Below are positions 1 through 64,000 of a DNA stretch of 64,000 bases, in pieces. The DNA comes from Rhodopseudomonas palustris HaA2 (GTDB lineage Bacteria; Pseudomonadota; Alphaproteobacteria; Rhizobiales; Xanthobacteraceae), in contig NC_007778.1 in NCBI RefSeq assembly GCF_000013365.1, positions 1-64,000 of the forward strand. Reading direction: 5' to 3'. The notes under the pieces were generated by a model. The model saw nothing but the letters and a program-made list of their open reading frames with translations. It was not told where the DNA came from and made no database searches. Numbering within the stretch: the stretch's first letter is position 1; the number at the start of each line of letters is the position of its first letter. Made by a program: the position numbers and the translations under genes.

Positions 1-389
1 GCACCCCGCGCCGCGTTTTGCGCCGCACGGATCGAATCATATCCGTTGCGAGAAAAGGGAGGTCGTGTATTTCTTAGATCGCCCGCGACGCCCACGGTTC
101 TTCAGATCAGCGCGGTTTGAGAACCAGGGGCGGACATGCAGATCGGCGGCGGTATGCGTGTTCGTGGCGTTTTTCAAATGGCAGACAGGTTGTGACTCAT
201 AGCAATATGAGACCGGCGAAGCTGTGGCTGAATTCGTGCGGAACGTCTGCTTGCAGACGTCTCCGGCGGGCGATGGCACGGTGAGCAACGATCGGTTGTC
301 ACGAAGACGGCACGGCGGCTGGACTTAGAATTGACTCGGGATTTGACGACATCTTGCCGCGTGCAAGCGCGTCAGGAGGGGGAGGTTTC
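1..389. other. Region upstream of dnaA, no recognisable gene
   Basis: No convincing gene is visible. An 83-codon open frame on the minus strand (37-288) has no family resemblance and no clear ribosome binding site. I looked for DnaA boxes (TTATCCACA and close variants) and an AT-rich unwinding element and found neither, so an origin cannot be placed here from the sequence alone. The stretch is less GC-rich than the genes and may hold the dnaA promoter. Confidence 0.5.
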
Positions 390-518
390 ATGAGCGACGA
401 ATTCAACGGTTCATTCCAGGCTGCCGAGGTTTCGGCGCGAGATTATTTCAAGACCTCCACGACCATCATCAGTCGCAGCAGCGCCCGAACTCCGGTGCAC
501 CCGTCGAGTCCGCGCTGA
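390..518 (+). CDS. Candidate 42-residue leader or small protein upstream of dnaA
   Basis: The ATG follows an exceptionally strong purine-rich ribosome binding site (AGGAGGGGGAGG, about 5 bases upstream). The frame runs 42 codons to TGA. The peptide begins MSDEFNGSFQ, is hydrophilic and Ser/Thr-rich, and has no membrane segment, signal peptide or family I recognise. It ends about 157 bases before dnaA on the same strand, so it could be a leader peptide on the dnaA transcript, an independent small protein, or the remnant of a longer gene. The strong binding site is the main support; conservation is unknown. Confidence 0.4.
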   Translation: MSDEFNGSFQAAEVSARDYFKTSTTIISRSSARTPVHPSSPR

Positions 519-675
519 CCTGAAGCAACCCGTCAACGGCCCCTGAACTGACGTCGGCGCCTCGCCGAACGGCAGAGCTGTGTCCGGAGTTTGCTTCGCG
601 ACGTCGCGGCGCGGCGCGAGCCGTCATGGTTTCGCCCGCTGCGTTGAACATCACTCCATCTGAAAAGCTGCTGAA

Positions 676-2094
676 ATGTCGAACATGGAACATGATCGCT
701 GGTCTCGCGTAAAAGGCCGTCTGCGCTCGAGCGTCGGCGAGGACGTGTATTCGAGCTGGTTCGCGCGCATGGACCTCGAAGCCGTTCAGCCGGAGAGCGT
801 GCATCTGTCGGTGCCGACGCGGTTTCTGAAGAGCTGGATCCAGACGCACTATTCCGACAAGGTGCTGACCTGCTGGCAGGCCGAACTGCCGGAAGTCTGC
901 CGCATCGATCTCACCGTTCGCTCGCCGATGCGCGCGGCGGTGGCCAAGGAAGCGGCGGCGCCGGTCGAGCATCGTCGCGCCGAGCACCGTCCCGCCACCG
1001 AGACGCGCAGCCACGCCACGGTGCCGGCCTCGTCCAATCACGATGCGCTCGGCGGCTCGCCGCTCGATCCGCGGCTGACCTTCGCGAGCTTCGTCGTCGG
1101 CCGCTCCAACACGCTGGCGCATGCCGCCGCCAAGCAGGTGGCGGAAGGCCGCCGCGGCGATCCGGTGATGTTCAACCCGCTCTACATCCATTCCGGCGTC
1201 GGCCTCGGCAAGACGCATCTGCTGCAGGCCGTCACCTGGGCCGGCAATACCGGCATCGAGCGCAAGGTGCTGTATCTCACCGCCGAGAAATTCATGTACG
1301 GCTTCGTCGCCGCGCTGAAGACGCAGACCTCGCTCGCCTTCAAGGAAGCGCTGCGCGGCATCGACGTGCTGGTAATCGACGATCTGCAATTCCTGCAGGG
1401 CAAGACCACCCAGGCCGAATTCTGCCACACGCTGAACGCGCTGATCGACGCCGGCCGCCAGGTCGTGGTCGCGGCCGATCGTCCGCCGTCGGATCTCGAA
1501 AGCCTCGACGAGCGGGTGCGCTCGCGGCTCGCCGGCGGCCTCGTCGTCGAGATGGCGCCGCTCGGCGAGGATCTGCGGCTCGGCATTCTGAAGTCGCGCG
1601 TGGTCGCGGCGCGCGCGCATCATGCGAGCTTCGACGTGCCGGCGCCGGTGCTGGAATATCTCGCCCGCGCCATCACGCATAACGGCCGCGATCTCGAAGG
1701 CGCGATCAACCGCCTGCTGGCGCATTCCAAGCTCAACGCCCAGCCGGTGACGCTGGAGATGGCCGAGCACGAGGTGCGCGATCTGATCCGGCCGCAGGAG
1801 CCGAAGCGGATCAAGATCGAAGACATTCAGCGCATCGTCGCGCGGCAGTACAATGTCAGCCGCTCGGATCTCTTGTCGTCGCGCCGCACCGCCAATGTGG
1901 TACGCCCGCGCCAGGTGGCGATGTATCTGGCCAAGACGCTGACGCTGCGCTCGCTGCCGGAGATCGGCCGCCGTTTCGGCGGGCGCGACCACACCACGGT
2001 GCTGCACGCCGTCCGCAAGATCGAGGGGCTGGTGTCCAAGGACACCACGCTGTCCGACGAGGTGGATTCGCTCAAGCGCCAGCTTCAGGAATAG
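676..2094 (+). CDS. dnaA: Chromosomal replication initiator protein DnaA
   Basis: DnaA binds DnaA boxes at the origin, forms an ATP-dependent filament, opens the duplex and loads helicase. At 472 residues it has the usual length. Domain I covers about residues 1-85, followed by a variable linker. The AAA+ domain shows Walker [10 protein letters not shown] (about 173-181) and Walker B VLVIDD (231-236). The C-terminal DNA-binding domain carries the DnaA signature [12 protein letters not shown] (about 435-446). The chosen ATG gives [10 protein letters not shown], with an alternative in-frame Met at residue 4; no strong Shine-Dalgarno precedes it. dnaN follows after 261 bases. A long open frame on the opposite strand is a codon-bias shadow. 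Confidence 0.98.
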
Positions 2095-2355
2095 CCCCGG
2101 CGGCGTGACGGACGAAACGACCGGGGAAGCGCCCGGCCGCGGCGGCCCTCGGCAAAACTCGGGGACATTCGGGGCCATACCGGCCACGCACCCTTGCGTC
2201 CGCCGCATAACCACGCCACCCTGCGGACCCCCCGCGGGTTCGGGACGCATCCGCAGGGTCCCCATCGCCGTGGCGCCGTTTCAGGCCGCCCGGCTTCTCC
2301 AGTACCTCCGGCGGCTGCATCACACGATGCGGGTGCGGATCAGGCGGGTTTTGCA

Positions 2356-3474
2356 ATGAAGGTCACGGTCGAACGCGCGCAACTTCTGAAGTCGCTGGGC
2401 CACGTCCACCGCGTGGTCGAGCGCCGCAACACCATTCCGATTCTCGGCAACGTGCTGGTGCGCGCCGAAAACGCCCAATTGTCGCTGAAGGCGACCGACC
2501 TCGACCTCGAAGTCACCGAAACGCTGCCGGCCGAGACCGCCACCGCGGGGTCGACCACCGTGCCGGCCCACATGTTCTACGACATCGTCCGCAAGCTGCC
2601 CGACGGCTCGCAGATCGTGCTGGAAAGCGACGGCGACCGTTCGGTGCTGGCGATCCGCGCCGGGCGCTCGCGCTTCACGCTGCAGACCCTGCCGGAGAGC
2701 GACTTCCCGGATCTGGCCGCCGGCGAGATGTCGCATTCGTTTTCGCTCACCGCCTCCGACGTCAAGCGGCTGATCGACCGCACCCAGTTCGCGATCTCGA
2801 CCGAAGAGACCCGCTACTACCTCAACGGCATCTATCTGCACACCGCCGGCTCGGCCAAGGACGCCAAGCTGCGCGCGGTCGCGACCGACGGCCATCGGCT
2901 GGCGCAGGTCGACCTGACCCAGCCCGCCGGCGCCGCCGGCATGCCCGGCGTGATCGTGCCGCGCAAGACCGTCGGCGAGGTGCAGCGGCTGATCGAGGAC
3001 AACGACGCCGAGATCGGCCTCGAACTGTCGGTCGGCAAGATCCGCTTCACCATCGGCAATGTGGTGCTGACCTCGAAGCTGATCGACGGCACCTTCCCGG
3101 ATTACGGCCGCGTGATTCCGCAGAACAACGACAAGGAACTGGTGGTCGACAAGAAGGATTTCGAGGCCGCGGTCGACCGCGTCTCGACGATCTCGAGCGA
3201 ACGCGGCCGCGCCGTGAAGCTGGCCTTGAGCGCCGGCAAGCTGGTGCTGTCGGTGACCAACCCGGATTCCGGCAGCGCGACCGAGGAGCTTGAGGTCGAA
3301 TACGCTTCCGACCCGCTCGATATCGGCTTCAACTCGCGCTATCTGCTCGACATCGCCGCTCAGATCGAAGGCGAAGTCGCAGTGCTGCGCCTCGCCGACC
3401 CCGGCTCGCCCACCCTGATCCAGGACCGCGACAAGAAAAACGCGCTGTACGTGCTGATGCCGATGCGGGTGTAG
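2356..3474 (+). CDS. dnaN: DNA polymerase III beta sliding clamp
   Basis: This is the ring-shaped processivity clamp of the replicative polymerase. It forms a homodimer around DNA and binds polymerase, MutS and other clamp-binding proteins. The 372-residue product matches the family length, with three repeated clamp domains. It starts MKVTVERAQL and ends VLMPMRV, the typical C-terminus carrying the binding cleft. The frame is open further upstream, but this ATG (2356) begins exactly where the family does. It lies in the dnaA-dnaN-recF-gyrB order. Unlike the compact arrangement common elsewhere, a repeat-bracketed DUF559 gene separates it from recF. Confidence 0.98.
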   Translation: MKVTVERAQLLKSLGHVHRVVERRNTIPILGNVLVRAENAQLSLKATDLDLEVTETLPAETATAGSTTVPAHMFYDIVRKLPDGSQIVLESDGDRSVLAIRAGRSRFTLQTLPESDFPDLAAGEMSHSFSLTASDVKRLIDRTQFAISTEETRYYLNGIYLHTAGSAKDAKLRAVATDGHRLAQVDLTQPAGAAGMPGVIVPRKTVGEVQRLIEDNDAEIGLELSVGKIRFTIGNVVLTSKLIDGTFPDYGRVIPQNNDKELVVDKKDFEAAVDRVSTISSERGRAVKLALSAGKLVLSVTNPDSGSATEELEVEYASDPLDIGFNSRYLLDIAAQIEGEVAVLRLADPGSPTLIQDRDKKNALYVLMPMRV

Positions 3475-3583
3475 TTCCACCCGCGCCCGACCGGCATCAA
3501 TTGTCACCGCCCGGCTTGACCGGAGAATCGCCGTAAGCGGCATTTGCCTGACTTGACCAGACAATGCAGAGCCCGCTTTGATC

Positions 3584-3638
3584 ACCCTCTCCCCTTGTGG
3601 GAGAGGGTGGCTTCGCGAAGCGAAGCCGGGTGAGGGGT
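3584..3638 (+). repeat. GAGAGGG palindrome, long form, left copy (hairpin-then-tail orientation)
   Basis: The outer hairpin is CCCTCTCCC/GGGAGAGGG (3585-3607). It is followed by a second, perfect hairpin GGCTTCGC-gaa-GCGAAGCC (3609-3627) and the tail GGTGAGGGGT. The inverse of this 55-base element lies at 4011-4069, with a different inner hairpin sequence but the same outer parts. Confidence 0.9.
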
Positions 3639-3639
3639 C

Positions 3640-4011
3640 ATGCCGCAGCGCCCGCGTCACGTTTCAACCCCAGCGAAACTCCGTGCCTTTGCCAAGACGA
3701 TGCGGCACGCGCCCACTGATGCGGAATCCGCGATGTGGAAGTTGCTGCGCGATCGCCGTTTCGCCCAGCTGAAATTCCGCCGGCAGGTGCCGTTCCAGAA
3801 CTACATTCTCGACTTCGTCTGCTTCGAGCAGCGCCTGGTGATCGAGATCGACGGCAGTCAGCATGCAGAGCAAACGCGCGACCAGATTCGCGATGCCACG
3901 CTCCTCGCTGCGGGCTTTCGCGTGCCGCGCTACTGGAACAACGACGTGCTGCAGCGTCGCACAGCGGTGCTTGAAGATATCCTTGCGAAGCTTTCCGAAA
4001 CGGACGAATAA
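3640..4011 (+). CDS. DUF559 family endonuclease-like protein
   Basis: A 123-residue DUF559 protein, a group related to the very-short-patch repair (Vsr-like) PD-(D/E)XK nuclease fold; the biological role is not established. Visible signatures are the N-terminal helical part with TDAESAMWKLLRDRRF, then KFRRQVPFQNYILDFVC, and the core strand LVIEIDGSQH, which supplies acidic residues expected at the active site. The start is chosen because GAGGGG of the flanking repeat sits just before the ATG. The stop codon overlaps the downstream inverted repeat. The closest relative in the window is the DUF559 gene at 45527-46018, which has the same context. Confidence 0.85.
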   Translation: MPQRPRHVSTPAKLRAFAKTMRHAPTDAESAMWKLLRDRRFAQLKFRRQVPFQNYILDFVCFEQRLVIEIDGSQHAEQTRDQIRDATLLAAGFRVPRYWNNDVLQRRTAVLEDILAKLSETDE

Positions 4012-4069
4012 CCCCTCACCCGGCGCCTCACTTCGTTCGGCGCCACCCTCTCCCACAAGGGGAGAGGGT
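4011..4069 (-). repeat. GAGAGGG palindrome, long form, right copy (tail-then-hairpin orientation)
   Basis: The tail ACCCCTCACC begins in the stop codon of the DUF559 gene. It is followed by an inner hairpin with GGCGCC arms (4022-4044) and the outer hairpin CCCTCTCCC/GGGGAGAGGG (ending 4069). It is the inverted partner of 3584-3638. The outer segments are nearly identical, while the inner stem differs in sequence but still pairs. Confidence 0.9.
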
Positions 4070-4097
4070 CACTCGGCGCTGTTCTCGCTTTAATCAC

Positions 4098-5234
4098 ATG
4101 ACCGCCTCCCGCATCACCCGGCTGACGTTGACGCATTTCCGCAATTATCGGGCGGCGGTGCTGACGACGAGTGCCGAGCGCGTGGTGCTGGTCGGCGCCA
4201 ACGGCGCCGGCAAGACCAATTGCCTCGAGGCGATCTCGTTTCTGTCGCCGGGGCGGGGGTTGCGGCGGGCGACGCTGGACGACGTCGCCGACAATGAGGG
4301 CGACGGCTCCTGGGCGGTGGCGGCGGAGGTCGAGGGCGCGCTCGGGCTGGCGACGCTCGGCACCGGGATCGATCCGCCGCGCGCCGACGCCGCGACCTCG
4401 CGGCGCTGCCGGATCGACCGCGAGCCGGTCGGCTCCGCCACCGCATTCGGCGATCACTTACGCATGGTGTGGCTGACGCCGGCGATGGACGGGCTGTTCA
4501 TGGGCGCGGCCTCGGAACGGCGGCGGTTCTTCGACCGGCTGGTGCTGGCGATCGACAGCCAGCATTCGGGCCGGGTCTCGGCGCTGGACCGCAGCCTCAG
4601 ATCGCGGAACCGCCTGCTGGAGGTACGTTACCCCGACGCGCATTGGCTCGATGCGATCGAGCGCGAAACCGCCGAGCTCGCGGTCGCGGTCGCGGCGATG
4701 CGCGGCCAGACCGCGATGCGCCTCGCCGCGATGCTCGACGCCCGCGGCGCGGCATCGGCGTTTCCGTCGGCGAAGATCATGCTCGACGGCTGGATGGAGA
4801 GCGCGCTGCTCACCGAACCCGCCACGGCGGTGGAAGATCGCTACCGCACCATCCTGCGCGAGGGCCGCCCGCGCGACGCCGCCGCCGGCCGCACCCTCGA
4901 CGGCCCGCATCTGACCGACCTCGAAGTCGTCTACGCGCCGAAGGCGATGCCGGCGCGCGACGCCTCCACCGGCGAACAGAAGGCGCTGCTGATCGGGCTC
5001 GTCCTCGCGCATGCGCAGCTCGTCTCGGAGATGACCGGCATCACGCCGCTGCTGCTGCTCGACGAGGTGGTGGCGCATCTCGACCCGTCGCGGCGCGCCG
5101 CGCTGTTCGAGGAATTGGCGAAGCTCGGCGCCCAGGTCTGGATGACCGGCGCCGACCCCGCAGCGTTCGCCGAGATCGGTTCCGGCGCCGAGATATTCAC
5201 CGTCGAATCCGGCCGGATCAGGCCGCAACAATGA
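4098..5234 (+). CDS. recF: DNA replication and repair protein RecF
   Basis: RecF is an SMC/ABC-like ATPase that helps RecOR load RecA at gaps and stalled forks. The 378-residue protein has Walker A GANGAGKT (about 33-40), the ABC signature region STGEQKALLIG near residue 290, and Walker B LLLLDEVVAHLD near residue 315, in the expected order. The start MTASRITRLTLTHFRNYR is typical of the family. It follows the DUF559 repeat unit by 28 bases, so any dnaN-recF transcript has to cross that insertion. gyrB follows after 227 bases. Confidence 0.97.
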   Translation: MTASRITRLTLTHFRNYRAAVLTTSAERVVLVGANGAGKTNCLEAISFLSPGRGLRRATLDDVADNEGDGSWAVAAEVEGALGLATLGTGIDPPRADAATSRRCRIDREPVGSATAFGDHLRMVWLTPAMDGLFMGAASERRRFFDRLVLAIDSQHSGRVSALDRSLRSRNRLLEVRYPDAHWLDAIERETAELAVAVAAMRGQTAMRLAAMLDARGAASAFPSAKIMLDGWMESALLTEPATAVEDRYRTILREGRPRDAAAGRTLDGPHLTDLEVVYAPKAMPARDASTGEQKALLIGLVLAHAQLVSEMTGITPLLLLDEVVAHLDPSRRAALFEELAKLGAQVWMTGADPAAFAEIGSGAEIFTVESGRIRPQQ

Positions 5235-5316
5235 GCGGCGGAGATCGCCCCGAAGGGGCCTCAACCGGCCCTTGCGAGCCGACATTCCCGAGTGCTCGAA
5301 TCGGCCGTTTTCGGGC

Positions 5317-5344
5317 TTGCTGAACCGATAAAAAATCCTATCTC
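5317..5344 (+). promoter_or_regulatory. Possible sigma-70-type promoter for gyrB
   Basis: TTGCTG (5317-5322) and TATCTC (5339-5344) are separated by 16 bases in the only AT-rich part of the recF-gyrB gap, about 115 bases before the gyrB start. This is a motif match by eye and could be chance. Confidence 0.25.
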
Positions 5345-5377
5345 TTCAATAACTTGAAGCATGCCACTTTGCGCTAG

Positions 5378-7903
<2,526 letters not shown>

Positions 7904-7924
7904 ACCCACTGCAGCGGCGCCAGC

Positions 7925-9004
7925 CTACTCCGCCCGGCTGACGATCACGCCGTACCAGCCGAGGCCCCGATAGGTTTCGTAGCCCGGGGTGAGGTGGAAG
8001 CCGACCATGGCGCCCGAGGCGTCGCGGTAGGTACCGCTGCGCTGGCCGGCGACCTTCAGGGGGAAGCGTTCCTCGAGCAGGCCGCTTCCGTCGGAGGCGG
8101 CGATCACGCGGAACCGGGAGTCGAGCAGCAGCACGCGGGCGTTGTCCTGCGGATCGAGCCGCACGCCCTGAACAATCGCCCTGGCCTGCGCCTCCCAGTC
8201 GAAATGGATCGCCAGGATGCCGAGCGGCGCGCCGGTGCTGCGGCCGTCGCTGCGCACGCTGGCGCAATAGGTCGCGACCTGGGCATTGCCGAGCTGCGGC
8301 ATCCGCTCGACATTGCCGGCGACATAGTCGTCGCCCGACCGCAGGCGTAGTGCCTCCTTGAACCAGTCGCAGCCCGCGACGCTGCTGCCGACCACGCCGA
8401 ACCGGCCGGGCCGGCCGTTGGCGAGGATCGTGCCATCGAGGCCGCACAGCCACAGGTCGAGATACACCGTGTAGGCGCCGAGGATCACCGCCAACCGCTC
8501 GCCGGCATAGGACGCCGACGCCGCATCGGGTTTCGCGGCGCAATCGACCACCGCGGAATCGGTCGCCCACCAGCGCACGTCGCAGGTGCGCTCGTAGAGG
8601 TTGCGATCGATCAGTTCGACCGCGTTGAGCGACAGATCGACCAGCCGGTCGCCGCGCGACCGCTCGGTCATGCTGCCGATCGAACTGATCAGTTCGCCGG
8701 TGCGTTTGGTGAGTTGGCTTTCGAGATCGCGCGCGATCTCCTCGATCTGGGCGCCGACATTGCGCACCTCCTGCGCCACGATCGCGAAGCCGGCGCCCTG
8801 CTTGCCGGCGCGGGCGCTCTCGATCAGCGCGTTGAGCGCCAGGATCTTCATCTGGCTGGTGATCTTCTGGATCGATTTGGTCTTGCCGCAGGCGATCTCA
8901 TTGACCTCGGAGGTCAGCCGCGCCACCAGCGCCGAGATGTCGTCATGGTCCGCGGAAGCGACCTGGTCGGCCGATCCATCCCGCCGAATGACCGCTGTCT
9001 GCAT
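7925..9004 (-). CDS. Soluble methyl-accepting chemotaxis-type protein with C-terminal cache-like sensor
   Basis: A 359-residue protein with an unusual order. The N-terminal part (about residues 22-115) resembles the MCP signalling helix pair, with KITSQMKILALNALIESA and GAGFAIVAQEVRN, the hairpin-tip region conserved in chemoreceptors. The C-terminal two thirds look like a cache/PAS-type ligand domain (for example DLWLCGLDGTILANGRPGRF and LDSRFRVIAASDGSGLL). No hydrophobic membrane segment and no HAMP domain are visible, so it is predicted cytoplasmic. The signalling part is shorter than in full chemoreceptors. No chemotaxis genes are nearby. It could sense an intracellular signal for a Che-like pathway. 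Confidence 0.75.
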   Translation of the reverse strand: MQTAVIRRDGSADQVASADHDDISALVARLTSEVNEIACGKTKSIQKITSQMKILALNALIESARAGKQGAGFAIVAQEVRNVGAQIEEIARDLESQLTKRTGELISSIGSMTERSRGDRLVDLSLNAVELIDRNLYERTCDVRWWATDSAVVDCAAKPDAASASYAGERLAVILGAYTVYLDLWLCGLDGTILANGRPGRFGVVGSSVAGCDWFKEALRLRSGDDYVAGNVERMPQLGNAQVATYCASVRSDGRSTGAPLGILAIHFDWEAQARAIVQGVRLDPQDNARVLLLDSRFRVIAASDGSGLLEERFPLKVAGQRSGTYRDASGAMVGFHLTPGYETYRGLGWYGVIVSRAE

Positions 9005-9196
9005 TTGTTTCCACCCCGACGTCGCGCCGGGCGATAATTTGCGTGATTTGTCCTAACTAGAGCTAAACCGAAAACCGGGAATTAGGAATTCGCGCCGGCG
9101 AGACCGCTGTTAGTTTGTGCAGATGATCAATCACCGATCGGTTCCCGCAATGCGGGAGGGGCGCTCCCGCAACACGGCAACGAACCGACGAGTCCG

Positions 9197-9706
9197 TCAG
9201 GCGGCACTCATCGGCGGTACCGGTAGCGCAGTGACCGACTTGATCTTCTCCATCGCGAAGCGCGAGGTGACGTTCTTCAGCGGAACCGTACTGATCAGCC
9301 GCTTGTAGAAGACGTCGTAGGCCCGCATGTCAGCGACGACCACGCGCAGCATGTAGTCGACGTCGCCGGCCATCCGATAGAATTCGATCACTTCCGGCAT
9401 CGCGCTGACCGCGTCGGCGAAGGTCTTCAGCCACGCCTCGGAATGATCACCGCTCTCGATCGACACGAACACCGACAGGCCGAGCCCGATCTTGTCCTGA
9501 TCGACCAGCGCCACCCGCCGGGTGATGACGCCGTCGGCTTCGAGCCGCTGGATCCGTTTCCAGCACGGCGTCGACGACAGCCCGACGCGGTCGCCGATCT
9601 CGGCCACCGACAGCGAAGCGTCCTGCTGCAGCACGGTCAGAATCTTCCGGTCGATCGCATCGAGGCGGCGGACGGTCTCGGCGACGGGAACATCGGCATC
9701 AGACAT
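9197..9706 (-). CDS. Lrp/AsnC family transcriptional regulator
   Basis: A DNA-binding feast/famine regulator of 169 residues. An N-terminal winged helix (LDAIDRKILTVLQQDASLSVAEIGDRVGLSSTPCWKRIQRLE region) is followed by an RAM ligand domain (SVFVSIESGDHSEAW, EVIEFYRMAGDVDYMLRVVV). I chose the inner ATG at 9706 (MSDADV) rather than the in-frame ATG at 9724, because the upstream one lies inside a palindrome that looks like its own operator. GGAAG does sit directly before the 9724 ATG, so the longer form remains possible. The effector is unknown, and no amino-acid metabolism gene adjoins. Confidence 0.9.
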   Translation of the reverse strand: MSDADVPVAETVRRLDAIDRKILTVLQQDASLSVAEIGDRVGLSSTPCWKRIQRLEADGVITRRVALVDQDKIGLGLSVFVSIESGDHSEAWLKTFADAVSAMPEVIEFYRMAGDVDYMLRVVVADMRAYDVFYKRLISTVPLKNVTSRFAMEKIKSVTALPVPPMSAA

Positions 9707-9716
9707 GAGAGAACAT

Positions 9717-9756
9717 TCTTCCAAATTGAAGATCAGAGATCATTCTACTTGGAAGA
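9717..9756 (-). promoter_or_regulatory. Probable Lrp-type operator (autoregulation)
   Basis: A perfect 8-base inverted repeat, TCTTCCAA (9717-9724) and TTGGAAGA (9749-9756), with centres 32 bases apart (about three helical turns) in an AT-rich stretch directly upstream of the regulator. The spacing suits a multimeric Lrp-family protein binding one DNA face. Function is inferred. Confidence 0.45.
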
Positions 9757-9799
9757 TTTTTTCACGCAAGTGCCGACGCTGGCCGGCGTGGCCGCGAAG

Positions 9800-9852
9800 C
9801 CGGGTCTTGACCGGTTCTTGGCCGGGTCTTGGTCGGGTCCTGGCCGGGCTCG
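9800..9852. repeat. 11-base tandem repeat, nearly five copies
   Basis: Successive units CCGGGTCTTGA, CCGGTTCTTGG, CCGGGTCTTGG and TCGGGTCCTGG plus a partial CCGGGCTCG. The unit equals about one helical turn. The array ends one base before the stop codon of the minus-strand gene at 9854-10132, between it and the Lrp operator. Confidence 0.8.
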
Positions 9853-9853
9853 A

Positions 9854-10132
9854 TCAGGCGGCGCCGAATTTCATGCTCCGGCCGAGCCGAAGGCTGTCGA
9901 GCAGGCGCTGCGCGGCCTTATGGGCGTCGCCCGGCGAACGGAAGCCACGGCCCTCCAGTCCGGTGAAATCGTCGGTCGCGGCATGGAAACGAAAGCCACG
10001 GCCGTCACGCACGACAATCCCGGCGGCGCGCGAATTCACTTCGATGATGAAGGCTTTGGACGCGGATTGGGACCCGGCCTGGGTCGCGGGGGCTTCGGAC
10101 GCGGCGACTTGGGAGGCGAAGGTGCGGGGCAT
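9854..10132 (-). CDS. Small conserved-looking protein of unknown function
   Basis: A 92-residue product. The first 25 residues are Ala/Ser/Gln-rich and low in complexity. The rest looks folded, with FIIEVNSRAAGIVVRDGRG, then GFRFHAATDDFTGLEGR, and a C-terminal helix FRSPGDAHKAAQRLLDSL. No signal peptide or membrane helix is apparent and no clear Shine-Dalgarno precedes the ATG. I do not recognise the family. The pattern of strands followed by an amphipathic helix supports a real coding gene. It lies between the Lrp gene and the cbb3 cluster on the same strand. Confidence 0.6.
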   Translation of the reverse strand: MPRTFASQVAASEAPATQAGSQSASKAFIIEVNSRAAGIVVRDGRGFRFHAATDDFTGLEGRGFRSPGDAHKAAQRLLDSLRLGRSMKFGAA

Positions 10133-10272
10133 GGCGGCTCGTCGATTCGAGGCGGGCGATTCGCGGAGCGCGATTCGCGTCGGTGCTACGCCGGCCTGAT
10201 AACCGCGGTCTGTATCAGCCCGATGAATTCGGCTTAACGCTTTGGTGGCGCGTCGCTTTGCCCTGCGGCGAC

Positions 10273-10476
10273 TCAGCAGCAGGACAGCGGCGGAAACATC
10301 GGCTGCAGCTTGCGCAGCGCCCGGTAGAACCGCACGAACGACCGGTGCGGCAGCGACAGCGACCGCAGCCAGCGTGTGTCGGCATCCTCGTCCGTCGCGG
10401 GCTCCGGGCGGGTTTCGACCGGCGCCGGCTTGGGCCGGATCAGCGCGTCCGAATCGGAGTAGGTGAACATCGCCAT
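10273..10476 (-). CDS. Small unknown protein at the end of the cbb3 maturation operon
   Basis: A 67-residue, basic and proline-rich protein ending in Cys-Cys. It starts 15 bases after ccoS with a GAGG ribosome binding site 5 bases before the ATG, so it is probably translated from the same message. Near the C-terminus RSFVRFYRALRKLQP suggests an amphipathic helix. No membrane segment or family is recognised. A second ATG two codons in could be the true start. Position suggests a link to cytochrome oxidase biogenesis or microaerobic life, but that is inference. Confidence 0.6.
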   Translation of the reverse strand: MAMFTYSDSDALIRPKPAPVETRPEPATDEDADTRWLRSLSLPHRSFVRFYRALRKLQPMFPPLSCC

Positions 10477-10491
10477 ATCAGCCTCGCACTC

Positions 10492-10665
10492 TCAGGCCGG
10501 TTCCTTCGCCGGCGGCCGCGGCGTCTGGTCGTCGTCGGAAATCGCCCGCCAGGCGGCGCCGTCGAGGTCCTCGTATTGGCCGCTCTTCAGCGACCACAGG
10601 AACGCCGCCAGACCGAGCAGCCCCAGCATCAGCGCCAGCGGCACCAAAAACACCATCACTTCCAT
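10492..10665 (-). CDS. ccoS: cbb3-type cytochrome oxidase assembly protein CcoS (FixS)
   Basis: A 57-residue protein with one N-terminal membrane helix (about residues 3-26, VFLVPLALMLGLLGLAAFLW) and a cytoplasmic tail containing SGQYEDLDGAAWRAI, the hallmark of CcoS. It is needed for heme and copper insertion into cbb3 oxidase. The ATG lies inside the 3' end of ccoI, so the two genes overlap and are translationally coupled. Confidence 0.93.
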   Translation of the reverse strand: MEVMVFLVPLALMLGLLGLAAFLWSLKSGQYEDLDGAAWRAISDDDQTPRPPAKEPA

Positions 10666-12851
10666 GACGCACCCCCCAGGCGGACCCGACGGGCGCGCAT
10701 CGCATTCAGCATCACCAGGATCGACGAGCCGGACATCGCCAATGCGGCGATCAGCGGCGTGGCGAGGCCCGCGATCGCAATCGGCACCGCGAGCACATTG
10801 TAGCCGATCGCCAGCGTCAGATTCTCCCGCATCACTGCCATCGCCTTGCGCGAATAGTCGATCGCGGCCAATACCGGTGCAAGTTCCTTGCCAAGAAACA
10901 CCAGATCGGCGGTCGCCTGGCTGAGATGGGTGGCGCTGATCGGCGACATCGACACATGCGCGGCGGCGAGTGACGGCGCGTCGTTCATGCCGTCGCCGAC
11001 CATCATCACCACGCGCCCCTGCGCCTTCAAGGCCTCGATATGGGCGATCTTCTCGGCCGGCGTCACCCCGGCGCGCCAGGCGCTGACGCCGAGCGCGTCG
11101 GCCGCATGCCGCACCGCCGGCTCGCGGTCGCCGGACAGCAATTCCACGGCGATGCCGCGATTGAGCAGCGCGTCGATCGTCCGGGCGGCGTCGGGCCGCA
11201 GCAACTGCCGGACCGCGAACACGGTGTGCCGATCGCCGCGGCTGAAGGCGACCACCGAGACTTCCGGATCGGCGCTGAGAATGGCGTTGGCCTCGGCATC
11301 GGCGCCGCAGAAGGCCGGGCTGCCGAGCCGCAGCTCCTCGCCCTCGAACAGCGCGCGGACGCCGCGGCCGGGCTCCTCGGTGACACCGGGCAGCGGCGCC
11401 TTGGCCTGGGCGGCGCGCGCCACCGCGGCGGCGACCGGATGATGGCTGGCGAGCGCGAGGCGCCCGGCGAGCTGGAAGACCTCGTCGGGCACGCCGGCGC
11501 CGTTGACGACGTCGAGCTCCGGCAGCGTCAGCGTGCCGGTCTTGTCGAACACGACGGTGTCGACCGCGGCGGCGCGCTCGATTGCGTCGCCGGCATTGAG
11601 CAACACGCCGGCGCGGAACATCGCGCCCGAGGCCACCGTCTGCACCGCGGGGATCGCCAGACCGAGCGCGCAGGGGCAGGTGATGATCAGCACGGCGATG
11701 CCGATGACGATGGCATCGTGCCAGCTCGCGCCGGCCAGCACCCAGCCGATCACGGTGAGCAGCGCGGTGGCGTGCACCACCGGCGCATAGAGCTGCGAGG
11801 CACGATCGGCGAGCCGAACGTAGCGCGAGCGCGCCTGCAGCGCATGGTCGAGCAGCCGGGTGATCTCGGCGAGCAGCGTGCCTTCCGACGCCGCGGAAAC
11901 CCGCACGCGCAGCGTGCCGGAGATGTTGAGCGTGCCGGCATAGACCTGGGTGCCGCGCTCGGCCTTCACATACAGCGTCTCGCCGGTGATCAGGCTCTGG
12001 TCGATCTCGGAGCGGCCCTCGACCACGCTGCCGTCGACCGCGCAGCGCTCGCCCGGGCGCAGCAACACGAGGTCGCCGGCGCGCACCGCGGCGATCGGCA
12101 CTTCGCTGATTTCGTCGGGACCGACGAATTTGGTCGCGGTCTCGGCCTTCAGCGCGGCCAGATTGCCGGCGACCGCGCGGGTCTTCTGCCGCATCTTCTG
12201 GTCGAGGAAGCGGCCCGCCAGCAGGAAGGCGATCAACATGATCGCCGCATCGAAATACGTGTGCTCGGCGTGATTGATGGTCTCGACCAGCGACATGCCC
12301 AGCGCCAGCACCACGCCGATCGTGATCGGCACGTCCATGTTGACGCTCTTGGCCTTCAGCGCGCGCCAGGCCGACTGGAAGAACGGCTGGCCCGCATAGG
12401 CGGCGCAGGGCAGCACCACCAGCGCCGACAGCCAGTGGAAGAAATCGCGTGCTTCGGGACTGAGATCGCCGCCGACCCACACCGGCACCGACAGCATCAT
12501 CACGTTCATGGTCGCGAAGGCGGCGACGCCGAGGCAGCGCAGCAGGAACTTGCTGCGCTCGGTCTCCTCGACCTCGGCGCGGACCGGCTCGTAGGGATAG
12601 GCCTTGTAGCCTAGTTCGGCGAGCCGATCGATGAACAGCGCCGGCTCCACCGCGCCCTTCTTCCACTCCACCGCGAGGCGGCGGTCGGTGAGGTTGACGC
12701 GGGCCAGCGTCACGTCCGGAATCGCCGACAGCCCGCGCTCGATCTTGGCCATGCAGCCGGCGCAGCTGACGCCCTCGACCGCGAGGTCGAGATGCGCGGT
12801 CTGCGGATCGACGTCCTTGACGTAGTGCGAGAAGTCCCGGGTCATCAACAT
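10656..12851 (-). CDS. ccoI: Copper-exporting P1B-type ATPase CcoI (FixI)
   Basis: Supplies copper for cbb3 oxidase assembly across the inner membrane. The 731-residue protein has an N-terminal heavy-metal domain with CAGC near residue 31. It also has the membrane CPC motif in TCPCALGLAIP (about 393), the phosphorylation motif DKTGTLT (about 434) and the hinge motif GDGMNDAP. It starts as MLMTRDF, and the second Met (12845) is an alternative. It follows ccoH by 35 bases and overlaps ccoS. The N-terminal metal domain and the ccoGHIS context separate it from general copper-efflux CopA. Confidence 0.95.
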   Translation of the reverse strand: MLMTRDFSHYVKDVDPQTAHLDLAVEGVSCAGCMAKIERGLSAIPDVTLARVNLTDRRLAVEWKKGAVEPALFIDRLAELGYKAYPYEPVRAEVEETERSKFLLRCLGVAAFATMNVMMLSVPVWVGGDLSPEARDFFHWLSALVVLPCAAYAGQPFFQSAWRALKAKSVNMDVPITIGVVLALGMSLVETINHAEHTYFDAAIMLIAFLLAGRFLDQKMRQKTRAVAGNLAALKAETATKFVGPDEISEVPIAAVRAGDLVLLRPGERCAVDGSVVEGRSEIDQSLITGETLYVKAERGTQVYAGTLNISGTLRVRVSAASEGTLLAEITRLLDHALQARSRYVRLADRASQLYAPVVHATALLTVIGWVLAGASWHDAIVIGIAVLIITCPCALGLAIPAVQTVASGAMFRAGVLLNAGDAIERAAAVDTVVFDKTGTLTLPELDVVNGAGVPDEVFQLAGRLALASHHPVAAAVARAAQAKAPLPGVTEEPGRGVRALFEGEELRLGSPAFCGADAEANAILSADPEVSVVAFSRGDRHTVFAVRQLLRPDAARTIDALLNRGIAVELLSGDREPAVRHAADALGVSAWRAGVTPAEKIAHIEALKAQGRVVMMVGDGMNDAPSLAAAHVSMSPISATHLSQATADLVFLGKELAPVLAAIDYSRKAMAVMRENLTLAIGYNVLAVPIAIAGLATPLIAALAMSGSSILVMLNAMRARRVRLGGASWK

Positions 12852-12886
12852 GCGGCGCGCCTTTTGATCCTCGTCCGGATCGCTCG

Positions 12887-13387
12887 TCAGTTCAGCGTCA
12901 GGCGGTTCTTCGACAAGAACATGCGGTTGCCGTTCTGATCGCCCTCCAGCACCAGATCCCAGCGCCCCGGTGCGACCCCCGTGGCATCGCCCTGAAACAC
13001 GCCGCTCGCGGTCTCGGCGAGCACCACATCGTGGTCCCCCGCCTTGTCGGCCGGTCGCTCGAGGCGGCCGAAGAATGTCAGCCCCGACAGCGGCAGTCCG
13101 GCGCGGTCGCGCGCCTCGACCCGCAGCGTCGCGCGGCCGTCGGGCCGGCGTTCGACCCGGGCGTCGACCTTCCAGCCGCGTTTCTCCTGATCGCGCGCCG
13201 CGGCGATCTCGCTTTCGTAAGCGAGGCTCGCCGCATAGGCGCTGTCGACCTCGGTACCCGGCAGCGTCTTGATCGCCAGCGCCATCATCAGCCCGTTGAC
13301 GCCGAACACCACGCCGAAGAAGGCGACCAGCGACACGAACACGACCTTGCCGGTGAGTTGCCTGGGTTTGGAGGTTGGACGAGTCAT
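12887..13387 (-). CDS. ccoH: cbb3 oxidase maturation protein CcoH (FixH)
   Basis: A 166-residue membrane-anchored protein with an N-terminal helix (about residues 13-38) and a periplasmic beta-rich FixH domain, including GWKVDARVERRPDG and a GRLERPADKAGDHDV segment. CcoH interacts with cbb3 subunits and is needed for a stable complex. It is 19 bases downstream of ccoG, in the canonical G-H-I-S order. Confidence 0.93.
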   Translation of the reverse strand: MTRPTSKPRQLTGKVVFVSLVAFFGVVFGVNGLMMALAIKTLPGTEVDSAYAASLAYESEIAAARDQEKRGWKVDARVERRPDGRATLRVEARDRAGLPLSGLTFFGRLERPADKAGDHDVVLAETASGVFQGDATGVAPGRWDLVLEGDQNGNRMFLSKNRLTLN

Positions 13388-13406
13388 GGAACGGCTCCGG
13401 TGGCGG

Positions 13407-14873
13407 TCAGGGCTTGACGAAGACGTCCTTGGCGGATGCGACTTCGCCGAGGCCGATATCGGTGACGTGGAACGCCACCGGCGTGGACGGTGCGAGGTCT
13501 TCCTCGGACGACGGGCGGGAATCGACCAGCACGCGCAGTTCGGTGGTGGCGTCGCGGGCCAGGATGATCATCGGCCGGTCCGGCACGATCGAATCCGCGC
13601 CGACGATGTGGATCACCGCATTCGGCGGCCCGCTGACGTCGACCGCGATCACGCGGTCGAAGCCGCGCTTGTTGAGGAAGCGGATGGTGTAGCCGTTGCG
13701 GATCGAGCCGTCGCTGAGCCGCACCGCGACCGGGTTGCGGTCGTGCAGCACGTTGAGGTCGAGCAGGCTGCGGTTCAGCAGCGCATACAGCATGATCGCG
13801 CCGATGCCGGCGATCAGCGCCGAATACACCACGGTGCGGGCACGCAGCGGCTTGAAGATCTCCGGCTTGCCCTCCATCCGGCGATGGATGTTGATGTCGT
13901 TGTCGTAGCCGATCAACCGCGTCGGGCGGCCGATCTTGGTCATGACGTTGTCGCAGGCGTCGATGCACAGGCCGCACTGGATGCAGTCGAGCTGAGGCCC
14001 GTTGCGAATGTCGATGCCGGTCGGGCACACCGCGACGCACTGGTTGCAATCGACGCAGTCGCCGACCTGTTCGCCCAGCGCGCGCGCCTGCGCGGCCTTC
14101 TTCAGCGAGGTGCGCTGCTCGCCGCGATCGTACTTATAGGTGACGTTGAGCGCCCATTCGTCGGTCAGCGCCGCCTGGATCCGCGGCCACGGGCACATGT
14201 AGACACAGACCTGCTCGCGCATGAAGCCGGCGAGCGTGTAGGTGGTGAAGGTGAGGATGCCGATCCAGATATAGGCGACCATCGGCGCCTGGAAGGTGAC
14301 CAGGTCCTTGATCAGCGTCGGCGCGTCGGCGAAATACAGCACCCAGGCGCCGCCGGTCCACCACGCGATCATCAGCCAGATCGAATGCTTCAGCACCAAC
14401 TCGGAGCCGCGCTGCAGCGACCAACCCTCCTCGGCCTTGCGCATCCGCTCGCGGCGATCGCCCTCGACCAGCCGCTCGACCGCGAAGAACAGGTCGGTCC
14501 ACACCGTCTGCGGGCAGAGATAGCCGCACCACACCCGGCCGCCGAGCGCGTTCATCAGAAACAGCGTGATCGCGGCGACGATCAAAAGGCCGGTGAAGTA
14601 ATAGATCTCCTGCGGCCACAACTCGATGAAGAAGAAATAGAAACGGTTGTTGGCGAGATCGATCAGCACCGCCTGGTCGGGTGCGCCGAGGCCGCGATTC
14701 CAGCGCACGAAGGGCAGGAAGTAGTAGATCCCGAGGCACACCGCCATCAGGATCCATTTGATGCGCCGGAACGATCCCGAGACGCGCTGCGGATAGATCT
14801 TCTTCCCGGCGGCGTAGAGCGGGCCTCCGTCGTCGTCCGGGACCAGGTCGGTGTCGCGCAGGGGCTTGTTCAT
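13407..14873 (-). CDS. ccoG: cbb3 oxidase accessory protein CcoG (FixG), polyferredoxin-like
   Basis: Membrane iron-sulfur protein linked to copper reduction during cbb3 assembly. It has several membrane helices, a membrane-side CGYLCPQ motif, and two ferredoxin-type clusters CVDCNQCVAVCP and CIQCGLCIDAC around residues 273-305. A C-terminal immunoglobulin-like FixG domain follows. I take the ATG at 14873 (MNKPLRDTD, 488 residues). The frame stays open to a GTG at 14954, giving 27 extra non-family-like residues. The gene follows ccoP. Confidence 0.93.
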   Translation of the reverse strand: MNKPLRDTDLVPDDDGGPLYAAGKKIYPQRVSGSFRRIKWILMAVCLGIYYFLPFVRWNRGLGAPDQAVLIDLANNRFYFFFIELWPQEIYYFTGLLIVAAITLFLMNALGGRVWCGYLCPQTVWTDLFFAVERLVEGDRRERMRKAEEGWSLQRGSELVLKHSIWLMIAWWTGGAWVLYFADAPTLIKDLVTFQAPMVAYIWIGILTFTTYTLAGFMREQVCVYMCPWPRIQAALTDEWALNVTYKYDRGEQRTSLKKAAQARALGEQVGDCVDCNQCVAVCPTGIDIRNGPQLDCIQCGLCIDACDNVMTKIGRPTRLIGYDNDINIHRRMEGKPEIFKPLRARTVVYSALIAGIGAIMLYALLNRSLLDLNVLHDRNPVAVRLSDGSIRNGYTIRFLNKRGFDRVIAVDVSGPPNAVIHIVGADSIVPDRPMIILARDATTELRVLVDSRPSSEEDLAPSTPVAFHVTDIGLGEVASAKDVFVKP

Positions 14874-14982
14874 CTCGGGGTTCTTCTTGGTTTCGTCGCC
14901 GCGCCGCGACTCCGCGGCCGGCGCGTCTGTCGACCCTCGCGTGCCCCCCAACACGTCGAGGATCCCGTCCGGCGGCCGGCGG

Positions 14983-15864
14983 CTATTTGCCGCCGCCGAG
15001 CGAGTGCACGTACACCGCCATCGCCTTGATGGTGGCCGGATCGAGACGCTCGTTCCAGGCCGGCATCACGCCACCGCGGCCGTTGGTCATGGTCTCAATC
15101 AACGTAGCCTCATCCGAGCCGTAGAGCCAGATCCGGTCGGTCAGATTCGGCGCGCCGAGCTCGACATTGCCCTTGGCTTCGTCGCCGTGACAGGACGAGC
15201 AATTGTCGGCGAACAGCTGCTTGGCGGCGGCGAGATCGGTGCCGGGCCGGACCGACAACCCCGACAGCGAGCGCACGTAATTGGCGAGCTGGACGATCTG
15301 GTCCTTCTCCAGCAGGCCGTCCTTGCCGAACGCCGGCATGTTGCCCTGATGGGCGTCGTCGTGGCCCGAGCGGGCGCCGTACAGGAGGGTCTTCTCGATC
15401 TGCTCGAGCGTGCCGCCCCACAGCCAGTCGTCGTCGTTCAGGTTGGGGTAGCCCTTGGCGCCGGCGCCGCCGGAGCCGTGGCAGGCGGCGCAATTGTCGC
15501 CGAACACCACCTTGCCCTTGGCGCGGGCCAAAGCCAGCAGCGCCGGATCCTTCTCGATGTCGGCGAGTGGCGCCGTGGCGAGCGCCGCCATCTTGTCGCC
15601 GCGCACCACGTCGAGCTTGGCGAGGTCGACCGCCAGTTCGGCGCGCGAGGAGTAGTTGAAGAAGCCGGTGGTGTAGCCGTTGACCAACGGCCAAGCCGGA
15701 TAGACCAGGAAGTAGCCGAGCGACCAGACGATGCAGGCATAGAAGGTCCAGATCCACCACCGCGGCAGCGGCGTGTTCAGTTCCTTGATGCCGTCCCATT
15801 CATGGCCGGTGGTGCTGGTGCCGGTGACCTTGTCGATCTCGGCGTGATGTGCGTGGTCAGCCAT
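14983..15864 (-). CDS. ccoP: cbb3 cytochrome c oxidase diheme subunit CcoP (FixP)
   Basis: Membrane-anchored diheme c-type cytochrome that passes electrons to CcoO and CcoN. The 293 residues include an N-terminal cytoplasmic part, one membrane helix (about 36-58), and two heme sites, CAACH at 125-129 and CSSCH at 223-227. Met ligands are plausible in GNMPAF and GGVMPAW. The gene starts 7 bases after ccoQ, whose last codons carry the GAGGA ribosome binding site. Confidence 0.97.
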   Translation of the reverse strand: MADHAHHAEIDKVTGTSTTGHEWDGIKELNTPLPRWWIWTFYACIVWSLGYFLVYPAWPLVNGYTTGFFNYSSRAELAVDLAKLDVVRGDKMAALATAPLADIEKDPALLALARAKGKVVFGDNCAACHGSGGAGAKGYPNLNDDDWLWGGTLEQIEKTLLYGARSGHDDAHQGNMPAFGKDGLLEKDQIVQLANYVRSLSGLSVRPGTDLAAAKQLFADNCSSCHGDEAKGNVELGAPNLTDRIWLYGSDEATLIETMTNGRGGVMPAWNERLDPATIKAMAVYVHSLGGGK

Positions 15865-15871
15865 GGTCGTA

Positions 15872-16036
15872 TCAATCCTCTCGCAGCGGCATACGGGCGG
15901 CGGCGTCGAACTCCGCCTTGTTCTGAGGCCACAACGCGTAGGCCACGATGGCGAGGAAGATCACCACGAACAGCGGCGTCCACCACATGGTGACGAAGCT
16001 GGAGACGAAGTTCTCGACGGAGAGGATCGCTTTCAT
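15872..16036 (-). CDS. ccoQ: cbb3 oxidase small subunit CcoQ (FixQ)
   Basis: A 54-residue single-span membrane protein that stabilises the cbb3 complex. Translation begins MKAILSVENF. A hydrophobic stretch PLFVVIFLAIVAYALWP spans about residues 21-37, followed by a short tail ending LRED. The WPQNKAEFDAAA segment after the helix is typical of CcoQ. It lies between ccoO and ccoP as in the standard operon. Confidence 0.93.
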   Translation of the reverse strand: MKAILSVENFVSSFVTMWWTPLFVVIFLAIVAYALWPQNKAEFDAAARMPLRED

Positions 16037-16045
16037 GTCCCGGCC

Positions 16046-16780
16046 TCAGCGCAAATTGGCTTTTTCGTTGTAGAGCTTGAAGTCGACGAGCGTGCCGAGC
16101 ATCTGCAGATAGGCGACCAGCGCGTCGAGTTCGGTCGGAGCGCCGTCCTGGCCGTCGAAATTGCGGACCACGGCCTTGGGATAGCGCTTCAGCAGGTCGG
16201 CTGCGCCGGCACTGTCGGGATCGACCTGGGTCTTGAGGTCTTCGGCCGCCTTGGCGACGTCTTCTTCGCTGTAGGGCACGCCGAGGGTGCGGTTGGTGCG
16301 CAGATGATCGGACAGGCTCGCACCGTCGACGGTGGTTTTGCCGAGGAACGCATAGGCCGGCATCACCGACTGCGGCACGATCGACCGCGGGTCCCTCAGA
16401 TGCGCGACGTGCCAGTCGTCGGAATACTTGCCGCCGACCCGCGCCAGATCCGGACCGGTGCGCTTGGAGCCCCACTGGAACGGATGGTCGTACATGCTTT
16501 CGGCGGCGAGCGAGTAGTGGCCGTAGCGCTCGATCTCGTCGCGCAACGGACGGATCATCTGCGAGTGGCAGAGGTAGCAGCCCTCGCGGATGTAGATGTT
16601 GCGGCCGGCCAGTTCGAGCGGCGTATAGGGACGCATCCCGTCGACCTTCTCGATCGTGCTCTTGAGGTAGAACAGCGGCAGGATCTCGACCAGGCCGCCG
16701 ATCGAGATCACGAGCAGAATGCCGACGATCAGGATGATCGAGTTCGTCTCGAAGATCTTGTGACGATTCCAGAAAGACAT
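16046..16780 (-). CDS. ccoO: cbb3 cytochrome c oxidase monoheme subunit CcoO (FixO)
   Basis: Membrane-bound monoheme cytochrome c subunit of 244 residues. It has an N-terminal membrane anchor (about 13-35) and the heme motif CYLCH at 68-72 inside the conserved [16 protein letters not shown] Met-containing SVMPAYAFL segment is the likely axial ligand region. It starts 11 bases after the ccoN stop and is followed by ccoQ at 9 bases. Confidence 0.97.
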
Positions 16781-16791
16781 CGGTCGGTTCC

Positions 16792-18438
16792 TTACTCGGC
16801 GGCCTGCAGGGCGACGCGGGGCTGGGCCTCCGACGATTCGCCGACGCGAACCGTCATCCAGAGGTTGTAGGCCATGATCAGCGCGCCGATTAGGAACAGT
16901 CCGCCGCCCGCGGCGCGGATGGCATAGAAGGGATGCATCGCCTCGACGGACTCGATGAACGAATATTCGAGGAAGCCGAGCGAGGTGTAGGCGCGCCACA
17001 TCAGGCCCTGCAGGATCCCCGACACCCACATCGCCGAGATGTAGAGCACGATGCCGAGCGTCGCGATCCAGAAGTGCCAGTTCACCAGCCGGAGGCTGTA
17101 GAGCTCCTTGCGGCCCCAGATCCACGGCACCAGGCAGTACAGCGCGCCGAACGAGACGAAGCCGACCCAGCCGAGCGCGCCGGAGTGGACGTGGCCGACG
17201 GTCCAGTCGGTGTAGTGGCTGAGCGAGTTGACGGCCTTGATCGCCATCATCGGGCCTTCGAAGGTCGACATGCCGTAGAACGCGACCGACACCACCATCA
17301 TGCGGAGCACCGGGTCGGTGCGCAGCTTGTCCCAGGCGCCCGACAGCGTCATCAGGCCGTTGATCATGCCGCCCCAGGAGGGCATCCACAGCATGATCGA
17401 GAAGGTCATGCCGAGCGTCTGCGTCCAGTCCGGCAGCGCGGTGTAGTGCAGATGGTGCGGGCCGGCCCAGATGTAGAGGAAGATCAGCGCCCAGAAGTGG
17501 ATGATCGACAGCCGATAGGAATACACCGGCCGTTCCGCCCGCTTCGGGATGAAGTAGTACATGATGGCGAGGAAGCCGGCGGTGAGGAAGAAGCCGACCG
17601 CGTTGTGGCCGTACCACCACTGGAACATCGCGTCCTGCACGCCGGCCCAGGCGATGTACGACTTCGAGCCGAGCAGCGACACCGGCAGCGTCGGATTGTT
17701 GCCGAGATGCAGCACGGCGATGGTCAGGATGAACGCGAGGTAGAACCAGTTCGCGACGTAGATGTGCGGCTCTTTGCGCTTCATCAATGTCGCGACGAAC
17801 ACGAGCAGATAGGTCACCCAGACGATGGTCAGCCACAGGTCGGCGTACCATTCGGGTTCGGCGTATTCCTTGGATTGCGTCACGCCGAGCAGATAGCCGG
17901 TGCCGGCGATGACGATGAAGAAGTTGTAGCCGATCGCCACGAACCACGGCGCCAGATCGCCCGCGAGCCGCGCCCGCGTCGTCCGCTGCACCACGTAGAA
18001 CGAGGTCGCCAGCAGCACGTTGCCGCCGAACGCGAACACCACCGCGGAGGTGTGCAGCGGGCGCAGCCGGCCGAAATTGACCCATTGCGCGACGTTGAGC
18101 CCCGGATAGGCCAGCTCCAACGCGATGTAGAGGCCGACCGAGAACCCGGCGATGCCCCAGAACATCGCCATGAAGGACAGGAATTTGATCGGGCCGAGAT
18201 TGTAGTTCGGCACGCCGTTGATTTCCTGCGGCGGCACGCCGGTGCGGCGGCTGTAGCGGGTGATGATCGCGAACACGGCCCAGGCGCTGACGGCAGCGCC
18301 GAGAGCGGCGTGGAAGGCGAACGGCGCGTCCTTGGCGAAGATCGACGCGTAGATGCAAAGCGCCGTGGTCAGCGTGAACACGAGCGTCAGACCACCCTCG
18401 CCGAAGGTGATCCGTTTGGATGTGAGAGCTTGATTCAT
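16792..18438 (-). CDS. ccoN: cbb3 cytochrome c oxidase catalytic subunit CcoN (FixN)
   Basis: Heme-copper oxidase subunit I (type C) of 548 residues, with about 12 membrane helices. It carries low-spin heme and the heme b3-CuB site, where oxygen is reduced with high affinity and protons are pumped. Conserved His-rich motifs include [13 protein letters not shown] and WAGPHHLHY, and heme-ligand regions such as [15 protein letters not shown]. It is the first gene of ccoNOQP-GHIS. A perfect FNR/FixK box lies about 63 bases upstream of the ATG. In relatives this oxidase serves microaerobic or symbiotic respiration. Confidence 0.98.
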
Positions 18439-18500
18439 CTGATCAATCTTTTCTCGGCGGGGCAGTTGGTCGCACCAAACCCTGAAACGGAAAGGGCCAT

Positions 18501-18514
18501 TTGATCGAAATCAA
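18501..18514. promoter_or_regulatory. FNR/FixK anaerobox upstream of ccoN
   Basis: TTGAT-CGAA-ATCAA is a perfect match to the TTGAT-N4-ATCAA half-site pair bound by FixK, FnrN and FNR. Its centre is about 69 bases upstream of the ccoN ATG, which would place a class II start near 18466. The site is symmetric, so it could also activate the opposite strand. Confidence 0.9.
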
Positions 18515-18548
18515 ATTGCACAATTTTGCGCCACAGCAGTGCGGTCGC

Positions 18549-18631
18549 GGCGGTTGTCATTGAAACGCGTCAAATGTGCAAGGAACAAAAGGCCTCAGCA
18601 CGCGCGCCTCGTGCCAGTACGAGGCGTTTTT
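18549..18631 (+). ncRNA. Candidate small RNA divergent from ccoN
   Basis: On the + strand, away from ccoN, a strong terminator (18605-18631) ends a stretch that codes for nothing recognisable. If transcription starts about 41 bases from the centre of the FixK box, the transcript would be about 83 nucleotides. The start is guessed from that geometry, and only the 3' end is directly supported. It could instead be the terminator of a short leader or an unrelated transcript. Confidence 0.35.
18605..18631 (+). terminator. Rho-independent terminator with no gene upstream on its strand
   Basis: A perfect 8-base stem CGCCTCGT/ACGAGGCG with a 6-base loop (GCCAGT) is followed by TTTTT. The T-run is only on the + strand side, so it terminates rightward transcription coming from the ccoN promoter region. 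Confidence 0.8.
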
Positions 18632-18786
18632 GACACGGACGGGCGAACCACTAGACCAAAGGATGAGATGCGCAAGAAGCGAACGCAATTCATTCGCTTT
18701 TATGGATGGTATCCGAGGCGTCTACGCCGGACGCGGACCCGCGCGGCGCTGCTGTCGCGGGCGCTGAATCGCGTCGGCCCGGCGGG

Positions 18787-19707
18787 TCAGCCGCGCTGCC
18801 GCTCATAGGCCTTGAGGTGGGTGTAGATCACCCGCAGCCGGGCGACCGGGCGTTTGGCCGCATCGCCGCGCGCGATCAGGTCACCGATCACATGATCGGC
18901 CTCGATCCTGGCGCCGGCCTGGATGTCGCGAAACATCGAGGCGGTGAGCGCGGAGCCTTTCGCCAGCAGCGCGCCACGGGCGCGTTCGAGGAACGCTTCG
19001 CGCGGCGGATGGCCCGCGACGGCTGCGATCGCCGAGATCTCGTCGACCACGCCGAGCATGAAATCGGCGCCGCCGGGCGCCGCCAGAATATCGCCGACCG
19101 CCGCGCGCATCAGGCTGGTGGAGCCGGCCAGCGAGGCGAGAAACACCCACTTCTCCCACATCTCCTGCATGATCTCGGCGCTCGGGTTGACCTCGAAGGA
19201 GGAGCCGCCCAGCGTCCGCGCGATCGCGCCGACGTGGTCCGACAGGCCGCCGTCACGCTCGCCGAAGGTGATCGCATTCATCGGCGCGAGCTGCACGACA
19301 TGGCGCTGCGCATCCAGCGTCGCCGCGATCACGCATTGGCCGCCGAGCACCCGCGCGCGACCGAACGCTGCGTCGAGCACGTCGAGATGCTTCATTCCGT
19401 TGAGCAGCGGCAGCACCACGGTCTGCGGCCCGACCCCCGCGGCGAACGAGGCGATGGCGTCGTCGAGGTCGAACGCCTTGCAGCTCAGCAGCACCAGATC
19501 GTAGTCGGGCGCGAGGCCATCGGCCTGGACCACCGGCGGATGTGGAATCGTCAGGTCGCCGTGCGGACTCTTGATCACCAGCCCGTCACGCGCCAGCTCG
19601 TCGGCGCGCTTGGGGCGCACCAGGAAGGTGACGTCGCGGCCGATCTGCAGCAGCCGGCCGCCGAAATAGCCACCGATCGCACCGGCGCCGACAATCAGAA
19701 TCCGCAT
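18787..19707 (-). CDS. Ketopantoate reductase family protein (PanE/ApbA-like)
   Basis: NADPH-dependent reductase of 306 residues with an N-terminal Rossmann motif GAGAIGGYFGG (residues 7-17) and the C-terminal helical ketopantoate reductase domain. True PanE makes pantoate for coenzyme A. Here the catalytic Lys is present (EMWEKWVFLASLAG), but the Asn residues expected four and eight positions later are Leu and Ala. It may therefore be a paralogue acting on another 2-keto acid. GGGAGGGG precedes the ATG. Confidence 0.8.
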   Translation of the reverse strand: MRILIVGAGAIGGYFGGRLLQIGRDVTFLVRPKRADELARDGLVIKSPHGDLTIPHPPVVQADGLAPDYDLVLLSCKAFDLDDAIASFAAGVGPQTVVLPLLNGMKHLDVLDAAFGRARVLGGQCVIAATLDAQRHVVQLAPMNAITFGERDGGLSDHVGAIARTLGGSSFEVNPSAEIMQEMWEKWVFLASLAGSTSLMRAAVGDILAAPGGADFMLGVVDEISAIAAVAGHPPREAFLERARGALLAKGSALTASMFRDIQAGARIEADHVIGDLIARGDAAKRPVARLRVIYTHLKAYERQRG

Positions 19708-19784
19708 CGCTCACCCCTCCCTTGAATGTTGCGAACTCCTATCGCGACGGCCCCGCCATGGCGAGCGCCGGCTTTGCATGGCCC

Positions 19785-20522
19785 CTACCACTTTTCCCCG
19801 AAGGGACGGATTTCCATCTCGAAGGTCCAGGCGCTTTTCGGCTGCTGATAGAGCTGCCAATAGGCCCCGGCGACCGAGGCCGGCGGCATCAGGAGGTCGG
19901 GATTGTCGAGCGCCTGCTTGCCCCAGAGCTGCTCGCGGCGCTCGCGGACCCAGGCGGTGTCGACCCCCGAATCGATGATCAGATGCGCGACGTGGATGTT
20001 CTGCGGCATCAATTCGCGCGCCATCGACTGCGCCACCGCGCGCAGCCCGAATTTGGCGCTGGCGAAGGCCGCGAAACCCGAGCCGCCGCGGAGCGACGCG
20101 GTCGCGCCGGTGAAGAAAATGTTGCCCCGTCCGCGCGGCAGCATCAGCCGCGCCGATTCCCGCCCGGCGAGAAAGCCCGCCCAGCACGCCATTTCCCAGA
20201 CCTTGCGGAACACCCGGTCGGTGGTCTCCAGAATCGGGAAATTGACGTTGGCGCCGACGTTGAAGATCGTCACGTCGAGCGGCGCATGCGCGTCGGCGGC
20301 GTCGAGAAACGCCGCGACCTCGTCCTCCTTGCGGGCATCCAGCGTGCGCGCGACGATGCGGCCGCCGGCCGCCTCGATCTCCCGCACCAGCGGCTCCAAC
20401 TTGGCGCCGTCGCGCCGGCCGGCGAACACCGTGAAGCCTTCGGCGGCGAATTTCCTGGCGATCTCGGCGCCGATGTAGTCGCCGGCGCCGATCACCGCGA
20501 CGGTTGCGTTGCGTGGCGTCAT
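19785..20522 (-). CDS. Short-chain dehydrogenase/reductase with altered catalytic Tyr
   Basis: A 245-residue SDR with a Gly-rich nucleotide-binding motif GAGDYIGAEIA (about 12-22) and a Rossmann fold. At the active site the usual YxxxK reads FASAK (in GFAAFASAKFGL), so the catalytic Tyr position is Phe while Lys is kept. The Ser region is FFTGATASLRGG. It is either a divergent SDR subgroup using another acid or a non-catalytic binder. It is followed at 78 bases by the PanE-like gene on the same strand. Substrate is unknown. Confidence 0.8.
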   Translation of the reverse strand: MTPRNATVAVIGAGDYIGAEIARKFAAEGFTVFAGRRDGAKLEPLVREIEAAGGRIVARTLDARKEDEVAAFLDAADAHAPLDVTIFNVGANVNFPILETTDRVFRKVWEMACWAGFLAGRESARLMLPRGRGNIFFTGATASLRGGSGFAAFASAKFGLRAVAQSMARELMPQNIHVAHLIIDSGVDTAWVRERREQLWGKQALDNPDLLMPPASVAGAYWQLYQQPKSAWTFEMEIRPFGEKW

Positions 20523-20556
20523 GTTGGCTTCTCCGAATTGAACCGGGTTATGAGTT

Positions 20557-20645
20557 CGTCATGCCCGGGCTCGTCCCGGGCATCCACGATGACGCAACCG
20601 CTGCGCCGGTGTCCGTGGATGGCCGGGACGAGCCCGGCCATGACG
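20557..20645. repeat. Double-hairpin CGTCAT/ATGACG element, copy A
   Basis: Each arm is a hairpin in itself. The left arm is ATGCCCGGG-ctcgt-CCCGGGCAT and the right arm ATGGCCGGG-acgag-CCCGGCCAT, joined through ATCCACG/CGTGGAT. The ends are CGTCAT and ATGACG. It fills the gap between two minus-strand genes. Confidence 0.85.
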
Positions 20646-20674
20646 GAGGTGTCGGGCGCTTTGAAATCGCGGAC

Positions 20675-21277
20675 TCAGCCGTACATCTCCTCGACGTCGC
20701 GGAGTTGCTCCTTGCCGAAGAACATCTCGGCGCCGACGAAGAAGGTCGGCGAGCCGAACACGCCGCGGGCGACCGCGTCCTCGGTGTTGGCGATCAGCTT
20801 CGCCTTGATCTCCGGCTCCTGCGCGCCGGCGAACAGCTTTTCCGCATCGAGCCCCGACGACGCCAGCGCCTGGGCTGCGATCTGCGGATCGTCCATCTTC
20901 TTTGGCTCGACCCACATGTGGTGGAAGGCGGCGTCGACATATTGCGCCAACACGCCGTCGCGCTGCGCCGCAACCGCGGCGCGCATCAGATTGAGGGTGT
21001 TCACCGGGAAGTTGGGATTCCACACATAGGGCGTGACGCCGAAGCGCTTCAGGAAGCGCTCGGTCTCCAGCGCCATGAATTCGCGCTTGTTCCTGACGCC
21101 GGCCAGCGTCTCGGCCGGGGATTTGTTGTTGGTGGCCTTGAAGATGCCGCCGAGCAGCACCGGGACGTAGTCGAATGTGACGCCGATGCGCCGCTCGATC
21201 GCCGGGATCGCCCGGTGGCTGAGAAACGCATTGGGGCTGCCGAAATCGAACAGGAATTGCGGGGCCGGCTGGGTCAT
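20675..21277 (-). CDS. 2-hydroxychromene-2-carboxylate isomerase-like DsbA-family protein
   Basis: A 200-residue thioredoxin-fold protein of the HCCA isomerase / kappa GST group. The N-terminal FDFGSPNAFLSHRAI carries Ser where DsbA has its first Cys, as in HCCA isomerase. Later GVFGSPTFFVG is the cis-Pro loop. Such enzymes use glutathione in naphthalene-type aromatic degradation, but many genomic copies have unknown substrates. It is divergent from a GST gene 248 bases away, which suggests glutathione chemistry. Confidence 0.85.
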   Translation of the reverse strand: MTQPAPQFLFDFGSPNAFLSHRAIPAIERRIGVTFDYVPVLLGGIFKATNNKSPAETLAGVRNKREFMALETERFLKRFGVTPYVWNPNFPVNTLNLMRAAVAAQRDGVLAQYVDAAFHHMWVEPKKMDDPQIAAQALASSGLDAEKLFAGAQEPEIKAKLIANTEDAVARGVFGSPTFFVGAEMFFGKEQLRDVEEMYG

Positions 21278-21525
21278 TGGTCACTCCCGGTCGCGGCGCG
21301 TACGGCGCGCCTTATATGATCATCGTCATGCCATAGCAGCCTAGCGGGTCGGCGGCGGGCAATCAACCGGGTCGCGGCCGCGACCAGGCCGAACCGCCCG
21401 GGCCGGGGACCGAAACCGGCTTCGGAACTGTGATGCCGAACTGGCACGAAGTCTGCTATGGGCGGGTGGCCTTCCCTGCGGCGGCGCCCTGGCGCGTCGA
21501 CGCGCACAACCGGACATATCGAGAC

Positions 21526-22194
21526 ATGATCACCGTCCACCATCTCAACAATTCGCGTTCGCAACGGGTATTGTGGCTGCTCGAGGAGCTCGGCCTGCCC
21601 TACGAGATCAAGCGCTATCAGCGCCAGCCCGACATGATGGCGCCGAAGGAATTGCGCGCCGTGCACCCACTCGGCAAATCGCCGGTGATCACCGACGCCG
21701 GCAATACCGTCGCCGAGTCGGGTGCGATCATCACCTACATCGTCGAGACCTATGGCGACGGCCGGCTGATCCCGCCGCCGAAGACGCCGGAGCGGCTGCG
21801 CTACACCTACTGGCTGCACTATGCCGAAGGCTCGGCGATGTCGCCGCTGCTGCTGAAGCTGCTGTTCACCATGATGCCGCAGCGCGCGCCGGCGCTGCTG
21901 CGGCCGCTGGTGAAGCTGGTCGCCGGCGGCGCGCTGACCGGCTTCGTCGATCCGCAGCTCAAGCAGCACATGGCGTTCTGGGAGAGCGAGCTGGCCAAGA
22001 GCGATTACTTCGCCGGCGCCGACTTCACCGCCGCCGACATCCAGATGAGTTTCCCGCTGGAAGCCGCCGCGTCCCGCGCCGGGCTCGACCAGACCTACCC
22101 GAACGCCCAAGCCTGGCTCGCCCGCATCCACGCCCGTCCGGCCTACAAGCGTGCCTTGGAAAAGGGTGGGCCGTACGAGATCGGCAAGGCGTAG
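21526..22194 (+). CDS. Glutathione S-transferase
   Basis: A 222-residue cytosolic GST. The N-terminal thioredoxin-like domain begins MITVHHLNNSRSQRVLWLLE, and the glutathione-binding AESGAIITYI region is present. The all-helical C-terminal domain ends with QAWLARIHARPAYKRAL. The open frame extends 32 codons upstream, but the family begins at this ATG. It probably conjugates or isomerises small electrophiles; the neighbouring divergent HCCA-isomerase-like gene is consistent with this. Confidence 0.9.
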   Translation: MITVHHLNNSRSQRVLWLLEELGLPYEIKRYQRQPDMMAPKELRAVHPLGKSPVITDAGNTVAESGAIITYIVETYGDGRLIPPPKTPERLRYTYWLHYAEGSAMSPLLLKLLFTMMPQRAPALLRPLVKLVAGGALTGFVDPQLKQHMAFWESELAKSDYFAGADFTAADIQMSFPLEAAASRAGLDQTYPNAQAWLARIHARPAYKRALEKGGPYEIGKA

Positions 22195-22236
22195 CCGCAA
22201 GCGAAGTCAGCACGTCGCTCGCCGCGAGCACTGCCT

Positions 22237-22276
22237 GCCCCCTCTCCCGCTTGCGGGGGAGGGCCGGGGTGGGGGA
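22237..22276 (+). repeat. GAGAGGG palindrome, short form (hairpin-then-tail)
   Basis: CCCTCTCCCGC-tt-GCGGGGGAGGG with tail GGGGTGGGGG. It faces an inverted copy at 22341-22378 across 64 bases that hold no gene. The arrangement is that of the DUF559 units without the gene. Confidence 0.85.
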
Positions 22277-22340
22277 AGCCGCAGGCACTGCGCTTGCGAT
22301 CTGCCTGATCTCTCTGAATCGAGACTCCACCGCTCGCGTC

Positions 22341-22378
22341 GCCCTCACCCCAACCCTCTCCCGCACGCGGGAGAGGGA
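22341..22378 (-). repeat. GAGAGGG palindrome, short form (tail-then-hairpin)
   Basis: Tail GCCCTCACCCC followed by CCCTCTCCCGC-ac-GCGGGAGAGGG. Inverted partner of 22237-22276. Confidence 0.9.
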
Positions 22379-22419
22379 GTTCGCAGTGCTCGGGGCGCGC
22401 ACGGCGCCTATAAAATGCC

Positions 22420-23301
22420 CTACCCCTTCGCGCCCGGCAGCGACGCGACGGTGACGCCGGGCGGGGGCACGTCGTCGTCCGGCACGAAGAAATCCGACAT
22501 CAATGGCACGCTCGGATCGACGCGGTAGCGCTCGAAATCGGTGACGCCGGCCTCATACAGCACCTTGTCGTCGATGCAGAACTGCCCGGTGAAGTCGCGC
22601 GACGGCTTGGTCAGGATCGCGTGCGCGGCGTCGCCCATGATCTCCGGCGTGCGGCTGGCGCGCATCATCGCGTCGCCGCCCAAGAGATTGCCGACCGCGG
22701 CGGTGGCGATGGTGGTGCGCGGCCACAGCGCGTTGACGGCGATTCCCGCGCCCTTCAATTCACCCGACAATCCCAGCACCACCATGCTCATGCCGAATTT
22801 GGCCATGGTGTAGGCGGTCGAGGCCGCGAACCATTTCGCCTTCATGTCGAGCGGCGGCGACAGCATCAGGATGTGCGGGTTGGCCGCCTTCTTCAGATGC
22901 GGGATGCAGTATTTCGACACCATGAAGGTGCCGCGGCTGTTGATGCCCATCATCAGGTCGTAGCGCTTCATGTCGGTCGCCTGCGAATTGGTCAGGCTGA
23001 TCGCGCTGGCATTGTTGACGCAGATGTCGATGCCGCCGAATTCGGCCACCGTCTTGTCGATCGCGGCGATCACTTGCGCCTCGTCGCGGATGTCGCAGAT
23101 CAGCGGCAGCGCCTGCCCGCCGGCGGCGCGGATCTCGTCGGCCGCAGTGTAGATCGTGCCCTTCAGCTTGGGCTGCGGCTCGGCGGTCTTGGCGGCGATC
23201 GCCACATTGGCGCCGTCGCGCGCCGCCCGCAGCGCGATCGCCAGCCCGATGCCGCGGCTGGCCCCGGTGATGAACAGCGTCTTGCCCGCGAGTGATGACA
23301 T
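22420..23301 (-). CDS. Short-chain dehydrogenase/reductase, HSDL2-like
   Basis: A 293-residue SDR with the cofactor motif TGASRGIGLAI (about 12-22), NNASAI, and an intact catalytic YTMAK (in STAYTMAKFGM). After the SDR core a C-terminal extension reaches beyond residue 250. The overall pattern, including ISLTNSQATDMKRYDLMMGIN, resembles the hydroxysteroid dehydrogenase-like 2 group. Substrate is unknown, perhaps fatty-acyl derivatives. It is not obviously in an operon with its neighbours. Confidence 0.88.
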   Translation of the reverse strand: MSSLAGKTLFITGASRGIGLAIALRAARDGANVAIAAKTAEPQPKLKGTIYTAADEIRAAGGQALPLICDIRDEAQVIAAIDKTVAEFGGIDICVNNASAISLTNSQATDMKRYDLMMGINSRGTFMVSKYCIPHLKKAANPHILMLSPPLDMKAKWFAASTAYTMAKFGMSMVVLGLSGELKGAGIAVNALWPRTTIATAAVGNLLGGDAMMRASRTPEIMGDAAHAILTKPSRDFTGQFCIDDKVLYEAGVTDFERYRVDPSVPLMSDFFVPDDDVPPPGVTVASLPGAKG

Positions 23302-23382
23302 GAATTCCTCCCTTTGCGCCGACCAGCTTTCGTCCCTTGTAGCGCGGGACGCGATCAGATCGAAGCGGCTTCGGCGGAGGTG

Positions 23383-23877
23383 CTAATTGCGGTCTTCCGG
23401 CAGCACCGGCAGCGGCGCGACCTCGATGCCTTCCTCGATCAGCGCCTTGGCCTCCGCGGGCGAGGCTTCGCCGAAGATCGGGCGGTGCTCGATATCGCCG
23501 TAATGCATCTTGCGGGCTTCGTTGGGGAAGCGCTCGCCGACATTGTCGGCGGTCTTGACGATGTGGTCGCGCAATTCCTTCAGCTTGGCGCGCAGCTCGC
23601 GCTCCTGCGCCAGCATCAGCGGCGTCGCCGACGGCTCCGAAGTCATCGGCTCCGACGCCTCGCCCACGGCGGGTTCGCTCGTCACCGGCTCCGGCGCGCG
23701 GCCGCGGCCTTTCTTGCCGACGATCTGCGGCGCCATGATCGCCTTCTCGACCTTCACCGAACCGCAGGAAGGGCACTCCACCAGCTTGCGCCGCACCTGC
23801 GAATCGTAAGCCGACGAGCTCTGGAACCAGCTCTCGAACGAGTGGCCACGATCGCACCGCAGCGTGTAGCGGATCAT
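23383..23877 (-). CDS. DUF1178 family zinc-ribbon protein
   Basis: A 164-residue protein starting MIRYTLRCDRGHSFESWF, with the second metal-binding half VECPSCGS; together they form a zinc ribbon near residues 7-45. A Pro/Glu/Ser-rich linker (about 60-90) leads to a conserved C-terminal half with NVGERFPNEARKMHYGD. The function of DUF1178 is unknown. Its ATG overlaps the stop of the nitrilase gene (ATGA), so it is co-translated in the comF-grxC-nitrilase operon. Confidence 0.9.
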   Translation of the reverse strand: MIRYTLRCDRGHSFESWFQSSSAYDSQVRRKLVECPSCGSVKVEKAIMAPQIVGKKGRGRAPEPVTSEPAVGEASEPMTSEPSATPLMLAQERELRAKLKELRDHIVKTADNVGERFPNEARKMHYGDIEHRPIFGEASPAEAKALIEEGIEVAPLPVLPEDRN

Positions 23878-24752
23878 GTCTGCTCCCGCACGAGATGCAG
23901 ATAGTCGGGCGTCGCTTTGGCGTCGACCAGCGTGAAGCGGCGGCCGTGCTGCAGCGACGGGATCTTGCCGCGCGCCTTGCCGACCTCGGCCGGATCGATC
24001 CGCGCCATCACGAAGCCCGGATCGACGCCGCCTTCGGCCAGCACCACGCCCCACGGATCGATGATCAGCGAATGGCCGTAGGTCTCGCGCTTGTTCTCGT
24101 GCAGCCCGCCTTGCGCGGCGGCGAACACGAAGCAGCCGTTTTCGATGGCCCGCGCCCGCAGCAGCACGTGCCAATGCGCCTCGCCGGTCGGCCGGGTGAA
24201 CGCCGCCGGCACGGAGATGAACGACGCGCCGGCTTCGGCGAGCGCGCGATACAGCGCCGGGAAGCGCACATCGTAGCAGATCGTCAGCCCGATCCGGCCC
24301 CACGGCAGATCGGAGATCACCGCGGTTTCGCCGGGCTGGTAGTTCGCCGATTCGCGATAGCTCTCGCCATTGCCGAGATCGATGTCGAACATATGGATCT
24401 TGTCGTAGCTCGCCAGAATCGTCCCCGACGGATCGATCAGGAACGAGCGGTTGACGGCCCGATCCGGGCTCGCGCGCAGCGCCAGCGAGCCGATATGCAG
24501 ATGAATTTTCAGCTCGCGCGCGAGATCGCGATAGGCCTTCAGCGATACGTCGCTGTCCTCGTCGGCGAGTTGGTCGAACAAAGCCTCGCGGTTGAGCTGC
24601 ATCATGTTGCTCACCTCGGGGGTGAGCACGTAGTCGGCGCCCGCCGCCGCCGCCTCGCGGATCAGCTTGGTCCCCTGCTCGAGGCTCGGCCCGGGCAGGA
24701 GCCCGGTGCGCATCTGCACCAGCGCGGCATTGAAGGGCGCGGTTTCCGTCAT
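23874..24752 (-). CDS. Carbon-nitrogen hydrolase (nitrilase superfamily, Nit-like amidase)
   Basis: A 292-residue hydrolase with the Glu-Lys-Cys triad visible: Glu46 (LTPEVSN), Lys118 (YDKIHMFD) and Cys159 (ICYDVRFP). Similarity to Nit1/Nit2 suggests an omega-amidase or a deaminated-glutathione amidase role. The latter would fit the adjoining glutaredoxin, but this is inference. The start MTETAPFNAA overlaps the stop of grxC, and the 3' end overlaps the DUF1178 start. Confidence 0.92.
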   Translation of the reverse strand: MTETAPFNAALVQMRTGLLPGPSLEQGTKLIREAAAAGADYVLTPEVSNMMQLNREALFDQLADEDSDVSLKAYRDLARELKIHLHIGSLALRASPDRAVNRSFLIDPSGTILASYDKIHMFDIDLGNGESYRESANYQPGETAVISDLPWGRIGLTICYDVRFPALYRALAEAGASFISVPAAFTRPTGEAHWHVLLRARAIENGCFVFAAAQGGLHENKRETYGHSLIIDPWGVVLAEGGVDPGFVMARIDPAEVGKARGKIPSLQHGRRFTLVDAKATPDYLHLVREQT

Positions 24753-25024
24753 GACGTGGCCTTCTCGCCGGCCAAGAGCGCGTCCAGCTTGCCTTCGCGA
24801 TCGAGCGCATAGAGGTCGTCGCAGCCGCCGACATGGGTGCCGCCGATGAAGATCTGCGGATAGGTCGATCCCGGATAGGTGCGCGCGTCCATGGTCTTGC
24901 GATGGGCCGGATCGACCGCGACGTCGTATTCGGTGAACGCCGCCTTCTTGCGGTTCAGCAGCGACTTGGCGGCGCTGCAATAGCCGCAGCCGGGACGCGT
25001 AAAGATCTCGATCGCAGCACTCAT
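24749..25024 (-). CDS. grxC: Glutaredoxin 3
   Basis: A 91-residue dithiol glutaredoxin with the active site CGYC at residues 13-16, the TYPQIFIGGTHVGG cis-Pro and glutathione-binding loop, and CDDLYAL. It reduces disulfides and mixed disulfides using glutathione. The family-typical start MSAAIEIFTRPGC was used rather than the longer open frame. It is preceded by comF (38 bases) and overlaps the nitrilase gene by four bases. Confidence 0.95.
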   Translation of the reverse strand: MSAAIEIFTRPGCGYCSAAKSLLNRKKAAFTEYDVAVDPAHRKTMDARTYPGSTYPQIFIGGTHVGGCDDLYALDREGKLDALLAGEKATS

Positions 25025-25062
25025 CGCAGCTCCAGGGCTCGGCGGTGGAAGCAAGATGCGGA

Positions 25063-25881
25063 TTATATGGGAGATTTCAGGGTGTCCACAACCCGCGCGA
25101 AGACCAGCACATCGACCGATTGGGCCTTCGCCCGCAGCAGCGCCCGGGCGCAGGCATCGACCGTGGCGCCCGAGGTCAGCACGTCGTCGACCAGGACGAT
25201 CCGTCGCCCCTGAACCTCGGCCTTGCGCTCGGCCGGAACCTTGAAGGCGCCCTGCACATTGGCGGCGCGTTCCGCCCGCGACAGTCCGATCTGATGCGCG
25301 GTCGGACGCACCCGCTTGAGCGCCTCGATCGCCACCGGCAATTGCGTCTGCCGGCCGATCGCCCGCGCCAGCGCGCCGGACTGGTTGTAGCGCCGGGCGA
25401 AGCCGCGCCGCCAATGCAGCGGCACCGGAATCAGCAGATCGGCGTCGGCCAGCAGCGGCGCGCCGGCATGCGCCATCCACCGCCCCATGGTCGGCGCCAG
25501 ATCGATCCGGTCGTGGAATTTCAGCGCATGCACCAGCGTTTTGGCCACCTCGTCGTAGCGCACCGCGGCGCGGGCGCGGGCATAGGCCGGCGGATCGGCG
25601 ATCGCCTGCATCGACAGGATACCGGGCCCGGGGTCATAGACGAACGGAATCCCGAGCTTCTCGCAATAAGGCGGCGCGATGAACGAGAGCTGCGACCAGC
25701 ATTGCGGGCACAGCCCCTCACCCGCCACCGGCTCGCGGCAGGCGACGCACAGCGTCGGTAGCGCGACATCGAGCGCCAGATGCGCCGCGCGCGACCACAG
25801 CCGGCGGACCGCGCCGACGGCCTGCATCAGGCCACCGCCACCCGCTGTCGCCTCAGGAGCCGTGAGAGGTTCCACCTGCAT
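25063..25881 (-). CDS. comF: ComF family phosphoribosyltransferase-like protein
   Basis: A 272-residue protein with an N-terminal zinc-ribbon-like part (CVACREPVAGEGLCPQCW) and a C-terminal PRTase fold with the PRPP-type loop VLVDDVLTSGAT. ComF proteins are tied to DNA uptake in competent bacteria; in other bacteria the role is unclear. It leads the operon comF-grxC-nitrilase-DUF1178. Residues 1-18 are poorly conserved-looking, and a later Met (19) may be the start. Confidence 0.88.
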   Translation of the reverse strand: MQVEPLTAPEATAGGGGLMQAVGAVRRLWSRAAHLALDVALPTLCVACREPVAGEGLCPQCWSQLSFIAPPYCEKLGIPFVYDPGPGILSMQAIADPPAYARARAAVRYDEVAKTLVHALKFHDRIDLAPTMGRWMAHAGAPLLADADLLIPVPLHWRRGFARRYNQSGALARAIGRQTQLPVAIEALKRVRPTAHQIGLSRAERAANVQGAFKVPAERKAEVQGRRIVLVDDVLTSGATVDACARALLRAKAQSVDVLVFARVVDTLKSPI

Positions 25882-25991
25882 GGCCGGAGGCTAGCGCCGC
25901 GCCCACCGGCGTCAAGGCTGACAACCGGGTAGTGTCCGGCGCGCGAATGGCGCACAAGGGCGATACGCGCCGCGCAACCCGGGAGATCGCC

Positions 25992-26294
25992 GTGTCCGAG
26001 TCCAACGACAAATCCGCCGACATCATCAATTACGTCGACATCCCGACCGCGTCGCACGTCTATTTCGACATCGCGCCGGCGCATGGCGTGATGGCCAACA
26101 ATGTCGAGATCGAACTCGCCGCGCGCACGCTGAACCCGCTGTCCGACGGCTCGGTCGAGGTGAAATTCGTCACCACCGCGCGGCTGCGTTGCAGCCAGGC
26201 CGGCGCGCTGCATCTGCGCAACGCACTCGACGCGGTGCTGAAGATGTTCGAGGCCTCGCAGCAGAGCCCGGCCGCGGCCTCGAAGCTGAACTGA
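25992..26294 (+). CDS. Conserved-looking protein of unknown function
   Basis: A product of about 100 residues. I prefer the GTG at 25992 because GGGAGA lies 5 bases upstream; ATG starts at 25932 and 25947 remain possible. The sequence looks like a beta-rich domain (NYVDIPTASHVYFDI, NNVEIELAARTLN, SVEVKFVTTARLRC) followed by a helix (GALHLRNALDAVLKMFEA), ending in a low-complexity tail. No signal peptide or membrane helix is visible. I do not recognise the family. It is divergent from comF and precedes the methyltransferase by about 60 bases. Confidence 0.75.
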   Translation: MSESNDKSADIINYVDIPTASHVYFDIAPAHGVMANNVEIELAARTLNPLSDGSVEVKFVTTARLRCSQAGALHLRNALDAVLKMFEASQQSPAAASKLN

Positions 26295-26355
26295 GCATGA
26301 CGACGATGCCGGCGCGGCTCTTGCCGGGCGGCGTCCGTGACGCTAGCTGCCGCGC

Positions 26356-27189
26356 ATGACCGAGCCCACGCCCATCCTGTTCGATCGCCGCCTGCTTGCA
26401 GCAAGGCTCGCCCGCGCCCGTGCGCTCGGCCCCGCGCCGTTCCTGCTCGACCGCATCACCGAGGAGATGGCCGAGCGGTTGCACGCGGTGCTGCGCGACT
26501 TCAATGCGATTGCCGATATCTGGACGCCCGGCGATGCGCTGCCGGCGGAGCGCTTTCCCAACGTCAGGCATGTCGACATCGACCCATCCGGCGACGAGGC
26601 GCTCAATCTGGCGCCCGGCTCGCTCGACCTCGCGGTGTCGGCGCTGGGGCTGCAATTCGCCAATGATCTGCCCGGCGTGCTGGCGCAGATCCGCCGCGCG
26701 CTGAAGCCGGACGGGCTGCTGCTCGCGGCGCTGACCGGCGGCGACACGCTGACCGAATTGCGCCAGGCCTTCGCGGCCGCCGAGGCCGAGATCGAAGGCG
26801 GCGTCTCGCCGCATGTCGCGCCCACCGCCGATCTGCGCGACCTCGGCGCGCTGCTGCAACGCGCCGGCTTCGCGCTGCCGGTCACCGATGTCGACCGCGT
26901 GGTGGTGCGCTACGACCACGCCTTCGCGCTGATGCAGGACCTGCGGCGGATGGGCGCCGGCAATGTGCTGATCGAGCGCCGCAGGACCCCGCTACGCCGC
27001 GCCACGCTGGCGCGCATGGCCAACATCTACGCCGAGCGCTTCGCCGACCCCGACGGCCGCATCCGCGCCACCTTCGAGATCATCTGGCTGTCCGGCTGGT
27101 CGCCCCACGACAGCCAGCAGCAGCCGCTGAAGCCCGGCTCGGCGAAAGCGAGTCTGGCGGAGGCGGTGAAGCGACTGGGCACGAAGTAA
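26356..27189 (+). CDS. SAM-dependent methyltransferase-like protein (BioC/NDUFAF5-like)
   Basis: A 277-residue class I methyltransferase-type protein. The N-terminus ILFDRRLLAARLARA and the PFLLDRITEEMAERL segment match the NDUFAF5 group, whose mitochondrial member helps complex I assembly as an arginine hydroxylase. The SAM region follows, with SLDLAVSALGLQFANDLPG, then LKPDGLLLAALTGGDT. The glycine-rich SAM loop is not canonical in this copy. Function here is inferred from resemblance only. Confidence 0.8.
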   Translation: MTEPTPILFDRRLLAARLARARALGPAPFLLDRITEEMAERLHAVLRDFNAIADIWTPGDALPAERFPNVRHVDIDPSGDEALNLAPGSLDLAVSALGLQFANDLPGVLAQIRRALKPDGLLLAALTGGDTLTELRQAFAAAEAEIEGGVSPHVAPTADLRDLGALLQRAGFALPVTDVDRVVVRYDHAFALMQDLRRMGAGNVLIERRRTPLRRATLARMANIYAERFADPDGRIRATFEIIWLSGWSPHDSQQQPLKPGSAKASLAEAVKRLGTK

Positions 27190-27230
27190 CTATTTGTGTC
27201 CCGGACGCTGCGGAACGGTACCCAACCAGT

Positions 27231-27308
27231 CGTCATTGCCGGGCTTGACCCGGCAATCCATCTTCTTCGAAAGCGTGATGGATGCGCGGGTCAAGCCCGC
27301 GCATGACG
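27231..27308. repeat. Double-hairpin CGTCAT/ATGACG element, copy B
   Basis: The left arm is ATTGCCGGG-cttga-CCCGGCAAT and the right arm ATGCGCGGG-tcaag-CCCGCGCAT. Each arm pairs with itself although the arms differ from one another. The ends are CGTCAT and ATGACG. Confidence 0.85.
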
Positions 27309-27323
27309 CTGCTACTTGTTGGG

Positions 27324-27423
27324 CGTCATCCTGAGGCGCGAGCGTAGCGAGCCTCGAAGGATAGGCCGCGCGTGTGGCGCATGCTTCGAGGCTCGCCCTG
27401 CGGGCGAGCGCCTCAGCATGACG
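27324..27423. repeat. CCTGAGG-type double-hairpin element, copy A
   Basis: It begins CGTCATCCTGAGGC and ends GCCTCAGCATGACG, with internal GCCTCGAAGGAT and GCTTCGAGGC segments. It lies in tandem with the preceding element and ends 3 bases before the mutT stop codon. Confidence 0.85.
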
Positions 27424-27425
27424 AA

Positions 27426-27839
27426 CTACATCAGCAGCTCGATCAGCGGCGGGATCAGCGGGATATCGGCCGGCGGCATCGGGTAGTCGCGCAGCTTGTT
27501 GGCGCGGACCCAGGCCAGCTCCTGGCCCTCGCGCGGCATCACCTGCCCGTCCCAGCGCCGGCAGACATACAGCGGCATCAGCAGGTGAAAGTCCTCATAG
27601 GCATGGCTGGCGAAGGTCAGCGGCGCCAGGCAGGCTTCTTTCACCGTGATGCCGAGTTCCTCATCGAGTTCGCGGATCAGCGCGGCTTCCGGCCGCTCGC
27701 CGGGATCGACCTTGCCGCCGGGAAATTCCCACAACCCGCCGAGCTGCTTGTGCTTCGGCCGCTGCGCGATCAGCACGCGGTTGTCGGCGTCGATCAGCGC
27801 GACGGCGACGACGAGGAGGAGCTTGATAGACTTCGTCAT
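27426..27839 (-). CDS. mutT: Nudix hydrolase, 8-oxo-dGTP diphosphatase type
   Basis: A 137-residue Nudix protein that removes oxidised nucleotides such as 8-oxo-dGTP. The Nudix box is complete: it starts GGKVDPGERPEAALIRE and continues LDEELGI (about residues 41-64), matching GX5EX7REUXEEXGU. The start codon lies inside the end of a palindromic repeat, whose terminal ATGACG encodes Met-Thr. The protein core begins only a few residues later, so no later start is available. Repeats flank the gene on both sides. Confidence 0.92.
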   Translation of the reverse strand: MTKSIKLLLVVAVALIDADNRVLIAQRPKHKQLGGLWEFPGGKVDPGERPEAALIRELDEELGITVKEACLAPLTFASHAYEDFHLLMPLYVCRRWDGQVMPREGQELAWVRANKLRDYPMPPADIPLIPPLIELLM

Positions 27840-27936
27840 TCCGGGACGCGCCTCTTGGCGCGGGCCCGGAATCCATACTCCCTGCAGGGGTTATGGATTC
27901 CGGGTTCGCGAGCTGCGCTCGCGCCCCGGAATGACG
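27834..27936. repeat. Double-hairpin element overlapping the mutT start, copy C
   Basis: It begins CGTCATTCCGGG and ends CCGGAATGACG, with internal GGATTCCGGG-type arms and GCGAGCTGCGCTCGC and GCGCCTCTTGGCGC hairpins. The left end contains the complement of the mutT start codon. Confidence 0.85.
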
Positions 27937-27957
27937 TGGATGGTTGGTGACTGATCA

Positions 27958-29199
27958 TCACGACCGGTAGTCGCCGTTGATCGCGACGTATTCCTTGGTG
28001 AGGTCGCAGGTCAGCACCCGGTCGCGGCCTTTGCCCAGACCCAGCCCGACCTTGATCTGGATTTCCGGCTGCTTCATCGCCGCCGAGACTTCCTTCTCGT
28101 CGTAGGACGGGTCGCGCGCGCCGGCTTTCGCCACGCGAATGCCGTTGAACGCAATCGAGAGCTTGTCGCGATCGGCCGGCTCGCCGGCCTTGCCGACCGC
28201 CATCACCACGCGGCCCCAATTGGCGTCCTCGCCGGCGATCGCGGTCTTGACCAGCGGCGAATTGGCGATCGACAGCGCGATCTTTCGTGCGCTCGCCTTG
28301 GAGACGGCGCCGTCGACGATGATCTCGACCAGCTTGCGGGCGCCCTCGCCGTCGCGCGCCACCTGCTCGGCGAGATCGGCCAGCACCGCGTTGAAGGCCT
28401 TGACGAACGCGGTCAGCCGCGGATCGGAGGCCCGCGAAATTTTTGGCGCGCCGTTCTTTGCCGCCGCCCCGGTGGCGAATGCCAGCAGCGTGTCGCTTGT
28501 CGAGGTGTCGCCGTCGATCGTCACCGCATTGAAGGTGTCGGCGACGCCGGCCTTGAGCAGCGCCTGCAGGCACGACGCCGACAGCGGCGCGTCGGTGAAG
28601 ATGAACGACAGCATCGTCGCCATGTCGGGCGCGATCATGCCGGCGCCCTTGGCCATGCCGTTGATCGTGACCTTGGCCTTGCCGAGCTTCACGGTCTTGG
28701 TCGCGACCTTGGGGAAGGTGTCGGTGGTCATGATCGCTTTCGCGGCATCCAGCCAGCCACCCGGCTGCGCGGTCTCGGCGAGCGTGCCGAGCACGCCCTC
28801 GAACTTGGTGGCGTCGAGCGGCTCACCGATCACCCCGGTGGAGGCGAGGAACACTTCGGCCGGCTTGCAGCCGGTCGCCTTCGCGGCGATCGAGGCGGTC
28901 AGCGTCGTCGCCTTGCGGCCGGTCTTGCCGGTAAAGGCGTTGGCATTGCCGGAATTGACCACCAGCACCCGCGCGGTGCCGCCCTTGAGGTTGTCGCGGC
29001 ACCATTCGACCGGCGCCGACGGACATTTCGAGGTGGTGAACACGCCCGCGACACTGGTGCCCGGGTCCAGCGCCACCAGCAGCACGTCGGTGCGGTTCTT
29101 GTAGCGGATGCCGGCCGCGGCGGTGGCGAGGCGGACGCCGGCGAGCTCCGGCAGCGTGGGAACGTTGGTGGGCGCGAGCGGAGAGACTTTGCTGGACAT
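27958..29199 (-). CDS. argJ: Bifunctional ornithine acetyltransferase / N-acetylglutamate synthase
   Basis: Recycles the acetyl group from N-acetylornithine to glutamate in arginine synthesis. The 413-residue protein has the self-cleavage motif STGVIGEPL (Thr is the new N-terminal nucleophile of the beta chain), [10 protein letters not shown], and a C-terminal [16 protein letters not shown] typical of ArgJ. I used the ATG at 29199 ([10 protein letters not shown]). The open frame upstream runs into a palindromic repeat and is not coding. Confidence 0.96.
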
Positions 29200-29299
29200 C
29201 GGAGCGCTTTCGGCAGGTTCATACGGGCCCCGCGGCGCGGGAGCCCACCCCTGTCTCACAAGCGCATGGCGTTGAGAAGAAAAATTCCGGCCGCGCCGA

Positions 29300-29418
29300 G
29301 TCGTCCCCGCGGAGGCGGGGACCCATAGCCCCTGGCCTTCCCATTGAAGGGAGGTCTCCACCACATTGCCCTCATCGCAAGGCTGCGGCGTATGGGTCCC
29401 CGCCTGCGCGGGGACGAC
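29300..29418. repeat. Long inverted repeat with GTCGTCCCCGC ends
   Basis: GTCGTCCCCGCGGAGGCGGG at 29300 onward is mirrored by a matching segment ending GCGGGGACGAC at 29418. The inner arms are GGACCCATA/TATGGGTCC, with a 63-base centre (29328-29390) without coding features. It lies between the argJ and osmC genes. Confidence 0.85.
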
Positions 29419-29452
29419 ATGTTGATAGACCTGCCGCCGAACGGCGCCCCGC

Positions 29453-29962
29453 TCACACCCGCTCGAGCGACACCGAGACCTTCGGGCCGTTTTTGATGGT
29501 CTGGTACACCACGCAATAGCGCTCGGTGAGCTTCAGCAGCAGGTCGAGCTGGTCCTGCGGCGCATCGGTCGCAACCTCGAGCCGCAGCCGGATGTCGCGG
29601 AAGCCGACCGGCGCGTCCTTGTCGATGCCGAGCGCGCCGCGCACGTCGAGGTCGCCCTCCGCGGTGACGCGGCCATCGGTCAGCGGCAACTCGATCGCGG
29701 TGGCGACCGTCTTCAGCGTCACCCCCGCACAGGCCACCAGCGCCTCCAGCAGCATGTCGCCGGAGCACAGATCGAGCCCGGAGCCGCCGGCCGACGGATG
29801 TAGCCCGGCCTGCGCCGGCCCGCGGCCGGTCTCGAGCCGGCAGGCGATGCCCGGGCCGTCGACCGCGCCTTTGGCCGTCAGCGTGATCAGCGCCGCCGCC
29901 GGGTCGGATTTGAAGCGCTCCTTGAGTGGGGCCTGGGTGGCGCGCAGCGTGGCCGCATCCAT
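29453..29962 (-). CDS. OsmC/Ohr family protein
   Basis: A 169-residue OsmC-like protein, a family that reduces organic peroxides through two Cys residues. Cys residues occur in [10 protein letters not shown] and RYCVVYQTI, the usual positions. A further Cys lies in [15 protein letters not shown] precedes the ATG. It is divergent from glnD. Whether it is a peroxidase or one of the related YhfA-type proteins cannot be told from sequence. Confidence 0.88.
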
Positions 29963-30130
29963 GACGTCTCTCCCTTGGCTGTTTTCTGGTATCTAATGCC
30001 GGAATTCGGCGCCTGTCACCTGGCATGCGTCCCGCCGGCCCGAACCGACGCATGGCGGGCGATCAGCCGTTCGGCCCTGATCACGCGGAATTTCGTGACA
30101 GCGCGGGCGGCGTCCGATATCCGGAGTCGC

Positions 30131-32929
30131 ATGGACAAAGTCGTGACACCTCAACGGCCGGCCGCCGACGAGCGGTTCGATACAACGCGGATCACCGCCG
30201 ACATCGCGGCGCTGGCCGGGCAGCATGCCGGCAACGAGCCGACGTTCCGCACCGCGCTCGCGCAACTCATGAAGGCCGAACTCGCCAAGGCCCGCGCGGC
30301 GGCCGAGGCGCAGTTGCTGCGTGACCGCCACGGCCGGCGCTGTGCCGAGCATCTGTGCTTCGTCCAGGACGAGATCATCCGGCTGCTGTTCATGGCGGCG
30401 ACTCAATATCTTTACAATTCGCCGACGCCGTCGAGCTCGGAGCGGATGTCGGTGGTCGCCACCGGCGGCTACGGCCGCGGCCTGATGGCGCCGGAGAGCG
30501 ACATCGATCTGCTGTTCATCCTGCCCTACAAGCAGACCGCCTGGGGCGAGCAGGTCGCCGAGGTGATCCTGTATTGCCTGTGGGACATCGGTCTCAAGGT
30601 CGGCCACGCCACCCGCTCGGTCGACGAGTCGATCCGTCAGGCCCGGGCCGACATGACGATCCGCACCGCGATCCTGGAAACCCGCTTCCTGACCGGCGAC
30701 AAGGCGCTGTATCAGGAACTGGTCGACCGCTTCGACAAGGAAGTGGTCGAGGGCACCGCCGCCGAATTCGTCACCGCCAAGCTCGCCGAGCGCGAGGAGC
30801 GGCATCGCCGCTCCGGCCAGTCGCGCTATCTGGTCGAGCCCAACGTCAAGGACGGCAAGGGCGGCTTGCGCGACCTGCACACGCTGTTCTGGATCGCCAA
30901 ATACGTCTACCGCGTTCGCGGCACCAGCGAACTGCTCGAACACGGCGTGTTCGACCAGATCGAATTCCGCACCTTCCGCCGCTGCGAGGATTTCCTCTGG
31001 TCGGTGCGCTGCAATCTGCATTTCGTGACGCGGCGCGCCGAGGAGCGGCTGTCGTTCGACCTGCAGCGCGAGATCGGCGTGCGGCTCGGCTACACCTCGC
31101 ATCCCGGGATGCAGGACGTCGAGCGCTTCATGAAGCACTACTTCCTGATCGCCAAGAAGGTCGGCAATCTGACCGCTATCCTGTGCGCCAAGCTCGAGGA
31201 CCAGCAGGCCAAGCCGGCGCCGGCGCTGTCGCGGATGATGGCGCGGCTGCGGCCCGGCGCGACGCGACGCCGGGTACCCGAGAGCGACGACTTCGTCATC
31301 GACAACAACCGCATCAATTGCGCGATGCCGGACGTGTTCAAGCACGACCCGGTCAATCTGATCCGGATCTTCCGGTTGGCGCAGAAGAACAACCTCGCCT
31401 TCCATCCCGACGCGATGCGGACGGTGACGCGCTCGCTGGCACTGATCAACGCCCAGCTCCGCGACGATCCCGAGGCCAATCGACTGTTCATCGAGATCCT
31501 GACCTCGGACAATGCCGAACAGGTGCTGCGGCGGATGAACGAGACCGGCGTGCTCGGCCGCTTCATCCGCGCCTTCGGCCGCATCGTCTCGATGATGCAG
31601 TTCAACATGTATCACAGCTACACGGTGGACGAGCATCTGCTGCGCTGTGTCGGCAACCTCCAGGAGATCGAGCGCGGCGGCAACGACGAGTTCATCCTGT
31701 CGTCCGACCTGATCCGCAAGATCCGCCCCGACCACCGTGCGGTGCTGTATGTCGCGGTGCTGCTGCACGACATCGCCAAGGGCCAGCCGGAGGACCACTC
31801 CACCGCCGGCGCCAAGGTGGCGCGGCGGCTGTGCCCGCGGTTCGGCTTCAACGCCGCCGACACCGAACTGATCGCCTGGCTGATCGACAAGCATCTGGTG
31901 ATGTCCACCGTGGCGCAATCACGCGACCTGTCGGACCGCAAGACCATCGAGAATTTCGCCGCCGTGGTCGAGTCGGTCGAGCAGATGAAGCTCTTGACCA
32001 TCCTCACCACCGCCGACATTCGCGGCGTCGGCCCGGGCGTCTGGAACGGCTGGAAGGCGCAGCTGTTGCGCACGCTGTATTACGAGACCGAGCCGGTGCT
32101 GACCGGCGGCTTCTCCGAGGTCAACCGCGCCGAGCGCATCCGCGGCGCGCAGGCGGAATTCCGCGCCAATTTCACCGAATGGCCGGCGGCCGAGCTCGAC
32201 GCCTACGTGGCGCGGCACTACCCGGCGTACTGGCTCAAGGTCGAGCTGGCGCGCAAGATCCGCCACGCCCGCTTCCTGCGCGCCTCCGAACAGGCCGGCC
32301 ACAAGCTCGCGGTCAATGTCGGCTTCGACGAGGCGCGCGGCGTCACCGAACTGACGATCCTGGCGGTCGACCATCCCTGGCTGCTGTCGATCATCGCCGG
32401 CGCCTGCGCCTCGGCCGGCGCCAACATCGTCGACGCCCAGATCTACACCACCACCGACGGCCGCGCGCTCGACACCATCTCGATCAGCCGCGAATACGAT
32501 CGCGACGAGGACGAGGGCCGCCGCGCGACGCGGATCGGCGAGATGATCGAGGAAGTGCTGGAAGGCAAGCTGCGGCTGCCCGAAGCGGTGGCGCGGCGCG
32601 CCACCAACGGCCGCGCCAAGCTGCGCGCCTTCGTGGTCGAGCCGGAAGTCTCGATCAATAACAATTGGTCGGACCGCTACACCGTGATCGAGGTCAGTGG
32701 CCTCGACCGCCCCGGCCTGCTGTATCAGCTCACCACCGCGATCTCGAAGCTGAACCTCAACATCGCCTCGGCGCATGTCGCCACCTTCGGCGAACGCGCC
32801 CGCGACGTGTTCTACGTCACCGATCTGCTCGGCGCCCAGATCACCGCGCCGACCCGGCAGGCCGCGATCAAGCGCGCGCTGGTTCACCTGCTCGCCAATG
32901 GCGACGCGGAGCAACAGCCGGCGGCGTGA
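30131..32929 (+). CDS. glnD: PII uridylyltransferase / uridylyl-removing enzyme GlnD
   Basis: Nitrogen sensor that adds or removes UMP on PII proteins in response to glutamine. The 932 residues contain a nucleotidyltransferase motif GGYGRGLMAPESDIDLLF near 111, the conserved EPNVKDGKGGLRDLH, an HD hydrolase motif HDIAKG near 546, and two C-terminal ACT domains (about 735 and 850). The ATG at 30131 is preceded by GGAG. The open frame upstream is not family-like. A GlnD of full length suggests normal PII control of nitrogen metabolism and probably nitrogenase. Confidence 0.97.
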   Translation: MDKVVTPQRPAADERFDTTRITADIAALAGQHAGNEPTFRTALAQLMKAELAKARAAAEAQLLRDRHGRRCAEHLCFVQDEIIRLLFMAATQYLYNSPTPSSSERMSVVATGGYGRGLMAPESDIDLLFILPYKQTAWGEQVAEVILYCLWDIGLKVGHATRSVDESIRQARADMTIRTAILETRFLTGDKALYQELVDRFDKEVVEGTAAEFVTAKLAEREERHRRSGQSRYLVEPNVKDGKGGLRDLHTLFWIAKYVYRVRGTSELLEHGVFDQIEFRTFRRCEDFLWSVRCNLHFVTRRAEERLSFDLQREIGVRLGYTSHPGMQDVERFMKHYFLIAKKVGNLTAILCAKLEDQQAKPAPALSRMMARLRPGATRRRVPESDDFVIDNNRINCAMPDVFKHDPVNLIRIFRLAQKNNLAFHPDAMRTVTRSLALINAQLRDDPEANRLFIEILTSDNAEQVLRRMNETGVLGRFIRAFGRIVSMMQFNMYHSYTVDEHLLRCVGNLQEIERGGNDEFILSSDLIRKIRPDHRAVLYVAVLLHDIAKGQPEDHSTAGAKVARRLCPRFGFNAADTELIAWLIDKHLVMSTVAQSRDLSDRKTIENFAAVVESVEQMKLLTILTTADIRGVGPGVWNGWKAQLLRTLYYETEPVLTGGFSEVNRAERIRGAQAEFRANFTEWPAAELDAYVARHYPAYWLKVELARKIRHARFLRASEQAGHKLAVNVGFDEARGVTELTILAVDHPWLLSIIAGACASAGANIVDAQIYTTTDGRALDTISISREYDRDEDEGRRATRIGEMIEEVLEGKLRLPEAVARRATNGRAKLRAFVVEPEVSINNNWSDRYTVIEVSGLDRPGLLYQLTTAISKLNLNIASAHVATFGERARDVFYVTDLLGAQITAPTRQAAIKRALVHLLANGDAEQQPAA

Positions 32930-33071
32930 GCCGGGCGGGCCGGCAAGCCGGTTCGCCGCATCGTCCTCTGACATCGACCGAGATCACCAGACCGAGCGTC
33001 GCGACGGCGGCGCCGCACGCGGCCGCAGGAAGCCGTGCGCCGATGCGGTTTTCCGCGCCGGCACGACATAT

Positions 33072-33106
33072 TGACAGTATGCTGCCATTTTGGCAGTATA
33101 CTGTCA
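33072..33106. promoter_or_regulatory. Near-perfect 35-base palindrome, likely MarR operator
   Basis: Outer arms TGACAGTAT (33072-33080) and ATACTGTCA (33098-33106) are exact inverts, and inner arms CTGCCA/TGGCAG continue the symmetry with one mismatched pair. The palindrome ends at the first base of the regulator ATG, so binding would block transcription or translation initiation. It is probably the autoregulatory site of the MarR-type gene. Confidence 0.75.
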
Positions 33107-33582
33107 TGACTGATGAAGCTCACGCCCCCTTTGACCACCCCGCCAATGCGCTGGTGCTGGAAGTCTTCCGGCTCAACGGCGCGTTGATCCGGTTCGGCGA
33201 CGCACTGGTGAAGCCGCTCGGCCTCAGCAGCGCGCGCTGGCAGGTGCTGGGCTCGATCGCGCATGGCCGCGGCACGTTTTCGGTGGCGCGGCTCGCCGAC
33301 AATATGGGTCTCGCCCGCCAGTCGGTGCAGCGCATCGTCGACGAATTGGCCGAGGCCGGCCTGGTCGGCTTCGAAGCCAACCCGGCGCACAAGCGCGCCA
33401 AGCTGGTGGTGATGACGCCGCGCGGCGAGCGCGCCTTCGCCCGCGCCACCGACTTGTGGCGGCCGGTCGCCGACGCGATGGCGGGCGGGCTCGCCGCCCG
33501 CGACCTTCGCAAGACCATCGACAACCTCGCGGCCCTGCGGGGCCGGCTGGAAGATCAATCCGAAAACGGGAGTTCAGCATGA
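33106..33582 (+). CDS. MarR family transcriptional regulator
   Basis: A 158-residue winged-helix repressor. The MarR domain contains LSSARWQVLGSIAHG, RLADNMGLARQSVQRIVDEL (recognition helix region) and the wing NPAHKRAKLVVMTPRGE. The start at 33106 is chosen because the operator palindrome ends there; an in-frame ATG at 33079 inside the palindrome is less likely. The stop overlaps the start of the following membrane-protein gene (ATGA), so the two form an operon that the repressor probably controls. Confidence 0.9.
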   Translation: MTDEAHAPFDHPANALVLEVFRLNGALIRFGDALVKPLGLSSARWQVLGSIAHGRGTFSVARLADNMGLARQSVQRIVDELAEAGLVGFEANPAHKRAKLVVMTPRGERAFARATDLWRPVADAMAGGLAARDLRKTIDNLAALRGRLEDQSENGSSA

Positions 33583-34025
33583 TCAGGACGCTTCACCCGG
33601 TTGCCGGGATCATCGCCTTCGTCACCATCCTCTGCTTCTGGCTGTCGACCGTGGTCGTCGAACTCGGCGGCGACCAGGCCAGCATCGCGGCGGTCAAGCG
33701 CGCGATCCTGTGGGGCCTGGTGCTGCTGGTGCCGGCAATCGCGCTGGCCGGCGCCAGCGGCTTCAGGCTCGGCGGCAAATCGCAGCACCCCGACATCGCG
33801 CGCAAGCGCAAGCGGATGCCGGTGATCGCCTTCAACGGCATCGTGGTGCTGGTGCCGTGCGCGATCTTCCTGCAGCAGCGCGCCGCCGCCGGGCTGTTCG
33901 ACCAGACCTTCACCGTGGTGCAGGCGATCGAGCTCATCGCCGGCGCGATCAACCTGGCGCTGCTCGGCCTCAACATCCGCGACGGCTTCCGCCTGAGCCA
34001 CCGCTTCGCGCCGGCGCGGGCCTGA
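33579..34025 (+). CDS. Small four-helix membrane protein controlled with MarR
   Basis: A 148-residue integral membrane protein with four hydrophobic segments (about residues 8-30, 42-62, 82-100 and 114-136). A basic HPDIARKRKRMP loop lies between the second and third. It is translationally coupled to the MarR gene. I do not recognise the family. It could be a small transport or stress-related membrane protein induced by the ligand of the repressor. Confidence 0.8.
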   Translation: MIRTLHPVAGIIAFVTILCFWLSTVVVELGGDQASIAAVKRAILWGLVLLVPAIALAGASGFRLGGKSQHPDIARKRKRMPVIAFNGIVVLVPCAIFLQQRAAAGLFDQTFTVVQAIELIAGAINLALLGLNIRDGFRLSHRFAPARA

Positions 34026-34034
34026 CGCGATGCC

Positions 34035-36800
34035 CTACGTGCCGCGCAAGCGGACGTCGCCGTCGTTCGCCGGCGCGGATGCGGCCTCGCCGTCGAGCGC
34101 GAGCCGCAGCATCCGCGCCAGTTCGGCGCGGCGGTAGGGCTTCGCCAGCATCAGGGATCCGTCCGTGCGGTCGGCCTGCGGCCGCGAGGCGCCGCCGCTG
34201 TAGCCGGAGGTGAACAGCACCTTGAGGCCGGGACGGTGTTTGCGCAGCGCATCGGCGAGCTGCCGGCCGTCGATGCCGCCCGACAGCATCACGTCGGTGA
34301 ACAGCAGATCGAATTCGAGTTCGTCGTACACCAGCACCATCGCCTCCGCGGCGGTGGCGGCGCCATGGGCGGTGTAGCCGAGCCCGGCCAGATCGGTCAT
34401 CACATAGCTGCGCACCAGCACATCGTCCTCGACCACCAGAATGGTCTCGCGCCCGCCTTGCGCCTGCCGCGGAGCGTCGGCATCGGCGGCATCGTCCTGC
34501 GCCGCGGCGCAGGGCAGATACAGCCGGACCGTGGTGCCTGCGCCCTCGTTGCTGCTGATCTCGATGTGGCCATTGGACTGCTTGACGAAGCCGTACACCA
34601 TGCTGAGCCCGAGCCCGGTGCCTTCGCCGACCGCCTTCGTCGTGAAGAACGGCTCGAACACCCGGTCGCGGATCGCGGCCGGAATGCCGATGCCGGTGTC
34701 GGTCACCGCCAGCACGACGTAGCGCCCGGCGACGACTTCGTCGTGCTGATCGGCGTAGCGCTGGTCGAGATCGGCGTTGCCGGCCGCGAGCCGCAATGTG
34801 CCGCCGCGCGGCATCGCGTCGCGAGCGTTGATCGCCAGATTGATCAGGGCGCTGGAGAGCTGCGACGAGTCGGCCAGCGCCGGGCGCAGGCCGGGCGCGG
34901 GCTCGAATTCGACCTCGATGTCGCCGCCGAGCGTCGAGCGCAGCAGCCGCGCGGTTTCCTGCATCAGTGCGTTGACGTCGATGCTGCGCGGCTGCAGCGG
35001 CTGCTTGCGCGCGAACGACAGCAGCCCGTTGGTCAGGTCGCTGGCGCGGGTCACCGCCTGATCGACCATCAGCGCCACGTCCCTGAGCGCCGGGCGGTCG
35101 CTGACGCCTTCGGCGAGGATCTCGATCCCGCCGGTCAGCACCGTGAGGATGTTGTTGAGATCGTGCGCGACGCCGCCGGTGAGCTGGCCGATCGCCTGCA
35201 TCTTCTGTGCCTGGCGCAGTTGCCGCTCGGTCTCCTTCAGCGCGGTGACGTTGCGATAGACGATCACGGCGCCGTCGAAACTCCCATCGGCCTTCTGCAT
35301 CGTGCGCGCGCTGGCGGCAAGTTGCAGCAGCGGCCCGCCGTCGCGCCTGATGCCGATCTCGACATTGTCGAACCCCTCGCCCTGGGAGGCGCGGCGCGCG
35401 GGGCATTCCGTCTCCGCCATCGGTGTCACGCCGTCGGCCCGGAAGCGCTGATACTCGCGTCTCCACGTCTCCGATCCGATGTCCCGGAAATCACCGAAGA
35501 TCGCGTTGGCGGGCGGATTGGCGAACACCCGGCGCCCCTCGGCGTCGATCACCAGCACGGCGTCGGCCATGCTGGCGATGGTCTTGTCGAGCACTTCCGA
35601 CTTGGCGCGCAGCGCCGCGGTCGCCTTGTCGATCTCCTCGACCATCTGGGCGAAAGCGGCGGCCAGGATCTTGGGTTCGCCGCTCAGCCCGGTCGGCAAG
35701 GCGAGCCGTCCGCTCCGGGTGAAACCGGCGACCGCGGCGGTGATCTGCGCCACGGGCCTGGCGAGCGACCGCGACAGCAGCGCCGACAGCAGCACGGCCA
35801 CCAGAGCGGCAACCAATGCGACCGTGATGCTGGTGTTCTCCAGCGCCGTTGCCGGCGCGATGATCTTCCTGAAATCCTGGGTCTCGATCACGCCGACGCG
35901 CAGGCCGCCGACCAGCGGCGCGGTCACGATCGCCGCTCCGACCCGCTTGCCGTCGGGCGCGGTGAGCACCGTGGCGGTGCCTTGCTTGTCGGCCAGCGCC
36001 TTCGCCAGATCGGGGTAATCGTCCTGCCAGCGGCCGGTCTGGCCCGACGGCGTCACCCGGCCGTCGAGCAGATCCAGCAGATAGCGCCCATCGGCACCGA
36101 CGAAATACACCTTGGTGGTGTCGTCGAGCGCGGCGCGGATCCGCTCGAAGGTCGGCCGCAAGTCGAAGTCGAGCACGAGCACGCCGAACGGCGCGCCCGA
36201 CGGCGCCCGCAGCAACGCCGAAATCGAGATCATCGGCACCGGCGCGGTGTCACCGTGGCGGCCCGGGCCGGCGCGGATCGGCGAAGCGTAGACATCCTGC
36301 TCGGGCGGCAGCGCCAGCGTCCGCTCGAACAGTTCATCATCGCCGACGCGCTCGAGTTCGTCGGCCGGCACGACGCGAATGTCGCCGTCCGGTCCGGCGC
36401 GGTCGACGCTGAGCAATTCGCGTCCGCCATCGGCGACGCCGATCAGGCTGAACCGGACGATACTCGGCTTGACGCTCATCTGGCCGGCATAGACGTCGCC
36501 GAGATGGCTGAGCCACTTCGCCGAAGTGAAGTGATCCTGCGGATCGACGCCGCCATTGAGGACGGCCCGAACGATACCCTGATGCCCCGGCAGCGTCCGC
36601 GCGGCGAGAATCTCGTTGTGCAGCACCCGGAGGATCGAATCGAACGCGCCCAGCCGCGCCTTAGCCTGACCGGCGAGACGCGTGAGTTCGGCCGGCACCA
36701 CGGCGCGACCGATATTGTAGTAGGCCAGAACGCCGACCGCCGCCACCGCACAGAGCACAAGTGCCGTCATCGCCAACGTCAGACGCACCGACAGCCGCAT
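34035..36800 (-). CDS. Hybrid sensor histidine kinase with receiver domain
   Basis: A 921-residue membrane kinase. Two membrane helices (about 7-27 and 318-340) enclose a large periplasmic cache-type sensor, followed by a HAMP-like region and a PAS domain. The HisKA box is [16 protein letters not shown] with His near residue 545, and the HATPase has [17 protein letters not shown]-terminal receiver carries Asp in LLFTDVML near 837. No response regulator lies next to it, so phosphate may leave through an unlinked phosphotransfer protein. The start at 36800 ([10 protein letters not shown]) is preferred over an upstream TTG. Confidence 0.9.
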
Positions 36801-36946
36801 GCGCCGCTTCCCCCGCCGATTGATCGCAATCGGCGCCGGCACGCTATACGATGGACGCAACGCGCGCCACCGAATCGAGCCGGAATCGCCGATGGTCTAG
36901 TGTTGAGCCCCGCGGCGGCGCAATGCGCCGCGATGGCGCCTCGGAG

Positions 36947-37375
36947 CTAGTCCGGAATCTGGCCGAAGCCGCCGCCCGCCGGCAACGGCTTCAGGCGGAT
37001 CAGCCGGGAATCTTCGACCGCAGCCTGGCGGTGCTTCACCGCCTCGCGATACGCCGGATCTCGGATCATCTCGACGAACGCCGCCACGCTCGGATACTCG
37101 GCGATGAAGACGTGGTCCCAGTGCTCCTGCTGCGGACCGATCAGCATCAGCTCGAACGCACCCTGCCAGACCACCTTGCCGCCGAGCCGCGAAAACACCG
37201 GCTGCGACTCACGGCCATAGGCCGCATAGGCTTCCGCTCCACTCGCCGCGCGGCCGTCCGGGTAGGCGGCACGCGGCTTCAGCCGCACCAGATTGAGCAT
37301 GTGGATCGGCCCCTCCCGGTCGTTGTCGCGAAACTGCGCGAACACCTCCTTGGTCGGATCGATATGCCCGCTCAT
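36947..37375 (-). CDS. DUF1330 family protein
   Basis: A 142-residue protein with the DUF1330 core (GPIHMLNLVRLKPRA, RLGGKVVWQGAFELMLIG, DHVFIAEYPSVAAFVEMI and DPAYREAVKHRQAAVEDSRL). It belongs to a dimeric alpha-beta barrel fold of unknown enzymology. GGGGAGGGG precedes the ATG. The gene stands alone on the minus strand, upstream of the hybrid kinase and divergent from the DUF1304 gene. Confidence 0.9.
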   Translation of the reverse strand: MSGHIDPTKEVFAQFRDNDREGPIHMLNLVRLKPRAAYPDGRAASGAEAYAAYGRESQPVFSRLGGKVVWQGAFELMLIGPQQEHWDHVFIAEYPSVAAFVEMIRDPAYREAVKHRQAAVEDSRLIRLKPLPAGGGFGQIPD

Positions 37376-37458
37376 TCACCCCTCCCCGTTGCGTTGCCCC
37401 GTGTTGGCCGTGCTACTATCACGCGGCTGCCCCTGTTGTCTGCATTCGGAGATTTCGC

Positions 37459-37827
37459 GTGAATGCCGTCGCCAACACCCTGATCGCGCTGGTCGCGGCG
37501 CTGCACGTCTATTTCCTGATCCTCGAGATGTTTCTCTGGACCCGGCCGCTCGGGCTGAAGACCTTCCGCAACACGCCCGAGAAGGCGGCCAGCTCCGCCG
37601 TCCTGGCCGCCAATCAGGGCCTCTACAACGGCTTTCTCGCCGCCGGCCTGATCTGGAGCCTGCTGCATCCCGATCCCGTCGTCGCGCTGCAGCTCGCGAC
37701 GTTCTTCCTCGGCTGCGTGATCGTCGCCGGACTATATGGCGGCTGGAGCGTCAGCAAACGCATCCTTTATGTGCAGGCCGCCCCGGCAGCGCTGGCGCTG
37801 ATACTGGTCTGGCTGGCGCGGGCTTAG
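37459..37827 (+). CDS. DUF1304 family membrane protein
   Basis: A 122-residue protein with four membrane helices. It begins MNAVANTLIALVAALHVYFL and shows the family motif EMFLWTRPLGLKTF, and then NQGLYNGFLAAGL. The function of DUF1304 is unknown. It is a single gene between a DUF1330 gene and an ABC binding protein. Confidence 0.9.
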   Translation: MNAVANTLIALVAALHVYFLILEMFLWTRPLGLKTFRNTPEKAASSAVLAANQGLYNGFLAAGLIWSLLHPDPVVALQLATFFLGCVIVAGLYGGWSVSKRILYVQAAPAALALILVWLARA

Positions 37828-37965
37828 TTGCACCGCACGCGCGATCTGCGCCCTCCGATCCGCGACGACGGCGCCATTGCCAGCGCAGCGGTGCTGATCC
37901 ACACTCCCTGCCAACGGCGGCTCGCAGAAGACCGCCGGTCACGAGCCACAGGGAGTCGACGACCG

Positions 37966-39186
37966 ATGAAGAGCCTGATTCAGGCCGCCACGGCGGCTGT
38001 TGCTGCGATTGTGCTCACTGCCGCCCCGGCTGCGGCACAGAAGAAATACGACACCGGCGCCACCGATACCGAGATCAAGATCGGCCAGACCGTGCCGTTC
38101 TCCGGTCCCGCCTCGGCCTATGCGGGCATCGGCAAGACCCAGGCGGCCTATATGCGGATGATCAACGATGCCGGCGGCATCAACGGCCGCAAGATCAACC
38201 TGATCCAGTACGACGACGCCTATTCGCCGCCGAAAGCGGTCGAGCAGGTGCGCAAGCTGGTCGAAAGCGACGAGGTGCTGCTGACCTTCCAGATCATCGG
38301 CACCCCGTCCAACGCCGCGGTGCAGAAATATCTCAACCAGAAGAAGGTGCCGCAACTGCTCGCGGCGACCGGCGCGACACGGTTCACCGATCCGAAGAAT
38401 TTCCCCTGGACGATGGGCTACAACCCGAACTACCAGACCGAGGGTCGGATCTACGCGCGCTACATCCTGAAGAACCACCCCGACGCCAAGATCGGCGTGC
38501 TGTTCCAGAACGACGATCTCGGCCGCGACTACGTCACCGGCCTGCGGGCCGGCCTCGGCGACAAGGCCGACAAGATGATCGTGGCGGAGACGTCCTATGA
38601 ACTCACCGACCCGACCGTCGACTCGCAGATCGTCAAGCTGAAATCCGCCGGCGCCACGCTGCTGTACGACGCATCGACGCCGCGCTTCGCCGCGCAGGCG
38701 ATCAAGAAAGTCGCCGATCTCGGCTGGAATCCGGTGCACATCCTCGACATCAACGCCAGCCCGGTGTCGGCGACGCTGAAGCCCGCCGGCCTCGACATCT
38801 CCAAGGGCATCATCAGCGTCAATTACGGCAAGGACCCCGCCGACCCGCAATGGGCCGACGACCCGGGCGTGAAGAAGTACTTCGCCTTCATGGACAAGTA
38901 CTATCCCGAGGGCGACAAGATGAACACCGTCAACAGCTACGGCTATTCCACCGCGGAGCTGCTGATCACCATCCTGAAGCAGTGCGGCGACAATCTCACC
39001 CGCGACAACATCATGAAGCAGGCCGCCAATCTGAAGAACGTCACGCTCGACCTGTCGCTGCCGGGCATGTCGATCAATACCTCGCCGACCGACTTCCGCG
39101 TCAACAAGCAGTTGCGGATGATGAAGTTCAACGGCGAGCGCTGGGAGCTGTTCGGCCCGATCATTGAGGACGACGCCGCGATGTGA
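37966..39186 (+). CDS. Branched-chain/aromatic-type ABC transporter substrate-binding protein
   Basis: A 406-residue periplasmic binding protein of the LivJ/LivK type. The signal peptide ends after about residue 24 (AAPAAA). The mature part begins QKKYDTGATDTEIKIG, followed by typical SGPASAYAGIGK and NDAGGINGRKI motifs. In Rhodopseudomonas such proteins often bind amino acids, aromatic or fatty acids. No permease or ATPase genes adjoin, so it must work with an unlinked transporter. A strong hairpin follows the stop. Confidence 0.92.
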   Translation: MKSLIQAATAAVAAIVLTAAPAAAQKKYDTGATDTEIKIGQTVPFSGPASAYAGIGKTQAAYMRMINDAGGINGRKINLIQYDDAYSPPKAVEQVRKLVESDEVLLTFQIIGTPSNAAVQKYLNQKKVPQLLAATGATRFTDPKNFPWTMGYNPNYQTEGRIYARYILKNHPDAKIGVLFQNDDLGRDYVTGLRAGLGDKADKMIVAETSYELTDPTVDSQIVKLKSAGATLLYDASTPRFAAQAIKKVADLGWNPVHILDINASPVSATLKPAGLDISKGIISVNYGKDPADPQWADDPGVKKYFAFMDKYYPEGDKMNTVNSYGYSTAELLITILKQCGDNLTRDNIMKQAANLKNVTLDLSLPGMSINTSPTDFRVNKQLRMMKFNGERWELFGPIIEDDAAM

Positions 39187-39490
39187 GCCGGCGCGAATTC
39201 CGCACGAAGAAATCCCGGGCGCGGCGTCGCAGCCGATGCGCGCCGCAGCCCGGGACCGCCACGCGGAGTTCCGGCCGCGACCCGGTCGGATCCTCGCAAG
39301 AGCGCGTAGAACTACGCACAACTAATCGGTAACCCAATCATTGATCTTGATCGTTGGTTCAAGTGGAGCTCTCCACGCGCAGAGCAAAACGTGACAGACA
39401 GCTGCGCTCGAATCGTCGTCGAATGAGTTCTCAGCAGACATGCTGGATGTGGACGACTTCGGGAGCGCCGCGGCGCGCGGCGAAATCACG
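39187..39490. other. Gap between the binding-protein gene and the next small gene
   Basis: A strong hairpin (TCCCGGGC-GCGGCG paired with CGCCGC-a-GCCCGGGA, 39213-39255) lies about 25 bases after the stop, without a T-run. The rest is lower in GC around 39320-39370 and may hold a promoter. No gene was seen. Confidence 0.5.
39213..39255 (+). terminator. Strong hairpin after the ABC binding-protein gene
   Basis: A stem of 8 plus 6 base pairs with a single-base bulge and a 14-base loop, without a downstream T-run. It may act as a rho-dependent terminator aid or stabilise the mRNA end. Confidence 0.5.
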
Positions 39491-39697
39491 ATGAGAGCAG
39501 AACCCAGTCGCTACTTTACCGTCGAACAGCTCGAGGAACTCGCGGTCGCCAAATACATCGAGGCGGCGCTGACGCCGGAGGGCGACGAGCGCGAGGAGCT
39601 GCTGCAGGAAGCCAAGCGCTTCGCCAGCCGCGCCAAGATGAAGAGCTGGCTGATGGGCGAGATGGGAATCGCCCCGCCCCGGCGCGATTATCACTGA
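39491..39697 (+). CDS. Small protein of unknown function
   Basis: A 68-residue hydrophilic, helix-rich protein starting MRAEPSRYFTVEQLEELA, with a charged EGDEREELLQEAKRFASRA stretch, and ending RRDYH. The open frame extends to an ATG at 39440; the inner ATG is preferred because the extension is not helix-like. No domain is recognised. The charge pattern and even helical content support coding. Confidence 0.6.
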   Translation: MRAEPSRYFTVEQLEELAVAKYIEAALTPEGDEREELLQEAKRFASRAKMKSWLMGEMGIAPPRRDYH

Positions 39698-39740
39698 GGC
39701 GCGCCGGCCGTCGCTGTCGCAGGCTCGTCCCCCGGCAAGC

Positions 39741-39992
39741 TCAGCCCTCGGAACCGACGCTGACCTCGCGCTGCAGCCGGTCCATCGCGATCATCACCGC
39801 GGCGCCGGCGAATTCGCGGCTGGCCTGGCCGGGGTCGACCGAGGCCACTTTCCAATTGGCGCCGTTGCTGTCGTCGTCGGGCGGACACGGGCAGATCCGG
39901 ATCGCCTCGACCTTGTCGCAATGGCGCTGCTGGCGGACGTCTTGCAGCAGCAGGATTTCGATCTCCTCGGCGGTCTTCAGTACCCGGCTCAT
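39741..39992 (-). CDS. Small protein of unknown function
   Basis: An 83-residue protein starting MSRVLKTAEEIEILLLQDVR, with a central PCPPDDDSNGANWKVASVDP segment containing two Cys (CPC) and a C-terminal helix FAGAAVMIAMDRLQREV. GAGAG precedes the ATG by about 8 bases. No family is recognised. It is convergent with the preceding small gene and divergent from the PBP1A gene. Confidence 0.65.
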   Translation of the reverse strand: MSRVLKTAEEIEILLLQDVRQQRHCDKVEAIRICPCPPDDDSNGANWKVASVDPGQASREFAGAAVMIAMDRLQREVSVGSEG

Positions 39993-40186
39993 CAGTCGCT
40001 CTCGTCGTGGCTCGCTGGCGGCGATCTATCGCAGGCCGCAGGAAACGACGCTTGAGATGCCTCAAGCGGGCCCGTCGAACTGTCGACGACTTCGCCGGAA
40101 CCTTGGAACCCGACCTTAACCATCGCTTTACCGGGCCTTAAACCCACTCCGTTACGGTCCCGCATCGGTCGGCGTGGGCGTTGCGA

Positions 40187-42394
40187 ATGGCGGTGGGCAA
40201 GAAGAAAGCCGGCGAACGGCGGGAGCCGAAATTCGGCTTGGCCGACTCGCTGTCCGGCCTGCGCCTCAACCCGCAGGACCGGATCAGCGTGGCCGACGAC
40301 GACCGGCCGAAAAAGCCCAGAGCTGCCAAAGCGCAACCCGCCAGATCCTCGGGCGGCGGCGGGTCGCGCAAGCCGCGCGGAAAATCCCGCAGCAAAGGCG
40401 GACTGCGCCGCCTCGTCACCCGCACCGTGTACTGGACCGCCGTCGCCGGCATCTGGGCGGTGCTGGCGGTGGTCGGGCTGATGGTCTGGGTCGGCGCGCA
40501 TCTGCCGCCGATCCAGTCGCTGGAAATTCCGAAGCGACCGCCGACCATTACCATCGTCGCCGCCGATGGCAGTCAGCTCGCGGTGCGCGGCGAGATGGCC
40601 GGCACCAATGTGGCGCTGAAGGAATTGCCGCCTTATCTGCCGAAGGCTTTCATCGCCATCGAGGACCGGCGCTTCTATCAGCATTTCGGCGTCGATCCGA
40701 TCGGCATCGGCCGCGCCGCGATCGCCAATGTGCTGCATCGCGGCGTGTCGCAGGGCGGCTCGACGCTCACCCAGCAGCTCGCCAAGAACCTGTTCCTGAC
40801 CCAGGACCGCACCCTGATGCGCAAGCTGCAGGAGGTCGAACTGGCGCTGTGGCTGGAGCGCAAGCATTCCAAGGCGGAGATTCTCGAACTGTATCTCAAC
40901 CGGGTGTATTTCGGCTCCGGCGCCTACGGCATCGAGGCGGCGTCGCAGAAATATTTCGGCAAGTCGGCCAAGGACGTCACCCTGGTCGAGGCGGCGATGC
41001 TCGCCGGCCTGGTCAAATCGCCGTCGCGGCTGGCGCCGAACCGCAATCCGGAGGGCGCCGAGAAGCGCGCCCAGCTGGTGCTCGCCGCAATGGCCGACGC
41101 CGATTTCATCACCGACAAGCAGGCCCGCACCGCGATCGCCAACCCGGTCTACACCGTCAAGCCGACCGGCGCCGGCACCATCAACTACGTCGCCGACTGG
41201 ATCGGCGAGGTGCTCGACGACCTGGTCGGACAGATCGATCAGTCGATCGTGGTGGAGACCTCGATCGATCCGAAGCTGCAGGCGGAAGCCGAAGCCGCGA
41301 TCATCGACGAACTCGCCGCCAAGAGCGTCAAGTTCAAGGTCTCGCAAGGCGCGCTGGTGGCGATGACGCCGGACGGCGCGGTGCGGGCGATGATCGGCGG
41401 CCGCAACTACGCCGAGAGCCAGTTCAACCGCGCCGTCACCGCCAAGCGGCAGCCGGGCTCGGCATTCAAGCCGTTCGTGTATCTCACGGCGATCGAGGCC
41501 GGGCTGACGCCGGAGACGATCCGGCAGGACGCGCCGCTCGACGTCAAGGGCTGGCGGCCGGAGAATTACACCCATGAGTACTTCGGCTCGGTGACGCTGA
41601 CCCAGGCGCTGTCGATGTCGCTCAACACCGTGGCGGTGCGGCTCGGGCTCGAGGTCGGGCCGAAGAACGTGGTGCGCACCGCGCACCGGCTCGGCATCGC
41701 CTCCAAGCTCGAGGCCAACGCCTCGATCGCGCTCGGCACCTCGGAAGTGTCGGTGCTGGAGCTGGTCGGCGCCTATGCGCCTTTCGCCAATGGCGGGCTG
41801 GCGGCGTCGCCGCATGTCGTCGACCGGATCCGCACCGCGAGCGGCAACAAGCTGCTGTATGCCCGGCCGAACGATCCGCCGAACCGCGTCGTCGATGCCC
41901 GTGCGGTGGCGATGATGAACACCATGATGCGGGAGACGCTGCAGTCCGGCACCGCGAAGAAGGCCGACGTTCCGGGCTGGACCGCCGCCGGCAAGACCGG
42001 CACCAGCCAGGATTTCCGCGACGCCTGGTTCATCGGCTACACCGGGACGCTGGTCACCGGCGTCTGGCTCGGCAATGACGACAATTCGCCGACCCGGAAG
42101 GCGACCGGCGGCGGCCTGCCGGTCGACGTCTGGACCCGCTTCATGCGCGAGGCGCTGAAAGGCACCGCGCCGCAGCCGCTACCCGGCGGCGGCTGGAGCG
42201 GCGGCCCGCTGGTCGCAGGCAGCCCCTCCGCCGGCGGCACCATCGCGCAGGCCGGCCCGCGCGGCGAAACCCAGATCGTCAACATCCCTGCGGCTTCCGG
42301 CGCCGCTCGCCCGCAGCCCGCCCGCGCCAATGTCCGCCCCGAAGCCGACAGCGGCCTCGACGGCTGGCTGATGGACCGGCTGTTCGGGCGATAG
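40187..42394 (+). CDS. mrcA: Class A penicillin-binding protein (PBP1A type)
   Basis: A 735-residue bifunctional peptidoglycan synthase. A basic, Pro/Gly-rich cytoplasmic tail of about 78 residues precedes a membrane helix (81-104). The glycosyltransferase domain has AFIAIEDRRFYQHFGVD (catalytic Glu near 158) and GGSTLTQQLAKNLF. The transpeptidase domain has SAFK (Ser near 423), the SLN motif SMSLNTVAV, and KTGTS near 602. The ATG at 40187 was chosen; the frame also has a TTG two codons earlier. The long basic tail may bind division or elongation partners. Confidence 0.93.
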   Translation: MAVGKKKAGERREPKFGLADSLSGLRLNPQDRISVADDDRPKKPRAAKAQPARSSGGGGSRKPRGKSRSKGGLRRLVTRTVYWTAVAGIWAVLAVVGLMVWVGAHLPPIQSLEIPKRPPTITIVAADGSQLAVRGEMAGTNVALKELPPYLPKAFIAIEDRRFYQHFGVDPIGIGRAAIANVLHRGVSQGGSTLTQQLAKNLFLTQDRTLMRKLQEVELALWLERKHSKAEILELYLNRVYFGSGAYGIEAASQKYFGKSAKDVTLVEAAMLAGLVKSPSRLAPNRNPEGAEKRAQLVLAAMADADFITDKQARTAIANPVYTVKPTGAGTINYVADWIGEVLDDLVGQIDQSIVVETSIDPKLQAEAEAAIIDELAAKSVKFKVSQGALVAMTPDGAVRAMIGGRNYAESQFNRAVTAKRQPGSAFKPFVYLTAIEAGLTPETIRQDAPLDVKGWRPENYTHEYFGSVTLTQALSMSLNTVAVRLGLEVGPKNVVRTAHRLGIASKLEANASIALGTSEVSVLELVGAYAPFANGGLAASPHVVDRIRTASGNKLLYARPNDPPNRVVDARAVAMMNTMMRETLQSGTAKKADVPGWTAAGKTGTSQDFRDAWFIGYTGTLVTGVWLGNDDNSPTRKATGGGLPVDVWTRFMREALKGTAPQPLPGGGWSGGPLVAGSPSAGGTIAQAGPRGETQIVNIPAASGAARPQPARANVRPEADSGLDGWLMDRLFGR

Positions 42395-42427
42395 CGTTCG
42401 CCCGCAATGAGGGCCGTGCTCGCATCG

Positions 42428-42496
42428 CCCCCACCCTCACCCTGATGTCGAGGATTGCGGCGGCGCTCTCTTTACCCTCCCCTGGAGGGGGAGGGT
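42428..42496. repeat. Degenerate GAGAGGG palindrome
   Basis: A decayed tail CCCCCACCCTCACC (from 42428) and a hairpin ACCCTCCCC-tgga-GGGGAGGGT (42474-42496) resemble the short-form repeat. It is the only unpaired copy seen. Confidence 0.5.
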
Positions 42497-42524
42497 TGAT
42501 GCTCGCGGCGACCGCGTTCGGGCC

Positions 42525-42956
42525 TCAGCCCCGCGTCGCCTGCCAGACGCCGCGGCAGCGGTCGCCCTGGATCAGGCCGCTCCAGATCCCGGTGCCCGAA
42601 TTGCCCGACAGACGGCCGCGGCCATTGGCGACCGAAGCGCCGACCGACAGCCGGACCGCGACATTGCCGCCCCCGGTGATGCCGCCCGTGACCTTGCCGC
42701 CGCCGGCCGAGGCGACGCGGCGGCCCTGCACGGCGAACGGCGCGCTGTAGGTCGGGCTGCAATTGCCGGCCCGGGTGGCGAACACCACGTTCCAGGTGCC
42801 GTCGAAATGCCCGACGGAAGCGCGCCGCTTCGCCGCCTCGGCGTCGCCGGACACGGCCACGAGTGCCAGAGCCAGGACGGCTGCGGCGGCCAACAGGCCG
42901 GTCCGAGCAATGCCGCGGTTGGGCGGTCCGGAATGAGAGCAGGCTGAGGACGTCAT
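42525..42956 (-). CDS. Small secreted protein of unknown function
   Basis: A 143-residue exported protein. The signal peptide has a hydrophobic core (GLLAAAAVLALALVAVSG) and likely cleavage near AEA. The mature part has GHFDGTWNVVFATRAGNCS, PFAVQGRRVASAGGG and GNVAVRLSVGASVANGRGRL, a Gly-rich beta pattern with two Cys (GNCSP and GDRCRG). GGAG sits 7 bases before the ATG at 42956. No enzyme motif is recognised. The beta-strand repetition suggests an adhesive or structural periplasmic protein. Confidence 0.75.
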   Translation of the reverse strand: MTSSACSHSGPPNRGIARTGLLAAAAVLALALVAVSGDAEAAKRRASVGHFDGTWNVVFATRAGNCSPTYSAPFAVQGRRVASAGGGKVTGGITGGGNVAVRLSVGASVANGRGRLSGNSGTGIWSGLIQGDRCRGVWQATRG

Positions 42957-43355
42957 GATCATCTCCGAAGCTGAACCTACGACCGGCCGGTACCGACCTT
43001 GCCGGCCGCGGCGCGGATGCTGCGATCCTGCGCCTGCCGATAAGAGGTGTCGACGCAAACTGTCTACGGATGATGCGACGTGGCGATGCGCCGAAAGGTT
43101 CGGCTGCGCGCCGCAATTTCCGCCGCCGAGCCGAGCGCGCCGGCACGCGATCGCCGGCGTTATGCGTTGCCAATCCGGCCGCGCTCTGCCATAAGCGCAA
43201 CCTTCGTCGCCCGGCTGATCAAGGGCTGCCGTGGCGATGAGCCTGCCGGTTTTTCTCGCGAGAGAATAAATCGAGCAACTTCAACGCTCTAACGAGCATT
43301 TTGAGCCTGCGCAGCGCCTCACCGGCGCGTTTTGCGCGTGGCATAGGAGAGCCAA
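42957..43355. other. Gap upstream of rpmI
   Basis: About 400 bases separate the secreted protein from rpmI. Open frames on the + strand here have no family resemblance. The last 80 bases are the likely rpmI leader, with an AT-rich patch around 43260-43300 that may hold the promoter and a hairpin at 43314-43333. infC is not next to rpmI in this window. Confidence 0.5.
43314..43333 (+). promoter_or_regulatory. Leader hairpin before rpmI, possible attenuator
   Basis: GCGCC-tcacc-GGCGC followed by GTTTT lies about 25 bases before the rpmI ATG. Ribosomal protein L20 often controls this operon through leader RNA structure; this short stem could be part of such control, but it is small. Confidence 0.3.
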
Positions 43356-43556
43356 ATGCCCAAGCTGAAGACCAAATCGGGCGCCAAAAAGCGCTTCAAA
43401 GTCACCGCCACCGGCAAGGTGATGTCCGCCCAGCGCGGCAAGCGCCACGGCATGATCAAGCGCACCAAGAAGCAGATCCGTCAGCTTCGCGGCACCCGCG
43501 TGATCTTCAAGACCGACGGCGACAACATCAAGAAGTATTTCTTGCCGAACGCCTGA
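43356..43556 (+). CDS. rpmI: 50S ribosomal protein L35
   Basis: A 66-residue, highly basic protein beginning [20 protein letters not shown], an unmistakable L35 sequence. AGGAGAG precedes the ATG. It is followed by rplT, and the two form the conserved L35-L20 operon. Confidence 0.98.
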
Positions 43557-43643
43557 CCGTTCACGCCGCGCCTCTGCGCGGCAGCCTCATCGGGCCGCGT
43601 CCGCGCGGCCAAGCAAACCAATTTCAGATGAAGGAGATCAGTC

Positions 43644-44003
43644 ATGGCTCGCGTCAAACGCGGTGTGACGGCTCACGCCAAGCATAAGAAAGTCTACAAG
43701 GCCGCCAAGGGTTTCCGCGGCCGCCGCAAGAACACCATCCGCGCCGCCAAGGCCGCGGTCGACAAGGCCGGCCAATACGCCTTCCGCGACCGCAAGCGCA
43801 AGAAGCGGACGTTCCGCGCGCTGTGGATCCAGCGCATCAACGCCGCGGTGCGCCCGTTCGGCATGACCTACAGCGTGTTCATCAACGGCCTGTCGAAGTC
43901 CGGCATCGTCGTCGACCGCAAGGTGCTGTCGGACCTCGCCATCACCGAACCGGCAGCGTTCCAGGCGATCGCCGAGAAGGCCAAGGCCGCGCTCGCGGCC
44001 TGA
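43644..44003 (+). CDS. rplT: 50S ribosomal protein L20
   Basis: A 119-residue basic protein with [19 protein letters not shown] and the typical [16 protein letters not shown] and [20 protein letters not shown] segments. L20 is an early 50S assembly protein that can also repress its own operon. AAGGAG precedes the ATG. A palindromic element then separates it from pheS. Confidence 0.98.
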
Positions 44004-44057
44004 GGTCGTCTCACAACAGGCGTCCCCGGTCGCGCCTGTCTGTGCACGCAGTGAATT

Positions 44058-44147
44058 CGTCATGGCCGGGCTCGTCCCGGCCATCCACGTCTTTTCTGTT
44101 GGCCACGCCGCAAGGCGTGGATGCCCGGGACAAGCCCGGGCATGACG
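44058..44147. repeat. Double-hairpin CGTCAT/ATGACG element, copy D
   Basis: The left arm is ATGGCCGGG-ctcgt-CCCGGCCAT and the right arm ATGCCCGGG-acaag-CCCGGGCAT, with ATCCACG and CGTGGAT inside. The arm sequences are swapped relative to copy A at 20557-20645. It lies between rplT and pheS. Confidence 0.85.
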
Positions 44148-44183
44148 GACGAGAGGCCGGTTCTGCATCCGAGAAGGATCGCC

Positions 44184-45266
44184 ATGACCGACCTTTCGAC
44201 TCTGCAATCTCAAATCCTCTCCGACATCGCCGCGGCCTCCGACGAGGCCGCGCTGGAAGCGGTGCGCGTCGCCGCGCTCGGCAAGAAGGGCTCCGTCTCG
44301 GCGCTGCTCGCCACGCTCGGCAAGATGGACCCCGAGCAGCGCAAGACCGAGGGCGCGGCGATCAATCTCGCCAAGGATGCGGTGACGCAGGCGCTGGCCG
44401 CGCGGCGCGACGTGCTGAAGGCCGCCGCGCTCGACGCCAAGCTCGCCGCCGAGACCATCGACGTCACCCTGCCGCTGCGTGAACCGCTCGCCGAAGCCGG
44501 CCGGATTCATCCGCTCAGCCAGGTCTGGGACGAACTCACCGCGATCTTCGCCGACATGGGTTTCGCCATCGCCGAAGGTCCGGACATCGAGACCGACGAC
44601 TACAACTTCACCAAGCTGAACTTCCCCGAGGGCCATCCGGCCCGCGAGATGCACGACACCTTCTACTTCAACCCGAAGGACGACGGCTCGCGCCTGCTGC
44701 TGCGCACCCACACCTCGCCGGTGCAGGTCCGCACCATGCTGAGCCAGAAGCCGCCGATCCGCGTGATCTGTCCGGGCCGCACCTATCGCAGCGACTCTGA
44801 CCAGACCCACACGCCGATGTTCCATCAGGTCGAGGGTCTCGTCATCGACAAGGGCAGCCACCTCGGTCATCTGAAGTGGATCCTGCACGAATTCTGCAAG
44901 GCGTTCTTCGAGGTCGACAACGTCAATATGCGGTTCCGGCCGTCGTTCTTCCCGTTCACCGAGCCGTCGCTGGAAGTCGACATCCAGTGCCGCCGCGGCA
45001 AGGACGAGATCCGCTTCGGCGAGGGCGAGGACTGGCTGGAGATTCTCGGCTGCGGCATGGTGCACCCCAACGTGCTCACCGCCTGCGGCCTCGATCCCGA
45101 CGTCTATCAGGGCTTCGCCTGGGGCATGGGCATCGACCGCATCGCGATGCTGAAATACGGCATGAGCGATCTGCGGCAATTGTTCGAAGCCGATTCGCGC
45201 TGGCTGAATCATTACGGCTTCAAGCCGCTGGATATCCCGACGCTGGCGGGCGGATTGAGTTCGTGA
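44184..45266 (+). CDS. pheS: Phenylalanine-tRNA ligase alpha subunit
   Basis: Charges tRNA-Phe as an alpha2-beta2 complex with PheT. The 360-residue protein has the N-terminal coiled coil, the class II motif region MHDTFYFNP and [20 protein letters not shown], and the C-terminal [10 protein letters not shown] and GLGMDRL-like [13 protein letters not shown]. It starts at the ATG at 44184. It is normally followed directly by pheT; here 893 bases with a DUF559 unit intervene. Confidence 0.97.
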
Positions 45267-45325
45267 GCTTGGTACTCGCAGGCGCTGTCTGTGTTGTGCT
45301 GGACGTGGAGGCTGCGACAAGCGTC

Positions 45326-45363
45326 GCCCTCACCCCAGCCCTCTCCCGCAAGCGGGAGAGGGG
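45326..45363 (-). repeat. GAGAGGG palindrome, short form (tail-then-hairpin)
   Basis: Tail GCCCTCACCCC, then CCCTCTCCCGC-aa-GCGGGAGAGGG. First of four copies between pheS and pheT, paired with 45469-45505. Confidence 0.9.
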
Positions 45364-45468
45364 GCAGGCCGCGGCTGTCGGGATTGATCGCCTGAACGCA
45401 GGCGCTGTCAGTTGAGAAAGATTTGTAGTTGAGATGATTCAAAGCCCTGCAACACCGCACGACGCGCT

Positions 45469-45505
45469 CCCTCTCCCGCTTGCGGGAGAGGGTCGGGGTG
45501 AGGGC
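45469..45505 (+). repeat. GAGAGGG palindrome, short form (hairpin-then-tail)
   Basis: CCCTCTCCCGC-tt-GCGGGAGAGGG with tail GGGGTGAGGGC, facing the DUF559 gene from the left. It occupies the same position as the left repeat of the dnaN-recF unit. Confidence 0.9.
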
Positions 45506-45526
45506 GACACGGGGACGGAGCTTGCG

Positions 45527-46018
45527 ATGGACGATTCGAAGCAGCCGACCTGGAAAGTGTCGCCCAGCCTGCGCCGCCATGCGCGCGAGTTGCGGAAGAA
45601 GTCGACCGACGCCGAGCGGCTGATGTGGGGCGAGCTGCGCGACAAGCGCCTCGGTGGGTTTTCGTTCAAGCGCCAGGTGCCGATCGGGCCGTTCATCGCC
45701 GACTTTGCCTGCCATTCGGTGAAGCTGGTGGTCGAGATCGACGGCGGTCAGCATTTTGCGGACGCTGCCGAGCGCGCTGACGCGGCCCGCACGGCGGCGA
45801 TCGAGGCGCGCGGCTTTCGGGTGATTCGCTTTAGCAATGCCGACGTGATGAGTAATCGTGACGGGGTGTTGCAGAGCATCGCGACCGAGCTAGCGGCAAG
45901 GGCCCTCACCCCAACCCTCTCCCGCAAGCGGGAGAGGGAGCGCGCCGCGCGCGAGGCCAAGCAGCGACCTGACCAAACAACTTCAAAGCAGCGTCATTCA
46001 ACGGACGATGCGGACTAA
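45527..46018 (+). CDS. DUF559 family endonuclease-like protein with repeat-derived C-terminus
   Basis: A 163-residue product if started at the ATG at 45527 (MDDSKQPTWKVSPSLRRHAR); the frame is open from 45434, but that part reads through a repeat. The DUF559 core has KSTDAERLMWGELRDKRLGG, FKRQVPIGPFIADFAC and KLVVEIDGGQH, then ARGFRVIRFSNADVM. After the core, [13 protein letters not shown] is the translation of a palindromic repeat, followed by a polar tail. The core ends near residue 125, the usual family length, so the last 40 or so residues are probably an added extension. Confidence 0.82.
   Translation: MDDSKQPTWKVSPSLRRHARELRKKSTDAERLMWGELRDKRLGGFSFKRQVPIGPFIADFACHSVKLVVEIDGGQHFADAAERADAARTAAIEARGFRVIRFSNADVMSNRDGVLQSIATELAARALTPTLSRKRERERAAREAKQRPDQTTSKQRHSTDDAD
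45902..45938 (-). repeat. GAGAGGG palindrome, short form, inside the DUF559 frame
   Basis: GCCCTCACCCC tail then CCCTCTCCCGC-aa-GCGGGAGAGGG. It is translated as [13 protein letters not shown] in the DUF559 protein. Confidence 0.9.
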
Positions 46019-46057
46019 CAGCATGACACGCGCCCCCTCCATCCGGCACGACGCGCC

Positions 46058-46094
46058 CCCTCTCCCGCTTGCGGGAGAGGGTTGGGGTGAGGGC
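46058..46094 (+). repeat. GAGAGGG palindrome, short form (hairpin-then-tail)
   Basis: CCCTCTCCCGC-tt-GCGGGAGAGGG with tail GGGGTGAGGGC, about 65 bases before the pheT ATG. Paired with 45902-45938. Confidence 0.9.
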
Positions 46095-46159
46095 GATGCG
46101 GGTCGCAGTCCTTCATTTCAGCACGACACACGCACAGCGCCAGACGGAAGTCACACCCG

Positions 46160-48568
46160 ATGAAACTCACCCTCTCCTGGCTGAAAGACCATCTCGACAC
46201 CGACGAGCAGCTCGACGCGCTCGCCGACAAGCTCACCATGATCGGGCTCGAGGTCGAGGGCATCGAAGACAAGGCCAAGGCGCTGGCGCCGTTCACCATC
46301 GCCTTGGTGCTGACCGCCGAGAAGCATCCCAACGCCGACAAGCTGCAGGTCTGCAGCGTCGACACCGGCGCGGGCGCGCCCGTGCAGGTGGTGTGCGGCG
46401 CCCCGAATGCGCGCGCCGGCCTCGTCACCGTGTTCGCGCCGCCCGGCACCTTCATTCCGGCCAAGGCCATCACGCTGGGCATCGGCAACATCCGCGGCGT
46501 CGAGAGCCGCGGCATGCTGTGCTCGGCCGCCGAGCTTGAGCTCTCCGAGGACCACGACGGCATCATCGAGCTGCCGGCGGATGCGCCGATCGGCCAGGGC
46601 TTTGCAGAATGGGCCGGGCTCGGCGATCCGGTGCTCGACATCAATCTGACGCCGAACCGGCAGGACTGCGCCGGCATTTCCGGCATCGCCCGCGATCTCG
46701 CCGCCGCCGGCATGGGCAAGTTCAAGAACCCGTCGATCAAGCCGATCAAGGGCGACTTCCCCTGCCCGGTGAAGGTCAGCGTCGAAGACGACAAGCTCTG
46801 CCCCGGCTTCGCGCTGCGGCTGGTGCGCGGCGTCAAGAACGGCCCGTCGCCGGACTGGCTGCAGCAGCGGCTCACCGCGATCGGGCTGCGCCCGATCAAC
46901 GCGCTGGTCGACATCACCAACTTCCTGACCTTCGACCGCTCGCGCCCGCTGCACGTGTTCGACGCCGCCAAGGTCTCGGGCGATCTCGTCGTGCGCCGCG
47001 CCAAGGACGGCGAGACGCTGCTGGCGCTCGACGGCCGCAGCTACACGCTCGACCCCAACGTCTGCGTCATCGCCGACGCCCACGGCGTCGAATCGCTCGC
47101 CGGCATCATGGGCGGCGAAGCCTCCGGCTGCTCCGACGACACCACCGACGTGCTGATCGAATCCGCGCTGTGGAACGAGATCAATATCGCGCAGTCCGGC
47201 CGCCGGCTCGGCATCAACACCGACGCTCGCTATCGCTTCGAACGCGGCGTCGATCCGGCCTTCATGGTGCCGGGGCTCGACCTCGCGACGCATCTGGTGA
47301 TGCAATTCTGCGGCGGCACGCCGTCGGAGGCCGTCGTGGTCGGCAAGGCGTTCGGCGACGACCGCATCATCGATTTCCCGCTCAGCGAAGTGAAGCGGCT
47401 CGCCGGCATCGAAGTGCCGTTCGTGGAAGTGCGCCGGATTCTCACGCATCTCGGCTTCATGGTGGCGGGCTCGGGCGCGGTGGTGAAGGTCGCGGTGCCG
47501 TCGTGGCGCAGCGACGTCCACGGCAAGGCCGACATCGTCGAGGAAATCGTCCGCATCGTCGGCGTCGACAAGGTGCCGATGACGCCGTTCGAGCGCGGCG
47601 ACGCACCGCGCAAGCCGGTGCTGACCCAGATCCAGACCCGCACCCGTCGCGCCAAGCGCGCGCTGGCCGCGCGCGGCCTGACCGAGGCGGTGACTTGGTC
47701 GTTCATTTCCAAACCAAGCGCCGAAGCCTTCGGCGGCGGCCAGCCCGAATTGGCGCTGGCCAATCCGATCGCCGCGGATCTCTCCGACATGCGGCCGAGC
47801 CTGCTGCCTGGGCTGATCGCCGCCGCGCAGGCCAACGCCGATCGCGGCATCCCGGATCTGGCGCTGTTCGAGGTCGGGCAGATCTTCAAGGGCGACCGGC
47901 CGCAGGATCAATTCATCGCGGCGAGCGGCGTGCGCCGCGGCGTCGCCTCCGCGCAGGGTCTCGGCCGGCACTGGTCGGGCTCGGCGCAAGCGAGCGCGCT
48001 CGACGCCAAGGCCGATGCCTTCGCTGTGCTGGCGGCGGCCGGCGCGCCGATGGCGGGGCTGCAGATCGCGACGAATAAATTGCCCGCCTGGCTGCATCCC
48101 GGCCGCTCCGGCGCGATCCAGATCGGGCCGCAGAATGTGCTGGGCTATTTCGGCGAGCTGCATCCGCGCGTGCTCGAGCAGTTGCACGCCGACGGACCGC
48201 TGGTGGCGTTCGAGGTGCTCCTCGACAAGATCCCCGACGCCAAGCAGCGCCCGACCCGCGCCAAGCCGGCGCTGGAATTGTCGGCGTTCCAGCCGGTGTC
48301 GCGCGACTTCGCCTTCATCGTCGACCGCAAGGTCGCGGCTGCCGACCTGGTCCGTGCCGCGCAGGGCATCGACAAGAAGCTCATCACCTCGGTCGGCGTG
48401 TTCGACGTGTACGAGGGCAAGGGCATCGATACCGACAAGAAGTCGATCGCGATCGCGGTGACGCTGCAGCCGCGCGACAAGACCATGACCGACCAGGAAA
48501 TCGACGCAGTCGGCGCGAAGATCGTCGCCGAGGTGACGAAGAAGACCGGCGGCGTGCTGCGCGGCTGA
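46160..48568 (+). CDS. pheT: Phenylalanine-tRNA ligase beta subunit
   Basis: An 802-residue beta subunit beginning [14 protein letters not shown]. It has the N-terminal tRNA-binding (OB-fold) domain with [17 protein letters not shown], the B3/B4 editing domain, B5 domains, and the C-terminal ferredoxin-like anticodon-binding domain ([18 protein letters not shown] region). It pairs with PheS. Because of the inserted repeat cluster it may need its own translation signals; no strong promoter is obvious in front of it. Confidence 0.97.
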
Positions 48569-48618
48569 ATTCGTCGCACCGAGACTAATTCTGCTCCGTC
48601 TTATGCCTCACGCACGGC

Positions 48619-48738
48619 CGTCTTCCTGAGGTGCGCGCTCTTGCGCGCCTCGAAGGATGCGCAACGGGTGCCTGCGGCCATCCTTCGAGGCCCGTTCGCC
48701 CGCGCTGCGCGCGGACAAACGGGCACCTCAGGATGACG
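48619..48738. repeat. CCTGAGG-type double-hairpin element, copy B
   Basis: It begins CGTCTTCCTGAGGTGCGCGC and ends GCACCTCAGGATGACG, with GCGCGCTCTTGCGCGC, CCTCGAAGGATG and CATCCTTCGAGG arms. It is related to copy A at 27324-27423 and lies between the convergent pheT and amine oxidase genes. Confidence 0.85.
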
Positions 48739-48750
48739 TCGTGCTTGTAA

Positions 48751-50181
48751 TCAACGGCTGCCCGGCCAGCGATCGGCGGAGCCGGTGGCTTCCTGATTGC
48801 GGCGACGCGGCTTCGGCTTGCGCTGCGGCTTCTCCGCGGCGGCGGCGGGCTTTGCCGGGCCGATCCGCTTCAGCGCGGCGTCGGCGGCGGTCTCGCCGCT
48901 CTCCCATGCGCCCAGCACGGTGCCCCACATCAGATCGCTGGTGGCTTCGCCGGCGATGAACAGATTGCCGAGCGGCTCGGCCAGCACCTTGCGCGACGCC
49001 GCGCCGCCGGGCGCCGCCGCCGACATCGCGCCCTGCACATAAGGCGCCGCGTTCCAGCGCGTCGCCGCCTTGCGGTCGATCGCTGCGGCGATGTCGCTGC
49101 CGAATAGCTTGCTCAACCATTCGACCGCGAACGCCTGCATCGCCGCTTCGCCCTGCGCCGACAGATCGCGGCCGAAGGCGCCGGCGACATCGACCGTGCA
49201 CAGCGACGAGCCGTTGACATTGGCACTCAGCACCGCGGTGCGGGCGCTGTCACTTCGCTCGATCATCATCTCGTCGCGCGACAGGCCGAGCGGGTTGCCC
49301 TTGAAAGACAGCGCGATCCGATCGTAGCTGCCGAGCCCGAGCTTGCCGGCGGCATCGAGCTGGCGCTTCGGCAACTCCGGCGAAAACGCGATCGCGCCCG
49401 AACTCAGCACATTGGTCGAGGCGGTGAGAATGATCGCGCGCGCCGCGATCTTGCCCGATGCGGTCTCCACGCCGATGTCGCGGCCACTCCAGACGATCCG
49501 CGTCACCGGCGTCGACAGTGTCACCGGCAGCGCCGCTGCAAGCCGGGCCAGGAGCCCGCCCAATCCCTGCCGCACGCCGATGATGGCGTTGCGATCCTGC
49601 GCGCGAAAGCCGTCGATCGCCGAGAGGTCTTTCAGGTCCTTGCCGGTGGCGACTGGGCCGAGCACGAATTCGACCGTCGCCGTCCAGTCGCCGAGATCGT
49701 TCGGCAGCGCCGCGGCGCAGGACACGTCGGCCCGGCCGCGGGCGGCGTCGCCGAGCGCCCGGCTGGCCCGCACCATGGTGGCGAGCAGGTCCTCGGTCTC
49801 GCGCGCCCGCGCGTTGCGGCGGCCGATCCGGACTTTCTGCCCGGGCGCCGCCGGCGCGATCTCGAAGCCTTCGCTGCGCGCCAGCCGCACCAGCGGATTG
49901 CTGTCCGGATTGTGCAGGAACCGCGCGCCGCGATCGAACGGTGCGTCGAAGCTGGTGGTGTCGGTCTGGCAGCGGCCGCCGATTTGCGCCGCAGCCTCGA
50001 CCACGATCACCTTGCGGCCGCTCGCGGCGATCCGCCGGGCCGCCGCGATGCCGGCAGCGCCGGCGCCGACCACGACGACATCGACCTCGCGCGGCAGCGC
50101 CGCCGATGCGCGGCCCCCGAACATCGGCGCGACGGCCAGGCCGGCGGTGGCTCCGAGAAAGCGGCGTCGGGAAATTGTCAT
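48751..50181 (-). CDS. Tat-exported flavin amine oxidase
   Basis: A 476-residue flavoprotein of the monoamine oxidase family. The N-terminus MTISRRRFLGATAGLAVAP is a twin-arginine signal, so the folded FAD enzyme is likely exported to the periplasm. The FAD motif is VVVGAGAAGIAAARRI, and the C-terminal FAD-contact region has NLFIAGEATSDLMWGTVLGA. The ATG at 50181 starts exactly at the Tat signal. Substrate may be an amine or polyamine. A long Pro/Lys/Arg tail (KPQRKPKPRRRN) follows the domain. Confidence 0.88.
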   Translation of the reverse strand: MTISRRRFLGATAGLAVAPMFGGRASAALPREVDVVVVGAGAAGIAAARRIAASGRKVIVVEAAAQIGGRCQTDTTSFDAPFDRGARFLHNPDSNPLVRLARSEGFEIAPAAPGQKVRIGRRNARARETEDLLATMVRASRALGDAARGRADVSCAAALPNDLGDWTATVEFVLGPVATGKDLKDLSAIDGFRAQDRNAIIGVRQGLGGLLARLAAALPVTLSTPVTRIVWSGRDIGVETASGKIAARAIILTASTNVLSSGAIAFSPELPKRQLDAAGKLGLGSYDRIALSFKGNPLGLSRDEMMIERSDSARTAVLSANVNGSSLCTVDVAGAFGRDLSAQGEAAMQAFAVEWLSKLFGSDIAAAIDRKAATRWNAAPYVQGAMSAAAPGGAASRKVLAEPLGNLFIAGEATSDLMWGTVLGAWESGETAADAALKRIGPAKPAAAAEKPQRKPKPRRRNQEATGSADRWPGSR

Positions 50182-50506
50182 GTCATGGTTTCCGAAAATG
50201 TCTGTGCCGGGCCGCTGCGAAGCGGCACAACCCGGCCTTGTCCTGCGCCGGGGCGCGATCGTCAGTCTAACCCCAAACGGCGCTGAAAACCTTCGACTCC
50301 GCCCGGTTTCCGGGCTGCGCCCGGTTGCGTCGCGACGCCGCACAATGCCCATGTTCGCCTCGCAACTTGCCGGAATCGCTGCACCGCGGCAACGGCCATG
50401 GGCAACGATCGGTATACGGGCGGCGGAACCGATGAACTAAATTGCAACGGCTCTCCACAATGATGAGCCGGCCAACAGAGCGTGACGACGTCGCGGGAGT
50501 GAACGG
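50182..50506. other. Divergent intergenic region, amine oxidase and YiiX-like gene
   Basis: It contains a nested hairpin near the amine oxidase start (GCCGGG-CCGCT-gcga-AGCGG...CCCGGC, 50206-50236) that would form in its 5' leader. It is otherwise unremarkable GC-rich sequence. The open frames seen have no family resemblance. Confidence 0.4.
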
Positions 50507-51430
50507 ATGGGCATTGTGTTCGATGCCATCGGCAAGGTCATCGCCGGCTATCTGCAGAAGGAAGAGCCGGGCTACGAGCCGTTCACGCCGAGCGATCCCG
50601 ACCATCTGCGCACCATCATGCAGCCCGGCGACGTGCTGCTGGTCGAAGGCAATGCGCGGATCTCCGGCATCATCAAATATCTGACCCAATCGACCTGGTC
50701 GCATGCGGCCCTGTATGTCGGCCCGATCGACGGGGCGGCCGAGCCCGACGGCGAGCCGCATGTGCTGATCGAGGCCAATATCGGCGAGGGCGTCTCGTCG
50801 TCGCCGCTGTCGCGGCATCTGAACTATCACACGCGGATCTGCCGCCCGGTCGGCCTGTCGCACGAGGACCGCCACACCGTGTGCCGCTACGCCATCAACC
50901 GGATCGGCTTCGGCTACGACACCAAGAACATCATCGACCTGATGCGCTATTTGGTACCGATGCCGGTGCCGCAGCGCTGGCGCCGACGGATGATCGCGCT
51001 CGGCTCCGGCGATCCGACCAAGATCATCTGCTCGGCGCTGATCGCGCAGGCGTTCGATGCGGTGCGCTACCCGATCCTGCCCAAGATCACCAAGGCCGGC
51101 AGCCGCGCCGCGCGCCGCGAGATCCTGCACATCCGCGATTCGTCGCTGTACATGCCGCGCGACTTCGACATCTCGCCGTATTTCGAAGTGGTGAAGCCGA
51201 CCATCGTCAACGGCTTCGACTACACCGCGCTGCACTGGGCCGACAAGCAGAAGCCGCTCGCGGAGGTAGCGGGCCCGTTCAGTACCTTTCAGGACGGACT
51301 GGACCCGGCGCCGCCGCTCGTTCCTGCGCCGGCTGACGCGGAAGCGGCGGCTTGCGATGCGCAAGTGATGGATACCGCCCTCCATCACCAAGCGCCCGCT
51401 CCGACGCCGGCCCGGGAACCCGCGAACTAG
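50507..51430 (+). CDS. YiiX/NlpC-P60-type cysteine hydrolase
   Basis: A 307-residue protein of the permuted papain-fold YiiX group, which hydrolyses amide bonds in lipids, peptides or peptidoglycan. The conserved His is in QSTWSHAALYVGP (with LVEGN upstream) and the Cys in TKIICSALIAQAFD, in the order His-before-Cys that marks the permuted fold. No signal peptide is seen. The C-terminal 55 residues are Pro/Ala-rich and low in complexity. Function is not known. Confidence 0.85.
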   Translation: MGIVFDAIGKVIAGYLQKEEPGYEPFTPSDPDHLRTIMQPGDVLLVEGNARISGIIKYLTQSTWSHAALYVGPIDGAAEPDGEPHVLIEANIGEGVSSSPLSRHLNYHTRICRPVGLSHEDRHTVCRYAINRIGFGYDTKNIIDLMRYLVPMPVPQRWRRRMIALGSGDPTKIICSALIAQAFDAVRYPILPKITKAGSRAARREILHIRDSSLYMPRDFDISPYFEVVKPTIVNGFDYTALHWADKQKPLAEVAGPFSTFQDGLDPAPPLVPAPADAEAAACDAQVMDTALHHQAPAPTPAREPAN

Positions 51431-51433
51431 CCG

Positions 51434-53746
51434 CTACGCGACGCGCGACGCGCTGACCGGGAACGCACCGCCGGCCGTGCCCTGCCGATCGAGCAGGTCC
51501 CTGAGCTCGTCGTTCGGCCGCGCCGGGCTGAACAGGAAGCCCTGCGCCTCGTGGCAGCCCTCCGCGCGCAGCCAGTTCAGTTCGGCTTCGGTCTCGACGC
51601 CTTCGGCGGTGATGGTGACGCCGAGCCCCATGCCGAGGCTGATGATGGCGCGGACGATCGCCTGGGCTTCGCGATTGTCGCTGACGCCGCGGACGAACGA
51701 CTGGTCGATCTTGATCTTGTCGAACGGAAAGCTGCGCAGATAGCTGAGCGACGAATAGCCGGTGCCGAAATCGTCCATCGAGATCCGGACGCCGAGCGCG
51801 CGCAGCGCGTGCAGCGTCGCGATCACCTGGCTGCTCTTCTCCAGCAGCAGCGTCTCGGTGATTTCGAGTTCGAGCCGGCGCGGCGGCAGGCCGGATTGCT
51901 TCAGCGCATCCATCACCGTCGCCATCAGATTGCCGACGCGGAACTGCAGCGGCGACAGATTGACCGCGACGCTGATGTCGCCGGGCCAGCGCGCGGCGTC
52001 CCGGCAGGCCGCGCGCAGCACCTGCGCGCCGATCGCGTTGATCAGGCCGGTATCCTCGGCGACCGGGATGAATTCGCCAGGCGAGACCATGCCGCGCTCC
52101 GGATGCGGCCAGCGCACCAGCGCCTCGCAGCCGGTGACGCCGCCGCCGCTCAGAGCGATCAGCGGCTGGTAGTACGGCCGCAGCACCTCGTGACGCAACG
52201 CCGCGCGCAGCTCGGTCTCGATCTTGCGGCGGGACTGCGCGCGGGCGTCCATGTCCGGCTCGAAGAAGCTGAAGCTGCCACGCGAATCCGTCTTGGCACG
52301 CGACAGCGCCATGCCGGCGTTCATCAAGAGCTTCTCGGAATCGTCGCCGTCGAGCGGCGCGACCGCGATGCCGATGCTGGCGCCGGCGACCACCGAATGG
52401 CCCTCGAGCAGATACGGTTCGGCGATCGCATTCAGCAGCCGCTTGGCCAGCAGCGTGACGTCTTCGGGTCGTTTGATCCCGGTCTGGATCACCGCGAATT
52501 CGTCGGAGTTGAGCCGCGCCAGCGGATCCTCCTCGCGCAGCGTCGAACGCAGCCGCCGCGCGATGCCGCGCAGCAGCTTGTCGCCGATGGCGTGGCCGAG
52601 CGTGTCGTTCACCGCCTTGAAATGATCGACGCCGATGAACAGCACCGCGATCTTGTCGCCGGTGCGCCGGGTCTTGGCCAGCAATTCGTCGAGCCGCTTG
52701 CGCAGCAGGCTGCGGTTCGGCAGCTTGGTCAGGCCGTCGTGATGCGCCATGAAGGCGAGCCGCATCTCGGCGCGCTTGCGTTCGGTGATGTCCATCAGCG
52801 CCAGCAGCACGGCCGGCTCGCCATTGTAGGTGAGCTGGCGCGCATAGACCGCCAGATCGATCAGCGAGCCGTCGGCCTTGACGTGCGTCCAGGTCCGCGC
52901 CGCGCGCTCCTCGTTGGTCTGCTCGCCGGACCATGGCAACTCGGTCCCGAACGCCTGCAGGCGACGGATCGTCAACCCGGCGAATTCGGCGGGCGAATAG
53001 CCGTAATGCAGCACCGCGGCGTCGTTGACCGCGACGATGCGCTCGTCCTTCAGCGAGCACACGATCATCGGCACCGGATTGCCCTCGAACATCAGCCGGA
53101 ACGACGCCTCGCGCTGCTTCAGCTCGGTGATGTCGACGCGCAGGCCGATCACGCCGCCGTCGGAGGTGGTGCGTTCCTCGATCCGGATGCAGCGACCGTC
53201 GGCGAGCACCTGCTCGTGGCTGTGCCCCGGGTCGAACAGCCGCCGCATCCGCTCGGCGATCCATTCCTCCTCGTGGCCGACCGCCTCCGGATAGTCGCCG
53301 CGCGCGACGCCGACACGCATCGTGTCCTCGATCCGCGCGCCGGGTTTGAACAGATCGGCGCTGGCCTTGTAGATCTCGGCGTAGCGCTTGTTCCAGAGGA
53401 TGTAGCGGCCCTCGGAGTCGAGAAACACGATGCCCTGCGGCAGGATGTCGATCGCCTCGCGCAGCCGCTCGTGCGACTTGCGGGCCTCGTCCAGCGCGAC
53501 CGCGACGGCGCGCTCGCGATCGGCGACCGCCGCGGCGCGCGACGGCCGCTTCGGACGCGGCAATGGCTTGGGGCCTTTCGTCGCGGAGCGGCTTGGCTTT
53601 GGCTTACGCGCGACCGTGCATCTTTTCGATGTCTTGCTTGTCTTCAGCCGGATTTGCGGCATTCCCACGCCCCATACGCACTTTGCGAACCGGTTGTGCA
53701 GGATGTATCTGAAAAAATTATGTAACGGTTTCAGCGGCATTTGCAT
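51434..53746 (-). CDS. PAS-GGDEF-EAL cyclic-di-GMP signalling protein with degenerate GGDEF
   Basis: A 770-residue cytoplasmic protein. It has a basic N-terminus, two PAS domains (about 95-215 and 220-330), a GGDEF domain and an EAL phosphodiesterase domain. The GGDEF signature reads NSDEF (in ARLNSDEFAV), so synthesis is probably lost. The EAL side looks intact, with CEALVRWPHPERG, ETLLLE, DDFGTGYSSLSYL and KIKIDQSFVRG. It is therefore most likely a c-di-GMP hydrolase whose GGDEF domain is regulatory. An alternative start at 53662 (MPQIRLKTSK) has GGGGCGTGGGA in front of it. Confidence 0.9.
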   Translation of the reverse strand: MQMPLKPLHNFFRYILHNRFAKCVWGVGMPQIRLKTSKTSKRCTVARKPKPSRSATKGPKPLPRPKRPSRAAAVADRERAVAVALDEARKSHERLREAIDILPQGIVFLDSEGRYILWNKRYAEIYKASADLFKPGARIEDTMRVGVARGDYPEAVGHEEEWIAERMRRLFDPGHSHEQVLADGRCIRIEERTTSDGGVIGLRVDITELKQREASFRLMFEGNPVPMIVCSLKDERIVAVNDAAVLHYGYSPAEFAGLTIRRLQAFGTELPWSGEQTNEERAARTWTHVKADGSLIDLAVYARQLTYNGEPAVLLALMDITERKRAEMRLAFMAHHDGLTKLPNRSLLRKRLDELLAKTRRTGDKIAVLFIGVDHFKAVNDTLGHAIGDKLLRGIARRLRSTLREEDPLARLNSDEFAVIQTGIKRPEDVTLLAKRLLNAIAEPYLLEGHSVVAGASIGIAVAPLDGDDSEKLLMNAGMALSRAKTDSRGSFSFFEPDMDARAQSRRKIETELRAALRHEVLRPYYQPLIALSGGGVTGCEALVRWPHPERGMVSPGEFIPVAEDTGLINAIGAQVLRAACRDAARWPGDISVAVNLSPLQFRVGNLMATVMDALKQSGLPPRRLELEITETLLLEKSSQVIATLHALRALGVRISMDDFGTGYSSLSYLRSFPFDKIKIDQSFVRGVSDNREAQAIVRAIISLGMGLGVTITAEGVETEAELNWLRAEGCHEAQGFLFSPARPNDELRDLLDRQGTAGGAFPVSASRVA

Positions 53747-54034
53747 CGACGGGCGCGATCACGGCGAAAATGCCCGTTGATGAGGCAGACACAGACGGTC
53801 GCCCGGTGCCTCGCGACAAGACGGGGAACCCTATTCTGCCATCCGATCGCAGTTTTGTGCGCGATCTGCACAAGACTTGTGCGGAGACGGATCGTCAGCT
53901 TGAATTCGCGCCAACCACCCGGAGGGTTAGTTTGGCATTAACATCGAGACCTTCGGCCGCGGGATGGCTCGCGATCCCGCCCGATCGCCAGCCCCCCGAT
54001 TTCGCCAGCCTCCTGGGTCGGCTATAAGGCGGCG

Positions 54035-54991
54035 ATGCGTCGCCGATCGATTCCCGCCAGATGGCTGTTGGCCGCCGCGCTGCTCGGCGCCTCGGTGCCG
54101 TCTGCGTGGGCGCAGGACAAGGGCACGGTCGATCCGAAGCCGCTGCCGCCGCTCGCCAACCCCAACGATCCCGAACTCGCCGCGCGCGAACTGTTCGGCC
54201 GCCGGTATCTGCCCGCCGCGCTGCCGCCGCGGCCGATCGGGTTCTACGCCCGCGGCTGCCTTGCCGGCGCCGAGGCGCTGCCGATCACCGGCAAGACCTG
54301 GCAGGTGATGCGGCTGTCGCGCAATCGGTTCTACGCCTATCCGGCGATGGTCGATCTGGTGGCGCGGCTGTCGCGGAAGGCGCACAGCGACGCCGGCTGG
54401 CCGGGCATTCTGGTCGGCGACATGTCGCAGCCGCGCGGCGGGCCGATGCTGACCGGCCACGCCAGCCATCAGGTCGGGCTCGACGCCGACATCTGGCTGA
54501 CGCCGATGCCGAACCGGCAGCTGTCGCGCAACGAGCGCGAGGAGATGTCGGCGGTGATGATGGTGCGCCGCGACCGGCTCGACATCGATCCCGCGGCCTG
54601 GACGCCGACGCATTGGAAAGTGATCCGCGCCGCCGCGCAGGAGCCTCAAGTCGAGCGCATCTTCGCCAACGCCGCGATCAAGAAGGCGCTGTGCCGCGAG
54701 GCCAAGGGCGACCGCGGCTGGCTCAACAAGGTGCGGCCGATGTACGGCCATGATTACCACTTCCACATCCGCATCAAATGCCCGCCCGGTCTCGCCGGCT
54801 GCGAGGCGCAACCCGAAACTCCGCAAGGCGAGGGCTGCGCGCCCGCCGACCTCGCCTACTGGTTCTCCGACGCGGTGCTGCATCCCAAGCCGCCGAAAGT
54901 GCCGCCGAAGCCGAAGCGCCAGCTCACCCTCGCCGAACTGCCGGCGGAATGCCGCGCCGTGCTGAACGCGCCCGACAAGAAGATCGACTAG
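54035..54991 (+). CDS. mepA: Penicillin-insensitive murein endopeptidase MepA
   Basis: A 318-residue secreted zinc endopeptidase (LAS family) that cleaves D-Ala-mDAP cross-links in peptidoglycan. The signal peptide ends at AWA (about residue 26). Metal and catalytic motifs are TGHASHQVGLDADIW (about 140-152) and YGHDYHFHIRI near 236. The C-terminal Lys/Pro-rich region is typical. Placed upstream of several small secreted proteins on the other strand. Confidence 0.95.
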   Translation: MRRRSIPARWLLAAALLGASVPSAWAQDKGTVDPKPLPPLANPNDPELAARELFGRRYLPAALPPRPIGFYARGCLAGAEALPITGKTWQVMRLSRNRFYAYPAMVDLVARLSRKAHSDAGWPGILVGDMSQPRGGPMLTGHASHQVGLDADIWLTPMPNRQLSRNEREEMSAVMMVRRDRLDIDPAAWTPTHWKVIRAAAQEPQVERIFANAAIKKALCREAKGDRGWLNKVRPMYGHDYHFHIRIKCPPGLAGCEAQPETPQGEGCAPADLAYWFSDAVLHPKPPKVPPKPKRQLTLAELPAECRAVLNAPDKKID

Positions 54992-55010
54992 CAGGCGAGG
55001 CCGCCGACGA

Positions 55011-55415
55011 TCATGGCTTGCGCACGAACACCGCGGTGGCGTCGGGTGAGCGTGCCGGCGGCGTCATGTCGGTCCAGAAACGGCCGTTGATCCGCGTCGA
55101 ATTGACGATGTTCATCTCGAAATAGTCCTTGCCGTTGACCGAGAATGTCAGGTCGCCACCGGGCACCTTCTGGAGCTTCACGTTTCGGCACGCTTTCTTG
55201 TAGCAGTACACCGCCTGGGTCGGCGATTTGAACTGGATGAAGCTGATATTGTTGGGATCCTGGGTGGATTTGTGCACGCCCTTCCAGTCCCAGCGCGCCT
55301 GATAATATTCCTGGCGCTGATTGATGACCTGGGCGGAGGCGGGGTTCGCGTAGCCGATCCCCAGGCCCAGGCCGACCACGGCGACAGCGGCCAAACGGGC
55401 TCCCGACATCTTCAT
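55011..55415 (-). CDS. Small secreted protein of unknown function
   Basis: A 134-residue exported protein. The signal peptide is MKMSGARLAAVAVVGLGLGI with cleavage near ASA. The mature part has NQRQEYYQARWDWKGVHK and a Cys pair in YCYKKACRNV. AGGGAGA is 7 bases before this ATG, so it is preferred to the one six codons upstream. No family recognised. First of a run of small secreted proteins on this strand. Confidence 0.75.
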   Translation of the reverse strand: MKMSGARLAAVAVVGLGLGIGYANPASAQVINQRQEYYQARWDWKGVHKSTQDPNNISFIQFKSPTQAVYCYKKACRNVKLQKVPGGDLTFSVNGKDYFEMNIVNSTRINGRFWTDMTPPARSPDATAVFVRKP

Positions 55416-55476
55416 TAACTTTCTCCCTTGCATGATCGATCGGCGATCCGGTCGCGGCGCGCGATCAATCGCTCAC

Positions 55477-55956
55477 TCACCCCCCCTTGCCGTCGCATTC
55501 CGCCGCTTTGCGGAGCGCGGCGTCGATGCCGGCGAGCGGCACCGGCGTGGTTTCCTGGCCGGCCTTGACGACGAAGGATTTGGCGGTCCGCAGCGCCTTG
55601 ATCTGCGGATCCTTCAGGAAGGTCATGACCCGCCCGGCGTCGCCGCCGTAGAACGACGCCTTGGCGGCCTTGCCGTCGAGCTCGACGCTGCCTTTGATCT
55701 CGTCCGGGATGGTCTTCAGCGTGGTCGGGACCACGACGGTCCAGCCCTCGGCGCTCTTCTCGAACGCGATCTTCACCGCGCCGGGCACGATCGCGCCGCA
55801 GCGCATGTACTGGCCGTCCATGCTGTAAGACTCGACGGTCCAGCCGCCGACTTCGGCGTATTTCTTCGCCTTGGCGTCCTGCGCCGACGCGGCGCATGGG
55901 GAGGCCGCGACCGCGGCGGCAGACAGCAGGCCGAGCAGGAGATGACGATGGATCAT
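55477..55956 (-). CDS. Small secreted protein resembling an invasion-associated or DUF1176-like protein
   Basis: A 159-residue exported protein with a signal peptide (HLLLGLLSAAAVAASP, cleavage near ASA). The mature part has GGWTVESYSMDGQYMRCGAIV, EGWTVVVPTTLKTIPD and MTFLKDPQIKALRTAKSF, a beta-sandwich-like pattern. Only one or two Cys are seen. I recognise no established function; the comparison to host-interaction families is weak. Its ATG was chosen at the signal peptide, since upstream open frame reads through a TGATGGGG repeat. Confidence 0.7.
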   Translation of the reverse strand: MIHRHLLLGLLSAAAVAASPCAASAQDAKAKKYAEVGGWTVESYSMDGQYMRCGAIVPGAVKIAFEKSAEGWTVVVPTTLKTIPDEIKGSVELDGKAAKASFYGGDAGRVMTFLKDPQIKALRTAKSFVVKAGQETTPVPLAGIDAALRKAAECDGKGG

Positions 55957-55979
55957 GGCACTACCTCGTTGATGCGACG

Positions 55980-56020
55980 GAGTGATGGGGTGATTAGGTG
56001 ATGGAGTGATGGGGTGACGG
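55980..56020. repeat. TGATGGGG-type short tandem repeat
   Basis: Repeated units of GGAGTGATGGGGTGATTAGG type, followed by TGATGGAGTGATGGGGTGA, lie between two secreted-protein genes. It could expand or contract by slippage. Confidence 0.75.
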
Positions 56021-56614
56021 TTACAGCCGGACCGGTCGGCGCAGCTGCTGCGAGCAGGCCTTCTCGAGCTGCACCTTGTGGCCGAGCGCCTGCGCGCTGC
56101 GGCCACGGAAGCCAGCGTCGCTTGTGCCCATGCAGTAGCTGAACAGTTGATTGGCGCCCCAGGCGTAGCTGGCCCAGCCGCGCGGCACCGGGATCGCCGC
56201 GACGTTGCAGCCCTGTGCGGTTGCGCGGTTGCGCCACTTCTCGCCGGCCTGGCCGTAGCTCGAGCACACCGGCTCGCGGGTCGCGGTGGATTGCATCTGG
56301 GCGGATTGCGGGCGCGGCGGGGACGCGGCTCCTGCCAGGCACGAATTCAGCGTGGCCGCCTTGGCACGCTGTTCGGCGGCGACCTGGCCTTCGTTGCGCT
56401 TCAGGCACCACTGGAAATGCCCTTCGCGGTTGGCGTGCATCGACGGGATGCGTGGGCAGCCGCGCGCATAGTATTGCGCCTGGGCCTTCATCGCGTAGTT
56501 GACGAAATCTTGACACTGCAGCGGCGGCGCCGCCGACGCCGGCGTCGCGGCGAGGGTGGCGAGGCCGAGCGACATCAGCATCGCTTTCGTCGTCGATGGC
56601 GTCTCAATCATCAT
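56021..56614 (-). CDS. Cys-containing secreted protein of unknown function
   Basis: A 197-residue exported protein with signal peptide (AMLMSLGLATLAATPASA). The mature chain begins APPLQCQDFVNYAMKAQAQYY and has six or more Cys (for example YARGCPRIP, FQWCLKRN, LNSCLAG, PVCSSYG, GCNVAA, FSYCMGTS). These suggest a disulfide-rich extracytoplasmic protein. No family recognised. AGGA precedes the paired start codons. Confidence 0.75.
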   Translation of the reverse strand: MMIETPSTTKAMLMSLGLATLAATPASAAPPLQCQDFVNYAMKAQAQYYARGCPRIPSMHANREGHFQWCLKRNEGQVAAEQRAKAATLNSCLAGAASPPRPQSAQMQSTATREPVCSSYGQAGEKWRNRATAQGCNVAAIPVPRGWASYAWGANQLFSYCMGTSDAGFRGRSAQALGHKVQLEKACSQQLRRPVRL

Positions 56615-56694
56615 GCAACATCCTGAGCGGGTGAGTTCTTTCTGGGTAGAGGATCAGCGAGCGGCCGGCGCGGGCATCGAGCCGGCCGACGCGG

Positions 56695-57093
56695 TCAATT
56701 GCAGATCAGCGAAACCTTGGTGCCGTAGCCGGCCTCGCCCGGCGCGCGGCCTTCGAACGGCCCGGACCGGCCGCAGAAATACCTGACGCGGAAGTCCTTC
56801 TTGCAGCCATAGGCCGGGTCACCGAGAATCTTATAGGACACCGCGTAGCTGCAGGAGCGGCGGCCGTTGCAACTCGCGGCGATCTGCCGGGTCGCATTGC
56901 CCGGCGCGACGCCGCAATTGGCGCCATAGGTGGCGCTGACCACGCGGACCACTTTCTGATCGGGATCGTTGCCCATCGCCTGAGCCCGGCCGGCGAGGCC
57001 CGCCGTCGCGATCATCGCGAGCGCCGCGGACAGCATCAGCGCCGCGCGTCGCCCGGCGGCCAATGAGGGGTATTCGGATCGACTGTCGGACAT
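56695..57093 (-). CDS. Secreted protein with SUEL/Gal-lectin-like domain
   Basis: A 132-residue exported protein with signal peptide (ALMLSAALAMIATAGLAG, cleavage near AQA). The mature part resembles the rhamnose/galactose-binding SUEL-type lectin pattern: VVSATYGANCGVAP, then SCNGRRSCSYAVS, DPAYGCKKDFRVRYFCG and a final Cys near the end (SLICN). Cys spacing and the DP...KxxxVxYxC signature fit that fold. Such a domain would bind sugars at the cell surface. The start could also be 27 or more residues further upstream. Confidence 0.65.
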   Translation of the reverse strand: MSDSRSEYPSLAAGRRAALMLSAALAMIATAGLAGRAQAMGNDPDQKVVRVVSATYGANCGVAPGNATRQIAASCNGRRSCSYAVSYKILGDPAYGCKKDFRVRYFCGRSGPFEGRAPGEAGYGTKVSLICN

Positions 57094-57527
57094 GAAGATG
57101 CTCCTGCATCGCGCGAAAGGCGGATGCTGACAACGGGACATGAGAGGTCCGCGGCGCGGAGATGCGCGGACCGATGGACGGGAGATTTGAAGTGCCCTGC
57201 CCGAGCAAGCGAGTTGACGAAACGACTCGGACGCAGGGATCAGGCGATCGATCGAATCATGCGCCGAAATTGCGGAAATACGTCCGGTGGCGCGCCGGAT
57301 AGAAAACAATCTTCGTGATACAACACATCGTGGGACACTTTCCTGCCAGCCCTAACAGCGCATGAATATCATCGTAGTTACAAACTGAATGCAATCTGAA
57401 TATTAGTAATTGAGCACGGCCGGTCGGCCGAAATAATGGGCGACTCTGCCCACGTGCCGGGCGGCGGAATTCGCCGGAGTATCAAGTCAGGTGCGCGCCT
57501 TGCCCGGCCATCACGACGCCGGACTGA
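57094..57527. other. AT-richer gap upstream of the lectin-like gene
   Basis: The stretch 57310-57420 is clearly lower in GC than the surroundings and probably contains a promoter, perhaps for the lectin-like gene. No gene was seen. Its composition is unusual for this window and could mark a small foreign insertion or just a regulatory region. Confidence 0.4.
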
Positions 57528-59321
57528 TCACACCCCGGACAGTTGCGACCAGACCTTCGACAGCTTGCGCCGGGCTTTCTGCACCCGCGTCGGCGGCGGG
57601 GCGTCGTCTTCGTCTTCCGGCAGCCGCAGGCCGACGACATTGACCCGGCCGCCGCCGAGGCTGCGCGCGACGAGGACGATCGTGTCGAGCTTCACCTCGG
57701 CGCCGACGGTCGGGGCGCGGTCGAGATGGATGTCGAAATAATCGGCCAGCGTCAGCGCCTCCTCGCCGGTCGGCACGTTGACGCCGTAGGCCGCTGCGAG
57801 ATCGCCGAGCGTGGTCTCGCCCGGCACGATGAAATCGCCGAGCAGATGCGGGTCGGGCGCGGTCGAGGGCGGCATGTCGACGAAGAAGCGGTCGAGCGCT
57901 TCGGCCTTTTCGGGCGGCGCCAGCAGATACAGATAGTCGCCGGGCGCGACCGGTTCGGCCTCTTCCGGCGTCAGGATGCGCTCGTCGCGGATCACCAGCG
58001 TCGGCTTCGACCAGGACGGGATCAGCCCGCGCTTCAGATACAGGCTCTTGGCGCGCACCGGATAGCCGACCAGTTGCTTCTCGAGCTGGCCGGGCAGGTC
58101 AAGCTCGATCCGGCGCGGGCCGCGATCGGTGCGCTGCAGGGCGACGTGAAGCTTGCGCGCCGCCGGCCCCAGCGTCCAGCCCTGCAGCAGCAGCGAGATG
58201 ATCACCACCACGAAGGCGACGTCGAAATACAGATAGGCCTTCGGCAGCCCGACCAGCATCGGGATCGAGGCCAGGAAGATCGCGACCGCGCCGCGCAACC
58301 CCACCCAGGCGATGAACAGCCGCTCCCGCCAGTTGAACCGGAACGGCGCCAGACACAGGAATACGGCGACCGGCCGCGCCACCAGCATCAGCGCCAGCGC
58401 CACCACCACCGCCGGGCCGATGCTCGACATCAGCCGCTGCGGCGACACCAACAGGCCGAGCAGCACGAACATCACGATCTGCGCCAGCCAGGTCGCGGCG
58501 TCGAGGAACGCCACCACCGAATTATGCGCGCGGGTCGGCTGGTTGCCGATGATCATGCCAGCGAGGTAGACGGCGAGGAACCCCGAGGCGTGCGAGATCT
58601 GCGCGGCGCCGAACACCACCAGCGCCGCGGTGGCGACGAACGGCGCGTGCAGCCCCTGCGGCAGCGCCACCCGATTCAGCGCCATCACCACCATTCGGCC
58701 GCCGATCACGCCGATCGCGGTGCCGAGCAGGGCCTCCCACAGAAATTCGACCACGACATACCAGGTCGAGGACTCGCCGCGGGTGATCAGCCCGACCAGC
58801 ATCAGCGTCAGGAACACCGCGAACGGATCGTTGGTGCCGGATTCGACCTCCAGCGTCGCGCCGACGCGCGGCCGCAGCCGCAACCCCTGCGAATGCACCA
58901 GCAGGAACACCGCCGCGGCGTCGGTGGAGGCGATCACGGCGCCGGCCAGCAGTGCCTCGGTCCAGTTGAGGTCGAGCGCATAATAGGCAACCGGGGCGGT
59001 GATCAGTGCGGTCAGCAGCACGCCGACCGTCGCTAGCCCCATCGACGGCGCCAGCACCGCCTTGATGGTCGAGAATCGCGTCCGCAATCCGCCGTCGAAC
59101 AGAATCAGCGCCAGCGCCACCGAGCCGACCAGATAGGTGGTGGAGAGATCGTCGAATTTCAGGCCGCCGGGTCCCGCCTCGCCGGCCAGCATGCCGAGCA
59201 CGAGAAAGACCAGCAGCAACGGGGCGCCGAACCGCAGCGCCAGCAGGCTCGACAGAATCCCCGCCATCACCAGGACCGCGCCGAGCAGGATGGCTATGCT
59301 GACCGTGTCGAGTGAACCCAT
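57528..59321 (-). CDS. nhaP2: Potassium/proton antiporter (CPA1, NhaP2/CvrA type)
   Basis: A 597-residue antiporter with about 12 membrane helices in the first 390 residues, including the ion-binding region IASTDAAAVFLLV and ESGTNDPFAVFL. The cytoplasmic C-terminus carries a TrkA-C (RCK-C) domain and a further CorC/HlyC-type domain (TLADYFDIHLDRAP region). It probably exchanges K+ or other cations for H+ under osmotic or alkaline stress. It is convergent with neither neighbour; the MscS gene lies upstream on the opposite strand. Confidence 0.92.
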   Translation of the reverse strand: MGSLDTVSIAILLGAVLVMAGILSSLLALRFGAPLLLVFLVLGMLAGEAGPGGLKFDDLSTTYLVGSVALALILFDGGLRTRFSTIKAVLAPSMGLATVGVLLTALITAPVAYYALDLNWTEALLAGAVIASTDAAAVFLLVHSQGLRLRPRVGATLEVESGTNDPFAVFLTLMLVGLITRGESSTWYVVVEFLWEALLGTAIGVIGGRMVVMALNRVALPQGLHAPFVATAALVVFGAAQISHASGFLAVYLAGMIIGNQPTRAHNSVVAFLDAATWLAQIVMFVLLGLLVSPQRLMSSIGPAVVVALALMLVARPVAVFLCLAPFRFNWRERLFIAWVGLRGAVAIFLASIPMLVGLPKAYLYFDVAFVVVIISLLLQGWTLGPAARKLHVALQRTDRGPRRIELDLPGQLEKQLVGYPVRAKSLYLKRGLIPSWSKPTLVIRDERILTPEEAEPVAPGDYLYLLAPPEKAEALDRFFVDMPPSTAPDPHLLGDFIVPGETTLGDLAAAYGVNVPTGEEALTLADYFDIHLDRAPTVGAEVKLDTIVLVARSLGGGRVNVVGLRLPEDEDDAPPPTRVQKARRKLSKVWSQLSGV

Positions 59322-59451
59322 TGGCCTCTATGTAACCGAGCAAATCACCGCTGTCGCATCCTTATCGCCGTCATTGCTGCATCGCCAACTGCATTCTCGC
59401 CGGCGCGGCGAACTAGGCGCTTTGCGGTGCGCACGAACGCCCTGCCCGTGA

Positions 59452-59488
59452 GCCCTCACCCCACCCCTCTCCCGCAAGCGGGAGAGGG
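59452..59488 (-). repeat. GAGAGGG palindrome, short form (tail-then-hairpin)
   Basis: GCCCTCACCCC-acCCCTCTCCCGC-aa-GCGGGAGAGGG. Paired with 59572-59613 across 83 bases that hold no gene. Confidence 0.9.
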
Positions 59489-59571
59489 AGCCGGCCGCGT
59501 CGCGGGGCGGCCGATGTGCACGATCTGATCGGCAGCAGAGTGAGCACCCTCCCTCTCCCCAGGCACAGCGA

Positions 59572-59613
59572 GCCCCCTCTCCCGCTTGCGGGAGAGGGGG
59601 CTCGGGTGAGGGC
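59572..59613 (+). repeat. GAGAGGG palindrome, short form (hairpin-then-tail)
   Basis: CCCCCTCTCCCGC-tt-GCGGGAGAGGGGG with tail GGGTGAGGGC, after a partial copy of the hairpin arm at 59546-59560. Inverted partner of 59452-59488. Confidence 0.9.
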
Positions 59614-59674
59614 GCGCCGGGCACCGGGCCGCTGGCCGAAATCCCGGCCGCCCGTTAAGAGAGAGTCGCAATCC

Positions 59675-59698
59675 ATGGAAACGCGGCACCGGCGATGA
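59675..59698 (+). CDS. Seven-codon upstream frame overlapping the MscS gene start
   Basis: ATG to TGA encodes METRHRR. GAGAG lies about 10 bases upstream, and the TGA overlaps the ATG of the channel gene (ATGA). The channel ATG itself lacks a Shine-Dalgarno. Translational coupling through this short frame is possible; it may also be chance. Confidence 0.3.
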   Translation: METRHRR

Positions 59699-61008
59699 TC
59701 GATTTCACCCAGGCCTCCGAGGCGCTGCTGTCGGCTGCGCGTTCGGTCGGCGCTGAATTCACCGCGCCCTGGTTCTATGCCCAGCTCGGCATCATCATCA
59801 CCGCGCTCGGGGTCGGGCTCGGCGGCGGCGCGCTGATCAAGGCGCGGGTCGACCTGACCACGCTGACGATGGGCTGGCCGGTACCGTTGCGGACGTTCCT
59901 GCGGGTGGTGGTCGACAGCGCCTGGACCGCGCTCTTCGCGCTGACCCTGATCCTGGCGCGCGTGGTGATGTTGCACGCGACCTGGCCGAGCCGCAGCTAT
60001 CTGATCGGCATCGCCGCCAAGCTGGCGCTGGCCTGGCTTCTGATCCGGCTGGTCACCAGCATCCTGCGCAACGCCTTCCTGATCCGGGTGGTGTCGGTCT
60101 CGGCCTGGTGCGTGGCGGCGCTCAGCATCATCGGGCAATTGTTTCCGGTGCTGGAGGCGCTGGATTCGGTCGCGATCGTGGTCGGCGATCTGCGGCTGTC
60201 GCCGCTGCTGGTGATCAAACTCTGCGTGCTGCTGGCGATCGCGCTGTGGCTCGCCAATATCGCCAGCAATTTCTTCGAGGGCCGGATCAACCGGACCGCG
60301 GACCTGACGCCGTCGGTGCAGGTGCTGCTGATCAAGCTGATGCGGATCGGCCTGATGGTGTTCGCGATCGCGCTGACGATGAGCGCGGTCGGCATCAATC
60401 TGCAGGCGCTGGCGGTGTTCTCCGGCGCGGTCGGCGTCGGCATCGGTTTCGGGTTGCAGAAGATCTTCGGCAATTTCATCTCGGGCGTGATCCTGCTCGC
60501 CGACAAATCGGTCAAGCCCGGCGATCTCGTCACCATCGGCGACAGTTCCGGCAAGATCAGCGCGATGAACACGCGCTATATTTCGGTGGCGGCCGGCGAC
60601 GGCCGTGAATTCCTGATCCCGAACGAGGATTTGATCACCCAGAAGGTGGTCAACTGGACCTACACCGACAGGAACACGCTGGTGAAGGTCGCCTTCGCCA
60701 CCAATTACGACGCCGATCCCCGCCTCGTCTGCCAGCTCGCGATCGACGTCGCGACGAACGTGGCGCGGGCGTCGAAGGCCAAGCCGCCGGGCTGCATCCT
60801 CACCGAATTCACCGATACGGGGATGAAATTCGCCCTGACCTTCTGGATCGCCGAGCCGGACGGCATGGACGCGGTCAAAAGCGAGGCGATGCTCGGGCTG
60901 TGGGACGCGTTCAAGCGCGAGGGCATCCGGGTGCCCTATCCGGTGCGCGAGATCCGCGTCCGCGGCGGCGCGCTGCCGGTCGAGACTATCGTCGAGGTGC
61001 CGCGTTGA
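59695..61008 (+). CDS. Mechanosensitive ion channel of the MscS family
   Basis: A 437-residue membrane protein with about six hydrophobic helices. The last is the pore-lining MscS TM3 (FSGAVGVGIGFGLQKIFGNFISG) followed by the beta domain (SVKPGDLVTIGDSSGKISAM). These channels open under high membrane tension and release solutes during hypo-osmotic shock. The long N-terminal helical part and length separate it from E. coli MscS (286 residues). It has no strong ribosome binding site of its own. Confidence 0.92.
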   Translation: MIDFTQASEALLSAARSVGAEFTAPWFYAQLGIIITALGVGLGGGALIKARVDLTTLTMGWPVPLRTFLRVVVDSAWTALFALTLILARVVMLHATWPSRSYLIGIAAKLALAWLLIRLVTSILRNAFLIRVVSVSAWCVAALSIIGQLFPVLEALDSVAIVVGDLRLSPLLVIKLCVLLAIALWLANIASNFFEGRINRTADLTPSVQVLLIKLMRIGLMVFAIALTMSAVGINLQALAVFSGAVGVGIGFGLQKIFGNFISGVILLADKSVKPGDLVTIGDSSGKISAMNTRYISVAAGDGREFLIPNEDLITQKVVNWTYTDRNTLVKVAFATNYDADPRLVCQLAIDVATNVARASKAKPPGCILTEFTDTGMKFALTFWIAEPDGMDAVKSEAMLGLWDAFKREGIRVPYPVREIRVRGGALPVETIVEVPR

Positions 61009-61106
61009 GCCGTTCCGGCGCGCCCGCTGGGGCTTTTGCTTGCGCCCACCGCTGCGATGACTAAATTGGCCTCACATCCTCCGTTTTCCTCAACCAGACC
61101 GGCCCG

Positions 61107-61931
61107 ATGAGCTACGTGGACGCCTCCGACACCGCCCTGCGCAAGACCGGGCAGATCAAATTGCACGGCGCCGCCGGTTTCGCCGGCATGCGCAAGGCCG
61201 GTCAGGTCGTGGCGCAATGCCTCGACGAACTGGTCGACATCGTCAAACCCGGGGTGCCGACCTCGGCGATCGACGATTTCGTCCGCGATTTCGCCTTCAG
61301 CCACGGTGCCTTTCCGGCGACGCTGATGTATCGCGGCTATCGCTATTCGACCTGCACCTCGATCAATCACGTGGTCTGCCACGGCATGCCGGGCGACCGG
61401 CCGCTGAAGGAAGGCGACATCGTCAATGTCGACGTGACGATGATCGTCGACGGCTGGTACGGCGATTCCAGCCGGATGTATCCGGTCGGTCCGATTGCGC
61501 GCAAAGCCGAGCGGCTGATCGACGTCACCTACGAGTCGCTGCTGCGCGGCATCGCGGCGGTCAAGCCGGGCGCCACCACCGGCGACATCGGGCACGCGAT
61601 CCAGAGTTTCGTCGAGCCGCAGCAGATGAGCGTGGTGCGGGATTTCTGCGGCCACGGCCTCGGCCGGCTGTTCCACGATGAGCCGAACATCATCCATGTC
61701 GGCTCGCCCGGCCAGGGCGTTGTGCTGAAGCCCGGCATGTTCTTCACCATCGAGCCGATGATCAATCTCGGCAAACCCTATGTGAAGATCCTGTCCGACG
61801 GCTGGACCGCGGTGACCCGCGACCGCTCGCTGTCGGCGCAGTTCGAGCACTCGATCGGCGTCACCAAGGACGGCTGCGAGATCTTCACGCTGTCGCCCAA
61901 GCAACTCGACAAGCCGCCGTTCCAGAGCTGA
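61107..61931 (+). CDS. map: Methionine aminopeptidase, type I
   Basis: Removes initiator Met from new proteins. The 274-residue enzyme has the five metal ligands in order: Asp in NVDVTMIVDGWYGDSSR (two), His in FCGHGLGRLFHDEP, Glu in FTIEPMI and Glu in QFEHSI. The substrate-binding His is in NHVVCHGMPG. Length and motifs fit bacterial type I enzymes. The MscS gene lies upstream at 98 bases on the same strand. Confidence 0.96.
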   Translation: MSYVDASDTALRKTGQIKLHGAAGFAGMRKAGQVVAQCLDELVDIVKPGVPTSAIDDFVRDFAFSHGAFPATLMYRGYRYSTCTSINHVVCHGMPGDRPLKEGDIVNVDVTMIVDGWYGDSSRMYPVGPIARKAERLIDVTYESLLRGIAAVKPGATTGDIGHAIQSFVEPQQMSVVRDFCGHGLGRLFHDEPNIIHVGSPGQGVVLKPGMFFTIEPMINLGKPYVKILSDGWTAVTRDRSLSAQFEHSIGVTKDGCEIFTLSPKQLDKPPFQS

Positions 61932-61980
61932 GATCCTTCCGATCGTCGCAAAGGCCAACGTCCCCGCGCGCCGCAGCGCG

Positions 61981-62020
61981 CCCCCTCGCCCGCTTGCGGG
62001 AGAGGGTTGGGGTGAGGGCG
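61981..62020 (+). repeat. GAGAGGG palindrome, short form (hairpin-then-tail)
   Basis: CCCTCGCCCGC-tt-GCGGGAGAGGG with tail GGGGTGAGGGCG. Paired with the long-form copy at 62053-62110. Confidence 0.9.
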
Positions 62021-62052
62021 AGCCGAGCACGGATTCAGCGACTCGCCGAGAG

Positions 62053-62110
62053 CCCTTCCCCCAACCGGATCGCTGACGCGATCCGACCTCCCCCGCAAGC
62101 GGGAGAGGTT
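62053..62110 (-). repeat. GAGAGGG palindrome, long form with its own inner hairpin
   Basis: Tail CCCTTCCCCCAACC, a perfect inner hairpin GGATCGC-tgac-GCGATCC (62067-62084), then CCTCCCCCGC-aa-GCGGGAGAGG. It is the third long-form copy in the window, with an inner stem different from those at 3609-3627 and 4022-4044. Confidence 0.88.
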
Positions 62111-62129
62111 GCGCCGTGCCGGTATCGCC

Positions 62130-62684
62130 TCAGCGCGGGGCGCGCTTGGCGAGGATGCGCTGCAGGGTGCGGCGGTGCATGTTGAGGCGACGGGCGGTTT
62201 CGGAGACGTTGCGGTTGCACATCTCGTAGATCCGCTGGATGTGCTCCCAGCGGACGCGATCGGCCGACATCGGATTGTTCGGCAGCTCGGATTTCTCAGT
62301 ACCGCTGGCGAGCAGAGCGGCGACGACGTCGTCGGCATCGGCCGGCTTCGACAGATAGTCGACCGCGCCCATCTTCACCGCCGTCACCGCGGTGGCGATG
62401 TTGCCGTAGCCGGTGAGCACGATGGCGCGCGCGTCCGGGCGCTCCTTCTTCAGCGCCGACACCACGTCGAGGCCGTTGCCGTCGCCGAGCCGCAGGTCGA
62501 CCACGGCGAAAGCCGGCGCCGCCTTGCCGATCTGGGCGAGGCCGCTGGAGACGCTGTCACACGACGTGACCTCGAAGCCGCGGGTCTCCATCGCCCGTGA
62601 CAGCCGCTCCAGGAACGGCTTGTCGTCCTCCACGATCAGCAGCGAGCGATCGGCGTGGTCGTTCAATTCGGGGATGGCATTCAC
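62130..62684 (-). CDS. regA: Redox response regulator RegA (ActR/PrrA family)
   Basis: A 184-residue response regulator. The receiver has IVEDD near 17-21, the phosphorylation site Asp63 in VVDLRLGDG, and Lys in YLSKPADADD. A Pro-containing linker follows, and then the Fis-like HTH NVSETARRLNMHRRTLQRIL. Start is a GTG at 62684, with AGGAGA about 9 bases upstream. Paired with RegB, it adjusts photosynthesis, carbon and nitrogen fixation and respiration to the redox state in related phototrophs. Confidence 0.95.
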   Translation of the reverse strand: MNAIPELNDHADRSLLIVEDDKPFLERLSRAMETRGFEVTSCDSVSSGLAQIGKAAPAFAVVDLRLGDGNGLDVVSALKKERPDARAIVLTGYGNIATAVTAVKMGAVDYLSKPADADDVVAALLASGTEKSELPNNPMSADRVRWEHIQRIYEMCNRNVSETARRLNMHRRTLQRILAKRAPR

Positions 62685-62850
62685 GGCGCGGGATCTCCTA
62701 TGGCGTTTTCGAGCGATGTGGGACGGTTCGCGTGACGAAAACGCGTCAAAACAAGAATCGAGAGCGTCGACGCAAAAGATATGGCGACGGGGTGCGACAA
62801 TGCCAAGGCCCGGGCCGGAGCCCGCCCTGCGACCGGACGGCGCGCCTCGG

Positions 62851-64000
62851 TCAAACCTCTGCGACGGCGGAGATTTCGGAATTCTCGAAGCGGTTGCGCG
62901 GCCAGGTGAGCTGGACCACCGCGCCGTGATCGGGGAACAGCTTGTTGCGGAACGAGACTTTGGCGCCGGTGCGCTCCAGCAGGGTGCGGGCGATGAACAC
63001 CCCCAGCCCGAGGCCGGAACGCTCGTTCGAGGCGTCGTCGGCATGGCGGCGCCGCGATAGATACGGCTCACCGATCCGCTTCAGGAGGTCGGGTTTGATG
63101 CCCGGCCCGTCGTCCGAGATCATGATCTGGACGGTCTCGGCATTCCACCAGGCGTTGACCTCGACGGTGTCGCGGGCGAAATCGACGGCGTTCTCCAGGA
63201 TGTTGCCGATGCCGTAAAGGATTGCCGGATTACGCATCACCACCGGCTCGGCGACGCCGGAGACCGCGACCCGGATCTTGATCGTGACGCCGAAATCGCG
63301 GTGCGGCGCCACCGCCTCCTCGATCAGCGTCGACAGCGGCATCATGTCGAACGGCGCGCCGGCGGCGTTGAGATGCGAGATCTTGGCGAGGATCTCGCGG
63401 CAGCGCTGCGCCTGCTCACGCAGCGTCTTGAGATCGCCGGCCATCTCCGGCGGCGCGGTCTTCTCCAGTTCGCGCGAGATCAGGAAGATCGTCGACAGCG
63501 GCGTGCCGAGTTCGTGCGCGGCGGCGGCGGCGAGCCCGTCGATCTGGGTCAGATGCTGCTCGCGCTCCAGCACCAGCTCGGTCGCCGACAGCGCGTCGGC
63601 GAGCTTGCGCGCCTCCTCGGTGACCTGGAAGGTGTAGACGCTGGTGACGCCGATCGCGAGCAGGATCGAGAGCCAGACGCCGACCAGATAGATTTCCGGA
63701 AGCTGCACCGCCTCGTCGCCGGCCCAGGGCAGCGGCTGATGATTGTAGCCGAGCAGCGCGGCGCAGCCGGCGGCGAAGACGCCGAGCGCGATCGTCATCC
63801 TTGTCGGCAGCGCGGTGGCGGCGATCAGCACCGGGCCGAGGAACAGGAACGCGAACGGATTCTGCAGCCCGCCGGTGAAATACAGCAGGCCGGCGAGTTC
63901 GGCGATGTTCAGCGCCAGCAGCAGCGCCGCATAGATCGGCTCCATCCGCTGCATCGGATTGAAGGCGATCTGCAAGCCCAGATTGACCACCGCCGAGGCG
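62851..64000 (-). CDS. regB: Redox sensor histidine kinase RegB (5' end outside window)
   Basis: The kinase gene runs off the right edge of the window; about 383 codons are present and the first membrane part is missing. The quinone-sensing loop GGLQNPF is visible in a membrane segment. The H-box is AAAAHELGTPLSTIF, and the redox-active Cys lies in QAQRCREILAKISH. The ATPase has ENAVDFARDTVEV, DDGPGIKP and GLGLGVFIARTLLE. All three redox hallmarks of RegB/PrrB are intact. RegA follows downstream, about 166 bases away. Confidence 0.95.
   Translation of the reverse strand, partial: ASAVVNLGLQIAFNPMQRMEPIYAALLLALNIAELAGLLYFTGGLQNPFAFLFLGPVLIAATALPTRMTIALGVFAAGCAALLGYNHQPLPWAGDEAVQLPEIYLVGVWLSILLAIGVTSVYTFQVTEEARKLADALSATELVLEREQHLTQIDGLAAAAAHELGTPLSTIFLISRELEKTAPPEMAGDLKTLREQAQRCREILAKISHLNAAGAPFDMMPLSTLIEEAVAPHRDFGVTIKIRVAVSGVAEPVVMRNPAILYGIGNILENAVDFARDTVEVNAWWNAETVQIMISDDGPGIKPDLLKRIGEPYLSRRRHADDASNERSGLGLGVFIARTLLERTGAKVSFRNKLFPDHGAVVQLTWPRNRFENSEISAVAEV

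Follow-up and report, generated by a model that had tools for sequence, protein, structure and literature searches.

The described system closest in layout is the REPtron, in which the gene of a nuclease (TnpA_REP/RAYT) lies within inverted cognate palindromes (REPs) and many inverted palindrome pairs occur without the gene. Its enzyme is an HUH tyrosine transposase, its repeat has a GTAG tag and RAYT genes are static. Enzyme and repeat are said to have co-evolved (PMC8266576). Another repeat family, on record for E. coli since the 1990s and reported from more than 260 genomes, is BoxC, also named PIT or TM_ECO (Holder 2015, PMC4666352), an intrastrand triplex motif with the sequence CCCTCNCCC-loop-GGGNGAGGG plus a GGGTGAGGG tail, some copies of which form inverted pairs. 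The E. coli motif was reported to form stable triplexes in vitro, with triplex formation in vivo not supported, and mobility genes are stated never to have been found around the E. coli sites; the main text of that report names no enzyme for the motif and does not mention DUF559. CGTC-tagged REPs (Di Nocera 2013, PMC3733652) are also palindromic intergenic repeats and were described as apparently lacking a dedicated transposase. On the protein side, E. coli YcjD was earlier predicted to be a PD-(D/E)XK, Vsr-like nuclease (PMC1189080), and the DUF559 protein VsrA of Caulobacter is reported to be required for an SOS response when the ScmA methyltransferase is lacking, and was proposed to act in mismatch repair (PMC12907096). 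The EDxHD (Vsr-like) homing endonucleases, including I-Bth0305I, are described as having a long DNA-binding region beside the catalytic domain, and free-standing homing genes exist (PMC3943268).

The window analysed here comprises 64,000 nucleotides of Rhodopseudomonas palustris HaA2 (NC_007778.1, positions 1 to 64,000) and is the start of a 5.33-Mb genome contained in a single contig. Between dnaN and recF, both identified with NCBIfam models, lies a 486-bp unit (3584-4069) composed of a DUF559 gene with a repeat on its left and the inverted copy of that repeat on its right. The left repeat (3584-3638, plus strand) consists of hairpin 1 (3584-3608), hairpin 2 (3609-3627) and the purine tail GGGTGAGGGGT (3628-3638) toward the gene, which encodes a probable Vsr-like endonuclease of 123 amino acids (3640-4011, plus strand). 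The right repeat (4011-4069, minus strand) begins with the tail (4011-4021), followed by hairpin 2 (4022-4044) and hairpin 1 (4045-4069). Hairpin 1 of both repeats has the sequence CCCTCTCCCC-loop-GGGAGAGGG, hairpin 2 comes after it, and the purine tail GGGTGAGGGG is directed into the gene on both sides. The 28-nt arms of the two repeats are 100% complementary and 430 nt apart, and as single-stranded DNA both repeats fold better than 200 of 200 shuffles (z -6.5 and -4.8). A spacer of one base separates the end of the left repeat (3638) from the ATG at 3640, and GAGGGG stands 2 nt from the ATG, a close spacing for a ribosome binding site; the first base of the right repeat (4011) is the final base of the TAA stop codon. 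The sequence-only reading had proposed one compact unit with such a zero-spacer fit: coordinates, Pfam and NCBIfam bear out the unit, and both junctions are as described. The inverted bracket is real; beyond that reading, the repeats are no isolated pair but belong to a genome-wide family, and another DUF559 gene in the window is bracketed as well.

In the window the hairpin pattern was counted 11 times, where 0.00 occurrences were expected, and the general pattern 230 times genome-wide against a single occurrence of the reversed pattern. The left repeat of the second cassette (45469-45505, plus strand) is of another subtype without hairpin 2; it is followed by the DUF559 gene (45527-46018, plus strand), the frame of which, as judged by eye, continues through the right repeat (45903-45938, minus strand), placing this repeat within the reading frame. 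Extra repeats of the same subtype lie outside the cassette on its left (45327-45362, minus strand) and on its right (46058-46094, plus strand). Gene-less arrangements, to which no strand is assigned, include a hairpin pair of the same family (22240-22377), a pair of the second-cassette subtype with tails outward (59453-59612) and a two-ended unit with tails inward (61983-62109). At the place matching this last unit, at ~62 kb, relatives carry other, differing units (15 genomes).

The window protein matches Pfam DUF559 with an E-value of 5.8e-36, and its sole other Pfam match, MTES_1575, is below the cut-off. The AlphaFold model (pLDDT 86.9) is a single domain of 123 amino acids, the predicted fold of which is Vsr-like. 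Its top structural match, the Neisseria endonuclease-like protein 3hrl (TM 0.71/0.92), fits the DUF559 profile; the next one, the catalytic domain of I-Bth0305I (TM 0.63/0.77), is the closest outside DUF559, and E. coli Vsr appears at rank 12 (TM 0.53/0.49, E 0.07). The invariant residues E29, D58, D71 and H75 have spacing identical to the active site proposed for Caulobacter VsrA, and D81 is off by one relative to the fifth proposed residue (PMC12907096). The protein shares a Vsr-like fold with Vsr and the spacing of four proposed active-site residues with VsrA, but its score with the curated Vsr model is far below the cut-off (17.5 bits versus 97.85). PADLOC gave only weak defence-system matches. 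In the model, the catalytic-domain fold is also shared with the EDxHD homing endonucleases; these carry a long DNA-binding region, whereas the window protein is a single repeat-bracketed domain encoded between dnaN and recF.

The comparison with REP/RAYT that had been drawn from the sequence holds for the layout and for matched gene-repeat pairs: in both cases a nuclease gene lies within inverted cognate palindromes, and gene-less inverted pairs are numerous. In contrast, the proteins are unrelated (DUF559 here, HUH there), and a purine tail takes the place of the GTAG tag, with neither GTAG nor CTAC found within 3584-3638 or 4011-4069. The locus is REP/RAYT-like in layout and not a member of that system. 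To our knowledge, no strand-transfer chemistry has been described for the Vsr-like fold.

Going by their sequence, the repeats are the known BoxC/PIT/TM_ECO intrastrand triplex motif, and the gene partner appears to be the new part. They agree with Table 1 of PMC4666352 in combining a pyrimidine-purine hairpin with a purine third strand in mirror order, and differ from the motif as presented there in the matched nuclease gene attached to them and in the many subtypes with a second hairpin. A hairpin was present in 349 of 436 flanks of DUF559 loci, with an asymmetric arm in 238; tail and arm corresponded in mirror order in 134 of these and in direct order in 18, with 86 ties. Since flanks within one genus are not independent, the count by distinct arm type is the fairer one (40 mirror versus 5 direct, 18 ties). 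The tail follows the hairpin arm in mirror order, as would be expected of a third strand; for example, the arm GGGAGAAGG goes with the tail GGATGAGGG. Folding is conserved in the subtype X4, where 18 of 22 ends fit the pattern and hairpin 2 is represented by 17 distinct sequences, 16 of them folding at z of -2 or lower (mean z -3.1, RNA energies).

E. coli has a DUF559 gene of its own, ycjD (b1289, K-12 1351407-1351760). In strain KE47 the ycjD frame passes into a BoxC/triplex repeat and has its stop codon inside it; in K-12 a shortened repeat copy stands at the ycjD end, and TM number 9 of PMC4666352 is found farther downstream. No such repeat was detected on the upstream side of ycjD, where the repeats are therefore one-sided. 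DNA of the ycjD region is present in 5375 of 5426 E. coli genomes, in 3361 of them over more than 80% of a query that included the repeats and neighbouring genes. The E. coli control of our DUF559 profile search was silent, which amounts to one missed member if the control strain has ycjD. Searches of open-licence papers gave, in the titles and abstract openings listed, no report linking DUF559 with these repeats, and an earlier one elsewhere is possible. With a candidate cognate nuclease in K-12, the origin and spread of BoxC repeats become testable in a laboratory strain.

The host genome contains seven DUF559 profile matches. All six short genes are bracketed by inverted repeats, of a different subtype for each gene and with the tails pointing at the gene from both sides; the seventh match, an open frame of 419 amino acids, has no bracket of that kind. 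For a wider survey, 250 nt upstream of each gene were aligned to the reverse complement of 250 nt downstream, a score in which any inverted-repeat type counts, including other kinds such as the AT-rich repeat of L103. The threshold of 16 was picked after the scores were seen; at 20, brackets are found at 55 of 58 genus genes, 48 of 75 named loci and 4 of 171 neighbouring ORFs. The genus set comprised 61 hits above 95 bits from 16 Rhodopseudomonas genomes, with eleven weaker or partial hits left out, and 55 of its 58 short genes with full flanks scored at least 16 (58 of 61 without the flank rule), although these counts are not independent because the genus genes are static in place. Brackets were found at 18 of 29 loci in a class sample with one genome per family, at 15 of 18 further class loci and at 15 of 28 loci of a phylum sample. 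The named loci, which are the best 80 of 579 matches to the window protein less L268 (the match being a run of N) and four loci with short flanks, were bracketed in 57 of 75 cases versus 4 of 171 for the ORFs next to them. Inward hairpins of this particular type on both sides within 200 nt gave a similar picture, being present at 53 of 76 named loci and at 7 of 181 ORFs beside them. The enrichment of flanking inverted repeats anticipated for relatives is strong, and the association of DUF559 genes with repeats is almost certainly real and widespread.

In all samples together, 48 of 208 full-flank loci had no bracket at score 16, and since the samples consist of best-scoring loci, remote DUF559 genes may show lower rates. 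Bracketed loci also occur in assemblies labelled Methylomirabilota, Planctomycetota and Chloroflexi (L239, L242, L250, L253, L257), where binning errors are possible. Among four loci from a plasmid collection, a Deinococcus plasmid locus was bracketed and an Azospirillum gene had a 24-nt match, and no two-sided match was found at a Synechocystis DUF559 gene or at E. coli ycjD. A long DUF559 protein of the genus (~400 amino acids; L007, L063-L075) has no DG-QH motif, showing IELVNPDES-like residues at the position of VEVDGGQH in the short proteins, and no flanking repeats (0 of 14 bracketed; 14 of 16 copies taken).

Within genomes, each gene is matched to its own repeat. In a set of 94 short DUF559 loci from 29 genomes with two or more such loci, the own flanks matched best at 75 when compared with the other DUF559 downstream flanks of the same genome (53 of 60 in the genus, and a weaker 22 of 34 in class genomes). 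The summed own-flank score was 2916, compared with a permutation mean of 1723 and a maximum of 2111. In a smaller set of 75 loci, 62 of them best-matching, at least 8 of the 13 exceptions involve the same or nearly the same repeats within one genome. Across genera, protein and repeat similarity showed a weak positive correlation (Mantel test, n 107, rho 0.144, p 0.0035), and for two subtypes copy number followed the cognate gene's presence (p 0.003 and 0.03), whereas for a third it did not (p 0.18). The gene-by-gene matching between nuclease and BoxC/PIT/triplex repeat is real.

Gene-less repeat copies are far more numerous than gene copies. Twenty units selected as pairs (L288-L307) have hairpin 1, hairpin 2, tail and a core of ~10-30 nt, followed by the same parts in inverted order, and measure 128-149 bp (113 bp in one with a run of N). 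They resemble MITEs in being short, gene-less and provided with inverted ends like those of the gene-carrying unit. In several of these units, TCTTC-like bases before or GAAGA-like bases after the unit were noted by eye, and may be part of the element or a target preference. Close pairs are all tails-in for subtype X4 (17 of 17; 140 places, 16 genomes) and for subtype X2 (17 of 17, gene included; 40 places, host genome); the second-cassette subtype also occurs in tails-out pairs (the one at 59453-59612). Brackets of 200-800 bp numbered 8 for X4, 1 for X2 and 2 among the first 100 of the 230 general places, and all ten distinct ones, matched by eye, contain DUF559 genes, in a count that leaves out two 1.1-kb gaps of the general-pattern list.

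We favour, with a probability of roughly 0.6, a two-component nuclease-repeat system in which a single-domain DUF559 nuclease is paired, in a REP/RAYT-like manner, with its own cognate structured repeat. The bracket enrichment, the within-genome matching and the REP/RAYT-like layout all support the distinct nuclease-repeat system that the sequence-only reading had suspected. This repeat would join a pyrimidine-purine hairpin to a purine tail that can double back to serve as third strand; in many cases a second hairpin separates the two. The DUF559 enzyme would recognise and cut a repeat end that has folded while single-stranded, as may happen on the lagging strand, after which host repair or replication might copy or remove the two-ended unit. 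Gene-less units of ~130-150 bp would be passengers spreading in trans, and the DUF559 gene would stay put and be inherited vertically, sometimes being lost or replaced, in the manner of RAYT genes. Recognition, cutting and mobilisation of the repeat by DUF559 are what we infer from these data.

The genes indeed stay in place: the 61 genus genes fall into 11 sites, one of which (L041) is a contig-edge effect, and, that case aside, proteins from separate sites share no more than 66% identity. The earlier suggestion that gene and repeats move or are copied together is accordingly retained for the repeats, gene-less pairs of which are scattered, but not for the genes. Two genus sites hold two different DUF559 lineages each. 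At the intergenic site common to the L002 and L030 groups, different species have two different DUF559 cassettes, here and there accompanied by repeats of the other type, as if the cassettes nested in or replaced one another. The dnaN-recF gap could be resolved in 15 genus genomes, leaving out G013, which is split over contigs. Classed by eye, 3 of these gaps carry the DUF559 cassette and 2 a pair of the same family without the gene; 2 have a GIY-YIG gene accompanied by a different palindrome, and the other 8 contain CGTC-type palindromes that are gene-less or decayed. Sites without the DUF559 gene therefore exist (12 of 15), as had been looked for, but all 12 contain other repeat units and a repeat-free gap was found in 0 of 15. 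In Bradyrhizobium, L203, L204 and L206 carry the DUF559 gene between dnaN and recF too, together with almost the same repeat subtype, so that the insertion may be old; L205 has the gene and the subtype in flanks without dnaN, recF, dnaA or gyrB.

Six occupied/empty candidates among orthologous genus loci yielded no clean two-ended insertion with target duplication, and no target-site duplication was seen by eye in the flanks of gene-less units or at orthologous genus loci, where clean empty sites are few. The G001/G003 dnaN-recF pair was considered as an excised cassette and rejected: its left end is of another subtype (in G001, arm GGGAGAAGG and tail GGATGAGGGG), and excision is therefore not claimed. 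Presence and absence also differ between strains of E. coli, where the hrpB-mrcB pair is absent in two strains and reduced to one hairpin in a third, and where alx-sstT has a similar remnant in one strain and quite different DNA in another.

A homing-type drive, in which the nuclease cuts a cassette-less allele, or a repeat already in place, and a cassette-bearing copy then serves as the template for repair, would also account for one site holding different cassettes in different species. The repeats would then be cut site and homology arms instead of transposon ends. This appears unlikely overall. In its favour, no structure outside DUF559 is closer to the model than a homing endonuclease domain, the catalytic one of I-Bth0305I, and a group I intron endonuclease model gave a weak match, short of the cut-off, to the GIY-YIG protein that accompanies the CGTC-tagged REPs. 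Against it, the DUF559 protein is a catalytic domain and nothing more, lacking the extended DNA-binding portion that known homing enzymes of these families carry, and the large excess of gene-less copies over genes is not predicted by homing.

The nuclease-repeat pairing is also visible across genomes. Among 299 Pseudomonadota genomes, the strict triplex pattern was found in 53 of the 77 that encode a full-length DUF559 protein (E-value of 1e-20 or better) versus 18 of 222 without one, in a comparison made for DUF559 alone with genome size outside the model. Shuffling the labels 20,000 times within 16 families gave 29 on average and never more than 38, against 46 observed. The strict pattern, which misses other repeat subtypes, was absent in 24 of the 77 DUF559 genomes, and one DUF559-less genome had 131 copies; the 18 genomes with repeats and no gene indicate that repeats can persist alone, or that the gene was missed. 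Such co-occurrence would also be expected if DUF559 served the host by resolving or repairing hairpin or triplex structures, so that repeat-full genomes keep the enzyme and the brackets are a by-product. The Vsr-like relatives, among them VsrA with its SOS role and proposed mismatch repair (PMC12907096), fit this reading, which we nevertheless consider improbable, as it explains neither why own flanks match better than those of other DUF559 loci in the genome nor why gene-sized brackets contain only DUF559 genes.

The repeats may be still less plausibly regarded as mere expression signals of small genes, serving ribosome binding, termination or mRNA ends. They do lie within 15 nt of the gene start in 57 of 160 cases and touch or overlap the stop codon in 108 of 159, but the genome has hundreds of repeat copies versus seven DUF559 hits, brackets are mostly missing at neighbouring ORFs, and earlier work as cited in PMC4666352 saw neither promoter nor terminator activity for the motif, all of which makes this explanation very improbable. 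Chance landing of DUF559 genes in repeat-rich intergenic DNA has a negligible probability: the genome is repeat-rich and such a hairpin flanks 89 of 181 neighbouring ORFs on one side or both, but both-sided brackets are confined to 4 of 171, subtypes are matched within genomes and the tails face the gene from both sides in the six host-genome loci. Both of these readings were set aside on the ORF control, the DUF559-only content of gene-sized brackets and the within-genome matching.

A two-component nuclease-repeat system would give the DUF559 family a concrete candidate substrate, and RAYT/REP may then be a single instance of a wider nuclease-repeat pairing. More tentatively, and at slightly less than even odds, the enzyme that the BoxC/PIT/triplex repeats have lacked may be DUF559, and the CGTC REPs may likewise have theirs in a GIY-YIG subgroup. 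If so, these two and the RAYTs would be three unrelated single-domain nucleases, each recognising how its own repeat folds, and together they would drive the majority of palindromic intergenic repeats in Proteobacteria; DUF559 would recognise the end of a hairpin or of an intrastrand triplex, and would spread DNA with no transposase involved.

The CGTC-tagged REPs differ from the repeats described here in both repeat and nuclease family, and occupy the same dnaN-recF site in relatives. A GIY-YIG subgroup with a GVT[NS]DL-like motif was seen flanked by CGTC-tagged palindromes, including the dnaN-recF gaps of G009 and G008 (L157, L158). In 28 of the 30 loci L173-L202 (edge loci L180 and L198 taken out; the remaining hits, some long and UvrC-sized, lie outside the sample), inverted flanks were present at 14 of 19 subgroup loci and at 1 of 9 other GIY-YIG loci, and a CGTC-like tag on at least one side at 19 of 19 (both sides in 7) and 0 of 9, respectively. 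Searches of open-licence papers gave, in the titles and abstract openings listed, no report of a GIY-YIG nuclease paired with these repeats. In the dnaN-recF gap of G004, a decayed unit (L161) resembles, by eye, an internal-deletion remnant of a GIY-YIG cassette, and such a deletion is a possible route from gene-carrying to gene-less units.
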